A stretch of 64,000 nt of DNA, from NCBI GenBank assembly GCA_030248135.1, contig JASANC010003886.1, positions 124,001 to 188,000 of the forward strand. The letters run 5' to 3'. Source of the stretch: Theristus sp. LFF4_11 (lineage: Eukaryota > Nematoda > Chromadorea > Monhysterida > Xyalidae). Shown piece by piece: positions 1 to 64,000 of the stretch. The notes below the pieces were generated by a model. The model saw nothing but the letters and a program-made list of their open reading frames with translations. It was not told the origin of the DNA and made no database searches. Position 1 is the stretch's first letter. Every line of letters begins with the position of its first letter. The position numbers and the translations under genes were made by a program.

Positions 1-2600
1 TGTTCTTCTTTTACCAGCAAGATGTTTCTCTTGATAAGCTTCAATTTGAAGTTTGCTGGTAGCAGACAGCAATCGTTTCCTTCTTACCAAAAATTCGTGT
101 TCAATCTTTTAGTCAACCCACACAAAACTACTGAAAATAGCAGATGGCACGACAAACCCTACTTTTTATTCAAAAACCAACCGAAAAAACCCGGTTTACT
201 CCAAATGAAAAACTCCCGTTAACACGAACAGTTGAGGAGACACAAGTGGGTTTTGAAAAGCTGATGTCTTTATGCAGTATGTATCCCTCCTGAAAACATT
301 TCGAAACATTTTCGAGCATTTGTTTTGGAATTGAAACTTCTTCCAGCTCCCGGTTTTTGCAATCTGCACAAACGCGTCAAGACGAGAAAGAGAAAAGGAA
401 ACTACACCGAAAAACTGCTTATCTTGTTCGTCAATTCGTGAGCGTAACGCACAACTCCACTGTACGCGCACTGTGCGTGGCCTACGGCTTCCTTGCGTGT
501 TTATTGAGCCTCGTGGGGGCGGATGACAACGAAGTCGATAAAAACTAGCGCAAAATTCAATAAAGGAAACTTTTCTGTCTAGTTTTCTTTCGTGTGCAGC
601 CTGACAGGCAAGATAGGAAATAATAAAGCTCCGTGATCATGTCATGCTGGTGGTGAAGACTTGTGTTTTTCACGGCACAAATGAAAGCAGGAAAACGCAT
701 CAGTCCACAGTTGTGTCAAACAAACGCATCAGCCGCATTTCACAGCAGCATTTTAGGTCCATTTCAAACTCAGCGCTGGTTTCGGCTCATCGGCATAAAC
801 CGTAAACCAGCTGAAGCAATAGAACTGGTGCTGCGCGAAATGCCAATCGATGCAGCTTTTAGGCGCTGCAGAAGTAGTATGCCGGTTTGGCAGCATATTT
901 TGTAGCGTGTTGGCTAGGCACCGCACACAGCGTTGCTCTTGGACTCAGGCTTGTCAACAACAACAACAAGACGCACAGCCTCAACACAAATCAAGCAGTA
1001 CGACTGGCTAATACAAAGGGACATAAATTCAGCACGAACGCACACGACACGGACGCGTCAAACGGATACGACTCAATCAACGCCTTTGCCAGAGTTGTCG
1101 TTGGCACGTTTGCAATGTGCGCAAGACACGCGAAATGCTCATCATACGCATCATGGACATGATGTCACTGCATGCAACGTACAAACCAGCAAGAACGCTC
1201 CCACAGCGCTTAGTCATGTTTCACGCTTTCACAGAATCCTAGCGATTCTCTGGGTGTGGCCGTGATGGAATGATTGATAAAGACACGGTCAGCAGTGAGT
1301 GATCAGCAATTCGCCCATAATCATTTCATACGGCCATCCTAATCCGTGTGAAAACATATACGACTTTGACAATTGAACAGCATGGTTTCATTCATGTCAA
1401 GTCATGATCATGCGAATTTCACAATTCCGATTTGCAGCCACCAGCTTCGACGGTTCAACCGGCGGCTGACCACGACGACCACAAATACTCGCTAAATTTC
1501 TGTTCCCTTTATCGGTTCTCAATTATGCAATGTGTCCCACTCATTGCCTATCACAAACTTCAACCAGCAGCCAGCAACCCAGCACCACCAACAAGTGCAA
1601 GCACACACCAACCACAACATGTCAGAGTCCATCAGGTGCATATTTCGTAAAACAAGGAATATGCTTCAAATGTGGCCCGGACATGCATGACAACAAACCT
1701 CTACCAGTGTCAGCTGTACCAGACAATCTGTCTCCATTGTGTGTTTGTCTCTTGGCGTTTCACTTTCCCCCAAGTTTGACGTTACAGAAAATACACTGAC
1801 AACGCATATACCTGTTGTTACCAGCCAACTAATCAAGCAAATAAAGCAGTTATAAATGTATAAATAATTGATTTCACATGACTACCAGCAAAGTTGGTGC
1901 TGACTTAAACCAAACACACACGTTGATACGTTTCTCTGATAGTAAAGCGTTACTTTCAATTACAATAATGGGGAAAATGGCAGAAATGAATGAGTAATAC
2001 CTGCCATAAAATGCCGATTCAAATAACACTGTACTGTGCATATGAAAATTACCGAAAAAACGCATAAAAATATATTTCCCCATCACCATGCGCTTTTTGC
2101 ATTTGATGAGCAGAACGACGTGACTGACAAAAGTGCTGTGCAAAAAGTAAACATCTCAATTCAATTCAGCCGATTTTACACTTGAAATCGTGCTGCGTCA
2201 ACGAATAGTTGCAGTTTCTGTATCAACATTCTGACTCACGTCTGTCAAAAACAACAAAATCAGTGCTGCATGCATGTACACTCTATGTGTCACCACTCGC
2301 CAGCAATCACGCACTTGGAAAAACCCTCATAGCCTTTCACGTCTCAATGGAAGGTGATTTTTTTGTGTTTCTGTTTTGGACACAAGATTTCGTTTTGACA
2401 AGCACACCATTTTTGAACGATCTACGACTACGATCTGATTTTTTTACAAAACAACTTTTACCGTCCGTGATAAACGGTCGGATGTGTGCTTAGATTAACG
2501 CAACAAGACAATTAGACTCAGGGTACAATGGAGACATAGAGATCGGTGTCGCTGAGGCTGAGTGGAAGCACTGGGGCTAAAACACAGCAGTTTTCAACAC
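1..2600. other. Region without a supported gene
   Basis: No domain, long exon or convincing splice-linked reading frame was found. A 63-codon frame at 357-548 (+) is followed closely by AATAAA near 559, which is weak support for a small terminal exon. Frames near 1430-1800 are low-complexity Pro/Thr/His translations. The rest is ordinary AT-rich sequence. Confidence 0.5.
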
Positions 2601-2637
2601 ACACTCTGCTTACAAGTACATACCAATTAGGGATGGC

Positions 2638-3372
2638 ATGGGAAATAAAATTGTTTTTTTTTCGCGGTATTATTTCTGTAAAATTCCTGAAGTCAAGACA
2701 CTGATTCAAGAGAGTATTATTGAAACTTATGTTACCTTTGCAGGTCATGTGTTTCAACAAATTAAAGGCGTTCCACAAGGTGGTGCCCACAGTAGTACTA
2801 TTGCGAACATTGTCCTGTCATCAATGGAGTTTTTCTACATGCGTACAAAAAATGGCACAACAGAAGGCAGACTGCTAAAAAACACAATCAGGTATGTGGA
2901 CGACGTACTTTACATTAATAATCCTTCATTTTTGGAAACGGCAAAACAAATCTACCCTTCACAGTTGACTTTGGAATCTACCAGCGACATCACCTCAACA
3001 AAATGTGACTTCTTAGACATGACTATCACGGTGCATGAGGATGGTTTCAATATCAAGCCTTATGATAAAACTGATGATTTTCCATTCAAAGTAAACAAGC
3101 TAGTTCAAGCCGAATCAAACACACACGTAAAATTGGGATCATGTGTTTTCCTTGGGCAAACTATTAGATTTGGAAGAATTTGCACGGAACTTGACAGTTT
3201 CGTGCTTTCTGTCTGTGATTTGGTTAACAAATTGGTTTCAAATGGCTTTAAAAGGAGAACATTGATGCGCAATTTTTTCAGGATCAGAGATGAACATCGG
3301 CAACTGCTTATGAAATTCGGTGTTTACTCTGATGAACAATTCATTGCTTTGCAACACATGATTTTTCTCTGA
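2638..3372 (+). pseudogene. Reverse-transcriptase fragment of a retroelement
   Basis: This 244-codon open frame carries the back half of a reverse transcriptase. The palm motif GVPQGG is followed by an S..ANIVLSSMEF helix, then the catalytic box RYVDDVLY at about residue 85, and then an FLDMTI motif with a YDKTDDFPF segment that resembles the thumb region of Penelope-like and related metazoan RTs. The finger motifs expected upstream are absent. The first in-frame ATG at 2638 follows unrelated sequence, so the element looks 5' truncated. No endonuclease, RNase H or LTR is visible. The frame stops at TGA 3370-3372 and is followed at once by TTAATAAAAC, a possible polyadenylation signal. The RT assignment is firm; the family (Penelope-like or an unclassified relative) is an inference. 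Confidence 0.8.
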
Positions 3373-3534
3373 TACTATTAATAAAACAATAATAATTTAG
3401 ATTGCTGTGTTTGTGGTTTGCTTGTTCTGTCAAGTCAGCAAATTTGCTGAGCTATTTATTATGTATGATGTGAAATAATTTTCATTTGCTTGATTCCTAA
3501 ACGTCAATCTCAGGTTTCTTTCTAGCCAGGTTGC

Positions 3535-4600
3535 ATGTCGGGAACAAACAAGTTTCGCATTCCGATAATTCCACAAAGTCGAATTCGTTCGATCACCGTT
3601 GCACCGCGTCCTGTACTAGAGAAGCGAAAACAAATGTCACCAGTAAATGGCGGCCGTTCTGCCGGGAAACGGAAAGATGATAAAGTTTGTTCTGATTACG
3701 TTGTTTCGTTATTTTATTTTATTTGAATTGATTTGTATCAGTTCATTGTATGTTTGTGTTTTAACATTAATTTGAAAAAATAAGTTAGAAAAATAAGTTT
3801 GAAGCGTGTAGGGGGCTGTACTGATGAGAAAAACCTACATGCCGTCTATTGCCGTGAGTCTACAGCCATAATTTCGAAACTCACGTTCACCGCTTTTCTG
3901 GTTGTATTTGGTTTGGTTTTCTTGTGAAAACATATAAAACAATTTTTTGCGTTTGAAATTTTTCGAACTTTTGACACTTTCAAAAAACTATTCGGTGGAT
4001 GATACTGCAAAATTACCTGTAGCAAAAGTGAAAAATGAACTATGTGAATTGGATTTGTAAAATATTAGATTTACTGTTCCTGCAGCTTGAAATACTATTC
4101 TCTGCTCCGTTTGTGATTTTTAACTTCTGGGAAAAGCCAACTTCTTGAAACTTTAGCAATAAAAATTAGAAATAAAACCGGTTTTTTTATGGCCATGTAA
4201 AAATCAATTTTTTATCAACCCTAACAGCAACCAAATTTGAAAAACAAAACAAAAAAGTGCTGACCGTTGAGCGCCTGCGTTGAAGCGGTCCTCAACAGCA
4301 TGATCAGTATGACATAAGGCAGCATGATGGACCGCACGAATAAATGAATTGCCGGTTTGTTTGGCATTTCCAGTCGATGATAGAATCTTTGGCAATAGGT
4401 GTTTGTCACCAAGTAGTCGATCGAATGCTTGTCGTTTCCATTGGCCTCAGTCTCAGCTGTCTCAGTTTGGCTCGCTCGTCACGAATAATCAGTTGAAGAC
4501 GACGACACTCGCCGCAGAAGAGAATGTGAATAAAGTACGAAGCTTGTCAAAGAAACTCGGCAGAACTGAGCACGGTCGTGCTTGCACAGGGCTGCGCCAG
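3535..4600 (+). CDS. Possible two-exon gene fragment of unknown function
   Basis: An ATG at 3535 lies just after a TTTCTTTCTAG acceptor-like tract and opens a basic, proline-rich frame of about 51 codons (starts MSGTNKFRIPII, ends GKRKDDK) running to a possible donor GTTTGT near 3683. A second open stretch from about 4374, after TTTGGCATTTCCAG, to the strong donor CAG|GTGAGT at about 4600 encodes a Ser/Lys-rich segment including LAAEENVNKVRSLSKKLGR. The two exons do not join cleanly in the same frame by this choice of sites, and no domain is recognised. It could be the 5' end of a gene disrupted by the repeats that follow. Confidence 0.25.
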
Positions 4601-4739
4601 GTGAGTCACCGTGGGTGAACATGAAACAGGAGCCGGTTGTTCATTGCTACATCGTTGGAAACATCTGCTGAAACGTGAGACAACAAACAGTAAAACATGA
4701 TATCATGAAGTCGTCAAAACTTCGGATCTGTTGCCATGG

Positions 4740-4825
4740 TTTTTTTAATATTTGAAGCACGGGGAGTGGCCCCCCACCGACCGGAAACCCGAAGGTACCA
4801 AACTCCGGTGGGTTTGACGACATAC
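4740..4825 (-). repeat. SINE core fragment
   Basis: On the minus strand this stretch reads ACCGGAGTTTGGTACCTTCG then GGTTTCCGG, the same core found near 9314-9343 and 15887-15917. It is a truncated copy of the SINE family described at 9135-9378. Confidence 0.7.
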
Positions 4826-4859
4826 GAAGAGGAACAGGTGTGCTTAGAGATGTAAGGGT

Positions 4860-6660
4860 CAAAAAAAATTTTTTTTTAATTTTTAAAAAAAAAAGTTAAA
4901 AAAAATGAGCATTTTTTTTTATTAAAAATTTTTGAAATTTTTTCTTTAATGTGCCCTGAAAATGCCGTTTTTGGCATAATTTTTCGAAAGTTCAACAAAA
5001 ATTTTCTTTGACTTTACCTTGTCACTTAGTCTTCAACGCTGCAGGTGGTATTCTGGATTGATTTATCGACTGTTTTCAGCCTTGGTGAGTGATGATCGAC
5101 TCGCGCATTGAAGTACTTGAGCGTCGCAAAGGCTAGTTCAACAAATTCCGATGTCGCTAAGGTGAGATAGAAGCAGAGAACTCACATTTACGCATCGTTT
5201 TTCAGGATCTCGAAAGGTGGAAATTGCACTGTCTGCCACTGCAAGCGTAACTTCGTTGGTTGCTCGTTGCTGTTTCGCCTCGTGTCGTCATGATCACACC
5301 GGTTTGTTGTTGAACTTGTTTCCGTGTTATTTGAGGTGAATTGAGAGGCAAAACACGAGACGTGATGTCGTCGGTGGGAAAATGGGGTCGCGGAAACCAA
5401 GTCTGAAATTTTCACCCTCCTCCCATATGAGTGGGGGTCATATGGTAAGTCGGTGGCTCCTCAGATGGTGATATTCGGACTCCCTGAAAAATTCTGAACA
5501 ACTTTCATTTTTAAAAAAAATTTTAAGAAAAAAATTTAAAAAAAAAATAGAAATTTTTTTTTTCTTGACATCTCTAGGTGTGCTTTCAGCAGCAACGGGA
5601 GTTTTTATGGTTTAAGAGCAAGGGAAAGTTCAGCAAATTGAGATGATACGTTTTAAATCTGGTATTCTACAATCCTTCTTCAATTGGGGAACGGACGGCT
5701 CAAAATCCCGTGGAACCAACCAACCAATCTTCTCGCCACGTGAGGGGGACAGCCTAGGGTTGTTAAAAAAAACAAAAATCGTCATTTTTGTTTTTTTTTT
5801 AAAAAAAAAAAATTTTTTTTTTAAAAAAAAAAATTTCAAAAATCAAAGTTGTGCTAAATCAATCAGGGAGTCCGAAGAACCACATATGATATGCAAGCGC
5901 CTCCCGAATGACACCCGTATGGCGGAACTTTGCAGATTTTGTTTTGGTGACCTCAATTACCCCTTTTCCAAACCGTCACCATGCCTCTTCTTGTGTTTTG
6001 ACCTCCAAAACGTCACTAATTCTCCCCAGCTAAGCTAATGCTGAAGTGAAGACAAACATACCGCCTTGAAATTCGATCAATTCTTCTGATGGTGTCGCGA
6101 CGACACGACACGAAGCAGCAACCAGACAACGTAGCGCTTGCAAACGGTGCAGCGAGCACAATCGGACGCTCTGCGAGGCTAATCGTCACCTTATCTGCAT
6201 CGGAAATGGTAGGCTAAGCTTTGGGACGCTCAAAAACTTCATCGCAGATGTTGTCGAAGCCTAAAATCAGTCGGTAAAACGGCCCAAAATCGACTGCTAA
6301 AGGTTTTACGAGGTATAATCAAAGAAAATTTTTGTTGAACTTTCGAAAAATTGTGCCAAAATTGAGGTTTTCAGAGCATATTAGAGGAAAATTTTTCAAA
6401 TTTTTTTTTTTAAAAAAAAAAATCGGCATTTTTGTTTTTTTTTTAATCACTTTTTTTTTTAAAAAAAAAAATTTTCATTTTTGTTTAACAACCCTAGGAC
6501 AGCCTCTAAGCCCCGCTCTGTCCTGGGGGGTAGGGTTGCTAAAAAAATTTCAAAAACCAAAGTTGTGCTAAATCAATCAGAGAGTTCGAAGAACCACATA
6601 TGATATGCAAGCGCCTCCGGTCCGGAATGACTCCCGTATGGCGGAACTTTGGAGATTTTG
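4860..6660. repeat. A/T homopolymer-rich repeats and a duplicated segment
   Basis: Runs of eight or more A or T recur at 4863-4930, 5505-5560, 5765-5845, 6398-6475, often as adjoining poly-T/poly-A hairpins. The segment 5845-5975 (AAAGTTGTGCTAAATCAATC, then GAAGAACCACATATGATATG) is repeated at 6555-6680. 5675-5760 is the reverse complement of part of the SINE-like insertion at 15815-15890, and 6500-6535 matches its neighbouring part. No gene is visible; frames through the poly-A/T blocks translate to Lys/Phe runs. Confidence 0.75.
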
Positions 6661-6678
6661 TTTTGGTGACCTCAATTA

Positions 6679-7129
6679 CCGTATTACCTCTAATAAACCC
6701 CCATGGGGGTTTATTTCTTCAGCGACTTCTGGGGGTGGGGGTTTATTTTTGGGGGGGGGGATTATTTTTTGGGGGGGGGGGGTTTATTTGGAAACCATTT
6801 TTAGGGGTCGGCAAAATGGCAAAAATACCTTCCATGGCAGGAAGGAAGTCGCAGAAACTTCTACTTTTCACAGAGATTTCCTTTTGTAACAGCCTTTTGT
6901 AATGAAATTACCACTAACTCATCCCTTTGGGGCCTTTGGTAGCACAATTTCACTAATGTCACTGCATTCAGCCACTGAATTCGCTAGGTATGTGTTTCAA
7001 ACAGGTTTCTAATAAACCCCCATGGGGGTTTATTTTTGGGGGGGGATTATTTGGAAACTTGTCGAGGGGGTGGGGGTTTATTTTTGGGGGGGGGGTTAAT
7101 TTTGGGGGGGTTTAATAGAGGTAATACGG
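6679..7129 (+). mobile_element. TA-flanked MITE, copy 1
   Basis: A 451-bp element has perfect ends CCGTATTACC and GGTAATACGG and is flanked by TA on both sides (6677-6678 and 7130-7131). The inverted ends continue as CTCTAATAAACCCCC and GGGTTTAATAGAG. The interior has G-rich tracts and a unique 200-bp core shared, inverted, with the copy at 12752-13216. The insertion site can be read directly: the related segment at 5951-5975 has CTCAATTACCCC with a single TA and no insert. TA duplication and short TIRs point to a Tc1/mariner-type superfamily. No coding capacity. Confidence 0.88.
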
Positions 7130-7152
7130 TACCCCTTAGCCAAACCGGCATG

Positions 7153-7921
7153 CGGTCGATCCGGTACCGGTCGATCCGGTACCTGGCAATTTTCTAGGGC
7201 GGTCGATCCGGTACCGGTCGATCCGGTACTCGGTCGATCCGGTACCAATTGAAATTTTCAGCTGTTTTAGCATTCAATTCAATTTGTTTCTGATTTGTTT
7301 TCCATTTTTCTTCGTTTCTCTCATTTTATCTGATGTCTGAAACATTTTCCCGCAGGTTTTTTCGCGGGAAATATGAAAATAAAAACAACAGACATTTTTC
7401 CTCAACTCCAAAAGAGAACCGAATCAGTCTTCATATTTTTATTTTGTTCTCCTTTTCTTGCTGAGCTGGTAATTTTGGAAATTTTCACCGTCTTGGAGCT
7501 TTATTCTTCTGGAAAATAGTTCAGAAAAAAAAAACATATGGTACACTTGTTTTGCTTTTTTCAGAATCAGATTGCGATTACCAAAACCAACAAAGTGTCG
7601 CAAGTCGTCGTCGTCCAACAATCGTGTTCGGTTTCATGTCTTTCCGTGCTGCATAAATGTTTCGCAATCACCGAAACCAAAGAAAAATCGAAAACACAAC
7701 GAATTGAACGCTAAAAACCCGTAAAGCTGAAAATTTCAATTGGTACCGGATCGACCGAGTACCGGATCGACCGGTACCGGATCGACCGCCCTAGAAAATT
7801 GCCAGGTACCGGATCGACCGGTACCGGATCGACCGGTACCGGATCGACCGTACCGGATCGACCGGTACCGGATCGACCGGTACCGGATCGACCGTACCGG
7901 ATCGACCGGTACCGGATCGAC
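7153..7921. mobile_element. Foldback element with VNTR arms (CGGTCGATCCGGTAC repeats)
   Basis: The left arm (7153-7270) is built from tandem copies of CGGTCGATCCGGTACC; the right arm (7720-7921) carries the reverse complement GGTACCGGATCGACCG about a dozen times. The arms also share the non-repetitive pieces CTGGCAATTTTCTAGGGCGG and AATTGAAATTTTCAGCT in mirror order, so this is one inverted-repeat element rather than two microsatellites. The 450-bp centre is AT-rich and non-coding. Confidence 0.8.
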
Positions 7922-9030
7922 CTACAGCCTTCCAAACCGTTACCATGCCTCTTCTAGTTTTTTTTTAAATTTTTTTAATGGACCCCCCCACAGAAAATTT
8001 TGAAAAAAATGCACCCCCCCATGGGACCCCCATGGGGGGGGGTCCCGTCCCACGTTACCATAGGTTGGACCCCCCTCACTTTTTGGTTGGCACCCCCCCC
8101 CCACGCAGGGGTCGAGCCCGATTTTTGGCGAATCCGAGGCATAGTTGTTCTGGGGGGGGGGCCTGGGGGGGCCGGACCAAAATTTTTTCTTGACGATGAC
8201 ATTGTCTGGGCAAAAATGGCTAGTAGGGGTCGATTTGGTGGGGGGGGGGCATAGTTGTTCTAGGGGGGGGCCTGGGGGGCCGCCCCCCCCAAAAAATTTT
8301 CGAATCTATCTCTATCAGACAGGTTTTTTCGGTTCAGCTATTATCTATCCAAAAAAATTTCTCAGCCAGCTATCTATCTAAAAAATTTTGTCTTCGAAGA
8401 CATAAAATGAGTAAATTTTTAACCAAAAATTGACCATTTTTGCTTGTAATTCTTGAAAAATTCGCTAATTTTAGGTAAAATATGCATTTATACATGATTT
8501 TTAATGTATTTTTAGCATTATTTTGCTGTTTTTATAGTATTTTAGCGTTTTAGCTATCTATCTATCAAATTTCAAAATTTTGACCGGCTTCCCCCAAAGT
8601 CACATGGCCCCCCCGCGCCCCCCCCCAAAATTTTCCAGCTATCTATCTATCTGGAAAATTTGCTCCAGCTATCTATATCGCCCCCCCCAACCCCTCGGCT
8701 CTGGAACAACTATGGGGGGGGGTGGATTCCCGAGCGAGACCGAAAATTCTAGGGGGGGGGCGGGGGGGTCGGACCAAAAGTTGTTGAATAAAAGTGCTAG
8801 AAACCACAGCATCCAGTCAAGGCCTCTCTCTAGTCTCTAGTCATACATTTTGCTTTGATTTTCGTTCGGGTCGGGACATCTGAAAGCTACACGAACGAGA
8901 CACGCTGCACGGGTGAGACTTGATATTGAAGTACAGTATTGAAAACATTGACGTACAAAGTGGTAAATGTATAACAAAGTGGTACGTACGTAAAAAAACA
9001 TACAATATATATTGAGATACAAACATGCAT

Positions 9031-9134
9031 ATAATATAGATACCTACATATGTGAGAAATATAGAGATATACAAGAGAAAATGTCTCCATCGAAAGTCAA
9101 AATCAAAGGGGGGGGTTGGTCAGACGGTCAGGAT
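9031..9134. repeat. 104-bp direct repeat, left copy
   Basis: Positions 9031-9134 (ATAATATAGATACCTACATA ... GGTCAGACGGTCAGGAT) are repeated almost exactly at 9379-9483; the only difference seen is eight versus nine G in the G-run. The two copies directly flank the SINE at 9135-9378. Confidence 0.9.
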
Positions 9135-9378
9135 GTCGCGTCCATGGCGTAGCGGTAGAACTTCGGCCTACAGTTCTGTAGGTACCCGGTTCGAACCTCG
9201 CTGTGGACAAGACATACTCGTAGAAAATTAGAGTGACCAACAAACATCTGATGGTCTATTCCCTCCTGAGCCGAGGGTAAAATTGGGCTCGGGGCAGTAA
9301 TTGCCCGTCTCCGCCGGAGTTTGGTACCTTCGGGTTTCCGGAACCGGCGCGCGTATAATTAAAATAAAAAAATAAATA
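9135..9378 (+). mobile_element. tRNA-derived SINE
   Basis: The 5' head (9140-9209) folds as a tRNA. The acceptor arms GTCCATG and TGTGGAC pair at all seven positions with two G-T pairs, there is an A-box-like TGGCGTAGCGG, and a B box GGTTCGAACC. The anticodon stem CCTAC/GTAGG closes a six-base loop, so it is not a functional tRNA. A body follows, then the core CCGGAGTTTGGTACCTTCGG at about 9314, also found at 15887 and, inverted, at 4745-4825. The 3' end is an A/T-rich tail (AATTAAAATAAAAAAATAAA). Pol III box spacing fits a SINE head. Confidence 0.8.
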
Positions 9379-9483
9379 ATAATATAGATACCTACATATG
9401 TGAGAAATATAGAGATATACAAGAGAAAATGTCTCCATCGAAAGTCAAAATCAAAGGGGGGGGGTTGGTCAGACGGTCAGGAT
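9379..9483. repeat. 104-bp direct repeat, right copy
   Basis: Direct duplicate of 9031-9134, starting immediately after the SINE tail. It continues into the G-rich block at 9484. Confidence 0.9.
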
Positions 9484-10559
9484 TTGGTAGGGGGGGGTTG
9501 GAAGGTCGAAATCTGGGAGGGGGGGGTCTGCCCCCCCCCAAATTCGGGAGGGGGGGGGGTATTTTGACCAAAATTTGGGGGGGGGGGTTGCCCGGGTGGG
9601 GGGGGGGGGTGGCGACTGGGGTGGGGGGGGGGGGCACCCCCCCAACCCCCCCCATCTCGACCCCCGCCCCCACGGCACCATACCCCCCCCCCTTCGAAAT
9701 TTTTTTTGGGCCCACGGTACTGCCCCCCCACCCACCCCCATGATAGTTTTTCGCTTAAATTTTGAAGGAAAAACGCTAAATTTTGCTGCAAAATCTTTGA
9801 AATTACAATGAAGATGGTCAAGTTATCAGCTTATATTATGGACTTTATTTATAGACAAAAAATCATGATTTTCGAAAAAAATTTTAGGGTGCGCAGAAAA
9901 TTTGGGGGGGGGGTTCCGCCCGACAAAATTTCATGGGGGGTGTGGGGGGGGGGGTGTCGGTCAAATTTTCGAGGGGGGGGGTCCGATCTGGAAAATTTGC
10001 TCCAGCTATCTATATCGGCCCCCCCCAACCCCCCGGCGCTGGAACAACTACCTATGTAGTTATAAATGGTTCAGCCAAATAATGCTAAAAATACACCAAA
10101 AATCAAGTATAAACGCGTATTTTACCTTAAATTAGCGAAATTTTCAAGAAATACGTGCAAAAATGGTCAATTTTGGTCAAAAATTGACTCATTTTATGAC
10201 TTCGAAGACAAAAATTTTCAGATAGATAGCTGGCTGAGAATTTTTTTGGATAGATAATAGCTGAGCCGAAAAAACCTGTCTGATAGACATAGATTCGAAA
10301 AATTTTTGGGGGGGGGCGGCGGCAGAACAACTATGCCCTGCGTGACGACACCCCCTCGAAAATTTACTTTCGCCTTTGGTTACTGGTCTCAGGAACGTCG
10401 TCAAAACACCGTGGGATCACGCAGGTGCCTGCCGTCGCCGTGCGTCGTTGTCCAGGCTCGCCAACGCCGCCGCACAGTAGCGAAAGCGGGACCTTGAGTG
10501 AGGGGGGGGGGTGTTTGCCAAATTTTAGAGGGGGGTGTCAGGTGCCTTCTCGGTGAGGG

Positions 10560-12740
10560 GGGTGCCCACGGGTAGGTACCCTCTACCTAAAAATGTCTGC
10601 CATCTTCGGTACTGTTAAAAATGCGAAAGCGTTTATTGTTCATTTTTGACAAAAGAAGTGATAAAAATGCAAAAAATCCGAAAGTATATTTATATTATTA
10701 TCCGTTTGAGAATTGACAAGCGCTCTCAAGATGAACGACGACGCAGATCAGAAAGCATTGGTCGTTGTAGGAAAGAAAGATATGAGGCGAACGGCTTTAC
10801 AACTGCTTCTTCTACCCGAGTTATTGTGCACAGTAGTGGCACAAGAGCAAAAAAAGCTGATGGCTGCCATGGCTGACTTTGTTTTATGATTTGTGGCAGT
10901 GCAAAAACTGAACGAACGCAAAAAACAGGCCTGAATTCGGCTGTCAGTATAAGTTTTTACTTGGACTAAAAACATACACGGTGCTGTGAATGAAATAAAC
11001 GCAGATAAAAACAAACACTTTCAAGCTGGCAGCTGTGGCAACAATCAGAACTAAAACCTATGTAGTTTATTTTTTTACTTTTGCGCATTTTAGTTTTCAT
11101 AAAATGATGGAAGACAAAATAGCATGGCCAAATTGCACAGAACTACAAAATCAAAACAAAACCATCGTCATCACAAAGTTCTGGAACTCTGAATTTTTCA
11201 AAGTTAACGTTTGCGCCGTCGATGTTGACAAAAATGTTACGAGCTGGTCCGCAAACTTTTGTTGTTGAAAAAACAAAAAACATATCTTTAATAAAATTTA
11301 AGAATGGAGCAACCACTTTCTTCAACCGTAGAACAGAAAAGTACGAATAATGTGTTGCATCAATTTCTACCTTTTCTCAAGTTATAAAAAAAATTGCAGG
11401 CAGCGTTTATTGTTGAGTCCAATGGCTGGTGATTGATTTTTCCGATCCGAAAGTATAGCTAAAAACTGCTTCTGCAGTAACACTGCGTTCTAGTCAACGT
11501 CAATACAAGTTGCAACCACTTTTGGCAACATTTGCAGTGAGTAGGGCTTGTGTTCAATTGCGGTCCTCTAATTCTGGCCTAAAGAGTTGCGGCCCATTTA
11601 TTGCGGCCCGTTCGATTCCGAACCGAAGAAATCCGGCCCGGCTGATTCCGGCCCAGCGAATGTATCCTAGCACGAGCAGTAGCTGGGTTACCTGTAGTGA
11701 TTTTCTTTTGTCATCGGTGATGATAAATCCAAAAATGACCACAATGTATAAAATCATGGCAAAACAAGTTTTTTTTCAAAAAACTCAAGTTTCTAACGTG
11801 CCTTTATGTAAAAGGCTTGCCTTATGTAAAAAGGAGACCTATTATCTTTTCGTGCGAAGGAGGGGAGTAATGTTGAATTATGTGTGGAAAAACCGCACAG
11901 CTGAAAAGCTGTTTCGCGCCCGGACGTAATTCGAATATGAAATAAAACAAATTTATTTAGTGAGAAAAAATTCTGATTGTTTTTTTCTAAATTTCTTGCA
12001 CAAATCTGCCGTCAGAATACGTTAAGTTTTGCTGATTTCAAAATGCCGCGCAGCCATGAAACATTTTCTCTATCTGTGCGTGCAAACGCATATTGGGTCA
12101 CGTTTAAGAAGAAAGATAATACAATAACTTTGCTTATCAACAATTCCTTCACGCCGGAATTTTGCGGGCTGCAAAATAAAAAAAAACACGAGCACTCAAA
12201 AAACCATGCATTGGAGAATGACAGTGTGTATGTGGTTTGTTAGCTTCATACCTGAAAGCAGATACAGAAACAAAACTTCGAATGCAACTGGTTAATACAG
12301 ATTAGTCAAGTTCTTCGCGACCAACGAGACGCAAATTGTGGCCAATTGCAATTAAGAATCGCAGCAGTGCCTGTTAAGCGTCCACTGCTGGATTGTACGG
12401 CGCCGCATGGACAACGCAAATGTCGAAATCAGCCACCATGACGAACAGACGGCTCTCAAACTCAAGTCTCAATACGGACTATTTGCGCGCGGACGCGGAT
12501 GCTGCGCAGAATCAAAGGGAACATAGCAAATAACGTATTTGGTGACCAGTTCTTCGGGCCTCAGTCATCCTTCCCTGCGTTCTCCGCCACCCCGGCAACA
12601 GTACATCAACCGTCGAAATTTGTAACATTGTACATCGCCCTACTGTGAAATCACTGCATAAATTCGGTGGTTTATGAAAGCGAGTACCACAATTTAAAGG
12701 CATACCTCTACAAATGCCAACAAAGCAAAGGGTATATCTG
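10560..12740. other. Mostly non-coding; one small open frame
   Basis: A 52-codon frame at 10731-10889 (+), starting MNDDADQKALVVVGKKD and rich in Leu/Ala, looks protein-like in composition but has no recognised domain. Positions 11575-11665 contain a degenerate short repeat around GATTCCGGCCC. The rest shows no supported gene. Confidence 0.4.
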
Positions 12741-12751
12741 TGATGGTTACC

Positions 12752-13216
12752 GTATTACCCCCATTAAACCCCACCCACCGTTAATCCCCCCCCCCCACAA
12801 ATAAACCCCCACCCCCCGACCAGTTTCCGAATAATCCTCCCGCCCCCCCACAAATAATCCCCCATGGGGGTTAATTGGAAACCTGTTTGAAACACATACC
12901 CAGCGAATTCAGTGGCTGAATGCAGTGACATTGGTGAAATTGTGCTACCAAAGGCCCCAAAGGGATGAGTTAATGGTAATTTCATTACAAAAGGTTGTTA
13001 CAAAAGGAAATCTCTGTGAAAAGTAGAAGTTTCTGCGACTTTCTTGCCTGCCATGCAAGGTATATTTGCCATTTTTCAACAAACCCCCACCCCTAGAATT
13101 TTTTGTAAATAACCCCCCCCCCCCCACCAATAATCCCCCCCTCCCACCAATAAACCCCCACCCCTAAAAGTCGCTGACGTATTAATCCCCCAGGGGGTTT
13201 ATTGGGGGTAATACGG
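12752..13216 (-). mobile_element. TA-flanked MITE, copy 2 (inverted)
   Basis: This 465-bp element has the same ends as 6679-7129 (CCGTATTACC ... GGTAATACGG) with TA at 12750-12751 and 13217-13218. Its core (12875-13080) is the reverse complement of the core of copy 1 with a few percent mismatches, so the two insertions lie in opposite orientation. C-rich tracts replace the G-rich tracts of copy 1. Non-coding. Confidence 0.88.
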
Positions 13217-13740
13217 TATCTGGTAAAAGTTTCATTTTTTACAAACAATGACAAATCGGCCCAAAATCAGTGATGCTAAAACTGAACAATTTATGCCACT
13301 GGAAATAAATGTATGCAAAACATAAATTCGGCCTTCAATAAAATAAACAAGTCAAAAACAGCGTGTGAGTGTTCATACTTTGTACATGTGAATGTGGAAA
13401 ATAGCACGGTTATTTTGTCTGTGATATACAAAATAAAACATAAGGTTGATTGTGTATTTTGGCTGTAGTGGTGTACAATGCGTGGGTTTAGTTATCACAA
13501 TCTCACGCAAAATTATCATAGCACAGCAAGAGTGCAAGGTTTGTCTTTTATTTTATGGATTTGCCAATAGTTGATAAACTATAGCTCTTACACACACTTT
13601 CATAACCCATATATTGTGTTGTTATATAAAAGTTATTGAAATACAGGCGCAAATAACCTGCTGCAAGCAACAATGTTTACGTTTAGCAACAAAAGTGCTA
13701 AACGCAGAGAACCACGTTGCCGTGGTGAGCTAATCTTTAT
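13217..13740. other. Non-coding stretch
   Basis: AT-rich sequence with no exon-like frame, repeat or RNA that I could support. Confidence 0.5.
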
Positions 13741-13741
13741 A

Positions 13742-14007
13742 CGGAATGGCCGAGTAAACATGGCAGCTTTTTTCAGGGTGCAAGGAGCGCGCGAAATTTG
13801 AATGAAAGAAAAAAGACGTTCAGAAACCAAATTGTATGCCAAATTTGACACGTTTTTTTCAGACTAATGGATTCTTTGTGCTATTCTGTTCATTCTTTCT
13901 CCCTTGCACACATGAATAGGAATTATATTGGCAATTTTGAAAAAGACAACTCCTAGTCTGCGACTGATCCTGCCTTGATGGACTGCCTCATTTATTCGGC
14001 CATACTG
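13742..14007 (+). mobile_element. TA-flanked MITE family 2, copy 1
   Basis: The left end CGGAATGGCCGAGTAAACAT and the right end ATTTATTCGGCCATACTG are imperfect inverted repeats flanked by TA (13740-13741 and 14008-14009). The interior matches the reverse complement of 14620-14865, including AAAGCTGCCATG on the outer side and ACTCCTAGTCTGCG on the inner side. Confidence 0.8.
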
Positions 14008-14619
14008 TACGATAAAAATTGCAATGAAAACACGCTGATGCGCGGTGTTTTATCACATAGAAATTTTTTTAGTATGGGCAATATTGCTTTGAAGTTTTAC
14101 TTACATTATTCCAAAAAATGGCGACACCATTATCCCTGAGCCGTAAATTTGACTATTTTTTGAAAACTAATTTATAATAAGAATAACTTATAATGTCAGG
14201 CACAATAGGCATTTTTACCCTCACCCACCAACTGGGGTGAAAAGCTTGATTTTTTTGTGAAAACTCAGTCTAGCAAATTGAAGTACGCGAAAAGCAGGAA
14301 TCAGTTTTTTGTGCACAAAGCGTCAAAACGGCAGCAGCACAATAGGAGAGCGGTTATAAAATTACGAATGGGGATGAATGATCAATGAAGGACAATTATA
14401 AAAAGCAGAGCACACGCTGTTAATTGTGGCGACACAACATGCAACACTGCAGACGCGGCTGACGGCTGTTTGCGTCTGCATGGAGCCAGCCTCAATCAAA
14501 ACCTGATCAATTTAGTTATTTTCGCTCGGTTTTCGGGGTCTTTTCATAAATACCAAAATATCTAACGATAAATTATTGAACAAATCCAGGTCACCTCTGA
14601 AAGCGACTAAATACGCTTA
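14008..14619. other. Spacer between two inverted MITEs
   Basis: No supported gene or repeat was seen between the two family-2 MITEs. Confidence 0.5.
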
Positions 14620-14865
14620 CAGAGTGGCCGAATAAATAAGACAGTCCCTGCCTTCTCAATCAAGGCGAAATAATCCGCACACTAGGAGTTGCCTTTTTTT
14701 TAAATATTTGCGAATTGAGTGTGCGTGCGAACAATGAGTGAACGGAACTGCATAAATATCAATAATTTCAAGAAGCGCATCAAATTTGACACACAATTAG
14801 GCTTCTAAATCTTCGCGCTTTACTTGTACCCTGAAAAAAGCTGCCATGTTTACTCGGCCACACCG
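14620..14865 (-). mobile_element. TA-flanked MITE family 2, copy 2 (inverted)
   Basis: The ends CAGAGTGGCCGAATAAATAA and TTTACTCGGCCACACCG are flanked by TA (14618-14619, 14866-14867). The copy is inverted relative to 13742-14007, so the pair could form a long hairpin. Confidence 0.8.
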
Positions 14866-15108
14866 TAGAAGTCTGATCAGTTAAGATAGATAAGCTGTTC
14901 TTATTTGGAACAATTTCACAACAAAAAAACAAACTTATCGAACTGTAGAATTAACTTGGAACTGTGCAGAATTACTGAGCCGTGTCAATGATTTTTAAAA
15001 ACGTAAAAATTGAAATATGGCAGACAAAAATAAACATACGGAATATATACGGAATACCTGTACATATTGCTGAAGCCCTGAGAATGCGCTGCAAAATAAA
15101 AATTGTTT

Positions 15109-16095
15109 CCTTGTGTAAGCAGTGAAAGACTTGGCTCGACAACGCTTTTCAAGTCTCTGATGTGGTACACACGGATACAAGTACATAAGAGCCATATTTT
15201 TGCGCCGTTTATTTATGATTTCGGTTGCACATGGCAACCCTCGTACTTTGTATTGTAGACAAATGAAACTTTCACATTTGCGGATTTCGGGCATTTAGCG
15301 ACCACTAAAACTACTAAAATAACAATCAGACTTTAGCTCGCTGACACTGGTTTGTCCAGGACAAATTGTATCGCAGAAGCATTGCGGAACGCAAGGTCTC
15401 CTGTGGCAAAGGCAATGACTCACGGGACAGACGGTTTATCCTGCCACACTAGTTGAAGTTGACACCGGTAAAAAAGGTGAAAATCAACGGAAGACAACTC
15501 CTTTTTGTCACTGGTGCTGGTGTGTACACAGCGGTGCGTACGTTAACAACAACGAAAAAGCTACATGCAACAATGTTTTGCAATCTCTGATTTTTCTGTT
15601 TTTGCACAGAATTTACAGAATTTCGCACATGGCGTGATTTTAGATTAAATCGAAGAGGACAATTAAAAAATAACTTCAAAGTTTTACGCTTTTCAGCAAA
15701 ACGAAAACGAAAACGAAAGTTTCGGATTCGCTGCCCTCCGGGGATATAGCGACCGCAGGCCACCGAAACCGAAATCGGGCTAAGATCACTGGTGCCCCCA
15801 GGACAGAGCGGGGCTTAGAGGCTGTCCCCCTCACGTGGCGAGGGTATTGGTTCCACGGGATGGTGAGCCGTCCATTCCCCAATCCCACCGGAGTTTGGTA
15901 CCTTCGGGTTTCCGGAATCGGTGGGGGGGCGTGCTTCAAAAAAACAAACAAACGCGGCGCAAAAATATGACTCTTATGTACTTGTATCCGTGTGTACCAC
16001 ATCAGAGACTTGAAAAGCGTTGTCGAGCCAAGTCTTTCACTGCTTACACAAGGCCATATTCCTCCTTTTATATGCGTCTCCCGCATTTTTAGATA
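15109..16095. mobile_element. Long-TIR element, copy A (left TIR truncated)
   Basis: The right terminal repeat (about 15955-16095) is the ~140-bp arm CGGCGCAAAAATATGACTCT ... GCGTCTCCCGCATTTTTAG. Its inverted partner at 15109-15213 starts only at CCTTGTGTAAGCAG, so about 35 bp of the outer end are missing. The interior runs in the opposite orientation to copy B (23780-24741). A second element has inserted at about 15700-15935 (next entry). An (AAC)-rich site at 15542-15562 is the empty version of the SINE site filled in copy B. Frames are short and non-conserved. Confidence 0.82.
15700..15935 (+). mobile_element. SINE-like insertion inside the TIR element of copy A
   Basis: Copy B reads CAGCAAGCTTTTAAACAACA where copy A has about 235 extra bases, so the insertion is directly visible. 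It contains the core CCGGAGTTTGGTACCTTCGG shared with the SINE at 9135-9378, preceded by GGCTGTCCCCCTCACGTGGC, which is also found inverted at about 5735-5755. It ends in an A-rich tail CAAAAAAACAAACAAAC. No clear tRNA-like head was found, so it may belong to a different subfamily. Confidence 0.7.
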
Positions 16096-16159
16096 ATATT
16101 CTGACTTTTACATAAGCCCCGAAGGTCGGACCAAAATCACAATTCGACTCAGGTTTTTC

Positions 16160-17272
16160 ATTTTTCGTTTTTAGGCCGATTTCGCCTATGCTATTTCTAC
16201 GGCCGATTCGCCCAAAATCGTCACGATTCAGTACCTAGAATTGCTCACACAAGAAAACTGACCCAAAAGCCGTGATTGGCGCAATGAATTACCATGGAAA
16301 ACACCGTTTTCTTGTTTTTCATTTCTGGACCGGTTTCGCTAAATTCCACGGCCGATTCGCCCGAAATCGTCACGATTCAGTATGTAGAGTGTTCACACAA
16401 GAAAACTAACCCAAAATCCGTGATCAGCGCATTGAATTACCCCGGACTACACCAGTTTCTCGTTTTTTTTGCCTTTGGACCGATTTCGCCAATTTCCATG
16501 GCCGATTCGCCCGAAATCGTCGCGATTCAGTATCTAGAGTTGCTCACATAAGAAAACTAACCCAAAATCCGTGATCAGCGCATTGAATTATTCCGGACTA
16601 CACCAGTTTTTCATTTTTTGTCTTTGGACCGATTTCGCCAATTTCCACGGCCGATTCGCCCGAAATCGTCACGATTCAGTATCTAGAGTTGCTCACATAA
16701 GAAAACTAACCCAAAATCCGTGATCAGCGCATTGAATTACCCTGGAAAACACCAGTTTCTCATTTTTTTGTTTTTGGACCGATTTCGCCAATTTCCACGG
16801 CCGATTCGCCCGAAATCGTCACGATTCAGTATCTAGAGTTGCTCACATAAGAAAACTAACCCAAAATCCGTGATCAGCGCATTGAATTACCCCGGACTAC
16901 ACCAGTTTCTCATTTTTTTGTCTTTGGACCGATTTCGCCAATTTCCACGGCCGATTCGCCCGAAATCGTCACGATTCAGTATCTAGAGTTGCTCACATAA
17001 GAAAACTAACCCAAAATCCGTGATCAGCGCATTGAATTACCCTGGAAAACACCAGTTTCTCATTTTTTGTTTTTGGACCGATTTCGCCAATTTCCACGGC
17101 CGATTCGCCCGAAATCGTCACGATTCAGTATCTAGAGTTGCTCACATAAGAAAACTAACCCAAAATCCGTGATCAGCGCATTGAATTACCCTGGAAAACA
17201 CCAGTTTCTCATTTTTTTGTTTTTGGACCGATTTCGCCAATTTCCACGGCCGATTCGCCCGAAATCGTCACG
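16160..17272. repeat. ~150-bp satellite array, copy A
   Basis: About seven to eight tandem monomers, measured at 149-150 bp from successive CCGATTTCGCCAATTTCC positions (16480, 16630, 16780, 16930, 17080, 17230). Each contains GGCCGATTCGCCCGAAATCG, CAGTATCTAGAGTTGCTCAC and ATCCGTGATCAGCGCATTGA. The same monomer forms the longer array at 24850-27930. Confidence 0.95.
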
Positions 17273-17878
17273 ACTTTGGTTATTTAACTGCTATTCTTTT
17301 CATTTTTTTCAAAAAATAAAAGTCAAATTCAAATTCTCCGTTGTTGGTTACCCCTGTAAACTTTTTTATTTGTCAAATAACGGTTTGTTTCACGCGCAGA
17401 AATCGGAAATACACTTCAAAATAAGCATTTTTCGTAATTTTGTACAAACAAGCTAAATTTTGAGCCTTGGGAAGCATCGGAGAAAAAAATGAATGCGAAA
17501 TTTGAAAATCCCGAAGATTTTTACCCTAGAAAATGTTTTTATCATAACCGTCAGAATTTTCTAAGTATCACTGAAACTGCGTACACATTTTATGACATTG
17601 TCGAAAAAAAAGGGGTATAGAAGAATAAGAAACAGCGAATTCAGAATCGATGTTTTGCGCACACAGCGTGTATAGAAGATCACCACGAAAAAATTTCTCG
17701 TGCACACACCATACCTATGGATTATCTACCTGTGTGCAGGAGAAAAAATTCTCAGCTCCTTTTATGTTCACAATGCGAGGCACTGTAAGTTTGAAATTTT
17801 AGCGCGAACGAACCACGGGCCATATTATGTCTCATCCGCTGTCCGCTTCGCTCCGCTTCGCTCGCGAATGGACATGAT
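17272..17878. repeat. 600-bp tail unit of the composite repeat, copy A
   Basis: Nearly identical to 27929-28538. It includes a short open frame from about 17491 (MNAKFENPEDFYPRK...) that is frameshifted here by one extra A in an A-run near 17605, but open for 61 codons in copy B. Similarity ends at about 17878, directly at the first EGF-like exon of the next gene. Confidence 0.9.
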
Positions 17879-20800
17879 AAGTGCCGAAACAACGGAGTGT
17901 GCTTTGCTGACGGAAAGAATTCGTACGCGTTTGGCAGTTTTTTGCAATGAGGGTGAATTCAAAGACAGGGCTCGGTGTCAGGCTGTGCAGACTGCGTGGT
18001 TGCATTGTATGAACATTGTAGGTACTACTGCGAATGTGAGAAACCGTTCGTTGGTGACCGATGTGAGTACAATGCTACCGAGGGCTTGCACGCGTGCGCT
18101 GGCAACAAGTGTGCCAATGGGGCAACGTGTTATGTGGCACACGATGATCACACACAGAAGAATAACCGAAACGGGCAACGGCAACCTGAGCAACCGACAT
18201 TGCCGTACAGGCTAGACACAGTCATGTGATGTCACACAGTGTTCACGTCACGCTGTTCACAAAAAGTGGCTCTATTCAATATTGTTTTTGCATCAGTTTT
18301 TTTGTGACCGCAGATGTGCCTGCGTGTGGCCGCACGTTGGTGAGCTGTGTGACTGGACAGTCGAGTCAATTGAGTGCAACAAGCAACGATGCTCCGGCAA
18401 CGGCTTGATCTCCAGTGACCAGTGGCTGAACTGGCGTTCAAGTTGTCCAATGCATTTGGGCACACCATCCAGACCGTGTCACTGCTCTTCTGGATATCTG
18501 CCGCCTAATGTTTTGAATTTCTTTTGAATTTGTGTTGTTTATAAGAGAACCGTGAAATTCTGAATGCTTGATGTGATGCAGTGCTCGGAAACGGACAAAT
18601 TCTGCGAGCAGTCAGCGCAGCAACACGACGGCGTCGCTTGCGAGAACTTTGTGCCTTGCGCTGACGGCAAGTGCCAGTGCGAAAACGATATCAAACGAAA
18701 CAGCGCATGGTTTCGTTTCAAAGGTGCTTTCGTCTTCTGATACATGTGTGCAGTTTCAAATAAAAAAAACGTTTATTCATATTATTTCAGGCGAGCGATG
18801 CGAGGTGAAGACTCGAGTTGAAAAAGAACATTTGAGTGTGGGCACGTGCTGGCCGTGTATGAAACGTGTCAGCACAGTTTGCCACCGTCATTGGCAACTT
18901 GCTCGCAGACACAAACGAACTCCGTGGGACACTTTGACAGTGGGCATGCCGAATCCGTGTCTAAAAAACGGTGGAAAATGTCGAGCGCAGTTCGTTGCAA
19001 GTATATAACATCAAACTGTATCAGCTTATCAGAAAATTTCTACTGTTTACTACCACGGTTTTTAATTTTATGCATCACGCTTTATGAACACCAAGCAACT
19101 TTGTTTTAATCAGCGACGCACAAACAAGTTTGTTTTAGTTGAGAGTGGTTCCGACAAATGGTACACCAGTATGCACGAAGTTGCCAACAGCGACGATCCC
19201 CAAAAATTTTTTGACCCAAACTTTACCAACCATCTTTTTCATATTCCTTTATGCGACTGTTTACAATCGTTCGGTGGCCCCTTCTGTGAACAAAAATTGG
19301 TAAAACTTTCATCTGTTCTTTGGGGGTTCAAAAGGCGAATTTAAAAAATCGCCATTACTTTTTTAACAACCAGAAAGACGCATGTGTGATACATGCGTTT
19401 GAAAGGAAGCAAACGGGACGTGCAAACCGTTGTTTGAATGGGGGCGTTTGTGTGCCAAACATAACCGACTCAAGGGGATTTTCATGCAAGTAAGCAACTC
19501 GATGGCCTAAAAAATCTGCAGCTCTGCAGAGCTTTTGCAAGAAATTTTGCCACCAAATCCGCCGCAAATAATATAAAAACCGCACTTGTGCTGTCAAAAA
19601 TTTGTGTCGCTAAGTTGTGAAAATTCAGTTTTAGGTTCTTTTTAATTCACACTCAATTTTTTTGAACTTGAAATTTGGCATTTGGCAAAATTTCGCTTGC
19701 GGAACACTTCTAACAAAGCAGCCGAACGAGTTTGCGTGTTTTTTATGAGTTCAGGTGCCCGTCAGGCTCGGGTTTCAGCGGTGCGATATGTGAGATTGAC
19801 GACGTTTGCGTTGCATCGCCGTGCAGCCGCAACGAGCACTGCGTTCGCGTACCAAAAAGCGTCAGCGCACTCTTTCAACTGCCCTACGTGTGTGCTTGTT
19901 CGGATGCAATCAGGCCAAGTATGCTATTCAAAATCAACCATGTCCATAATGTAACAAATTGATTTCCTGCCGTTTTTGTGCAGCTGCGAACTGTGTTGGC
20001 ACTTACTCTCAATGTGTCAGTGTCAACTGCACCGGCCATGGCACCTGCGTTCCATGCAACATCCACCACAAAACCAGCTTGATTTGCCCCAAGGCGGCCG
20101 AACTGGCCAGAAATTATCGGTCGGTTTTTCAACGTTATGCCCACATACAATTCCAATTTTTTTTGTAATTTGATTGGTCTGCAATTTCAGTGCAGTAATA
20201 ACAGTTTTAGTTTTTCAAATGTGTGGATTCAAAAAGGGCTGCGCTTTCAGTTGCCACTGCGAGGGAGACTGGCACGGCGTTGACTGTGGGCACCCTGCGC
20301 AGCCCTGTACACCCGGCCACTGTGTTCATGGGGCCACCTGTGTCCTGCACCGAACTGGCACACGGTGCGTCGCTCAAACCCACTAGTTACGGGTTTTGTA
20401 AATTGGTTGTGCTGTTATTTTTACACGTTTTGAGTTTTTTTTTGCATTTAGCGAACCAAAAAAGAAATAATGCTTGTGTTTTATGAAAGTTTGTTTGTTG
20501 TCGTTCAGGTGCTTGTGTGCGCCCGGTTACATTGGGGAGCGTTGTGAGCACGTTTCAGACGTTTGCCTCGTCCGTGGCAACAGTTCAGAAGCACTCTGCC
20601 AAAATAACGGCGTTTGCAAAAAAGTTGACTTCTACTTGTTTGTTGAAAAAATGGAAACCGATGAAACAACAGCCACATTTTGCCAAGCTTTGCAGGACAA
20701 CTCACCATTTGGTTTTCACTGCGTTTGTACGCCAGATTTTTATGGTTATCAATGTGAAATGCGAGTTCCCACATGTATGTGAGAAACGCAACTTTGGATC

Positions 20801-21081
20801 ACTGCATGCAGATGTAGTTCTCTGCCATGCAGTTTCGTTTCTTAAGATTTCAGCAAAAAATTGATGATGAAAACTGGGATATATTTGTAGCGACAACGAA
20901 ATTGTTGATCTTGCTTCTACCGCTGGTTATTGGTCCAGTGCTGCTTGCATTTGGGGCAGCTCGATTATGGATGCTGGAACGAAACAACAGAAAACTGACA
21001 GCAATCGCAAACGAGCGAAAGCGGATGCAGAAGAAGCAGTTAGCCGCAAAGAAGCAAACAGAAAACTTCGAAAAACAATAA
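17860..21081 (+). CDS. Type I membrane protein with about ten EGF-like modules
   Basis: A chain of Cys-rich exons encodes EGF-like modules with typical spacing: CRNNGVC (about 17885), CECEKPFVGDRC (18022-18065), CAGNKCANGATC, CACVWPHVGELC, CNKQRCSGNG, GERCE, NPCLKNGGKC, CDCLQSFGGPFC, RCLNGGVC, CPSGSGFSGAICEIDDVC, CTGHGTCVPC, CHCEGDWHGVDC, CVHGATC, CLCAPGYIGERC, CQNNGVC and CVCTPDFYGYQC. Introns are short. The last intron fits a GTGAGA donor near 20779 and an AAG acceptor near 20848, joining PTC to IFQQKIDDENWD. The final exon has a hydrophobic helix (LLILLLPLVIGPVLLAFGAA) and a basic tail ending in TAA at 21081. The first exon and any signal peptide were not found; repeat copy A abuts the gene, so the 5' end may lie upstream or be lost. 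The role is probably adhesion or signalling at the cell surface, but no specific family can be named. Confidence 0.72.
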
Positions 21082-22375
21082 TTATTTTTTTTGTAAGCAA
21101 GTTTGTTAAAACCTGTCCCTTTTTTGAAGAATGTAACCACTTTTTACTAGAATTTTATAACGCGTAACTGAAAGGTTAGCTCTATCATTTCGTTAATTTT
21201 TTACAGTTGTCAGTTTTGATGTTCGTTTTGCCGTCACCTCCATGGTTTTAATAAATCGGTATTTTGCTGAAGTATGTTAAAACTGAACTTTGAGTTTTGA
21301 CTTTTGACTGAACATGTATTTTTCGAGAAATTTCATCCTGGCTAGCTTGGTTTAATGTTTATGCCACATGGTGGTAAACGAAAGCTTGATATGAAATTAA
21401 TCCGGTCAATCGCTCAGTTAACAGCGCAAGCTATTCACATGGGAACTTTTTAAAACGTCAGGATCAGTTTAAGCTTTTAAAACTATTGAAAAACAATGCC
21501 TGTTATCTTTTTTCAACAGTGTTTTGTGATGAATAGATCGTTTGGTCGTGTTTATGGTTTATTTTTTGAAAGGTTGATTCGAAGATGCTGGCTTGGTTGT
21601 TGACGATGGGATGCTCTGAAAAAAAAAATCAAAAATGGTTACAATGTGAATCGAGTGGAACAAAACAACGAAACCAGCAGCAATGAATTGCATTTCTTCA
21701 GGGTTGTCCTCTAACGTACGCGCTGCGTTTCACTGTTGATTGGCGAGCTCGCTTTTTGCTCGCTCGATCGGCTGCTTCGCGGGTGGTTCGCTTTGGGACT
21801 TTTCTTCTTCTGCACTCTTCTTTTTCGCCACTGAAGTAAAAACATTTGACACGGGACAGTTTTTGTAGCTAAACGGATTTTTATTTCTAACACTTTCCAC
21901 TTTCCACACGTTTTCCACTTGCCACTCATGTATATTGTATGGAAAAAGCTTTCGGCTTAAAACCCGTTTATACCTGCCGTATGCGCGTACGGCACGGCAC
22001 GGCACGGCACGTCACGTCACGTCTCGTTCTTGGTGCAAAAAACTAGCCGTACGGCGCCGTACGTCACGTCTTGTTTTAGGTTTTGCTTTCGTTCAGACCA
22101 GACGTACGGCGCGAAGCTCGCTCGCGCATCCGCATGATATGATTTGTTGCAGAGAATAAAATTTCAATAATAATAATTTAGTCTTCTCAATAGTAGTAAT
22201 TTTTGCCAAAAAAACGCACAGAAGGTCTGTCACAGGAATTGTCCTTTGGAATGACTGTTTTTGGCGGAAGACTAATACAAACAACTAATGCGCAATTTGC
22301 ACTGCAATTAAAAACTTCTTTCACTAATTGCCCAAGAAAACCAGCAAAACCAGCGAAAAAGTCGCAAGCATTTTC
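21082..22375. other. 3' flank and non-coding stretch
   Basis: AATAAA at about 21250 is a possible polyadenylation signal of the EGF gene. GCACG/GTCACG short repeats occur at 21985-22025 and 22045-22075. A minus-strand Lys/Glu/Ser-rich frame at 21710-21850 is open in two frames and cannot be assigned. Confidence 0.4.
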
Positions 22376-23690
22376 ATGGCAGTGTACCTTTCATACGAAG
22401 AGTTTCTACACTACAACGAAACCCAGAAAGAAACCAGCACCCGACAAACGACTGCTCTTGCGCTACTGCTGCAGGCTGCACAATTTGGGCATTAAGTATG
22501 GATCAGACGGGTAAGCTAAGAAGTCACTTTTGTCACTGCCAGCTGTCACTGTCACTTCAAAAAATTAACTAGAAAAAGCATACTGTTAATAAAAGAATAC
22601 CGGTGCTCATGCCGTATCACAAAAAGCAAAGCGAACGCACATTTTTTAAAAGGTCGAACAGGTGTCTTGTGGACTTCTCCGAGCGTTGCGTCTCGCTACT
22701 GCTGCTTGCCTCTGAAATTCACCCGATTGTGAAGGTGCTCAGAAAAAAGGTTTCTTGCTGTTCAGTGTGCGCGTGTTCAATCAAACCAAACACCGACGGT
22801 CTGCTGCGACAACGTTTGCCCTTGCAGTTGACGGCAGCTTCTGCGCTGAGGAAATGAAAGTTCTCGCGGTTGCTGCGGTCGTCGTAAACGTGGACTGTTG
22901 CGTGGAGAGGTCCAACGGAGTTTGCCGGCAGCTCTGTCGCAAGATCTCCGCCGCAATGTTCGGCTCACGAGCTCCGACTCTTGTGTCCGTTCGGATCTGG
23001 ATCTGCCTCACCTGGCAAACAATTTGGTATCACGCTCAAGTCGAGATTGCGAACAAAGAAAGAGAGCAAAGCACGCAGTGCAGTGTGTGCAGATGGAATG
23101 TGCGACTGGTGACCTGTTGCGTTTCACAAAGTTCGCCCACAAGCACGCGATCAAAGGAGGCCGCCGCAAACAGCGCGCTCATGTTGATCGCTGGCACCGT
23201 GGCTGCGCTGTGATCCGCAGTCTGCGGGCTGCTCGCTGGAGGCCTTCTGCTACTTGCGCTCAGCGTCTTTTTTCGTTTCGTTCGTGTGCAGCAGCCAGCA
23301 GATAACTGTGCGTTTGTGGTTTTGTGCAGTTCTGGACGTACTTCGAAACGATTTGAAGAGAGAAACCAAAATTCTTCAACAAGCTATGGTCATCGATACA
23401 CGTTATAAACTTACGGAGTTTACTATCGGCAATGGAAGAAAAATAACGATCGACAACAGCAGAACGGTTGCAAGTGGAAAATCAAAATTTGGTGGGATCA
23501 TGATGCTGGGAGAAATCAAAATACTAGTGCACCGTGAGCTTTGTTGGGAAGGTTGTATCGGTATGTTGTAAAAAATACAAAAGAAATGGTTGTTTTCTAA
23601 TCTAAACCATATTTTTATACAAGTGTATTTCAATCACAATTTGAAGAGTTTGAACGTTTGTTCAATCAACAGCAGGTTCAGCAGCAGCAA
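22376..23690 (+). CDS. Possible multi-exon gene, unknown product
   Basis: Several frames look exon-like. An ATG at 22376 opens MAVYLSYEEFLHYNE and continues about 39 codons. 22755-23213 is open for 152 codons with Cys-rich pieces such as VNVDCCVERSNGVCRQLC. 23328-23571 encodes LDVLRNDLKRETKILQQAM onward. A Gln-rich end (QSQFEEFERLFNQQQ) stops near 23708. I could not join these with consistent phases, and no domain is recognised. The CC...C..LC spacing recalls Cys-knot repeats of RECK-like proteins, but that is a weak impression only. Confidence 0.25.
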
Positions 23691-23779
23691 ACAAAACAAA
23701 GTAGTCTCTTTTTTTGAACTGGGTCCGTTGAGGATATCACCATACAAGTATTACTTTTTAGTATGTTTACTATTATCTA

Positions 23780-24741
23780 AAAATGCGGGAGACGCATATA
23801 AAAGGAGGAATATGACCTTGTGTAAGCAGTGAAAGACTTGGCTCGACAACGCTTTTCAAGTCTCTGATGTGGTACACACGGATACAAGTACATAAGAGTT
23901 ATATTTTTGCGCCGCGTTTGTTGTTTAAAAGCTTGCTGAAAAGCGTAAAAACGTTGAAGTTATTTTTCAATTGTCCTCTTCAGTTTAGTCTAAAATCACA
24001 CCATGTGCGAAATTCTGTAAATTTTGTGCAAAAACAGAAACATCAGAAATTGCAAAATATTGCTGCATGTAGCTTTATCGTTGTTGTTGTTGTTGTTGTT
24101 TTGTTGGGATTTTTAGGCGATGTTTTTAGCCAGGGCTAACCCAGAGAAGCGTACAGAACGCCATTGAGTAGGGAGCCCATCGAGTTTTCTGTCATTTAGT
24201 GCCTATACACCCCTCGGCGGGGCTCGATCCCCCGAGCGCACAGACTGTAGTCTAACGCACTACCACCAGGCCACGAGGGTGACAATTGTTGTTGTTGCTA
24301 ACGTACGCACCGCTGTGCATACAGCAGCACCAGTGCAAAAAGTGTTGTCTTCCGTTGATTTTCACCCTTTTTACCAAACTCTTGTGAGAGGATAAACCGG
24401 TGAGTCATTGCCACAGAAGGAGACCTTGCGTGTCCCAACGCCTCTGCGATACACTTTGTGCAAACCAGTGTCAGCGATCTAAAGTCTGATCGTTATTTTA
24501 GTGGTTTTAGTGGTCGCTAAATGCTAGAAAAAAAAAACAAATGTGAAAGTGTCATTTGTCTATAATGTACGAGGGTTGCCACTTGCAACCGAAATAAAGA
24601 ATAAACGGCGCAAAAATATGACTCTTATGTACTTGTATCCGTGTGTACCACATCAGAGACTTGAAAAGCGTAGTCGAGCCAAGTCTTTCACTGCTTACAC
24701 AAGGTCATATTCCTCCTTTTATATGCGTCTCCCGCATTTTT
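23780..24741. mobile_element. Long-TIR element, copy B (complete)
   Basis: Two ~140-bp terminal inverted repeats bound the element: left 23775-23913 (ATTATCTAAAAATGCGGGAG ... TTTTTGCGCCG) and right 24606-24750 as its complement. Between them lie about 690 bp of non-coding DNA matching copy A in inverse orientation, with a tRNA-headed SINE inserted at about 24080-24285. No transposase is present. It is followed directly by the satellite array, as in copy A. Confidence 0.88.
24080..24285 (-). mobile_element. tRNA-derived SINE with (GTT)n/(AAC)n tail
   Basis: The minus strand starts with a tRNA-like head (24279 down to about 24211): acceptor arms CCCTCG/CGAGGG, an A-box-like TGGCCTGGTGG, and a T arm CGGGG-GATCGAG-CCCCG containing the B box. 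The body follows, and the 3' end is an (AAC)n run at 24079-24105. Copy A has the uninterrupted site GTTAACAACAACG at 15542, and GTTGTTGTT flanks both sides here, consistent with a target-site duplication. The T7-C66 mismatch in the acceptor stem argues against a working tRNA. Confidence 0.78.
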
Positions 24742-24849
24742 AGATAATATTCTGACTTTTACATAAGCCGCGAAGGTCGGACCAAAATCACAATACGTTG
24801 GTCACACATTCTTCTAAACCCCGGACAACTCAGGTTTTTTCATTTTTCG

Positions 24850-27800
24850 TTTTTTAGGCCAATTTCGCCCATGCTATTTCCACGGCCGATTCGCCCGAAA
24901 TCGTCACGATTCGGTATCTAAAGTTGCTCACGTAAGAAAACTAACCCAAAATCTGTTATCAGCGCATTGAATTACCCTTGAAAACACAGTTTTCTTGTTT
25001 TTCATTTTTGGACCGATTTCGCCAATTTCCACGGCCGATTCGCCCGAAATCGTACCGATTCAGTACCTAGAATTGCTCACATAATAAAACTAACCCAGAA
25101 TCCGTGATCAGCGCATTGAATTACCATGGAAAACACCATTTTTTTGTTTTTCATTTCTGGACCAATTTCGCCAATTTCCACGGCCGATTCGCCCGGAATC
25201 GTCACGATTCAGTATCTAGAGTTGCTCACATAAAAAACTAACTCAAAATCCGTGATCAGCGCATTGAATTACCCTGAAAAACAACCTTTTATTGTTTTTC
25301 GTTTCTGGACCGTTTTCGCCAATTTCCACGGCCGATTCGCCCGAAATCGTCACGATTCAGCATCTAAAGTTGCTCACGTAAAAAAACTAACCCAAAATCC
25401 GTGATCAGCGCATTGAATTACCCTGAAACACCATTTTCTTGTTTTTCGTTTCTAGACCGATTTCGCCAATTTCAACGACCGATTTGCTCGAAATTTTCTA
25501 GACCGATTTTGCCAATTTCAACGACCGATTTGCTCGAAATCGTCACGATTCAGCATCTAAAGTTGCTCACGTAAGAAAACTAACCCAAAATCCGTGATCA
25601 GCGCATTGAATTACCCTGGAAAACACCATTTTCCTGTTTTTCGTTTCTAGACCGTTTTCGCCAATTTCCACGGCCGATTCGCCCGAAATCGTCACGATTC
25701 AGCATCTAAAGTTGCTCACGTAAGAAAACTAACCCAAAATCCGTGATCAGCGCATTGAATTACCCTGGAAAACACCCTTTTCTTGTTTTTCGTTTCTAGA
25801 CCGATTTCGCCCGTTTCCATGGCCGATTCGCCCGAAATCGTCACGATTCAGCATCTAAAGTTGCTCACGTAAAGAAAACTAACCCAAAATCCGTGATCAG
25901 CGCATTGAATTACCGTGGAAAACACCATTTTCTTGTTTTTCGTTTCTAGACCGATTTCGCCAATTTCCACGGCCGATTTGCCCGAAATCGTCACGATTCA
26001 GCATCTAAAGTTGCTCACGTAAGAAAACTAACCCAAAATCCGTGATCAGCGCATTGAATTACCATGGAAAACACCGTTTTTTTGTTTTTCATTATTGGAC
26101 CGATTTCGCCAATTTTCCACGGCCGATTCGCCCGAAATCGTCACGATTCAGTATCTAGAGTTGCTCACATAAAAAAAACTAATCCAAAATCCGTGATCAG
26201 CGCATTGAATTGCCCTGAAAAACAACCTTTTATTGTTTTTCGTTTCTAGACCGATTTCGCCAATTTACACGGCCGATTCGCCCGAAATCGTCACGATTCA
26301 ACATCTAAAGTTGCTCACGTAAGAAGACTAACCCAAAATCCGTGATCAGCGCATTGAATTACCCTGGAAAACACCTTTTCTTGTTTTTCGTTTCTAGACC
26401 AATTTCGCCAATTTCCACGGTCGATTCGCCCGAAATCGTCACGATTCAGCATCTAAAGTTGCTCAGTAAAGAAAACTAACCCAAAATCCGTGATCAGCGC
26501 ATTGAATTACCGTGGAAAACACCATTTTCTTGTTTTTCGTTTCTAGACCGATTTCGCCAATTTCCACGGCCGATTTGCCAGAAATCGTCACGATTCAGCA
26601 TCTAAAGTTGCTCACGTAAGAAAACTAACCCAAAATCCGTGATCAGCGCATTGAATTACCGTGGAAAACACCATTTTCTTGTTTTTCGTTTCTAGACCGA
26701 TTTCGCCAATTTCCACGGCCGATTGCCCGAAATCGTCACGATTCAGCATCTAAAGTTGCTCACGTAAGAAAACTAACCCAAAATCCGTGATCAGCGCATT
26801 GAATTACCCTAGAAAACACCCTTTTCTTGTTTTTCGTTTCTAGACCGATTTCGCCAATGTCCACGGCCGATTCGCTCGAAATCGTCACGATTCAGCATCT
26901 AAAGTTGCTCACGTAAGAAAACTAACCCAAAATCCGTGATCAGCGCATTGAATTACCCTGGAAAACACCTTTTTCTTGTTTTTCGTTTCTAGACCGATGT
27001 CGCCAATTTCCACGGCCGATTCGCCCGAAATCGTCACGATTCAGCATCTAAAGTTGCTCACATAAAAAAACTAACTCAAAATCCGTGATCAGCGCATTGA
27101 ATTACCCTGAAAAACACCATTTTCTTGTTTTTCGTTTCTAGACCGATTTCGCCAATTTACACGGCCGATTCGCCCGAAATCGTCACGATTCAGCATCTAA
27201 AGTTGGTCACGTAAAAAAACTAACCCAAAATCCGTGATCAGCGCATTGAATTACCCTGGAAAACACCTTTTTCTTGTTTTTCGTTTCTAGACCGATGTCG
27301 CCAATTTCCACGGCCGATTCGCCCGAAATCGTCACGATTCAGCATCTAAAGTTGCTCACATAAAAAAACTAACTCAAAATCCGTGATCAGCGCATTGAAT
27401 TACCCTGGAAAACACCAGTTTCTCATTTTTTGTTTTTGGACCGATTTCGCCAATTTCCACGGCCGATTCGCCCGAAATCGTCACGACTCAGTATCTAGAG
27501 TTGCTCACATAAGAAAACTAACCCAAAATCCGTGATCAGCGCATTGAATTGCCCCGGACTACACCAGTTTCTCATTTTTTTGTCTTTGGACCGACTTCGC
27601 CAATTTCCACGGCCGATTCGCCCGAAATCGTCACGATTCAGTATCTAGAGTTGCTCACATAAGAAAACTAACCCAAAATCCGTGATCAGCGCATTGAATT
27701 ACCCTGGAAAACACCAGTTTCTCATTTTTTGTTTTTGGACCGATTTCGCCAATTTCCACGGCCGATTCGCCCGAAATCGTCACGATTCAGTATCTAGAGT

Positions 27801-27930
27801 TGCTCACATAAGAAAACTAACCCAAAATCCGTGATCAGCGCATTGAATTACCCTGGAAAACACCAGTTTCTCATTTTTTTGTTTTTGGACCGATTTCGCC
27901 AATTTCCACGGCCGATTCGCCCGAAATCGT
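24850..27930. repeat. ~150-bp satellite array, copy B
   Basis: About 21 tandem monomers of the satellite at 16160-17272. Two sub-types are visible: an outer type with CAGTATCTAGAGTTGCTCAC (both ends of the array) and a central type with CAGCATCTAAAGTTGCTCAC and a TTTTTCGTTTCTAGACC linker (about 25350-27370). One monomer near 25490 contains a short internal duplication. Confidence 0.95.
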
Positions 27931-28538
27931 CACGACTTTGGTTATTTAACTGCTATTCTTTTCACTTTTTCAAAAAATAAAGGTCAAATTCAAATTCTCC
28001 GTTGTTGGTTACCCCTGTAAACTTTTTTATTTGTCAAATAACGGTTTGTTTCACGCGCAGAAATCGGAAATACACTTCAAAATAAGCATTTTTCGTAATT
28101 TTGTACAAACAAGCTAAATTTTGAGCCTTGGGAAGCATCGGAGAAAAAAATGAATGCGAAATTTGAAAATCCCGAAGATTTTTACCCTAGAAAATGTTTT
28201 TATCATAACCGTCAGAATTTTCTAAGTATCACTGAAACTGCGTACACATTTTATGACATTGTCGAAAAAAAGGGGTATAGAAGAATAAGAAACAGCGAAT
28301 TCAGAATCGATGTTTTGCGCACACAGCGTGTATAGAAGATCACCACGAAAAAATTTCTCGTGCACACACCATACCTATGGATTATCTACCTGTGTGCAGG
28401 AGAAAAAATTCTCAGCTCCTTTTATGTTCACAATGCGAGGCACTGTAAGTTTGAAATTTTAGCGCGAACCTACCACGGGCCATATTATGTCTCATCCGCT
28501 GTCCGCTTCGCTACGCTTCGCTCGCGAATGGACATGAT
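27929..28538. repeat. 600-bp tail unit of the composite repeat, copy B
   Basis: Nearly identical to 17272-17878. The small frame 28150-28335 (+, 61 codons, MNAKFENPEDFYPRK...) is intact here. Similarity ends at GAATGGACATGAT (28538), just beyond the 3' end of the scramblase gene on the other strand. Confidence 0.9.
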
Positions 28539-28601
28539 CTTACAGCGCAAGATATTACTATTTTAGCATCATAGATGTCTGCAATAAAAAAGTCACTGAA
28601 T

Positions 28602-30062
28602 TCATTCGTTGTTCTTGTTCTCGAATGCCATGAAGTCCTGAAGCAAACCGAATTTTCAGTGAATATGTTCCTGTGATATGTAATTTGAGCAAAAAAACTG
28701 AACCGCACAATTAGAAACATGGCGCCCAAAAGTGTTGCCTTCAGTTTCACGTCCAAATCCATCGGGACTGAAACAAAACAAAGCTTGGACAATAGAGACA
28801 CTGACAGCAAATAAATTGATAAAATTATGATGCACACTAAGCGCTGAGCACACACATGTGATTCCAAAATTGTCAGCAACAGTGAACATCTCCTTCGCAA
28901 GTCCACTCCACTGTTTCGTGACATTGCCAATCTTCTGTGATCTGTCCGCCGTCAACACCTGACAAAAATGCAGAGGTTATTTGCCAATTTTGCAGCACAT
29001 AAAATACTTCACTTCAGCAAACAACTGACACTGTGAAAACTCAGGCAACACGCGTCAGTGAGCAGTGCTGTGGCATGCGTGTGGTCAGCCAAACAACCTT
29101 GCTTACCGGAAAGTCAATGTCACAGCAGCATCGGCAGCCGACCACGCAGCAGCAGGGTCCGTCAATGACCAGGTGCGTGTTGTCGTTCGCATCACGAATG
29201 TCGTACGCAAACGAACAGGCGGTGCCGGTCTGCACCACTTTGCCAATCATTGTGCCTGTCAACCAAAAATACACCAACAGTCAGCTTCGTTGTGCAGTGC
29301 ACACACACCAGCGCATACACAGGTGCCACACCTGGTGGTGATTCAACATAAAGCTCCTGAGCACAGCAGTCACACGCACTAGCACACCAACAGCAACCGG
29401 CACAGCATTTGAACGGACGATAGATTTTGATGACTTCCTAAACAAACTCAATTGATATAAACTCCCAATTGAAGTGTTAGTTCTATTAAAACGAGGTGTA
29501 GACATTATCAGAAACAATTTTGAAAGCTCAAGAGGGAGAACTGAGTTGGATTCGAACCATGTCACTGGCCTTAGACCGCTCGGCCAACCTGATTGAAGTT
29601 GTTGACGATGTGTAGCGTGAACTCTCTGTTCTGTTGGCAGCATATGCGCATACACATGTCAGTCTCCTCAAACGCGTAGTAAATCTGCTGGCCCATGCTG
29701 TTCTTGATTGAGTACTTGTTGTTCGTCTCCCAGCCAGTGAACGCTTGCAACAATTCTACGATCTGAAAACTGATGTTGATCAGCAAATGAACAACCACGC
29801 ACACGTTTCTGGCTGACCTGATGTGCGAGAATCTGATCGACCGTCGTCAAGTACTCGAGACCGGGTGGACAGCCAGCTGGTGGTTGCGGTATTGGCATCC
29901 AGCCGCCTGGTGGTGCTGCAGTACACGGTACAAAATAGCTAAGATTTTGTCAAAAGTGATCGTTGAAACAAAGCAACAGCAGAAAATAAACACAGTTTGC
30001 AAAAAAATGCCACAAACCCAAAACTTACCGCCCGGCTGTGACGTCACAGCAGGATTAGCCAT
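28602..30062 (-). CDS. Phospholipid scramblase family protein, copy 1
   Basis: Eight exons read on the minus strand: 30062-30029, 29915-29818, 29762-29589, 29437-29332, 29255-29107, 28958-28856, 28767-28709 and 28637-28602, all with matching phases and GT-AG ends except weak donors at exons 6 and 7. They sum to 759 nt, or 252 residues, a normal length for short PLSCR proteins. Hallmarks are [65 protein letters not shown], a Cys-rich run [12 protein letters not shown] that is a likely palmitoylation site, [20 protein letters not shown] with the buried C-terminal helix, and FLIDFMAFE before the stop. The family mediates Ca2+-dependent lipid scrambling or binds membranes. It is a tandem paralogue of 31590-34819. 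Confidence 0.93.
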
Positions 30063-31002
30063 GACTGGTAAAAAAACTTGATTTACGAAAATGAAAATAT
30101 AAATTCGAGCAATTCACGCGCAATTGTTGCTTGTGTGTGTTTGTGCAGCTTTAGTCCTTTAGTCTGCACTCATTTCGCTTAAAATCAAAAAATCCACGTC
30201 ACAAAATTGTTTGTTATGCATTGAAATGGTTGAAATTCAGTTCTCAGTTTTGAAAATAAAAAAGAACATTAACGGTTTTAAAATTAAAAGAAGGTTTTAT
30301 GAATACACCTGAAAACCGTAGTTTTTTTTGTGTCGAACAAGATTGTTTTTAGTGGTGTTTCTAGTCAAGGTTTTGTCGTGCGGATGAAAGCAAACAAATC
30401 GCCAAATAGCGTATATCTTTTATGCAACGCACATTTTCTGCGTTTTTTAACGAAAAATAAACAAATGCATCAGCGACAGTACGACAGCGCAATTGAAAGG
30501 GGGTGTGACGAAGACATGTGCAAACGAATGTGTAGCTATGTGAAATTGCTCATCACTGCAACAATGGCAACAATTGCTACGATTGCAACTACAACAGCAC
30601 ATTGGAAGCCATTGTGAAATGCAACAACACCAACCAACGCAACTCGCACACTAAAAAATAACAATTTTGGCAATCAGTGAAGTTGTTTGTGACTCGGTTT
30701 TTCACGTTACTTATCACATTGTTATCAAATAACGATAACAATGATAAGCGCAAAATAACGCTTAACAACTGGCCCGTGCACAAAGTTTTGTGTTTGATTT
30801 CACAACGTACTGCAGTGCATTGGCGTAGTTGTCAAAGTTAAGAAAGCTGTTGCTTAAAAAAAGTTGTGACTAACAATACTGACTTTCCACTGTGAACAAA
30901 TTTTTTATTTACACATGAACATAACATAGCGTCACAATAATGTCACAATAGGTTTTTCAAACACTGCAGAAGGTTATGCAGAAACACTCAGATAATTTAA
31001 GC

Positions 31003-31085
31003 GGCATTCATGAAGCAGTATTTAGTGACGCGCAGCTGTATTAAAACATAGCTACGCGGTCACTAAATACTGCTTCATGAATGCC
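31003..31085. repeat. 83-bp foldback MITE (near-perfect hairpin)
   Basis: Two ~30-bp arms, GGCATTCATGAAGCAGTATT... and its complement ending GCTTCATGAATGCC, flank a 20-bp loop. The outer motif TTAAGCGGCATTCAT is the same as the ends of the element at 44491-45427, suggesting a minimal derivative of that family. It lies between the two scramblase genes. Confidence 0.82.
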
Positions 31086-31589
31086 CCTTCAGGGTTGATC
31101 AATACGATTTCAAAGAACGCAACTGGAAAACGCAAGTGATTAGTGGATTTACTTCTTCAGAAATTGCAGATTATTTCACTGTTATCAAAATTCCACGCAG
31201 ACAGAACGACAAAAATTAATTTCACAATAACAGAAACGATCATGCAATCCGGCAGGAGATACCAATAACGACAGATACCAATAAGATGGACGAAAGTTAC
31301 AAATCAGACTGACACACTAAAAAGTGTGCGAACTCGTGTGCGATGGCGTGTCCCGCGTCGTGCTTTGTCCCGGAAAATGCGTAGGACACGACGTGTGACA
31401 CGACACCGGATACTAGCTCGGACACTGTTTAGCGTGCAAACACGATTCTTGCAAAACCGAGTTTTTCAGTTTTTTTTAAAAAGTGTCGAACGTCTTCACC
31501 TTTGCTATGTTTCTGCACAAATTTTTAAATGGGATGAAAAAAGTTTTAAGAAATGTTTAAGGAATTTTATTTTGCTCAGTTTGTATAAT

Positions 31590-34500
31590 TCAGTCTTGGT
31601 TGTGTTGTTTTTTGCCCTTTTTCTGCTCATACACCATAAAGTCCTGGAAACGGATTTCATTTTAAAAATGCTACGCGACATTTCAAGGTAGACTTACTCA
31701 ATAAAAGCAGACTTACAATCAAAAACATCGCTCCAAGCAAAGTGCTCTTCAGTTTTACATCCAAATCCATTGGAACTGCAAAAACATCAAACTTCGACTG
31801 ATACTGAGCAAAAGTAAGAAGCGTGCAAGCCAGTCGACAAACGCACATGTGATTCCAAAATTGTCAGCTTTCGTAAACAATTCCTTGGCGAGGCCGCTCC
31901 ATTGTTTTGTGATGTTGCCCACTTGTCGCGATTTGTCGGCAGAATAAATCTATAATCGTCAGAATAAATACACAACAGAATCCATCTTGAAGTTTTTTGC
32001 GACTAAAATTTGCTAGAACGTACCGGAAAGTCGACATCACGACAGCAGGAGCAGCCGGCCACGCAGCAGCAGGGTCCTTCAATGACGAGGTGCGTCGTGT
32101 CAGCAGCGTCCTTGATCTCATACGCAACCGAACACTTCCGTGGCCCCGTTTGCCACACTTTGCCAATCAAATTACCTGTGCAATTCAAATTTAAACATGA
32201 AAACAGGCCATGCTTGCATTGGCAGGACATAAAATGCAAATGAAATTGGAAGACTTGCGTTTTGCTTGGTTTTGTTCGCCTAACCTGGCGGTGCTTCAAC
32301 ATAGAGCTCTTGGGAGCAGCGGTCACAACAGCCGGCACACCAGCAGCATCCAGCGCAACATTTGAAAGGCCGATAGATCTTCATCACTTCCTGTGAATGA
32401 AAATACACGAACTCAATGGTGCGACGTCTGTTTTATGTCAGCTTCGACTGCATATTGATTTTAAAAAAACAGAAAATCTTCATGTTCAACTATCGGATGA
32501 TGCAATGAATGAATGAAAACCAACCTGATTGAAGTTGTCGACGATGTGCAGCGTGAACTCTCTGTTGTTGTGGCAGCATATGCGCATGCACGTGTCAGTC
32601 TCCTCAAACGCATAATAAATCTGCTGGCCCATGGTGTTCTTGATTGCGTACTTGTTGTTCGTCTCCCAGCCAGTGAACGCTTCCAACAACTCCACGAGCT
32701 GTGTTAGAACACGCTGTTGCAATCGACAATAATTTCACAGGAATGACTAAAGCTCAGTGGCAGTAGGTTTACCTGGTGAGCAAGAATCTGATCGAGCATG
32801 GTCAAATACTCCAAGCCAGGCGGAACACCCGGAATGCTTGAAGGCGCTTGCATCCATCCGCTTGGTGCAGCTGCAAATACAATGTATACAGTACCAACAA
32901 AAAAATAACTCGGCACCCGTGTGCGACGGTTTCGTGGACCGTGGGTGCTCACAAGTGTGTCACAGTGTCGTGGACCGTGGTGCTCACAAGTGTCACGGTA
33001 TCGTGGACCGTTGTGCTTATAAGTGTCACGGTGTCGTGGACCGTGGTGCTTATAAGTGTCACGGTGTCGTGGACCGTAGTGCTCACAAGTGTCATATTGT
33101 CGTGGACCGTGGTGCTCACAAGTATCATGGTGTCGTGGACCGTGGTGCTCACAAGTGTCACCTTGTCGTGGACCGTGGGTGCTCACAAGTGTGTCACAGT
33201 GTCGTGGACCGTGGGTGCTCACAAGTGTGTCACAGTGTCGTGGACCGTGGTGCTCACAAGTGTCACGGTCACGGTGTCGTGGACCGTTGTGCTTATAAGT
33301 GTCACGGTGTCGTGGACCGTGGCGCTTATAAGTGTCACAGTGTCGTGGACCGTGGTGCTCACAAGTGTCACGGTATCATGGACCGTTGTGCTTATAAGTG
33401 TCACGGTGTCGTGGACCGTGGTGCTTATAAGTGTCACAGTGTCGTGGACCGTGGTGCTCACAAGTGTCACGGTCACGGTGTCGTGGACCGTTGTGCTTAT
33501 AAGTGTCACAGTGTCGTGGACCGTTGTGCTTATAAGTGTCACAGTGTCGTGGACCGTGGTGCTCACAAGTGTCACGGTATCATGGACCGTTGTGCTTATA
33601 AGTGTCACGGTGTCGTGGACCGTGGTGCTTATAAGTGTCACAGTGTCGTGGACCGTGGTGCTCACAAGTGTCACGGTCACGGTGTCGTGGACCGTTGTGC
33701 TTATAAGTGTCACAGTCACACAGTGTCGTGGACCGTGGTGCTCACAAGTGTCACGGTGTCGTGGACCGTGGTGCTTATAAGTGTCACGGTGTCGTGGACC
33801 GTGGTGCTTATAAGTGTCACGGTGTCGTGGACCGTAGTGCTCACAAGTGTCACAGTGTCGTGGACCGTGGTGCTCACAAGTGGCATGGTGTCGTGGACCG
33901 TGGTGCTCCAAGTGTCACGGTGTCGTGGACCGTGGCGCTTATAAGTGTCACAGTGTCGTGGACCGTGGTGCTCACAAGTGTCACGGTATCATGGACCGTT
34001 GTGCTTATAAGTGTCACGGTGTCGTGGACCGTGGTGCTTATAAGTGTCACAGTGTCGTGGACCGTGGTGCTCACAAGTGTCACGGTCACGGTGTCGTGGA
34101 CCGTTGTGCTTATAAGTGTCACGGTGTCGTGGACCGTTGTGCTTATAAGTGTCACAGTGTCGTGGACCGTGGTGCTCACAAGTGTCACGGTATCATGGAC
34201 CGTTGTGCTTATAAGTGTCACGGTGTCGTGGACCGTGGTGCTTATAAGTGTCACAGTGTCGTGGACCGTGGTGCTCACAAGTGTCACGGTCACGGTGTCG
34301 TGGACCGTTGTGCTTATAAGTGTCACAGTCACACAGTGTCGTGGACCGTGGTGCTCACAAGTGTCACGGTGTCGTGGACCGTGGTGCTTATAAGTGTCAC
34401 GGTGTCGTGGACCGTGGTGCTTATAAGTGTCACGGTGTCGTGGACCGTAGTGCTCACAAGTGTCACAGTGTCGTGGACCGTGGTGCTCACAAGTGGCATG

Positions 34501-34819
34501 GTGTCGTGGACCGTGGTGCTCCAAGTGTCACGGTGTCGTGGACCGTGGGTGCTCACAAGTGTGTCACAGTGTCGTGGACCGTGGGTGCTCACAAGTGTGT
34601 CACAGTGTCGTGGACCGTGGGTGCTCACAAGTGTGTCACAGTGTCGTGGACCGTGGTGCTCACAAGTGTCACGGTCACGGTGTCGTGGACCGTGGTGCTC
34701 ATAAGTTTCCGGTGCTGCACAACAATAACCAGCAAAATGGCGCTACAAGTTATGCTATTTAACTTTGAAACCTTGCAACACCAACCACCGGGCTGCGTAG
34801 TCACTGCCGGACTTGCCAT
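31590..34819 (-). CDS. Phospholipid scramblase family protein, copy 2
   Basis: Eight exons mirror copy 1: 34819-34789 ([11 protein letters not shown]), 32870-32773, 32698-32525, 32390-32285, 32175-32034, 31949-31847, 31775-31717 and 31643-31590. Exons 2, 3, 4, 6 and 7 have identical lengths to copy 1 (98, 174, 106, 103, 59 nt). Motifs include [82 protein letters not shown] and [15 protein letters not shown] before TGA. Intron 1 is about 1.9 kb and is nearly filled by a minisatellite; its donor (CCCG|GTGGTT) is weak, so exon 1 is less certain than the rest. An upstream ATG at 34820-34822 would add one Met. Confidence 0.9.
32938..34710. repeat. 33-bp minisatellite in intron 1 of scramblase copy 2
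   Basis: About 52 tandem units of roughly 33 bp, consensus GTGTCGTGGACCGTGGTGCT then CACAAGTGTCACG, with GGTGCTTATAAG and TTGTGCTTATAAG variants. The unit length is a multiple of three, so long frames stay open on both strands. A higher-order period of about 613 bp is visible: the block near 33707-33944 recurs at 34320-34557 with the same variant order, including the odd units CACAGTCACACAG and GGTGCTCCAAGTG. Confidence 0.95.
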
Positions 34820-35202
34820 CATCAGCCACCAAATAATCACATTCGTCAAATTTCAGTTAATTTCATCAAAATCTAGGTCAGGTTTAAAATATAAAGATTC
34901 CACTTGCAATACGGTAAAGAATTTAAAAAATCAACTATTATAAACCGGTTTTTTTAATTCAAACTACAAAATTTCAAAAAACTCAAGTTGTGGAAGAGCA
35001 GTTGCTGCGAAAACACCCTAGAATGGGTTTATTTGTGTGTGGTTGTGTTGTGGTTGTCCAATGCAAACAACACAGCAATGCCTGTGCCAGTGCATCTGAT
35101 CGCAGCTGCACGTTTTTTCCGCTTCAGTTCTTTGTTGAATGTAAACCGATTTCATAATGTCGATAACTAAGACGTACATATAATATTGTGCATGTGGATT
35201 TT

Positions 35203-35630
35203 ATGTCACTAAAACGTTTTTCGTTTGTGTGCCTAGCTGGCCTTCACAGTGTTGCGTTTCACTGTTTGTTTGAAACCAATCCATTTCATACTGTTAGCGC
35301 AAAAAAGTTCCTTGAAATAAAACTGAAAATGAAAATGACTACATTTTTCATCAACATTTCTAGAAGGCCTCAAACCTGTCTTTATTTGTAGTCAAATATA
35401 CAAGCCAAATAACGTTGCATGCGTTGACAAAAGCAAACAAATCGTTCAGTTTCCTAGTTTTTTGTTTTTCAGATATTGCCGACCTTCATAACGTGAAGTT
35501 TTGTAATACAGCAGCACTAAAGTTTGATGAAGCTTTTGCTGAAATGTACATGTGCACTTACATTTGTACGCAAAGGTTCAAACCAGTTAAAATCGAGTCA
35601 GGCCACATATTGATTGATCACGACTTTTAG
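35203..35630 (+). CDS. Possible small secreted protein, unknown
   Basis: A frame starting MSLKRFSFVCLAGLHSVAFHC at 35203 resembles a signal peptide. A second stretch from 35473, after the good acceptor TTTTTGTTTTTCAG, reads DIADLHNVKFCNTAAL onward, with three Cys and a stop at 35630. The joining donor was not fixed and no domain is recognised. Confidence 0.28.
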
Positions 35631-35639
35631 GACAAATTG

Positions 35640-37000
35640 TCTGTTGATGACCAGACTGATCTGATAAAAAGCAAGAAATTCCTCCATGGTAACCACCCCT
35701 TTCTCCAAAACGTTACTATGCAAGAATGACTGATGTCCAAACGTCCTCAAAATTCAGCGTCAATTTTTGCAAAGCGGCAGAAAAAGAAATGGAAAAATGA
35801 AAAACAACCGGTTTCGCATTACTTGTTTTGTTAAGCAGCAAGTATATTTTATAGAAAGCAATCCAAAGCAAAATGTCACCACAAGATCGCACAAAGTAAC
35901 AAAGTTTCACACGTCTCTTTTGAAGGTTTGAGCAACAACAACAAGTACATAATTTTGAATCATATGTTTTCTTCATGCATATGTAGACTGCTGTGTGGGG
36001 GCGACTGGGTTGATAGACACTCTGCAGACATAGCATCCGTGAACGTCACACAAAAAAAACAAGAAATTCCATTCAATCGCCGAATCTGGAGCAGTTATGA
36101 AAAGGTCCACACAAACCGACAACGCCGTTTTCAAGTCAAAGCTGGTAGCTAACCAAGCGCAAACTGATAATTTTTTTGACCGTAGAACCGAAGAGTATGA
36201 AAACACACAGTGGGCGAGTGGTGTGCACAGCTTCATCAACGCAATGCAACCACACGTGTGCGCGTGTGTTTTTTCTCACTTCATTTCGCTTTTCACCAAT
36301 TTATGGTGTCAGCGTCAGTCAACACGCAGCACTGCTTGATTCCACGAGTTTTTTCTTGCATTCTGACCAGCACAACACTCCTCCGTAGTTCAGCAGTGTT
36401 GATGCGTGTGCGTGTGCTCTGTTTCAAACATACACGTTTTGGCAACAACACAAATGACGTTTTCACCCTTATTTAACATAATTGATCGTTTTTGCCTGAA
36501 AAACTTACCTTGACGGCTACCTTCTTTTCGTACTTTACATGTGTTTGTTGAAGAAACAGAGGTAAATCATAGTTTCATAGATTAAGCTGGCTTCTTAGCG
36601 CGATGCCGAGCATCCGATTCTGATAGGCGTGGATGGCGCCATGCAAGTGTTTGCATTCAACGTGTTGCACGTGAACACGAACCGTTCTATTTTTACAGAA
36701 TATTTCAAATGTCTACATTAGATTATCCCACCGGTTTTACATGCACATCATCTGTTGTATACATGTGAAATGCAAAATGTCAAAAGCATATGCACGCGTT
36801 TTGACACACAGTTCAAAGTGTTTCAAAACGTCGAAAATTGCACTTTTAATTACAGCGCTGTTTGTAAAAATAACTTCTAAATGAAGTTGTTTTACTATGA
36901 AAATGGAAAGTGTTCTAAAAATCGATTTTAAAAATATAAGGGAAAGCGAGATTTCAGAGCGCATCTGTATGGTCGATAATTAATGTTCATTGTGGCACAT
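35640..37000. other. Intergenic, one candidate exon
   Basis: A plus-strand frame at about 36097-36240 reads MKRSTQTDNAVFKSK then QTDNFFDRRTEEYENTQWAS. A similar stretch TTFFNRRTEKYE is encoded near 11310-11345, so this may be a repeated exon or retrocopy piece. No other gene evidence. Confidence 0.3.
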
Positions 37001-37005
37001 TCGGA

Positions 37006-39557
37006 ATGAGCAGGCAGTGCAGTCTGTTGCGATTGCTGCTCTCGACCTGTGTGTTCAGCCTGCTGACTGCAGACGAATTCCAATACTCGATCTCTGAGAG
37101 CCGACAACCGAACCAGCTGAACAACAACTTCGTCGAGGATGAAACGTAAATGGGCAATTTGCTTGTGGAATAACAGATATTGTTGCTGCGAATCAGCATC
37201 ATGACATCTTTCAGATGGTTCGTTTTTGACGTGACGCCAAGGACACAGCTTGGTTTGAAACAACTTCAACTGTTACACACAGTGGTGAGAACCATATGGC
37301 GCATTCAAATCTCTACAGCTCATCGGGTTCTTTGAATTATGAATTGTTTCAGTTGGACTTTCTTGGATACCCGAAAGAAGTTGGTCAGCCGTGTGAGGTG
37401 CTGGTGTACGACTTTCAGATGATCACGCTGAGCAGTGGAGTAGAACGTGCCTGGTGGACGTTGCACAACAAAACTGACGCAGTGCTCAAGTTGGTGCTCT
37501 GCTATGTACATTGTACTACATTGAAAATGTATCTGGAAAGATGCTGCAACATTCGATAAGTAGCTGCAAGATCGTTGTTTTCCATTATTTCACTAAATGA
37601 AACCATGCTGTTGTGTTACAATATTTGACGCTTCAGGCGCATCGAAGAGCAAAAACAGCGACTGAAACTGAAGAAACATCGGTACAAACGCGCGAGCTCG
37701 TTCTCATCCGCATATCGTATTGCTGACTACAACGATTACTATGAGGTCAGTCGCTTGGCGCTTCGACGTTATTACCAGCTTCGCTTCACAATAACACTTC
37801 TTGCCAGAATTCTAATTTTTAAAAGACTTTTAGTCCGACAACTTTGTACCCCAGTATGACGTCAGTGACTCGGGTGTTTTATATTTTGAAATTAAGTACA
37901 AATCAACGAGCTTGCAGATATCCAAACTGCTTGATGAATTCGCGAACGAGCACAGCGACATTGCATACGTCAAGTATTTCGGCAAATCTTCTGAAGGCCG
38001 CAACATGAAATTAATCAAGGCCTGTTTGTTTCACACTCATTAAACAGAACCCGAAATATAGCTGCTGATGTTTTGTAGTTGATATGCTCAAGTATTGATA
38101 ATAACGCATTTGCCCTGTTTTGCAGATTGGCAAATACAAACGCGTAAGTGAGCCGTTTTGCATTTCATGTACGGGTGCAGCCAAATTTCATTCATATCAA
38201 AACTGTCCAGGGCGTCATCAAACCGGCAATCTTCATCGACGGTGGCATCCACGCTCGAGAATGGATTGCCCCGACAACTGTCATGTACATAATCTATCAG
38301 GTATTCAAGTATTCAGGGTTCTCATGATTCAATTGTACTCGAGTAAGATTACTTTCAAGTAAAACTTTCAAGTTAAAACAACAATCAATGACTGAACCCA
38401 AATTGTCGAGCACCGAACAAACTTTTTGAGTTTTTGCTGAGTAAGTTTTCTTGGAGTTGCATACATGTATGTTTGCATTGTTTTTTTTTCGACGTGAACC
38501 TGGTGTTGTTGCTTCAGTTATTGACTCAATACAAAAGTGGAAACACCGAAGTTCAACATTTTGTTGATGAATTGGACTGGTACATAGCACCAGTGATCAA
38601 TCCCGATGGTTACCAGTATAGCTTCCAAAAGTCACGCCTCTGGCGCAAATCGCGCAGCGGTCCACCCAAATGGAGCACTTGGTATCAGCAGCGATGCCTC
38701 GGCGTTGATTTGAATCGAAACTTTGATTTCGACTGGGGAAGTAAGTTCACGCTCATGAACATTTCTTGTTACTAGCTGGTACATATTGTAGGTCATGCAT
38801 TTGCGGTGAGTAGTGCGCTTCTCTGCCACGATACCTATAGTAGTACCAGTACATACATCAATGAAGTTTTTTACTGAAGTAATAGTGCTTGAATTATAAA
38901 TCGAATGTCTGATTGAAAATTTAGAAACTGACGGAAGTCCAGACCCGTGCGCGTCTAACTATCGTGGAACAGGGCCAAATTCTGAGCCAGAGACGCAAGC
39001 TATCGTGAAGTTTTTCAAAATGCACAAGAGAAAAATCAAAGCGTACATCTCATTGCACACATACGGCCCTTTTTGGTTCATTCCGTATGGACACCGAAGA
39101 CACCCCGTGATGTATCAGAACAACAAAGCAGAAGTGGTACGTCGCAAAGTCTCCTTGTCAGCAAATCAGCGCAGTTTTGCTCGACTAATAACCTTTTTTA
39201 GCTAAACGTTGCAAACGAAGCTGCGCGTGCAGCCGAGAGAGTGAATGGCAATCGATACAGGGTTGGGTCGGCCGCCAAGTTGCTTTGTAAGTAAACAAAT
39301 AAGATTCTGACGTTCTTTGTGTTTGTCACCTTGGAAAATCAATTATATTGAAATCGATGTAAGATGCGGCATCTGGAACGAGCGACGACTGGGCGGCTGG
39401 CACGATGAAAGTTCCGTGGTCGTTCGGTCTTGAGGTTGGCAACGACACGCATCAGTTCGACCCACCCGAACGCTACATCGAATCAAGCGGACGCGAAATA
39501 TGGGAGGCGGTCAAAGTGGTCGCACGCAAATTACTTCAGTCAAGATATGCACGATGA
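37006..39557 (+). CDS. Secreted M14A zinc carboxypeptidase with prodomain
   Basis: Exons at 37006-37145, 37215-37284, 37353 to about 37460-37530, 37637-37745, 37834-38019, 38126-38143 (only six codons), 38211-38300, 38518-38740, 38925-39136, 39202-39286 and 39364-39557. The start encodes a signal peptide (RLLLSTCVFSLLTA). The prodomain includes FDVTPRTQLGLKQLQ, LDFLGYPKEVGQP and the basic activation region RIEEQKQRLKLKKHRYKR. The catalytic domain has LLDEFANEHSD, GKSSEGR, zinc ligands in GGIHAREWIAP (His, Glu), NPDGYQYS, DLNRNFDFDWG, the third zinc His in ISLHTYGPF, and the catalytic Glu in WSFGLEVGND. The intron after 38019 appears to start with GC rather than GT. The 3' end of exon 3 is unresolved. 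It probably trims C-terminal residues of peptides outside the cell. Confidence 0.93.
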
Positions 39558-39901
39558 ACCAAAAGTCAAGTCATAATATTTTGAAGGATTTTCTGTTCTT
39601 ATCCTTGTCGCTCGATGCATACCGGTGTGTTCTCGTTTTTGCATTCTTCATGTACGTCTTTTCAACTTTTTAGTCATTAAACGTGTGTATGTTTCATGGA
39701 TATCTGGATGCAGCGGTGTACAATGTATTTTCTGATTTGTCTAATTTCTGGGCGTTGATTTTTTTCTCGGTCTCACATGCACTGCAAATCAAACTGCAAT
39801 CAAAAGTACATACATTTAGACTCTTTGGGGGTGTTAGACACAAACCTGTTGCGAGTCAACTATGGCCATCAGTGTTATCAGCTTACAACGGACTCGTGTG
39901 C

Positions 39902-41573
39902 TCATAAGAGTATCACTTTCGCCTGTGCCGACACAACTGAGAAAGCGTGCTCTTGTAAACAATCCGAACGCTCTCGACCAAGGTCGCCGTCCGAACAACA
40001 CTTCGATTTGATGTTCCACAGGTCTTGAAATGTCTCAGCGTCCTCCAAAGAGAATTGAGCGAGAAAACTGCTGTTGCAAACGTTTGCCACGGCAGTTTCG
40101 GAGTCCCCGATGGATCCGCGTGGCAGTGGCCTGCTTTTGACGTGCGCGTTCTGTGCCACAATTGCTTTGGCCAACTGCCAGTTCACGTACGATGTGACGT
40201 AATCGATGCCGATTGCACTGATTGCACGCAACTGAGCTGCCGCTGCCTGATCGAAAAGCAATCATTGAAAAGTGTTAAATAATCGTCAGTTGGCATTCAG
40301 GTCAAGAACTTTTACCTCAGTTGTCATTATCTGAAATGCTCCTTTGCAATACGGCGGCACTTGTTTCCACGGCCATTGATCAACAGACACAAACCATCGA
40401 GACAGTTTATCACGTAGTGATGCTGAAACTTTGAACTGTAACTTCAATTGCAAAACCATGACTGGATCTACAGCATGCAATGTACCTGCAGTCTGATTGA
40501 CAGCCAGATTGCAAACAATGCTTCTGTCACTGAAGTCGGTCTCATGCGATCTGATGTACTGCAGCATTCTGTCCAGAAACAGTACCGATGACTGATTGGC
40601 GAGCACCAACAATGGAATATTCGCACAGTGCGAAACATGGTAGGACAGCTGAAACCACCATCGGTAGATTTCACTGGCGTCCTCACTGAAAAAAAATCCC
40701 TCATCCCTAAACAATCACTAGTTCTGTAGCGCTAAAACCGACGTGAATAGATGCATTGTATAGCCAACTTTTCGTCGACATAATTTCCAAGGACCATATC
40801 TGCGTATTCGTCGTTTTCTTCCATCAACATTTGCGAGTAATTCCAGTTGTGCTGTTCGTAAGGTTGAATGCGTGGCACCGGAAAGCCGACGGTGAAGACA
40901 ATCTTGACATGGGTGCTGCTGCTGTTGCGCCCTAGCAGCGCGCCATACGTGCGACGCACCAGGTCACGGTAGTCGCGGCCCGCTCGGTCTGTTCCTGCGT
41001 GTTTTCATTGGCACAGCATTCACCATACGTTGAAACGCAATTAATTGCAACAGATTGTTGTTGACGTTTTCAAAGGTTTCTTTAGTACCGGAAGCAACGT
41101 AGAGCACAAGCTGCGGCGTCGGCTGAGGCGCCTGTTGAATCTGATTGCCAGCCTCATCGTACTCAGGCTGTGCACTGGTGTCGCACTGATTCACTTGTAG
41201 TTTGTACGTGAACGGCAGAAATAAACCGCTGTGTCCGTGCGCCCCTGCGATCCTGGCTGGCCGTCCGTCGATGCCCACGCGCACGCCACTAAAAATGCCG
41301 AGTCCTTGTTGCTTCCTGCAGAAAACGTTCCTCGTCACGTCGCATGCAAATAAGAAGCCGTTGAAGTACGTCCACCCATAAAAATGCGTTTACAAAAAAA
41401 TATGTTTGAAAAAAAAGATTTGTTTCTAACCGAGCACCGGAGAGGCCGCCTAAAACAGCGAACGCGATGCCAAGTGCAATCACCAGAGTCAGCGCTTGCT
41501 TTAGTCGATGATTTCGAAGAATTGCTTTTGGTAGACGCTGCGTAACAAAAGTGGGTGCAGACGCATACAGCAT
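39902..41573 (-). CDS. GT31 (beta-1,3-galactosyltransferase-like) type II membrane protein, probably degenerate
   Basis: Minus-strand exons: about 41573-41431 (cytoplasmic segment plus membrane anchor LTLVIALGIAFAVLGGL), 41315-41029, 40988 to about 40745, 40685-40316 and 40246-39902. GT31 landmarks are YVASGTKETFENVNNNLLQL, RAGRDYRDLVRRTYGA, VFTVGFP, EIYRWWFQLSYHVSHC, RWFVSVDQWPWKQVPPYCKG and AISAIGIDYVTSYV. The position normally holding the metal-binding DDD/DxD reads LLVLANQSSVLF, and the usual ED/DDVY motif reads IDYVTS, so catalysis is doubtful. Exons 2 and 3 join through a 40-nt intron (40989-41028, GTATGG...AACAG). The exon 3-4 junction is unresolved. No ATG precedes Met 41573 in the same exon, so an upstream exon is possible. 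Confidence 0.78.
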
Positions 41574-41994
41574 GAGTCTTGTATTGCGCACAAGCAGACG
41601 CTCATTTACTGCGGGAGTGAGCTGTATGTTCTAAAATTCTCAGGTTTTTACGGATTGACTTTTCAATTTAGATTTCATGCAATGAAGCTTCTTTAATAGA
41701 ACGTGAGACGTTCAAAAACAAAAAGCTAAATATACGTTTGTACATGTGTGTGTGGAATAAAACAGCACATCGTCATTGCACTGTTCATGCTCGACAGTTC
41801 AGTGTAAAAACGTGAATGAGTAGTAAAATGCACAAAACTAATTCCATTGATTTTTCGTTTCGTTTGCACTACGAGCAGACTGCACAATACACACTTAAAA
41901 AAGGATGAAGAGCAAACAACTTTTTGATGTGGTACAGTTGGTCCATTTTTTGTGTTGAAGTGCGGGACTGTGACAAATCAACTCGTTTGATGCC

Positions 41995-42192
41995 ATGCGG
42001 TTTGGTGCTAAAAAGCTTTTTCAATTGATTGGTAACTTATTATTGATCAATCCCTCGTGTGCATTATTGGCATCATCTTCGTCGCACATCGCTCAGGGGA
42101 AAAGTATAAATTGCAAGAGGTCGAAAGATGTGCACGACACAAATGACTGTTGCAACGAGAAAAAACACGATGGGAAATGTACCTGGAGATAA
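41995..42192 (+). CDS. Possible small Cys-rich secreted peptide
   Basis: A 65-codon frame starts MRFGAKKLFQLIGNLLLINP, a plausible signal sequence, and ends with a short Cys pattern C-x12-CC-x8-C. It stops at 42192. Single-exon, no recognised family, and minus-strand frames of similar length overlap it, so it may be chance. Confidence 0.3.
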   Translation: MRFGAKKLFQLIGNLLLINPSCALLASSSSHIAQGKSINCKRSKDVHDTNDCCNEKKHDGKCTWR

Positions 42193-42472
42193 GAAGACTC
42201 ACCACGATTGCATTGTGTAACCAGGTACACTGTGTAGGCATCGCTGTGCATGATTGATACGCAAAGCCTGAAGACCAGAGGCACAAACAGCCGACTGAAG
42301 GAAGATCGCCTCAATGATATGCCCAGAACACAGAGCACTTTTCCTGATACAGTTGGTCATTTTCCTTCTTATCTGAGTCAGCATCAACGTTCTTGCATGG
42401 TGCTGTTCAGTGGGTTTTATGCTCTCAGTACACCGTTGCCCAGAAAAGTCACTTGTTTTGTTTTAAATTCAG

Positions 42473-43684
42473 ATGGCCACTCACATTTTCTGGTTCGTGT
42501 TATTCGGTGTCACCACGGCGGCGTTGGCGTTTCCAACGTCCGTGCCGCCCGATAGAACGCAAGTGAAGAGCACAACCAGTGAAGCCGCTCCGCCTCCCAC
42601 GCAAACCATTGCGGTGCCAGATACGCCGCCACCAGCACCAGAACCGGAGTACGCTTGCGCAAATGTCGATGATCACGAAGCGACAGCAATCGAGCACAGA
42701 CGTAAGTGGTGAACTTGAACGTAATTTTTTCCCGCTCCACCGTTACAAATAACATGCTATCTAGATATTAACACCTGATGCACAGTGCACACACCCTAAA
42801 TTTCTGTTTCTTTTCATCAGTGACCACGGTTGAAAAAAGGGTCGATCGCTTGTATGCTGCAATTCACGAAATGAGCTCCGTGCTGAAACGAGCAAACGCG
42901 GCAGCAGCGATGCAGGCAAAGTCGCAGTTCACTATGCCATTCGGAAAGCAGATCAGAACAAACATGGAAAACATAAACTCATTTGGTATATTTTGCACTG
43001 TAACTTCTATATGTTCTAAATTTATCCAATGTTGGCGTAAAGTCTGAGTTTTTATCAATGCGTTTGGTGCCGTGATGCTGTTTTCAACTTTCATTGCTTT
43101 TATTGCTTTCAGTGCAATCACCGTCGTCAATGATGCTGCGAACGCCTCTAGCGTGGTTGATCAGGCCGTCCATTGGCAAATACCACACGCACAACGGTCG
43201 CTTCCAGCCAGACTACCCTGAGGCCGGTTTCAAAATGACCACCGACTTGCAGCCACCGGTAACAGCCGGCGCCAACCGTGAGCCGTCGACACAACCGTCA
43301 AACGAACATCAGACACGCACGCAAGCGACGCACTTTCTGGGCCACAAACAAGAAGCACAGCCACTAGGAAACATGGAAAGTCAAGAAACAGCTGTGCAGC
43401 GAGCAGCGCCAGCGCAGGGCCAGCGTTTGTACGACAATCCCGAAAATGACAACGAGCATTCGCTTCGGCTGTTCCGTCGTCTGATGCACTCAGGATTGAT
43501 CCCAACGTTGAGCAACGGACAGCACCATGAAGGCTTTCTGAGCGCCATGCGCCCGCCAGTGCACCAGCAACATCACATGCAGCCGCCGCAGCCTCCAGCA
43601 CCACCGATACAGTCTGTCCGACCGCCTGTCCAGTGGCTCTCCAACCACTTTCTTCAAGGATTTCCGTTCAGCAGTGTTGGATGA
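42473..43684 (+). CDS. Secreted Pro/Gln/His-rich protein, unknown
   Basis: Three exons with matching phase-1 junctions: 42473-42701, 42821-42985 and 43113-43684, giving 321 residues. The N-terminus MATHIFWFVLFGVTTAALAF is a clear signal peptide, followed by a Pro/Thr-rich linker (APPPTQTIAVPDTPPPAPEP). Exon 2 encodes a helical, probably coiled-coil segment (TTVEKRVDRLYAAIHEMSSV). Exon 3 is rich in Pro, Gln and His with MRPPVHQQHHMQPPQPPAPP near the end. Splice sites are CAGAC|GTAAGT, CATCAG|TG, TTTG|GTATAT and TTTCAG|TG. No domain is recognised; composition suggests a matrix, cuticle-associated or gland protein. Confidence 0.75.
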
Positions 43685-43689
43685 TAAAA

Positions 43690-44170
43690 GCATTATTTTA
43701 ATTTAGTTTTGTCTACTTTTCGTCCATTCGCGTTATAATTTTTCTTCCCTGCGGATTCTAAACATAAATAACTTCTCACTTCAGTATTGGCGATTTTTGC
43801 ATCAACGAAGTTCCATTTTTCAGTATTTGACTTTGTAATTTTTTTCATTTATATTCTCCAAATTGCAACACTTTATTTAATTAAAAATGAACAGATCACA
43901 GTCGACGGAACAAGTATCATTTATACAATAGTAGTGCATTGTCAATGCCACCATACGTTCGCCAAATCAAAGTATTTTGTATCTGAGCAAAAACACAGCA
44001 CCATTATAACACACAAGAACTAAAACGTAATGCATGTTTGTAAAAATCTCAAAACTTTGCTTGCATACCAAAATCATAAAGATTTGAAAAACTCAAGTTC
44101 GGCAAATTACCGAGCCTGAAACGTCCAGAACACACAGGGACAACAGTCCACTTTAACACATCGGAATGTA
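43690..44170. other. Intergenic, nothing recognised
   Basis: AT-rich DNA between the secreted-protein gene and the mariner-type element; no exon or repeat supported. Confidence 0.5.
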
Positions 44171-44490
44171 CAGAGTGGTCCAAAAGTAGTGGGTACAACT
44201 TTGAATCGCTCAGACTCGCCAACGGTTAAACCGTTTGAGCTGAAATTTTAGTTGCTTACTGAGGAAAGACAAACTTAGACCTCCATCAATTTTAGCCCAA
44301 ACAAGAGAATATTGTCTTTGTGCGGAAGCAAAGTTCGAAAAAAACCGAATTTTTGCATGAAAAACAGCTTTTTTCTGTCTTACATCGGATTTATTCATCG
44401 ATAACGTCAAAAAAGGCAATACAACTATTGCTGCTTTCAATTTCCTTTTACACAATCGCAAAGATTTTTATTTTCACTCCTCAATTGCCT

Positions 44491-45427
44491 TAAGCGGCAT
44501 TCATACAATGTTTTTTAAGCACGCGCGGCTATTAAACACTGCAAAACGCGTTCGCGTTGTTCCATTAGCGCCCCCAACAGGAGAATGATAGCTATGCGCT
44601 TTTTACGCATTCGCAACGCGCGTGCAGCTATGGGGCTGCTACGCAACAACACGCGTTCGCAAAGTTCATCAGCGCACCCAACAACTGCTCCGTAGCTATG
44701 CGGCTTTTTATGCATTCGGAACGTGCTTCTAGCTGCAGCACAGCTGCACAGTGCGTGCGCGTTCTGGAGAAATTATTTACGCGCCGTCAAACTAATAAAC
44801 TTTATAGATCTGGAAGTAAAAAAGCGCACAGCTGGTGAAGCAAATGAGGTATTGTTGATCAAAACACCCAGTGTTGACGTGAAACATCACTATGCCGCTG
44901 GGCATGTGTGACAAGTGCTCTGCATTGCACGGCAAAGGCACGCAATAGCCATCAGATGCCAACAGATTTTTCAGTGTTCAGAATTTCGATTTTTAGCTTC
45001 AGGAAATCAGAAAAACTGTTCCGGAGTCCGGACGTCCATCCATTTTTATTGAGAAAGTGCGAGAACGACAGATTCTTTGGGGCGTGAAAAGTCGCAGTTT
45101 CAAATTTGCCAAACAGAAAGAGGTCGATTGGAATAAATTGGCGACGGAGCTAAATTGAAGCACAGCAATGCGGCAGCTAAAAACACTTTTTGAATGCACA
45201 AAACGTCGTGCAGCTATGCGGCGCCTCTGCGGGCACTAATTGCACAAATCGCATTCAGTAAATCACGCAGCTGCCCCCACAGCTACTGGGGCTTTGCGAA
45301 CCCGTTTGCATCATTAGCGCACGCAACAGGTGCTGCGTAGCTCTGCGGCGTTTTGCGCGTTCGCGTAAGCATAGTCTCGTTGCTCGCGGGGCAGCTATTA
45401 ATTCAAACTGTATGAATGCGCCTTTAT
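44491..45427. mobile_element. Harbinger-like non-autonomous element nested in the mariner-type element
   Basis: The ends TAAGCGGCATTCATACAATG and CTGTATGAATGCGCCTTTA are inverted repeats with TAA/TTA next to them, the target type of PIF/Harbinger elements. The interior has many GCAGCTATGCGGC-like short motifs and a MADF-domain remnant. No DDE transposase frame was seen. The 83-bp hairpin at 31003-31085 shares the terminal motif. Confidence 0.65.
45036..45158 (+). pseudogene. MADF-domain fragment
   Basis: The frame reads FIEKVRERQILWGVKSRSF then KEVDWNKLATELN and stops. This matches the MADF pattern L(I/E)..V..r..LWd...r.Fk....k...W..iA.el. MADF/Myb-like proteins are encoded by PIF/Harbinger transposons and by host DNA-binding genes. 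Here only the first half of the domain remains, inside the element 44491-45427. Confidence 0.7.
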
Positions 45428-46029
45428 GCTAAGCGCGCGAAAGAAGCGCGAATGTGCGCGAAACATCATGCTGTGTTCGATTCCCTTGTTCCATCGTGCG
45501 TGAGAGAGTTCAGTTCAGTTGAAGTGAACTGTGTGCTCGTTTTGTGAAAATGAGTCATCTGCCAATTGAAAATTGCGTATTTGTCGTGAAAACGTTTCGT
45601 GAAGCAAAAAATTGCTGCTCCTAATGCCCACAGCCCCGGATCGCGACGTACATGAAAGAGCTGAACATCGGTCCACAGTTTTGAGAATTTTGGACGATCT
45701 ATTTTAGCTAATAGGGCTCGATTGTGCACTGAAGCTGGCGGCTCACATTTTGAGAAAAAATAGCTTTAATTTTTGACAGTTTTTTTGCTCAATTTGTGAC
45801 GTTATCAATGAATAATTCCGATGTGAGTTAAAGATGCTGGTTTTCGTGCAAAAATTCGGTTTTTTTTCAAACTTTGCTTCCGCACTGGGGCAACGTTCTC
45901 TCGTTTGGCTAAAAATTGATGGAAATCTGATTGCTTTTTTCTTGAATAAGCAACTAAAATTTCAGCTCAAACGGTCCAACCGTTGGCGAGTTAGAGCGAT
46001 TCAAAGTTGTATCCACTACTTTTGGACGT

Positions 46030-46673
46030 ATGCAGCTGCAAAATGTACCACATTTCTGCTCCATTTCGGAAATCGTTCGTACATACAAATGGTGGTAATG
46101 TGAACCATTGCTGCTCCATACCGCCTACGTGAATGAAACGTGAACGTGTGTATTGATGTAAACGGAATGAATCATAATTGCGCAATAATGTAACTGCCCC
46201 AACCATCAGTGGATCGTCATTTATGCCACAATCAGGTGTAATCAGGAATGTATCAGGTGTAATCATTTGTTTTAGGTTCTGCAACTCAATGCGTGTGTAG
46301 GTAGACGTAGAATGGAATCGAGTTTCAAATTTTATGTGACAATTCAAAATAGCCCAACTGACCCAACTATATTCAGGCGATTTGGGTCAATTTTTTTATT
46401 CTAGCGTCATTCATGAAACTGTTCACCTATCTATGCGCGCATTTAGTGTCGGTACCAAAGTAAAAGATAATAATGAAAAGTGGGTCGATGGGTGGGATTA
46501 CTGTACTTTCCGTTTTTATACAGCAAGGCACACATTGCATGCAAATGTTGCTTTACAGCTGCAAAGTACATTCTTGCGTGATAATGCATAATACATTGCA
46601 GCTCCATTCCGGTCTGTTAAAGTGGACCGTTTTGGCAGTCACTCAACAACAGAACAACCACCTCAAGTGACAT
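46030..46673. other. Intergenic, nothing recognised
   Basis: No supported gene between the mariner-type element and the 3' end of the LRR gene. Confidence 0.5.
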
Positions 46674-49600
46674 TCATTCAGCAGCAGTGACGTCAGCAGC
46701 GAATGCATTCACGTAGCCAATCAGTGCCGAGCACACGAGCGCTGCATTAATCAGCAACAGCGTGACCATTCGCACGGCGCGTTTCGTGCGATCGAGGCCA
46801 AGTGTTGAGTCGGCCGATGTCGATGTTCCGTCTGCCTGGTCGAAGCAGTGCAACTGTTGGAAATCAATCGATGTTAACGACTGTTGACGCATCAGCGTTG
46901 GCTCCGAGCAGCGAGTGCGATTCCATGAGACCAGCCGTGAAAGGAACTGCTCCTGCGGCAGTGAGCGCTGCCAGTGCCGCAGCCACGGTGACACCCACGC
47001 AAGGCGGCAGTCGCACACAAGCAGATTCTCAGACAGATCGATGTCGTACAACATGGTGCCGTGGTGGTTGACAAACGTTATGCCGCTAAAACGCATGTAC
47101 ACAAACAATAACAAATAGTAACGCAAGATGAAAAGCGAACCACATTCTTCAAAACTTACTCCATGTGAGCAAATGGTTCGATCGTGCGCAGCAGATTATT
47201 GCTGAGATCCAATTCAAGCAACGTCACTTGGTTGAGCGTGTGAAATATTGTTTCAGGAAATGTCTGAATTTCGGTACCACTGACTGCCAGCCGAAAATGA
47301 TACCCGCGAATGTTCTGCAGTGGCAAATGTTACAAGCGATTGAGTGCGTCTGCTTGCTTGTCCACAATAACTCAAAAATGAAGAACCTGAAATGCAGCCG
47401 CTTCAATTCGTTTGAGCGAGCGCCCAGTGATCTTTAGGTCGTTCAGCAGACGAAAATCTGCAGCGTGCAGCTGTGTGTTCAGCACCGAATCCGGAATTTC
47501 AACATGCAACAGACGCAACGGCGGAAGGTTGGCCAGGACTTCGCGAACTGGACGATCAGCTAGACCCGGTACTTCGTAAATGTGTAATTCGCGCAGATTT
47601 CGAAGCCAGCTAAAGCGATGAAAATTTTCACAATGCAGTGCCTAGTTTTCTAACGAAATTTTAAAACTTGCCGAAATGATTCAACAGATGGTAGGACGTC
47701 AAGAAACGGCATATTGTGCAGGTGCATCGTCTCAAGTTTGTGCAAACACCGAAGATGTTGATCATTGATAGTACTGAAGCGGTTGTAGCTAACATTCAAA
47801 TGTTTCAAATCAAACAACTGCTCCAGCAAACCGTCTTCTAGTTGTTTCAACTGATTGCGACTGACATCCAATGTGTGAAGTTTTTTAAGTGGTTTCAAGT
47901 CCTCAATCTGCAAGTTTGATACGTTGTGTCGCTGCATTGAAGAAGGCAGTTTGATTTAAAGTTTGATTCAAGCAACTGACCGTCAGTTGATAGATCTGAT
48001 TCATAGATATGTTCAAATGGATCATGGTTCGTTGGCCAATCCGCGGCATGCTGAATAGTCCAGTGTCGGCTAGATCCAAGCGCATAATTGAGTGGCTGAT
48101 GTCCTGTAGAAATTGACAGCTCAGTGCACCAAATTGCAAAAGACCAAATAAACAATAGTAAAAAACGCATAACACTACTTACTCTGAATGCGAGCGGGTG
48201 CCAGGTGGTGATCGGATTGTGACTGAGATCCAAATACTGCAAGCGATGCAATCCTTTGAAAGCAGCTTCATTGACTGTGTCGATTTTGTTTTGGCGCAGC
48301 ATCAGCGCAGTCAGGTTACTGAGTCCCTCAAAATGCAGTGCCTCCAGCTTTGCGATGCGATTACGGCTGAGATCGAGGCGGTGCAACGAGTTGCGAACGC
48401 TGTTCAGCGCTGCGTACGGAATGGCATCCAATTGGTTGCCAGACAGATCCAAATAATGCACGTTGTCAATCCCGAACGCACCGACCGCAATCGATGTCAA
48501 CGCATTGCTGTTCAAGTCTAGCCAGCTGTACATCATCTGTTAAAATTCACTGCTTCTTATAAACCGCTACCCTTTTTGATTATATTCTGCAAGCACACAG
48601 AGTGTCTCAAAAACTCAAGCGCAAAACGGCTCGTCTAGAGTTGGGTTTAAACAACGGTTTAAAACATTGAACGCTGTTTGAGATTCGCTGGTTTGCCATA
48701 GTCTGTGTTAAAATTACGTTTGAAACGAACAAAATTTTGATGCACCACTGCACAAATCAGACAGAAGTGTTAGTTTATAGTCGAAAGCTAGATTTATACC
48801 TGGTTGCTGAATGTTCCTTTGTGCAGTGTTCCGAGAAAATTGCCAGCTAGTCTCAACACTTCTAACTGTCTGCTACCGGCTAAAGCTGCCGATTCTATTT
48901 CTAGGAGTCCGTTGTTAGACAGGTTCAACCAACGTAACTCCGGAAAACCAGTCAACATATTCTTGCGCAAACGTTGAATTTCGTTGTTGCTAAGATCGAG
49001 GTACTGAAAGAAAAATCACAGCCCTGTGTGAACGTCTACAATGAAAAATCACAAAAGTTAAACGTCAATTAACACAATTCACTTGTAAATTGTTGGCCAC
49101 CGGTGCTAACTGGAATGAGCGAATTCGATTGTATGCTGCGTCCAAGTGAACAAGCGCCTTTGGCTGGTCAAGAAACGTAGCATCAAAATCAGTGAAATGA
49201 TTCTGCGCAATGTAAAGACGTTCTAACACTGGTACGTTCACCATGCAGCCACGGTCAATTCGGGTTAATCGGTTTTGACTCAGCAACAGCTCCTATGAAT
49301 AACACGTAAAGATGTAAAAAAGACGAAATGAAATTCAAAGAAGATTGCAACTTTATTATTATTACAGTTAATTACAACTTACGGTCATTCGTGGCAAATC
49401 GACAAATGCCCTGTGATGCGTAAAGTTGATGCGGTTGGTGGACAGGTCGAGTTTAATCAAAGAGGACAAATTGTGAAACGTCAGTGTATCAATAATAGGC
49501 AGCTGATTGGCACTGACAGTGACCACTTCTAAGTTGCTAAGCCCCGAAAACGCACTGGACGCTAAATGACGTAGCTTGTTGTTAGATAAGTCGACCGATC

Positions 49601-51675
49601 TGTAGGCAGTTTGAGAAAATTCATTTGGAGACTATGATTCATTTTAGCATTTTACTGATTACCTTAGTCTGGGAACAATGGATGGTGAGAAGACGTCAGT
49701 AGCAACGGAGACCAACTGATTTCTTGCCACATTCAAGTGTATCAACTGCGGCATGTTCATGAGCGCGTGCTGAGGTAGTCCGACAACTTCGTTATCATCC
49801 AGTCTGAGCACCCGTATTCGTTTCGTGCCTTCGACCGTTTCAGAAGGAAAGTACTTTAGACGATTACTCTGCAAGTTCAGTGTCTCGAGTCCAACGAGCC
49901 GACTGAACACCTTTGGCGCCAGCGTGTTTAGCTGATTATAGGACAAGTCCAGATAGGCCAGTGATGACATGTACAGAAAGGCACCGGCCTCAGTCACCTG
50001 CCGTAGCTGATTGCCTGCCAAACTCAACTGCACCAGGCTTGTACCCGCACCATTGTAACCGCCGAATGCCATGTTTTTCAGCTGACGAATTCGATTCTGT
50101 GAAATGTCCAGTTTTTCCAGTTTCTCCATGCCTTCTAGCGTCGATGTCGGTACGTCTGTCAATGTGTTATAACCGAGATACAGATGTTTCAACGAATGAC
50201 GAAAGTTCTTCATTGTACTGTTGTCCAACAGTGTCAATTTGTTGTATTTCAAATTCAGCACTTCCAATTCATGCAGGGGTCGCAGTGCTGCTGGCAGAGT
50301 GTGGAATTCGTTTTCTTCCAGATTCAGTGTCTGTAAAATTTCAATTAAACAAACTACAACATGACATTATTTCAAACCATTTTAGCTTCCTTACTTGAAG
50401 CGTAGCTGCCACTGGTTTGAACGTGCTCTCCGGTATGCCAGTAAGACTGTTGTGCGACAGGTCCAGGTGTTCCATGTAAATGACGGTGTCCATCAACTTG
50501 TCAGGAATGTAAGCCAGCTGGTTGAACGAGAGATCAAGCCGCTTGAATTTGCGAAAGTTAGCAAACGCGTGTTTGTCTAGCTGACTCAGTCGGTTGTTGC
50601 TGAGGTCGAGTGTCATTTCACGTTTGAATATTGCGTCTTTCACAGGCGAAAGCCGACGAAGATAGTTTCCTCCAAGGTCAAGCCGCTCTAAACTGAGCAG
50701 CTGTCGTAGTGAATCAAATGGAATCTTTTCCAGAGCATTGTTCTTCAAACTTAGCCACCTGAAATGACACATGTTGGGTATGATATACACAAAAAATGAT
50801 TTAAAAATACCTTATACACCTACCATAATGTCGCAGGCAGCGCCGTTGGATCGGTGTAGCTGATTCGATTGTTATCCAAAGTGAGCACTTCTAAGTTGAG
50901 ATTTCCAAAAACGTTTTCTGGCAGACGGGACAATAAGTTGTTATCGAGATGCAAAAATCGCAGATTCTTCAGTCTTGTTTGTGCGAACGTTTGTGATTTT
51001 ATGCTATCTATTCGATTGTGCTGTAGTTCTAAATAGTATAAGCTGTGCAGGTACAGTAGCGACTCCCCGGGCACAGTTGACAAGTAGTTGTGATTGAGGG
51101 AAAGCTTCGTAAGTGAATTCTGCAACACAATACAACAGTACTACAATAAAACATACACCGACCGTCACGTCAACGATAATGAGCTGGCATATGCAGTCGA
51201 AACTCAAAACTACAGACATGCCTGCAATCCTCTGAACGCGTTCACGTTGACGGTTTCAATTTGATTTCGGTCTAACTGAAGCACGGTGATCCCATGGCCA
51301 TTTTTGCGGAATGTGTCTTGATTGATGTAGGTTAAATGTCCGTCCATGATTGACAACTTCAAAATTTGCTTTGTAACCGAATCGTCCGTCGTCTTGGACA
51401 GATTTTGATTGATCTTCGGCAGCTCCGGCAGAACCGCCGACTGAATCCTATAGCAAATTTTATTCATTTTAAGTAAATTAAAAGCTGTTTCATACTGAAC
51501 AATGAATTGCAAAATAAACTGACCCAATACAATCGACTTGAAAGATTCTGTCGCCGACACACTGGCATTGATTCCACACTTGGTCCGGATCAGACAGGCA
51601 GGGAACGCAAAGGCACAGACGCGCGCAGCAAAACAAAACGATCAACAGGATTTCAATCAATACGTCAGCTGCCAT
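46674..51675 (-). CDS. Chaoptin-like leucine-rich repeat surface protein
   Basis: Fourteen minus-strand exons: 51675-51524, 51447-51222, 51119-50824, 50758-50395, 50330-49663, 49599-49383, 49292-49083, 49004-48800, 48536-48183, 48103-47981, 47931-47674, 47609-47386, 47313-47160 and 47085-46674. Exon 1 gives a signal peptide (VLIEILLIVLFCCARLCLC) and an LRR N-terminal Cys cap (CLSDPDQVWNQCQC). About 35 LRRs follow with LxxLxLxxNxL consensus, e.g. LRFLHLDNNLLSRLPENVF and LAYLDLSYNQLNTLAPKVF. The last exon has an LRR C-terminal cap (LVCDCRLAWVSPWLRHW ... RCSEP ... LHCFDQ) and a terminal hydrophobic stretch (MVTLLLINAALVCSALIGYV) that fits a GPI signal or membrane anchor. Introns after 51222 (CAG|GCATGT) and 47674 (CG|GCAAGT) appear to be GC-AG. 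The likely role is extracellular adhesion. Confidence 0.9.
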
Positions 51676-51759
51676 TCTTTTTGTTCAAAAAGTCAAACTG
51701 TCCTAAAGTTAAATCATCGTTATCGCCAGGAAAACTGATGGCAGTTTGAGAGCGAGGGA

Positions 51760-52440
51760 CGCAGAAGGAACTGTGATCGGTTGTTATGTTCCTTATTTTC
51801 CCGGTGCACTAAAATTTTCATTTCTTGCAAAGGTAATTTAGTTTTTTGGTGCTTTTCTGCGACGTGTATATCCGTTTGTTCAGCGTCAGATGAGCAAATT
51901 ATGGATAATTCACATCTTCAAAGGAAACACAACCATTGTCATTAGAAATGAAAAGAAAAAATGCAAACCACGCTAAAATACGCTCAAACACACTAAAATA
52001 CGCTTTTAAGAGAGCTCAAGAAATAACAGCAAAAATTATAGAAGACTTTAGCACTTAACTTGTTTTAGTTTTAAAATATTGTCGGGAATAGCATTCAGTT
52101 ATGAAAGAATAATTGGCTTATCATTTGCCTGCGAAAATGCTGAAAGTCTCAACTGATTATTGCGTTCGAGCGAACAAAACGTTGACGAGAATGTCAAATT
52201 GGCTGAATTCGGTAACAAACGTACTATTGAACGGAATGAACTAATGAATGGAAAAGTCCAGTATCCCGTCTTCTTTGTTTTGAATGTGTTGGTTAAATAG
52301 ACACGTTATTCGACTTCACATTGACGTGAGTTTTTTGTCAAAAAGTGTAACAGTTTTTAGCTGAATCTTCATTTCCAACACTCTGCCATACTATTAATGA
52401 TCATTGCAACTGTCTGTAACTTCAGCATTTTGACTCAGGA
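51760..52440. other. Intergenic, nothing recognised
   Basis: Upstream of the LRR gene; no exon, RNA or repeat supported. Confidence 0.5.
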
Positions 52441-53170
52441 TAATCATCGTTGTCGTCATCGAGATTCACATATAGCAGTGGCGCAAGTTCATCTTCAGCT
52501 TCGTCTTCATTGATGTCATCAGATTTATCCTCTCGACCCTTTAGTTTCACTTTTTTCAGCTGCTCAATGATCGTTTTCATTGTTCTCAATAATTGCCGAC
52601 ATTCGGTGTTCGAAATTGATGATCACTTTCTGGTGCAGCGCCCGATCATCGTTGATTTTTTGCACACCACTGCGAATTTTGGTTTTCAAATTGTCGAAAA
52701 TGTTTGGCACCGAACGGTACACAATTTCCATGAGGTGCCCCAAACCCATAGGTCAAGAGAAAAATTGAAACAAGTGCGCGAGTGGCTGTCGGCGTCGTTC
52801 GGTTATCGCTGGATCGGCCGCATAGGCAGAATTGAATGGCCCGAGAGGAGTCCGGACATGAAGCCTTTGACTTCTGCGTTTGGGGGCATCTGACGGATAA
52901 TGTGGGACATTTTCGGCGCCCACCACTGCAGCGGTGTGCAAAAAAATCATCGATGATCGGGCGCTGCACCAGAAAGTGCTCATCAGTTTTAAACATTGAA
53001 TGTCGGCGTTCATTGAGAACAATGGAAAACACATTGAGCAGCCGAGAAAAATGAAACTTAACGACCGTGAGCATGAACATGATGACATCAGTGAAGTTGA
53101 AGCTGACGATGAGCTTGTGCCACTGTCAGATGAGATTCTCGATGACGACAATGATGTTTATCTTGAGTAA
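52440..53170. pseudogene. Foldback of two mariner-type transposase C-terminal ends
   Basis: From the minus strand, 52749 down to about 52440 encodes HLMEIVYRSVPNIFDNLKTK then QKINDDRALHQKVIINFEHR and an acidic tail. From the plus strand, 52776-53170 encodes WIGRIGRIEWPERSPDMKP, the conserved W(P)xRSPDLxP block before the third catalytic residue of mariner transposases, then (frameshifted) DFCVWGHLTDNVGHF and the same tail ending DDDNDVYLE. The two halves are inverted duplicates with outward-facing 3' ends. Both are frameshifted. GGGACACCCTGTATATA at 53363-53379 is a typical mariner-type terminus. Confidence 0.8.
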
Positions 53171-53379
53171 AAAAAACTGAATTTAGGTGATCGATTTTTG
53201 AGTTTTTATGTATTTCTGCTGAACTATTATTGAAAAAGTGGAATTTCAGGATAAATTTGAACACACAAAATGTGTTCCTTATTTCTAAAAGTGTTTCAAG
53301 TTTCACGGCTTCAAGTGCAACCAGTTGGCCGCACGAGCCGTTTACTTTTGTTATGTTTTTTTGGGACACCCTGTATATA

Positions 53380-56014
53380 TGTTTGAAAAGCAATATGGAA
53401 ATCAAGGTTGCTAGGAAAATTTACATGCTGGTTTGCTGGTCAACCACAAAATCAAAACAACGGAAAAGGAAAACAAACCAAAAACAATTGCACACCACTG
53501 TTGTTCATATTTTTGCCGTGAAGTTACCAGAGGCATTGACGCGTGCTGTGTATGTTCTGTTGAATGACAGGCCACCAAATAAACAACAGCATGTTTCGCT
53601 TGAATTGTGAAAAGTCGGCATTTCGGTGCAAACATCATAAATGCATCCAAAGCGAATGTAAGTGCCCATACGTACATGTGTGCAGACCTACCGCCACCGC
53701 AAAAGTAATATGGTTCCAAAGAGTAGTTTATAAGTTTCCCCACGTTATGTACGCTTCGTAATAATCAGAGTGAAGAATAATAAAGCTCTAAAGCCAAGTT
53801 GTCTTTGCACCAACGGGCGCACACAGCGGGCGTGTTGTATTCATTTTTTCTCTGCGACTGCTTTGTGTGTACGTAGCTTTTAGAGACACAGCGGTGCGCG
53901 GCAAAGAACCAGTGAACAACAGCATCAGCAGCAGTATGCGCCATAATCTTGGTTGCTCCAAACACCTTTTTGGCACGACCAAAACAGCTGACTTCATCGG
54001 GCGCACGCCAGTGTTTCTTTGCTCCTCCACTGAACGTGTACTTTTGCACACAGCTGTACAGAACACTTTTGATTCGCTGTTCATTTTATACAAACTCATT
54101 CTTGTCAATAGGTACTTCCAAATGGGTTCGTGAGAGCAGTGTTCACTAAAAAAACAACACGCAGCGTTTCACGCAACAGTGCTGAGATAGGAGAGGCAAA
54201 AAGTTTCAAGCAACGATTCTCGCAAGGTTGTGCGCAGCTTACTTGTTTTTGTAACACTGTTGCGCGAAAAACGCGGCGTGAATCAGCGCGATGCGTAAAA
54301 TGAGCGTGTTGTTTTCTCAGTGTGTGTTTTTTTGGACAATAATTGGGCGACATTTTGTTTTTGTGTTCCTGACGCATGTGAGACGTTCAAAGGTGTGCGT
54401 CTTCGTTGTGCTCTTCCGACAGCCGCGGCAACAATTTTTGAAACGGCGCAGTGCCCAAAATCGCACATAACAATCTCCAACCGACTGTGAAATTTGAAAC
54501 GGGCAGCTACATTTTCAGCGCAACTTGTTCTTGCCGCTCAACAAAGAACAAGATCGTTCCAATCCGAACAAGATTAGTACAGGCTTTTTATGCCTGTCCT
54601 TTGTTTTAAAGTTTCATATCAACTTACACACACCACCGCACGCACAGCAACAGGGTTAGCATTGAGATGACACGTCTTACATAACGTCTGCATTTCTTGT
54701 ATTATTGCGATGCTGGAAGTCTTTTAGTGACAAAAACACTTTACGTTTTTTGTTTGCTCGAAAGAAATCACCAAAGCATGCAGCAGAACATTGAAAATTT
54801 ACGAATTCAACAAACAAGCAGAAAGGACAAACATACAATATTTTGGCATGAGTTCATGTAATTGAAATACAGCTAATTTCGTCTGGAACCAAATGAATGC
54901 AACATGAACCCCTGAGACTCGAGCATTCATTTACTCAGTTATTTCAAATAAACAACTGATACGGGAGGCGACCGTAACAGTTTCTAAGGTGAGAGCACGT
55001 TGACATTAATGACATTGTTTTATGCATCTCTGTTTAGTCCGTTGCACATAATGACTGTGTACATAAACCAAACAAAGTAATAGCAAACATTGCTGAGAAC
55101 AGCAGTTGCATGCTGCTGTAAGTGGTGCAGTATCATAAACAACACGAGCTGGCAATGTTACTGGCGATATGATCACATGAATCAAAACCATTGCACCAGA
55201 TTTTACATAAAACATGAAAACATCTCTTGTTAGCTGGTTAAACTGAAAAAATGCTTATTACCGCGTCTAAAAATGTTGAACTATGTCAATGTAGAAGCCA
55301 TGACTATAAATCTTATGATAGTTTTCTAAAATACAGCATTATTGTGGATCTTTAGGAAGGGCATTTTATTTATATTGCCGTGATGATAGGCATGTTCATA
55401 TTAAACCGGAAATTAAGCACAATCGTGGTCGTTCAAAAAAGGATGTATATGTGATTGAGTGTCTGTGATTAGCACATTCACACAAATTGTTGTGGTGAAC
55501 TCACCGAGTTGTGGCGAATTGAGAAAACTAAACATCTGAAATGCACCGTACGCAATGCGTTTAGTTTATTATAGGCCTCGTTCTGTCGGCGCTATATTTT
55601 TTTCAATTTCTTTTTTTGCTGTCGTCTTTTTCTCAAAGAAACTGGCTAAGTAAAACAAACGTTCTAAATATCGATCTGATGTAACGTTCAACACAACGCT
55701 TTCACAAACATGGCAAATCAGGTCATCCGATGTGCGGTTTCGGTTAATGCAGCAGAAGCCAATCACAAATTCCTGCAATTATTCTGCTGGAAAAATCATG
55801 TACTAACGCTGCTGCCTATAAAGTAAAACGTTTTTTAAACAAACGAAAATAAGATGAGATGTAGCAAATACAAGTTGTTCAAGTAGTGTTACCCCACAAA
55901 TATAGACATTGTTTCAATAACCAAAATTACCCGAAGACGCTACTTTACGCTATTTTGCTAAAAGAGATCAGTATTTTTGTGGCGACAACTGCAGTGGGCC
56001 GGCGAACACACAAA
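53380..56014. other. Long intergenic region
   Basis: No multi-exon gene was found. A 65-codon plus frame at 53564-53761 has a Cys cluster (NCEKSAFRCKHHKCIQSEC) loosely like an LDL-receptor class A module, too short to call. Imperfect inverted pieces around CAACACGCAGCGTTTCACGC (54157) and ACACTGTTGCGCGAAAAACG (54254) may be an old MITE. Confidence 0.4.
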
Positions 56015-59000
56015 ATGCAGATTTATTTGACAATACTAGCGTCGGTTTACACACTTTTGCATCACCATGCTTCCTGTCATCAGCGGTTACAAGCCAGACT
56101 CAGAGGCGGCGTTTTTCCGGTGATTTATTGTTTTCAATAAACATTCATTTGTGACGTTGACGTGAAAAATGCAAGCAAGTGCAAAATACAAAATGCTGAT
56201 TTGAATATCTCTGACACAGGGTTACGCAGACCCTCGACCACCGACTCCATTCATGGAACGCGAGCAGTTAATTCGTGAGCGTGTGCGAGAAGGAAGCAAA
56301 GAATATCAAACAATGACTGCTACCGAAATCACGCAATTGCAGTCACTGATGCTGAAATACATAAAGTGCACAAGAAATGTGGTATGCATTCAGACCATCT
56401 ATTCACCTGATCAGTACAATGTTGTACATGTATGCACGTCTGTTTGAGAAATCCATTATGCAATTTAGACACAGCAACTTGCTGTTTATGAAGCGCCTTT
56501 TAAATTCGACGACATAATTCCATCGGTGCAGCTTATGGAAGAGCTGGTGGCCGATGTTTGTCCAAACGAAGGTGAGTGGCCTTAGATATGTACATAACGC
56601 TGCTTTGATGTTATCAGTTTTGACTTAGGTATAAAACAAAACTGAACAAAACAAATCTCGCCACCAGAAAGTGAGACACGGACGAATCAAGGCAATTTGC
56701 ATGCGGCGAGAGTTCGACGGCGACGGCAACTGATCAATTACCAATATAAATGGGCATCATTTTGGGACTCGAACTATCCGATCTACGTTACATTCACGAA
56801 CGACGCAGCCGCAAACAGCAAGCTGCAAGCAATCATGGCCAACATGGCAGCGTTCTACAAGAAGTACTCGTGCATCGATTGGCAGATCGGCGTTCAACCA
56901 CCAGCGCACACGCAGCACATCACGGTTGTCACCGAACAGAGCGGGTCAGCAAAACAAAACCGAACACTCAAAAAGCACATTAACATAAAATAATGACACG
57001 AAGATTATAATTTGTGCAAGCAGATGTGCTTCTTACATCGGAAGAGATTATCGATTCGAAAATGGTAAACAGTGGCTATGGTTGTCGAGCAGCGGCTGCA
57101 TTCACGTAAGAAAATACTTATTTTTTTGTATTTGTATTTAATAGTTTGCTAAGTTGAATTCTGAATCGCGGAAAATCAGTAAATTGCTTTGAATGTATTT
57201 TAGTACGACACAGTGGTGCACGAATTTCTGCACGTTTTGGGCGTATTTCACGAGCAGTCGCGATCGGATGCGGCACAGTACATTACGTTGCACACGCACA
57301 ACATTCAGGATGGCATGATTTGGAACTTTCAAGACTGCAGCAAATATGGATGTAGTCTTATTGGGCCGTATGATCTGGGATCTGTCATGCATTATGGACG
57401 TGTGAGCCAAACAAGTTACATGGCATCAGACCCTTAAACTTTGTTAAAAACTTAAAAGTTTCAGTTTGGGTTTGCTATCGACAAAGATCTTGGTACATTC
57501 ACGACAAAAGACGAATCTATGACTGACACGCCTGGCATGGGATCGGACTTTTCTTTTTGGGATTTGAAGCGCGTCAATCAAATATATTGCTCAGGTGGGA
57601 AAGCATCTGAATAACTATAGTCGCCCTGTATAATTGTAGTATTAGCTGATTGGTTGCCTGAAACATCATGTTAAAAACAGAATGGATATTTTTTGATTTT
57701 GTGATTAGTTTGTTTCACGTGGCAAACAATAAGATTTTTAGTGGAAAAATCTTGTTCATGATTTGTGAGTTGCAGACAAATCAAAAGCAGCAATTTTCAT
57801 GGCAAAGAAACTATTGTTTTGGCAAAAAAACGACAGTGACGACGACGCTTTCTCCCGGGAAAAGATTACTGCAGAAATTGTTGCTCAAATTTTCACAAAC
57901 AAATGTTGAAGTTATGATTCAAAAGAAGCAATTTGAAAACGAACATCGCGGCCGCCGTCGTTCTTCTTGGAAAAACGAATTGACGGCAAAACAGATTATT
58001 TGCTTTTTACATATGTACGTCACAGAAATCCTCAAAAACGTTTTTATTAATTAAAAAAATTAAAACAGCTAATAGATATTTTATAGCAAACTCAGGTCTC
58101 CAATTGTCGTCGTGGCCTTCGTTCATATTTTAGAACAAAATGAAGTTTTATTGCCATGAAAACTGCTGATTGTGATTTGTCTTCATCTCGCCAAATCGCA
58201 TACAATTTTCCACTGAAATCTCAGTCTGTTCACACAAACTAAACGCATAAAATCACAAAACCAAAAAATGTACATGTACATTCCAAAATCTTTTTTGAAC
58301 CTGATTTTGATGTTCCAGGCAACCAATCAGCTAATACTATTATCAGATACATTACCCATAGCTACTATAGGCATCGTTTAGAAGTTTAAAAATACTTTTA
58401 TCAAAACTTGCATTCCACCGAAAAGCGCTTCAGGAAGATGTCACAATACACTCGATTGTGGTTCAGTTGGCTACCAGAATCCAGCGAAATGTTGGCAATG
58501 CATATGTCCTACGGGTGTCGGCAATGACGGTACCTGCAACAATCCGTTACCAGGTGGGTGTTCAGCCGTATAATGCATAGTCTTTGATGAGCAAAAGTTA
58601 TTCATGACCAGACCATCACTGCGGAGGCGTGATGACCGCCACGCATGAATGGCAAAGAATCACAGTGAATCGAGATCCACAGAACCCGTATCCAGATGAC
58701 TGCGTTTACATCATTCAGGTAAACTGTTAAAACAACATGAGTTTGATAAACTCGACTTCAAGAAGTCCACCACAAAATATGCGCAGAAAATTTTCCTACC
58801 TCTCTGATAATCTAAAGTTTTTTAGAACCCGCTCAGAAGAAGAATGCAATTTGTACCACGTGATTTATTTCTTTATGATAATGGAGTTCGCTCGTCTCGT
58901 TGCTACTGGGAAAATATCGAAGTTCGAATGGAAAACTACGAGCGAAGTACAGCTGTGTGCGTAATCGTGAAGTTATTTTACGATCATGTGAAAATTTTAA

Positions 59001-62000
59001 ATGTCTAACTGTGCGGGTAATGCATTTCAGTTACTGTGGGTTCATAGGCGACAAGGTTTGGACTACTACAAGCGAACGATTAGTGTTCTACTATCGCGTT
59101 AAGTATGACTTTACCGGCACACGATCGTTCGAGTTCCGAATACACGGTTTGCATAGCTCACTCTGCGTATTTTGAAAATCTGTAGCTCTATTTCACCATT
59201 GGTGATTCAAAGTCGATGAACATATTGCATCTAGAGTCCACAACAACAACGACCACCACCACAACAACAACGACAACTCCAACTTCAACTTCTACTGCAA
59301 CTACAACTACTACAACTACAACAACAACAACGACAACTCCAACATCAACTTCTACTACAACTACAACTACTACAACTACAACAACAACAACGACAACTCC
59401 AACATCAACTTCTACTGCAACTACAACTACTACAACTACAACAACAACAACAACAACAACAACAACGACAACTCCAACATCAACATCAACTTCTACTACA
59501 ACTACAACTACAACTACAACTACAACAACAACAACAACGACAACAACAACGACCACCACCACAACAACAACAACGACAACTCCAACTTCAACTTCTACTA
59601 CAACTACAACCACGACAACAACGACCATCACCACCACTACAACAACTACGACAACTACTTCTACCACAACAACTACAACTACTACAAGTACCACAACTAC
59701 AACAACTACCACAACAACAACTCCAACATCAACTTCTACGACAACTACAATTACTACAACGACGACAACAACAACGACCACCACCACTACAACAACAACA
59801 ACTACTACTACAACGACCACCACCACTACAACAACAACAACAACTGCTACAACGACCACCACCACCACCACCACAACAACAACAACTACTACTACAACGA
59901 CCACCACCACTACTACAACAACAACAACAACTACTACAACGACCACCACCACCACTACAACAACAACAACTACTACAACGACCACCACCTCCACTACAAC
60001 AACAACAACAACTGCTACTACAACGACCACCACCACCACCACTACTACTACAACAACAATAACTACTACAACGACCACCACCACCACTACTATAACAACA
60101 ACAACTACTACTACAACGACCACCACCACCACCACAACAACAACAACAACAACTACAACGACCACAACCATCATTACAACAACTACCACAACTACGACAA
60201 CTACTTCTACAACAACTACAACAACTGCAACCACGACAACAACGACGACCATCTCCACCACTACAACAACTACGACAACTACTTCTACCACAACAACTAC
60301 AACTACTACAAGTACCACAACTACAACAACTACAACAACAACAACTGCAACAATAACGTCTCCCACAACTTCAACCACTACAACCACGACAACAACGACG
60401 ACGACCACCACAACAACTGCTACAACCACGACAACAACCACGATATCCACGACAACGACAACGACCACCGCAACTACTACTACTGCCACAACGACAACCT
60501 CTTCTTCTACTACTACCACGACAACCGCAACAATGACCATCACCACCACCACAACAACGACGACATCCACGAAAACCACAACGACCACTGCAAATACTAC
60601 CAGTACAACACCCACCTCAGCCACTATCACTACTACTACAACGAGAACTACACCTAAAAGTGAAGAAAACAAAGAAGTCAGTGAGGAAGATGAAATTGAA
60701 GCGACAAAAAGCACTAGTACCACCACAGTAACTACCACAGTAACGACAACAACGGACCTTGGTGAAGTATGGCCACCATTGACCACAAGTAATCATTATA
60801 TAAGTGCTACATTTGTATATCTGTGATTAGGAACAGTTTTGAGCGCTTCAAACTTTTTCCACTGTCATTTTTTTAGCTGGCAACACGGACGAAGACGAAA
60901 GACGAAGCGCTGCAGTAGAGATGGGTAGTCCGTGTACTACAACAAATCAGTGTGTCAGTGGCACTGTTTGCGGCGACTCACCTCAAGTGTGCGCAAGTGA
61001 GTTTGTTGTACACACGAGCTTTCCAAAATTAGAACTGCCTATTGCAAAACGACTCATAACAAATTCTCAATCCACAAAAATCACGCTGTATTTCAGAACC
61101 CAACAGTGCCACCTGTGTGACAACCGATGTATGTGTCAACAGCAATCAATGCGACGCTTCAACATCTTTATGCGCATGTTTGCTAATAAAAAGATGATAT
61201 TTTATGTCAATGTGCTTGGCTCCAAATATGTAAATGACACCTAACTTGCAGTACCACTGGGCAGCGGATGCACCGGAAGCGAACAGTGTGCATTGGGAGG
61301 ACATTGCCTTGCTACGATCAGCGGCCTGCGATGTGCATGCCCAGCTTCTACCGAACAAATTGGACCAGCTTGTGTTGGTTGGTTGCTGCAAGAAAAATAT
61401 ACAAATAATGAAATAATACAAGTAGAACTTTATAATATCATTCAGTTGCACAACCCAAGTATTCCCGATGTTGCTTTTAGTAATTCAAGATGGAGTGCAA
61501 GAAGTGTTAAGCACGACTTCACTGTTTTCGCTTGGCCGCAATCAATGCGTTCCAAAAGATATGTATGTACATGTCAAAAACCGAGGAGAAATTAGGATGG
61601 ACCAACTCAATGTCCATGATATGGTAGGTATAGTCGCCCTGGATATTTTGTAGTATTAGCTGTTTGGTTGCCTGAACATCAGGTTCAAAAAAAGAAATTG
61701 GAATGGACATATTCTTTTTTCCAGCTTTGTGATTTCTGTGCGTTTGTTTTGTGTGGGTAGACAAGCAGTGAGATATTGATAGAAATAAATCTTGTTTGTG
61801 ATTTATGAGATGAAGACATCAAAAGCAGCAGACTTCATAGCAAAAAAAGTTTATTTTGTTTCAAAAAACAACGACGGCGACGACGACAGTTGGAAACCTG
61901 AATTCGCTGTCAAATAGTAGCTGCTTTAATTTTTTGATTAAGGAAAACGCTTTGTACTATTTGTGTGACGTACATTTTGTAAAAAGCAGACTTGTTTTGC

Positions 62001-63108
62001 TGTCAATTCCCCTTTCCAATAACAACGACGGCGGCGACGACAACGTTCGTTGTTCTTTCTTTGTCAAATTGACAATTCGCTTTGAAAAATGTTTCTGTTG
62101 AATCATAATTCCTGTTTTACCTTCAAGGTTTAAATTTAAAGCGACTACATTGTATTTCAGCAGCAATTTTTTTCCGAAGGGAAACGTCGTCGTCGTCAGT
62201 TATCGTCCCTTTTTTCGAACAAAAAAGAGTTTCTTTACCATGAAATTTGCTGCTTTTGATTTGTATGCAACTCCCAAATCATGAACAAGATTTTTCCATT
62301 AAAAATCTCACTGTTTGCCCACGCAAAATAAACGCACAGGAAATCACATTACTCAGAAAAAAGAAAAAAATTCTTTTTTGAACCTGATGTTCAGGCAACC
62401 AATCAGCTAATACTACAAAATATCCAGGGCGACTATATGAAATTAATGTGAATGTACAAGTACAAGTGTATTTTCAAACACAAGAATCTCAACGCCGTTT
62501 TAAAACTTCAGGTAAAAATTAGTTCTCCTGACGGCGCTCGGTACAGTCCAGTTGTGGCATTCTTTCATCGCGAAGTTTTGGTTGAGTACGAGTGTTTGCA
62601 AATAAAGACCAAGTCAAATAGAACGTTAAAAATTTCACTGTACCATCTGCTACCGAGATTCCCGTGCGATTTCGAGCATTATTTGCAAGAAGTCACAAAC
62701 TCGGCATTATTTGCTCACACTGTCCGACCGGGTGATTGTTTGCTGACTGAACAATCGAGAGGAACCTTCAAAAAAGATGAAATAACAACGGTAAATTTTG
62801 AATCATTAGTTTATGGTTGCGCAAAACGAACTTTTTAAATGGGACAAGCTTTTCAGATTTCTCGTACAGTTTGTCAGGGTGCATACAACCCGATTACAGC
62901 CGAGGGGAGCATTGTTGTTAACGGAGTGCACAGCTCTTGTTATTCAGTGGTCGAAAGTCATCGACTGCAACATATGATTGCCAAAGTGATTGTTCGCCTG
63001 CAAAAAGCGCTGCGTTGGCTGTGTGGCACTAGCGATGCTGACGGTTCAGTTTCAGTGCTACTGAGCTCATTAACTCACGTTGTCAACTTATTGTTGTCTG
63101 TGTCCTAA
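56015..63108 (+). CDS. Astacin-EGF-CUB-polyThr-EB-Hint (Hog) multidomain protein
   Basis: Eighteen exons: 56015-56110, 56220-56378, 56469-56571, 56668-56944, 57024-57105, 57204-57401, 57465-57594, 58434-58553, 58612-58718, 58826-58956, 59031-59146, 59235-60788, 60877-60996, 61097-61177, 61252-61377, 61481-61623, 62512-62790 and 62857-63108. All phases match (4074 nt, 1357 residues). Order: signal peptide (MQIYLTILASVYTLLHHHAS); propeptide with furin-like RVRRRR; astacin domain with HEFLHVLGVFHEQSR zinc site and SVMHYG Met-turn; nematode-type EGF; CUB (CGGVMTATHEW ... FLYDNG ... YCGFIGDKVW); a Thr-rich mucin region from about residue 507; EB-like Cys-rich modules (CTTTNQCVSGTVC, CTGSEQCALGGHC); and a Hint domain with N-terminal Cys (NQCVPKDMYVHVKN), YSPVVAFFHRE, the block-B His in KISLYHLL and GAYNPITAEGSIVVNG-VHSSCY. 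Predicted secreted protease with a self-cleaving C-terminus. No transcript confirms the single reading frame. Confidence 0.85.
57618..58370. mobile_element. TA-flanked inverted-repeat element in intron 7 of the astacin-Hint gene
   Basis: The left end TAGTCGCCCTGTATAATTGT ... TAGTATTAGCTGATTGGTTG and the right end CAACCAATCAGCTAATACTA are long inverted repeats. Sub-terminal parts also mirror each other (GATTTTGTGATTAGTTTG / CACAAACTAAACGCATAAAA). The last ~35 bp of the right arm differ. Related to 61631-62436; non-coding. Confidence 0.8.
59235..60660. repeat. (ACN)n trinucleotide repeat encoding the poly-Thr region
   Basis: Roughly 470 nearly uninterrupted ACA/ACT/ACC/ACG codons in the + frame, with Ser, Ala, Ile and Pro at intervals. 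A period of about 63 bp is visible at 59270-59470 (ACTCCAACATCAACTTCTAC). The complementary strand reads as poly-Val, which is a shadow. Confidence 0.95.
61631..62436. mobile_element. TA-flanked inverted-repeat element in intron 16 of the astacin-Hint gene
   Basis: Ends TAGTCGCCCTGGATATTTTG and CAAAATATCCAGGGCGACTA are perfect inverted repeats flanked by TA. Arms extend through TAGTATTAGCTGTTTGGTTG, CCTGAACATCAGGTTC and beyond, covering much of the ~806 bp. It sits between the two halves of the Hint-coding sequence and must be spliced out. No coding capacity. Confidence 0.9.
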
Positions 63109-63241
63109 ACGTATTGTTTTCAGGTTACTATCTAGATATAAAGAGTATGTAAAAATTGTAAAAATTATTAGAAAAATTAATAGACGGGTGCAAAAAACAC
63201 ACGAGTTGCAACATATCAACTTACAACTGTGAAATCTCATA

Positions 63242-63441
63242 TTAAACTTTGAACTTTGTTACACCAGCTAATTGCTGATACCAAACCAACGTATGTATGT
63301 AATGTGCCCTATTCGCCGACCGGTTACGACAACGTTTACTGTCTGTATTGTGAGGCCGGTTACTCGAAATTGGTTGGATTGAATTCAATTTGTAGACGCC
63401 GGGAGAGCACACGAGTTCACATACCATTCATTCGTAATTAA
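63242..63441 (+). CDS. Possible Cys-rich exon, unknown gene
   Basis: After the acceptor TTGTTACACCAG an open frame reads LIADTKPTYVCNVPYSP then CLYCEAGYSKLVGLNSICR and stops at 63441. The Cys spacing resembles an EGF/TNFR-like module. It lies after the Hint stop codon, so it is either a separate small gene, an alternative 3' exon, or a remnant. Confidence 0.3.
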
Positions 63442-63482
63442 CTTGCTTCTTCCATTCAATTCTGACTTGAATTGATGGTTGT

Positions 63483-64000
63483 TTTTACCGTATCCGGACC
63501 TTTCTCGCACGGACAGTTCCCGTTCGTTCGGACCTTTCCCGCGAGGACCTTTCCCGCGCGGACCTTTCCCGTACCGTGTTTCTGTTAGCGTTTTATGGTT
63601 CGTTTGTTAAATCGTTCGTTTTCCAGCGTATTTATTTATTGAAAATTCAAAAAAATAAACTTGAGCAAAATCTATTCATTTTTTTTCGGAAATCTTAAAA
63701 AATGTTGCTCAGTCTATTTAAAAAATCCAGCGACAAAATTTTTCATGTTTTTTTGCCTCGCTCATGCTGCCTCATAAATAAGCAGATACGCCGCCTCCAG
63801 ATGTCTCAGCAGAAAGAAACAAATTGTATTTGAAATTCCGATAAATGATTTTGGCACTTCATCCATTGAACACGACAAACTGCAAATCAACGGCAATCAG
63901 GTGGTTCCGTGTCATCTTGTAGCCTGCTATGCTCGTTGTGGAGCCCTGTGTGCTTGAATGCTTCAAAACGAACGCTGCGGGAAAGGTCCGCGAATCGTTC
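63483..64000. mobile_element. Element end with GGACCTTTCCCGCG repeats, cut by the window
   Basis: Four imperfect ~15-bp units (GGACCTTTCTCGCAC, GGACCTTTCCCGCGA, GGACCTTTCCCGCGC, GGACCTTTCCCGTAC) lie at 63498-63575. The inverse GCGGGAAAGGTCCGCGAA is at 63977-63994, so this is probably an inverted-repeat element of about 500 bp or more. The interior is AT-rich and non-coding. Confidence 0.6.

Follow-up and report, generated by a model that had tools for sequence, protein, structure and literature searches.

A predicted gene joining an astacin protease to a Hint domain

The locus at 56015-63108 on the + strand of the Theristus sp. LFF4_11 window (the whole 64,000-nt stretch of DNA analysed) was modelled as 18 exons, with introns that are all GT-AG. 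The model yields a single open frame of 1361 residues without an internal stop, terminating at 63108. In order, the predicted protein comprises a signal peptide, a propeptide, an astacin domain, an EGF-like module, a CUB domain, a Thr-rich exon, EB modules and a Hedgehog-type Hint domain. These results uphold the coordinates, + strand and frame given by an earlier sequence-only reading, together with its claim that the mucin exon (59235-60788) is bounded by phase 1 on either side. The coding sequence is a multiple of three, as that reading held, but measures 4086 nt rather than 4074 nt; its module list (astacin, CUB, mucin, EB, Hint) also stands, but omitted the EGF-like module between astacin and CUB. 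The locus contains the following features.

56015-56119, + strand: exon 1, containing the start codon and an N-terminus resembling a signal peptide (MQIYLTILASVYTLL...); gene model, signal-like by an ATG/hydrophobic scan
56220-56571, + strand: exons 2-3 (56220-56381, 56469-56571), astacin propeptide; similar to paralog L009, E=5e-18
56668-57594, + strand: exons 4-7 (56668-56944, 57024-57105, 57204-57401, 57465-57594), RRRR processing site and astacin catalytic domain; Pfam Astacin
57219-57254, + strand: zinc motif HEFLHVLGVFHE, with the Met-turn in the same exon; from the sequence
57595-58433, no strand: intron 7, outside the coding gene and largely made up of a repeated element whose inverted ends are long
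58434-58553, + strand: exon 8, an EGF-like module of the type found in nematode astacins; identity to paralog exons
58612-59146, + strand: exons 9-11 (58612-58718, 58826-58956, 59031-59146), divergent CUB domain; 41-51% identity to four paralog CUBs
59147-59234, + strand: 88-bp phase-1 intron separating CUB from the Thr-rich exon, its place and phase shared with paralog L009
59235-60788, + strand: exon 12, Thr-rich and mucin-like, with an acidic patch near its 3' end; gene model, composition
60789-60876, + strand: 88-bp phase-1 intron, putative fusion junction of astacin-type and EB-Hint-type genes; paralog structure comparison
60877-61377, + strand: exons 13-15 (60877-60996, 61097-61177, 61252-61377), EB-like Cys-rich modules, phase 1-1; Pfam EB, phases as in L024
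61481-61623, + strand: exon 16, Hint start, predicted nucleophile Cys1160 at 61546-61548; model, alignments
61624-62511, no strand: intron 16, second copy of the intron 7 element in opposite orientation
62512-62790, + strand: exon 17, Hint core with SxxH motif and two nematode-type Cys; alignments
62566-62568, 62635-62637 and 62644-62646, + strand: sites in exon 17, respectively His at the Drosophila Asp303 position, SxxH Ser and SxxH His
62857-63108, + strand: exon 18, Hint C-terminal motifs (GAYNPITAEGSIVVNGVHSSCYS), C-terminal tail and stop; model, alignments

The astacin half and its paralogs

Astacins (peptidase M12A) are recognized by the zinc motif HExxHxxGxxHE and the Met-turn SxMHY. 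Both appear intact in the predicted protein, the latter as SVMHYG, and the domain aligns with solved astacins; it matched Pfam Astacin at 142.8 bits (E 1.3e-41; cut-off 22.5 bits). The only other Pfam match in the N-terminal 512 residues was Peptidase_M10, below cut-off, and none of the Wart, Ground, Ground-like or Qua N-terminal domains was found there. One NCBIfam match over the astacin region lay far below its cut-off and was set aside. The EGF-like module (model residues 353-392) gave no Pfam match and was called by 60-63% identity to paralog exons. The CUB domain was too divergent for Pfam on its own, and Pfam CUB was matched by four of five aligned members of its family (best 1.7e-7).

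The closest astacin paralogs (L009-L012, L014 and L015) share the order astacin, EGF, CUB and short Thr-rich tract, followed in four of the six by an LDLa module identified by eye; for L009, the one paralog scanned, Pfam confirmed it (6.1e-13). No Hint match occurred within the paralog stretches examined. The C-termini differ, being Thr-rich plus LDLa in four of these six complete Theristus paralogs and EB-Hint in the fusion gene. The phases of the L009 Thr exon, read by eye, equal those of the fusion gene. Among nematode astacins with EGF and CUB are NAS-36, NAS-37 and their kin (excerpts of PMC11304992). Propeptide, astacin, EGF, CUB and secretion are common to these proteins and the predicted fusion product. 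Their C. elegans members end in TSP1, an ending that also figures in the title of a reference in PMC1636047.

The Thr-rich exon belongs with the astacin family

Exon 12 encodes 420 Thr and 34 Ser in 516 codons, a Ser/Thr-rich stretch long enough to class it as a putative mucin-type domain. A Thr-rich tract lies at the same place in six of the seven astacin paralogs examined, the seventh being cut by a contig end. On the coding strand, none of the 27 other Hint loci examined has such a tract, a count made over upstream stretches of none to ~9 kb per locus, with some loci overlapping. Applying a different rule, Thr alone, brings up a single Thr-rich stretch at Hint locus L022, which lies on the other strand and ~7 kb away from that Hint. 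The "mucin linker" of the sequence-only reading is an enlarged version of a Thr-rich exon already typical of this astacin family, and a derivation of the mucin from the Hog side, in the manner of Thog, was rejected on the same counts. Xiphinema Thog and choanoflagellate Hoglet carry poly-Thr of about 70 and 200 residues N-terminal to their Hog domains, in accounts whose excerpts mention no protease (PMC2362128). Since the Thr exon of the fusion gene comes with an astacin gene, this likeness is probably convergent.

The EB-Hint half retains most near-invariant Hint positions

The Hint domain matched Pfam at 122.2 bits (E 2.9e-35; cut-off 29.7 bits), and EB scored 18.2 bits within the EB-Hint piece and 25.3 bits scanned alone (cut-off 24.3). 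Of the modules proposed from sequence, Pfam thus recovered Astacin and Hint above cut-offs and EB only when scanned alone, but not the CUB of this gene. HH_signal, the Hedge signalling domain, was absent from the fusion protein by Pfam; a genome search for it gave no match, and its control was also silent.

The Hint paralogs in the same genome are EB-Hint genes, and stand-alone genes of this type are common there. Two of them, L016 and L024, share with the fusion gene the EB phase 1-1, the Hint phases (read by eye in L024), the C-terminal motifs and His303. Unlike the fusion gene, the stand-alone genes lack astacin and a coding-strand Thr-rich tract, and L016 has, by eye, its own signal-peptide-like exon.

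The fusion Hint aligns with Hedgehog structures 6td6, 7e2i, 6tyy and 1at0. Among residues with described roles, the Cys1 nucleophile and the TxxH block B (discussed in PMC8529194), it retains Cys1 (Cys1160) and the block-B His, along with the late Cys. Block B reads SLYH, with Ser for Thr, as in 29 of 33 distinct Hint sequences including this one. Two extra central Cys set nematode Hog apart from Hh according to PMC2362128; here they lie in PRFPC and GDCLL, and both are present in 29 of the same 33. The Asp303 general base is absent: His occupies position 303 in 31 of the 33 sequences (29 counted by script, two further rows by eye) and Asp in two. An engineered D303H enzyme is reported to stay active with a wider sterol range (PMC9163320), and WRT-1 of C. 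elegans to be autocleaved in vitro (PMC1636047).

The surroundings of the nucleophile are divergent. The nucleophile region reads NQ-CVPKDMYV, whereas 24 other nucleophile exons, chosen by a pattern, have CF and then DQ or DE; none of these 24 has a Gly before Cys1, nor does the fusion Hint. It also has HD where nearly all others have GD, and SLYH in place of the common SPEH. The Hint tree gave it no supported place and carried a long-branch warning. Although its end branch measures 0.94 changes per site, this Hint retains 32 of 36 positions near-invariant in the other 30 sequences, which indicates that the domain was under constraint for most of its history; that constraint may predate the fusion.

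In the parts of PMC2362128 and PMC1636047 that describe nematode Hog proteins (warthog, groundhog, quahog, Enoplea Xhog), these are secreted and end, like the fusion, in a Hint/Hog domain that keeps Cys1, the block-B His and the pair of additional central Cys. As their N-termini these sources give named domains of other kinds, regions containing Cys, short peptides or Thr tracts, whereas the cargo in that position here is a complete astacin protease followed by EGF, CUB and a mucin stalk.

One transcript and its alternatives

Paralog exon order and phases (L009 for Thr and LDLa; L024 and L016 for EB and Hint) agree with one fused gene, and the parts that a fusion would take away are missing: the LDLa tail and stop on the astacin side, the signal-peptide exon on the EB-Hint side. 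A single transcript across the gene is likely. The sequence-only reading had pointed to a second signal-peptide start and a poly-A site between the halves as signs of two genes, and we found neither: AATAAA and ATTAAA are absent from the + strand at 59146-60877, and a simple scan for ATG codons with a hydrophobic stretch yielded no candidate start between 59031 and 60876. Upstream of 59031, besides the gene's own start, the scan flagged five ATGs, four without a phase-1 donor and the fifth (57668) inside a repeated element within an intron.

Two adjacent genes, an astacin-CUB-mucin protease ending by read-through of the mucin exon at the in-frame stop 60824-60826 and a separately started EB-Hint gene, would be consistent with the abundance of stand-alone EB-Hint genes and with the key introns (59147-59234, 60789-60876), either of which introduces an in-frame stop if unspliced (59173-59175 or 60824-60826). 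Their splice scores are middling: in a small model built from the gene's 15 other introns, the donors rank 42 and 40 of 345 GT sites and the acceptors 22 and 48 of 307 AG sites. We nevertheless rejected this arrangement as improbable, there being no usable start, signal peptide or poly-A site between the halves; only 88 bp separate the mucin exon from the first EB exon, the EB-Hint product would be left without secretion, and the sole flagged upstream candidate with phase-1 donors besides the gene's own start, at 57668, lies in a repeated intron element. An Rfam search for SL1 trans-splicing gave no match, and its control was likewise silent. Retention of intron 60789-60876, with its middling donor and the same stop, could instead yield a short astacin-mucin form beside a long Hint-bearing one, but neither that intron nor the mucin exon contains a poly-A signal, and we give such alternative ends a slim chance. 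Highly improbable is an assembly chimera of an astacin gene and a Thr-rich Hog gene joined inside the long ACN repeat. The ~1.5 kb tract is a risky assembly site, and Thr-rich Hog proteins such as Xiphinema Thog have been published (PMC2362128), but the distribution of Thr tracts among paralogs fits the astacin side, and the assembly junction would therefore fall in unique intron sequence. Moreover, the mucin-exon 3' end and the first EB exon match strongly at this locus only (the seven other matches are weak, E 0.09-0.84), and the window contains no N.

Proposed origin of the fusion

The gene resembles astacin paralogs up to the Thr exon and EB-Hint paralogs after it, the two parts meeting in one 88-bp phase-1 intron. 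We consider it somewhat probable, from this structure, that it is a single chimeric nematode gene that arose by exon shuffling. In this scenario a protease gene of astacin-EGF-CUB-Thr-rich type exchanged its LDLa tail, by way of phase-1 introns, for the EB-Hint tail of a Hedgehog-related (Hog) gene, and its Thr exon expanded to about 500 codons. A Cys-spacing pattern revealed no left-over LDLa exons in 63001-64000 or the next 4.5 kb. Fusion by way of the repeated element that the two large introns share was rejected: the element is common in the genome (42 among the matches listed; 40 of 330 candidates scored), and no special cause is needed for two copies in this gene.

Protein searches with the separate halves, under length limits that would shut out a full-length fusion, returned two proteins carrying precomputed Astacin domains, and no relative for EB-Hint. 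A literature survey, largely of papers outside subscription, gave no report of an astacin-Hint protein; in the excerpts of two papers containing both "astacin" and "Hint module", Hint appeared under other gene names, unlinked to astacin.

Proposed processing and significance

The product would be secreted and its propeptide removed at RRRR. The Hint domain may then break the bond before Cys1160 via a thioester, leaving an astacin-EGF-CUB-mucin-EB protease with a new C-terminus, which could be joined to a sterol-like or other nucleophile and so tether the protease at the membrane or in the apical matrix, or be freed by hydrolysis. What the sequence shows directly is the anatomy, the kinship of both halves and the retained catalytic residues; self-cleavage by Hint and tethering of the protease are inferred. 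Given one transcript, the domain is probably active; given activity, the chances of a lipid adduct and of hydrolysis appear about even. A fused gene whose Hint is catalytically dead, serving as a structural tail, would account for the divergent surroundings of the nucleophile, the four near-invariant positions lost and the long branch, but is rather unlikely in view of the retained Cys1, SxxH His, late Cys and remaining near-invariant positions. The full proposal, in which an active Hint removes itself and the mucin-stalked astacin is left with a sterol-like lipid at its C-terminus, is tentative and less likely than not; if true, the protease would be anchored outside the cell by lipid, needing neither a transmembrane helix nor a GPI signal, and the Hog domain would have an enzyme for cargo.

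What we read as new here is the apparent origin of a fusion gene from astacin-type and EB-Hint-type genes. With such a gene, the animal might use self-cleavage to anchor a protease or set it free. The known role of Hog domains is to lipid-tag signalling proteins; to our knowledge, the adduct made by nematode Hog domains is unsettled. Protease cargo would show the Hog domain to be a portable self-processing tag for enzymes, and the protease's final location would offer a readout by which to test what the adduct is. Because Hedgehog-related proteins, mucins and astacins have all been reported in nematode cuticle, precuticle or moulting (excerpts of PMC11304992), one protein joining all three would suit tethered or timed matrix cleavage and, by analogy, may act in the cuticle or precuticle. 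The His303 of nearly all Hint copies examined is a natural version of the engineered mutant with widened sterol tolerance, and with a lipid anchor it would permit sterols that Hedgehog rejects.

An astacin protease and a Hint domain in one open frame

We surveyed the 159.4 Mb genome assembly (3744 contigs; the window is C2474:124001-188000). The gene model comprises the following features.

56015-63108, + strand: fused gene, 18 exons with GT-AG at every intron
59147-59234, + strand: 88-bp intron between the CUB and Thr-rich exons
59235-60788, + strand: exon 12, Thr-rich
60789-60876, + strand: 88-bp phase-1 intron between the Thr-rich and first EB exons

The sequence-only reading had joined astacin, mucin tract and Hint in one open frame. 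The 18 exons indeed join with a single, terminal stop; the spliced coding sequence is 4086 nt (1361 residues) rather than the 4074 nt given there. The product begins with a signal-peptide-like N-terminus and a propeptide with an RRRR site, followed by astacin, EGF-like, CUB, Thr-rich, EB and Hint regions. Of the four domains proposed, Astacin (1.3e-41) and Hint (2.9e-35) were matched strongly by Pfam, and EB exceeded its cut-off of 24.3 bits when scanned alone (25.3 bits, versus 18.2 within a larger piece). The fused gene's own CUB was unmatched by Pfam CUB, which matched four of the five members of the alignment containing it; the alignment profile gave nine weak matches to solved structures (E 0.0032 to 0.43), all from CUB-bearing proteins. 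The EGF-like module, likewise unmatched by Pfam, was assigned from paralogs alone. Both the zinc motif HEFLHVLGVFHE and the Met-turn SVMHYG are intact.

The astacin and EB-Hint parent families, and poly-threonine adjoining Hog, are already known. Searches of the open-access literature turned up no Hog domain with a protease as its cargo.

Two gene families meet at a candidate seam

The astacin half was compared with seven close paralogs in the same genome (L009 to L015), whose astacin, EGF and CUB exons are homologous to those of the fused gene (in L015 from the astacin end onward). Six carry a Thr-rich tract after CUB, positioned as in the fused gene; in the seventh, L013, the contig ends inside CUB. 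By eye, LDLa modules lie past the tract in four of the six (L009, L010, L011 and L012) and none was seen in L014 or L015; the L009 tail, the sole one scanned, matched Pfam LDLa at 6.1e-13. In L009 the Thr exon is phase 1 at both ends and the LDLa exons that come next are phase 1. Hint had no match in the stretches of L009-L015 examined. L009 (C2474:90500-100400, - strand; astacin-EGF-CUB-Thr-LDLa-LDLa) lies on the same contig, ~80 kb away and in opposite orientation.

A hand count from the exon list, with 150 of 154 candidates scored, placed Pfam Hint at about 60 to 65 sites, part of them probably alleles or tandem copies; ten Hint/Hog proteins are reported for C. elegans (PMC1636047, in part). 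The exon phases of the stand-alone EB-Hint gene L024 match those of the fused gene: its EB exons leave in phase 1, the last also entering in phase 1, its Hint exon runs from phase 1 to phase 0, and the core exon is phase 0. A similar gene, L016, has an EB exon and a signal-peptide-like first exon ending in phase 1. None of 27 other Hint loci, some overlapping and with upstream stretches from none to about 9 kb, has a Thr-rich tract on the coding strand; by a different rule (Thr alone), L022 has one such stretch on the opposite strand, some 7 kb from Hint. Among the matches listed in the Hint scan and a second one (the latter with 150 of 367 candidates scored), inspection by eye showed the fused locus alone to have a Hint preceded, on the same strand and within 10 kb, by an astacin exon; on C468 and C2621, astacin exons lie downstream of a same-strand Hint.

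Because its two halves follow the astacin paralogs and the EB-Hint loci, respectively, the fused gene reads as a chimera, of the astacin family through the Thr exon and of the EB-Hint family thereafter. On exon structure, the putative seam is the intron at 60789-60876. Each half is without the parts that a fusion would take away.

Two adjacent genes would be expected to show a separate start or polyA site between the halves. Neither was found: there is no polyA signal in 59146-60877, compared with ATTAAA at 63241 and AATAAA at 63654 past the Hint stop, and a scan for ATG plus signal-like peptide flagged no start in 59031-60876. Upstream of that interval, besides the gene's own start, the scan flagged 57078, 58268, 58274 and 58928, which lack a phase-1 donor, and 57668, within a repeated element. 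One gene is the probable reading; the middling splice scores of both 88-bp introns count against it. A misassembly is possible, but should the repeat be part of the astacin half, to which the paralogs point, the error would need to lie in unique sequence and not in the repeat. For the first EB exon and the mucin exon's 3' end, the fused locus gave the sole strong matches; seven others were weak. Two protein searches, run with each half of the gene separately, yielded two proteins with Astacin domains and no EB-Hint relative; a fused-length protein would have been outside their length limits.

Within the Thr-rich exon, 420 of 516 codons encode threonine. Codon positions 1-2 are mostly AC and the third varies (entropies 0.77, 0.56 and 1.83 bits), as expected if threonine, not a DNA repeat, is kept. 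Thr stretches detected in the paralogs span 45 to 114 codons, versus about 500 here; L014 has a second one of 50 codons.

State of the Hint domain and proposed processing

Aligned with Hedgehog, the Hint domain retains Cys1 (residue 1160), block B (SLYH) and the late Cys (SSCYS), residues whose roles are described in part of PMC8529194, and the two central Cys that mark nematode Hog domains (PMC2362128, in part). The position of Drosophila Asp303 is His, as in 31 of 33 distinct exon sequences including this one (29 by script and two, in rows shifted one place, by eye); the other two have Asp. Drosophila D303H is reported to retain structure and activity and to accept coprostanol and epicoprostanol far better (excerpt of PMC9163320), making these 31 sequences a natural counterpart of the engineered variant.

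Of 36 Hint positions that hardly vary among the other sequences, the fused gene keeps 32 (89%). The remaining 30 rows split into 26 that keep 84 to 100% and four, one of them a partial sequence, that keep 49 to 65%. This constraint may be older than the fusion. Near the nucleophile, CVPKDMYV and HD instead of GD could, judging from sequence, lower Hint activity. The Hint tree puts the gene at the end of a long branch (0.94), supports no closest relative for it and flags the placement as unsure.

Most likely, the precursor would enter the secretory path and form a Hint thioester at Gln1159-Cys1160, which a sterol-like nucleophile or water would then resolve; the product would be mature protease on a mucin stalk, its C-terminus modified or free. 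WRT-1 is reported to autocleave in vitro (PMC1636047, in part). By analogy, the apical matrix would be the likeliest site of action, since the cuticle or precuticle of nematodes is reported to contain Hedgehog-related proteins as well as mucins, and astacins are reported to take part in moulting and in the processing of collagen (excerpt of PMC11304992).

Other features of the window and genome

57595-58433 and 61624-62511: intron element copies, about 0.8 kb, about 72% alike, in opposite orientation, with long inverted ends
63253-63441, + strand: short Cys-rich frame PTYVCNVPYSPTGYDNVYCLYCEAGYSKLVGLNSICRR, just past the Hint stop and separate from the gene model
63530-63571: 15-bp tandem repeat GGACCTTTCCCGCGA
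L029, about 534-833 (C2474:188534-188833), + strand: Cys-rich frame past the window end, with repeated CCG/CC motifs

The intron element, common in the genome, fills the two largest introns, one per half of the fused gene. Ground-like domains, not known outside nematodes, gave 13 matches, 11 above cut-off, making a nematode the most likely source. According to part of PMC2362128, neither the T. spiralis genome nor Enoplea ESTs yielded any such domain, a pattern pointing to Chromadorea. Hedge domain and SL1 RNA had no match in the genome, the control of each search being equally silent. The EB-Hint genes (L016-L028, L030-L036) form a large expansion, several in tandem and some sharing identical blocks, which suggests gene conversion. 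In the Hint tree, two near-identical Hint copies, L001 (C287:3975-4481) and L002 (C3434:2067-2573), lie on a very long branch; each fits Pfam Hint 12-181 in one unbroken frame of 226 codons. The L029 frame has a galaxin-like look, and apparent relatives of the GGACCTTTCCCGCGA repeat occur in L029, farther along the contig, in places readable as open frames.
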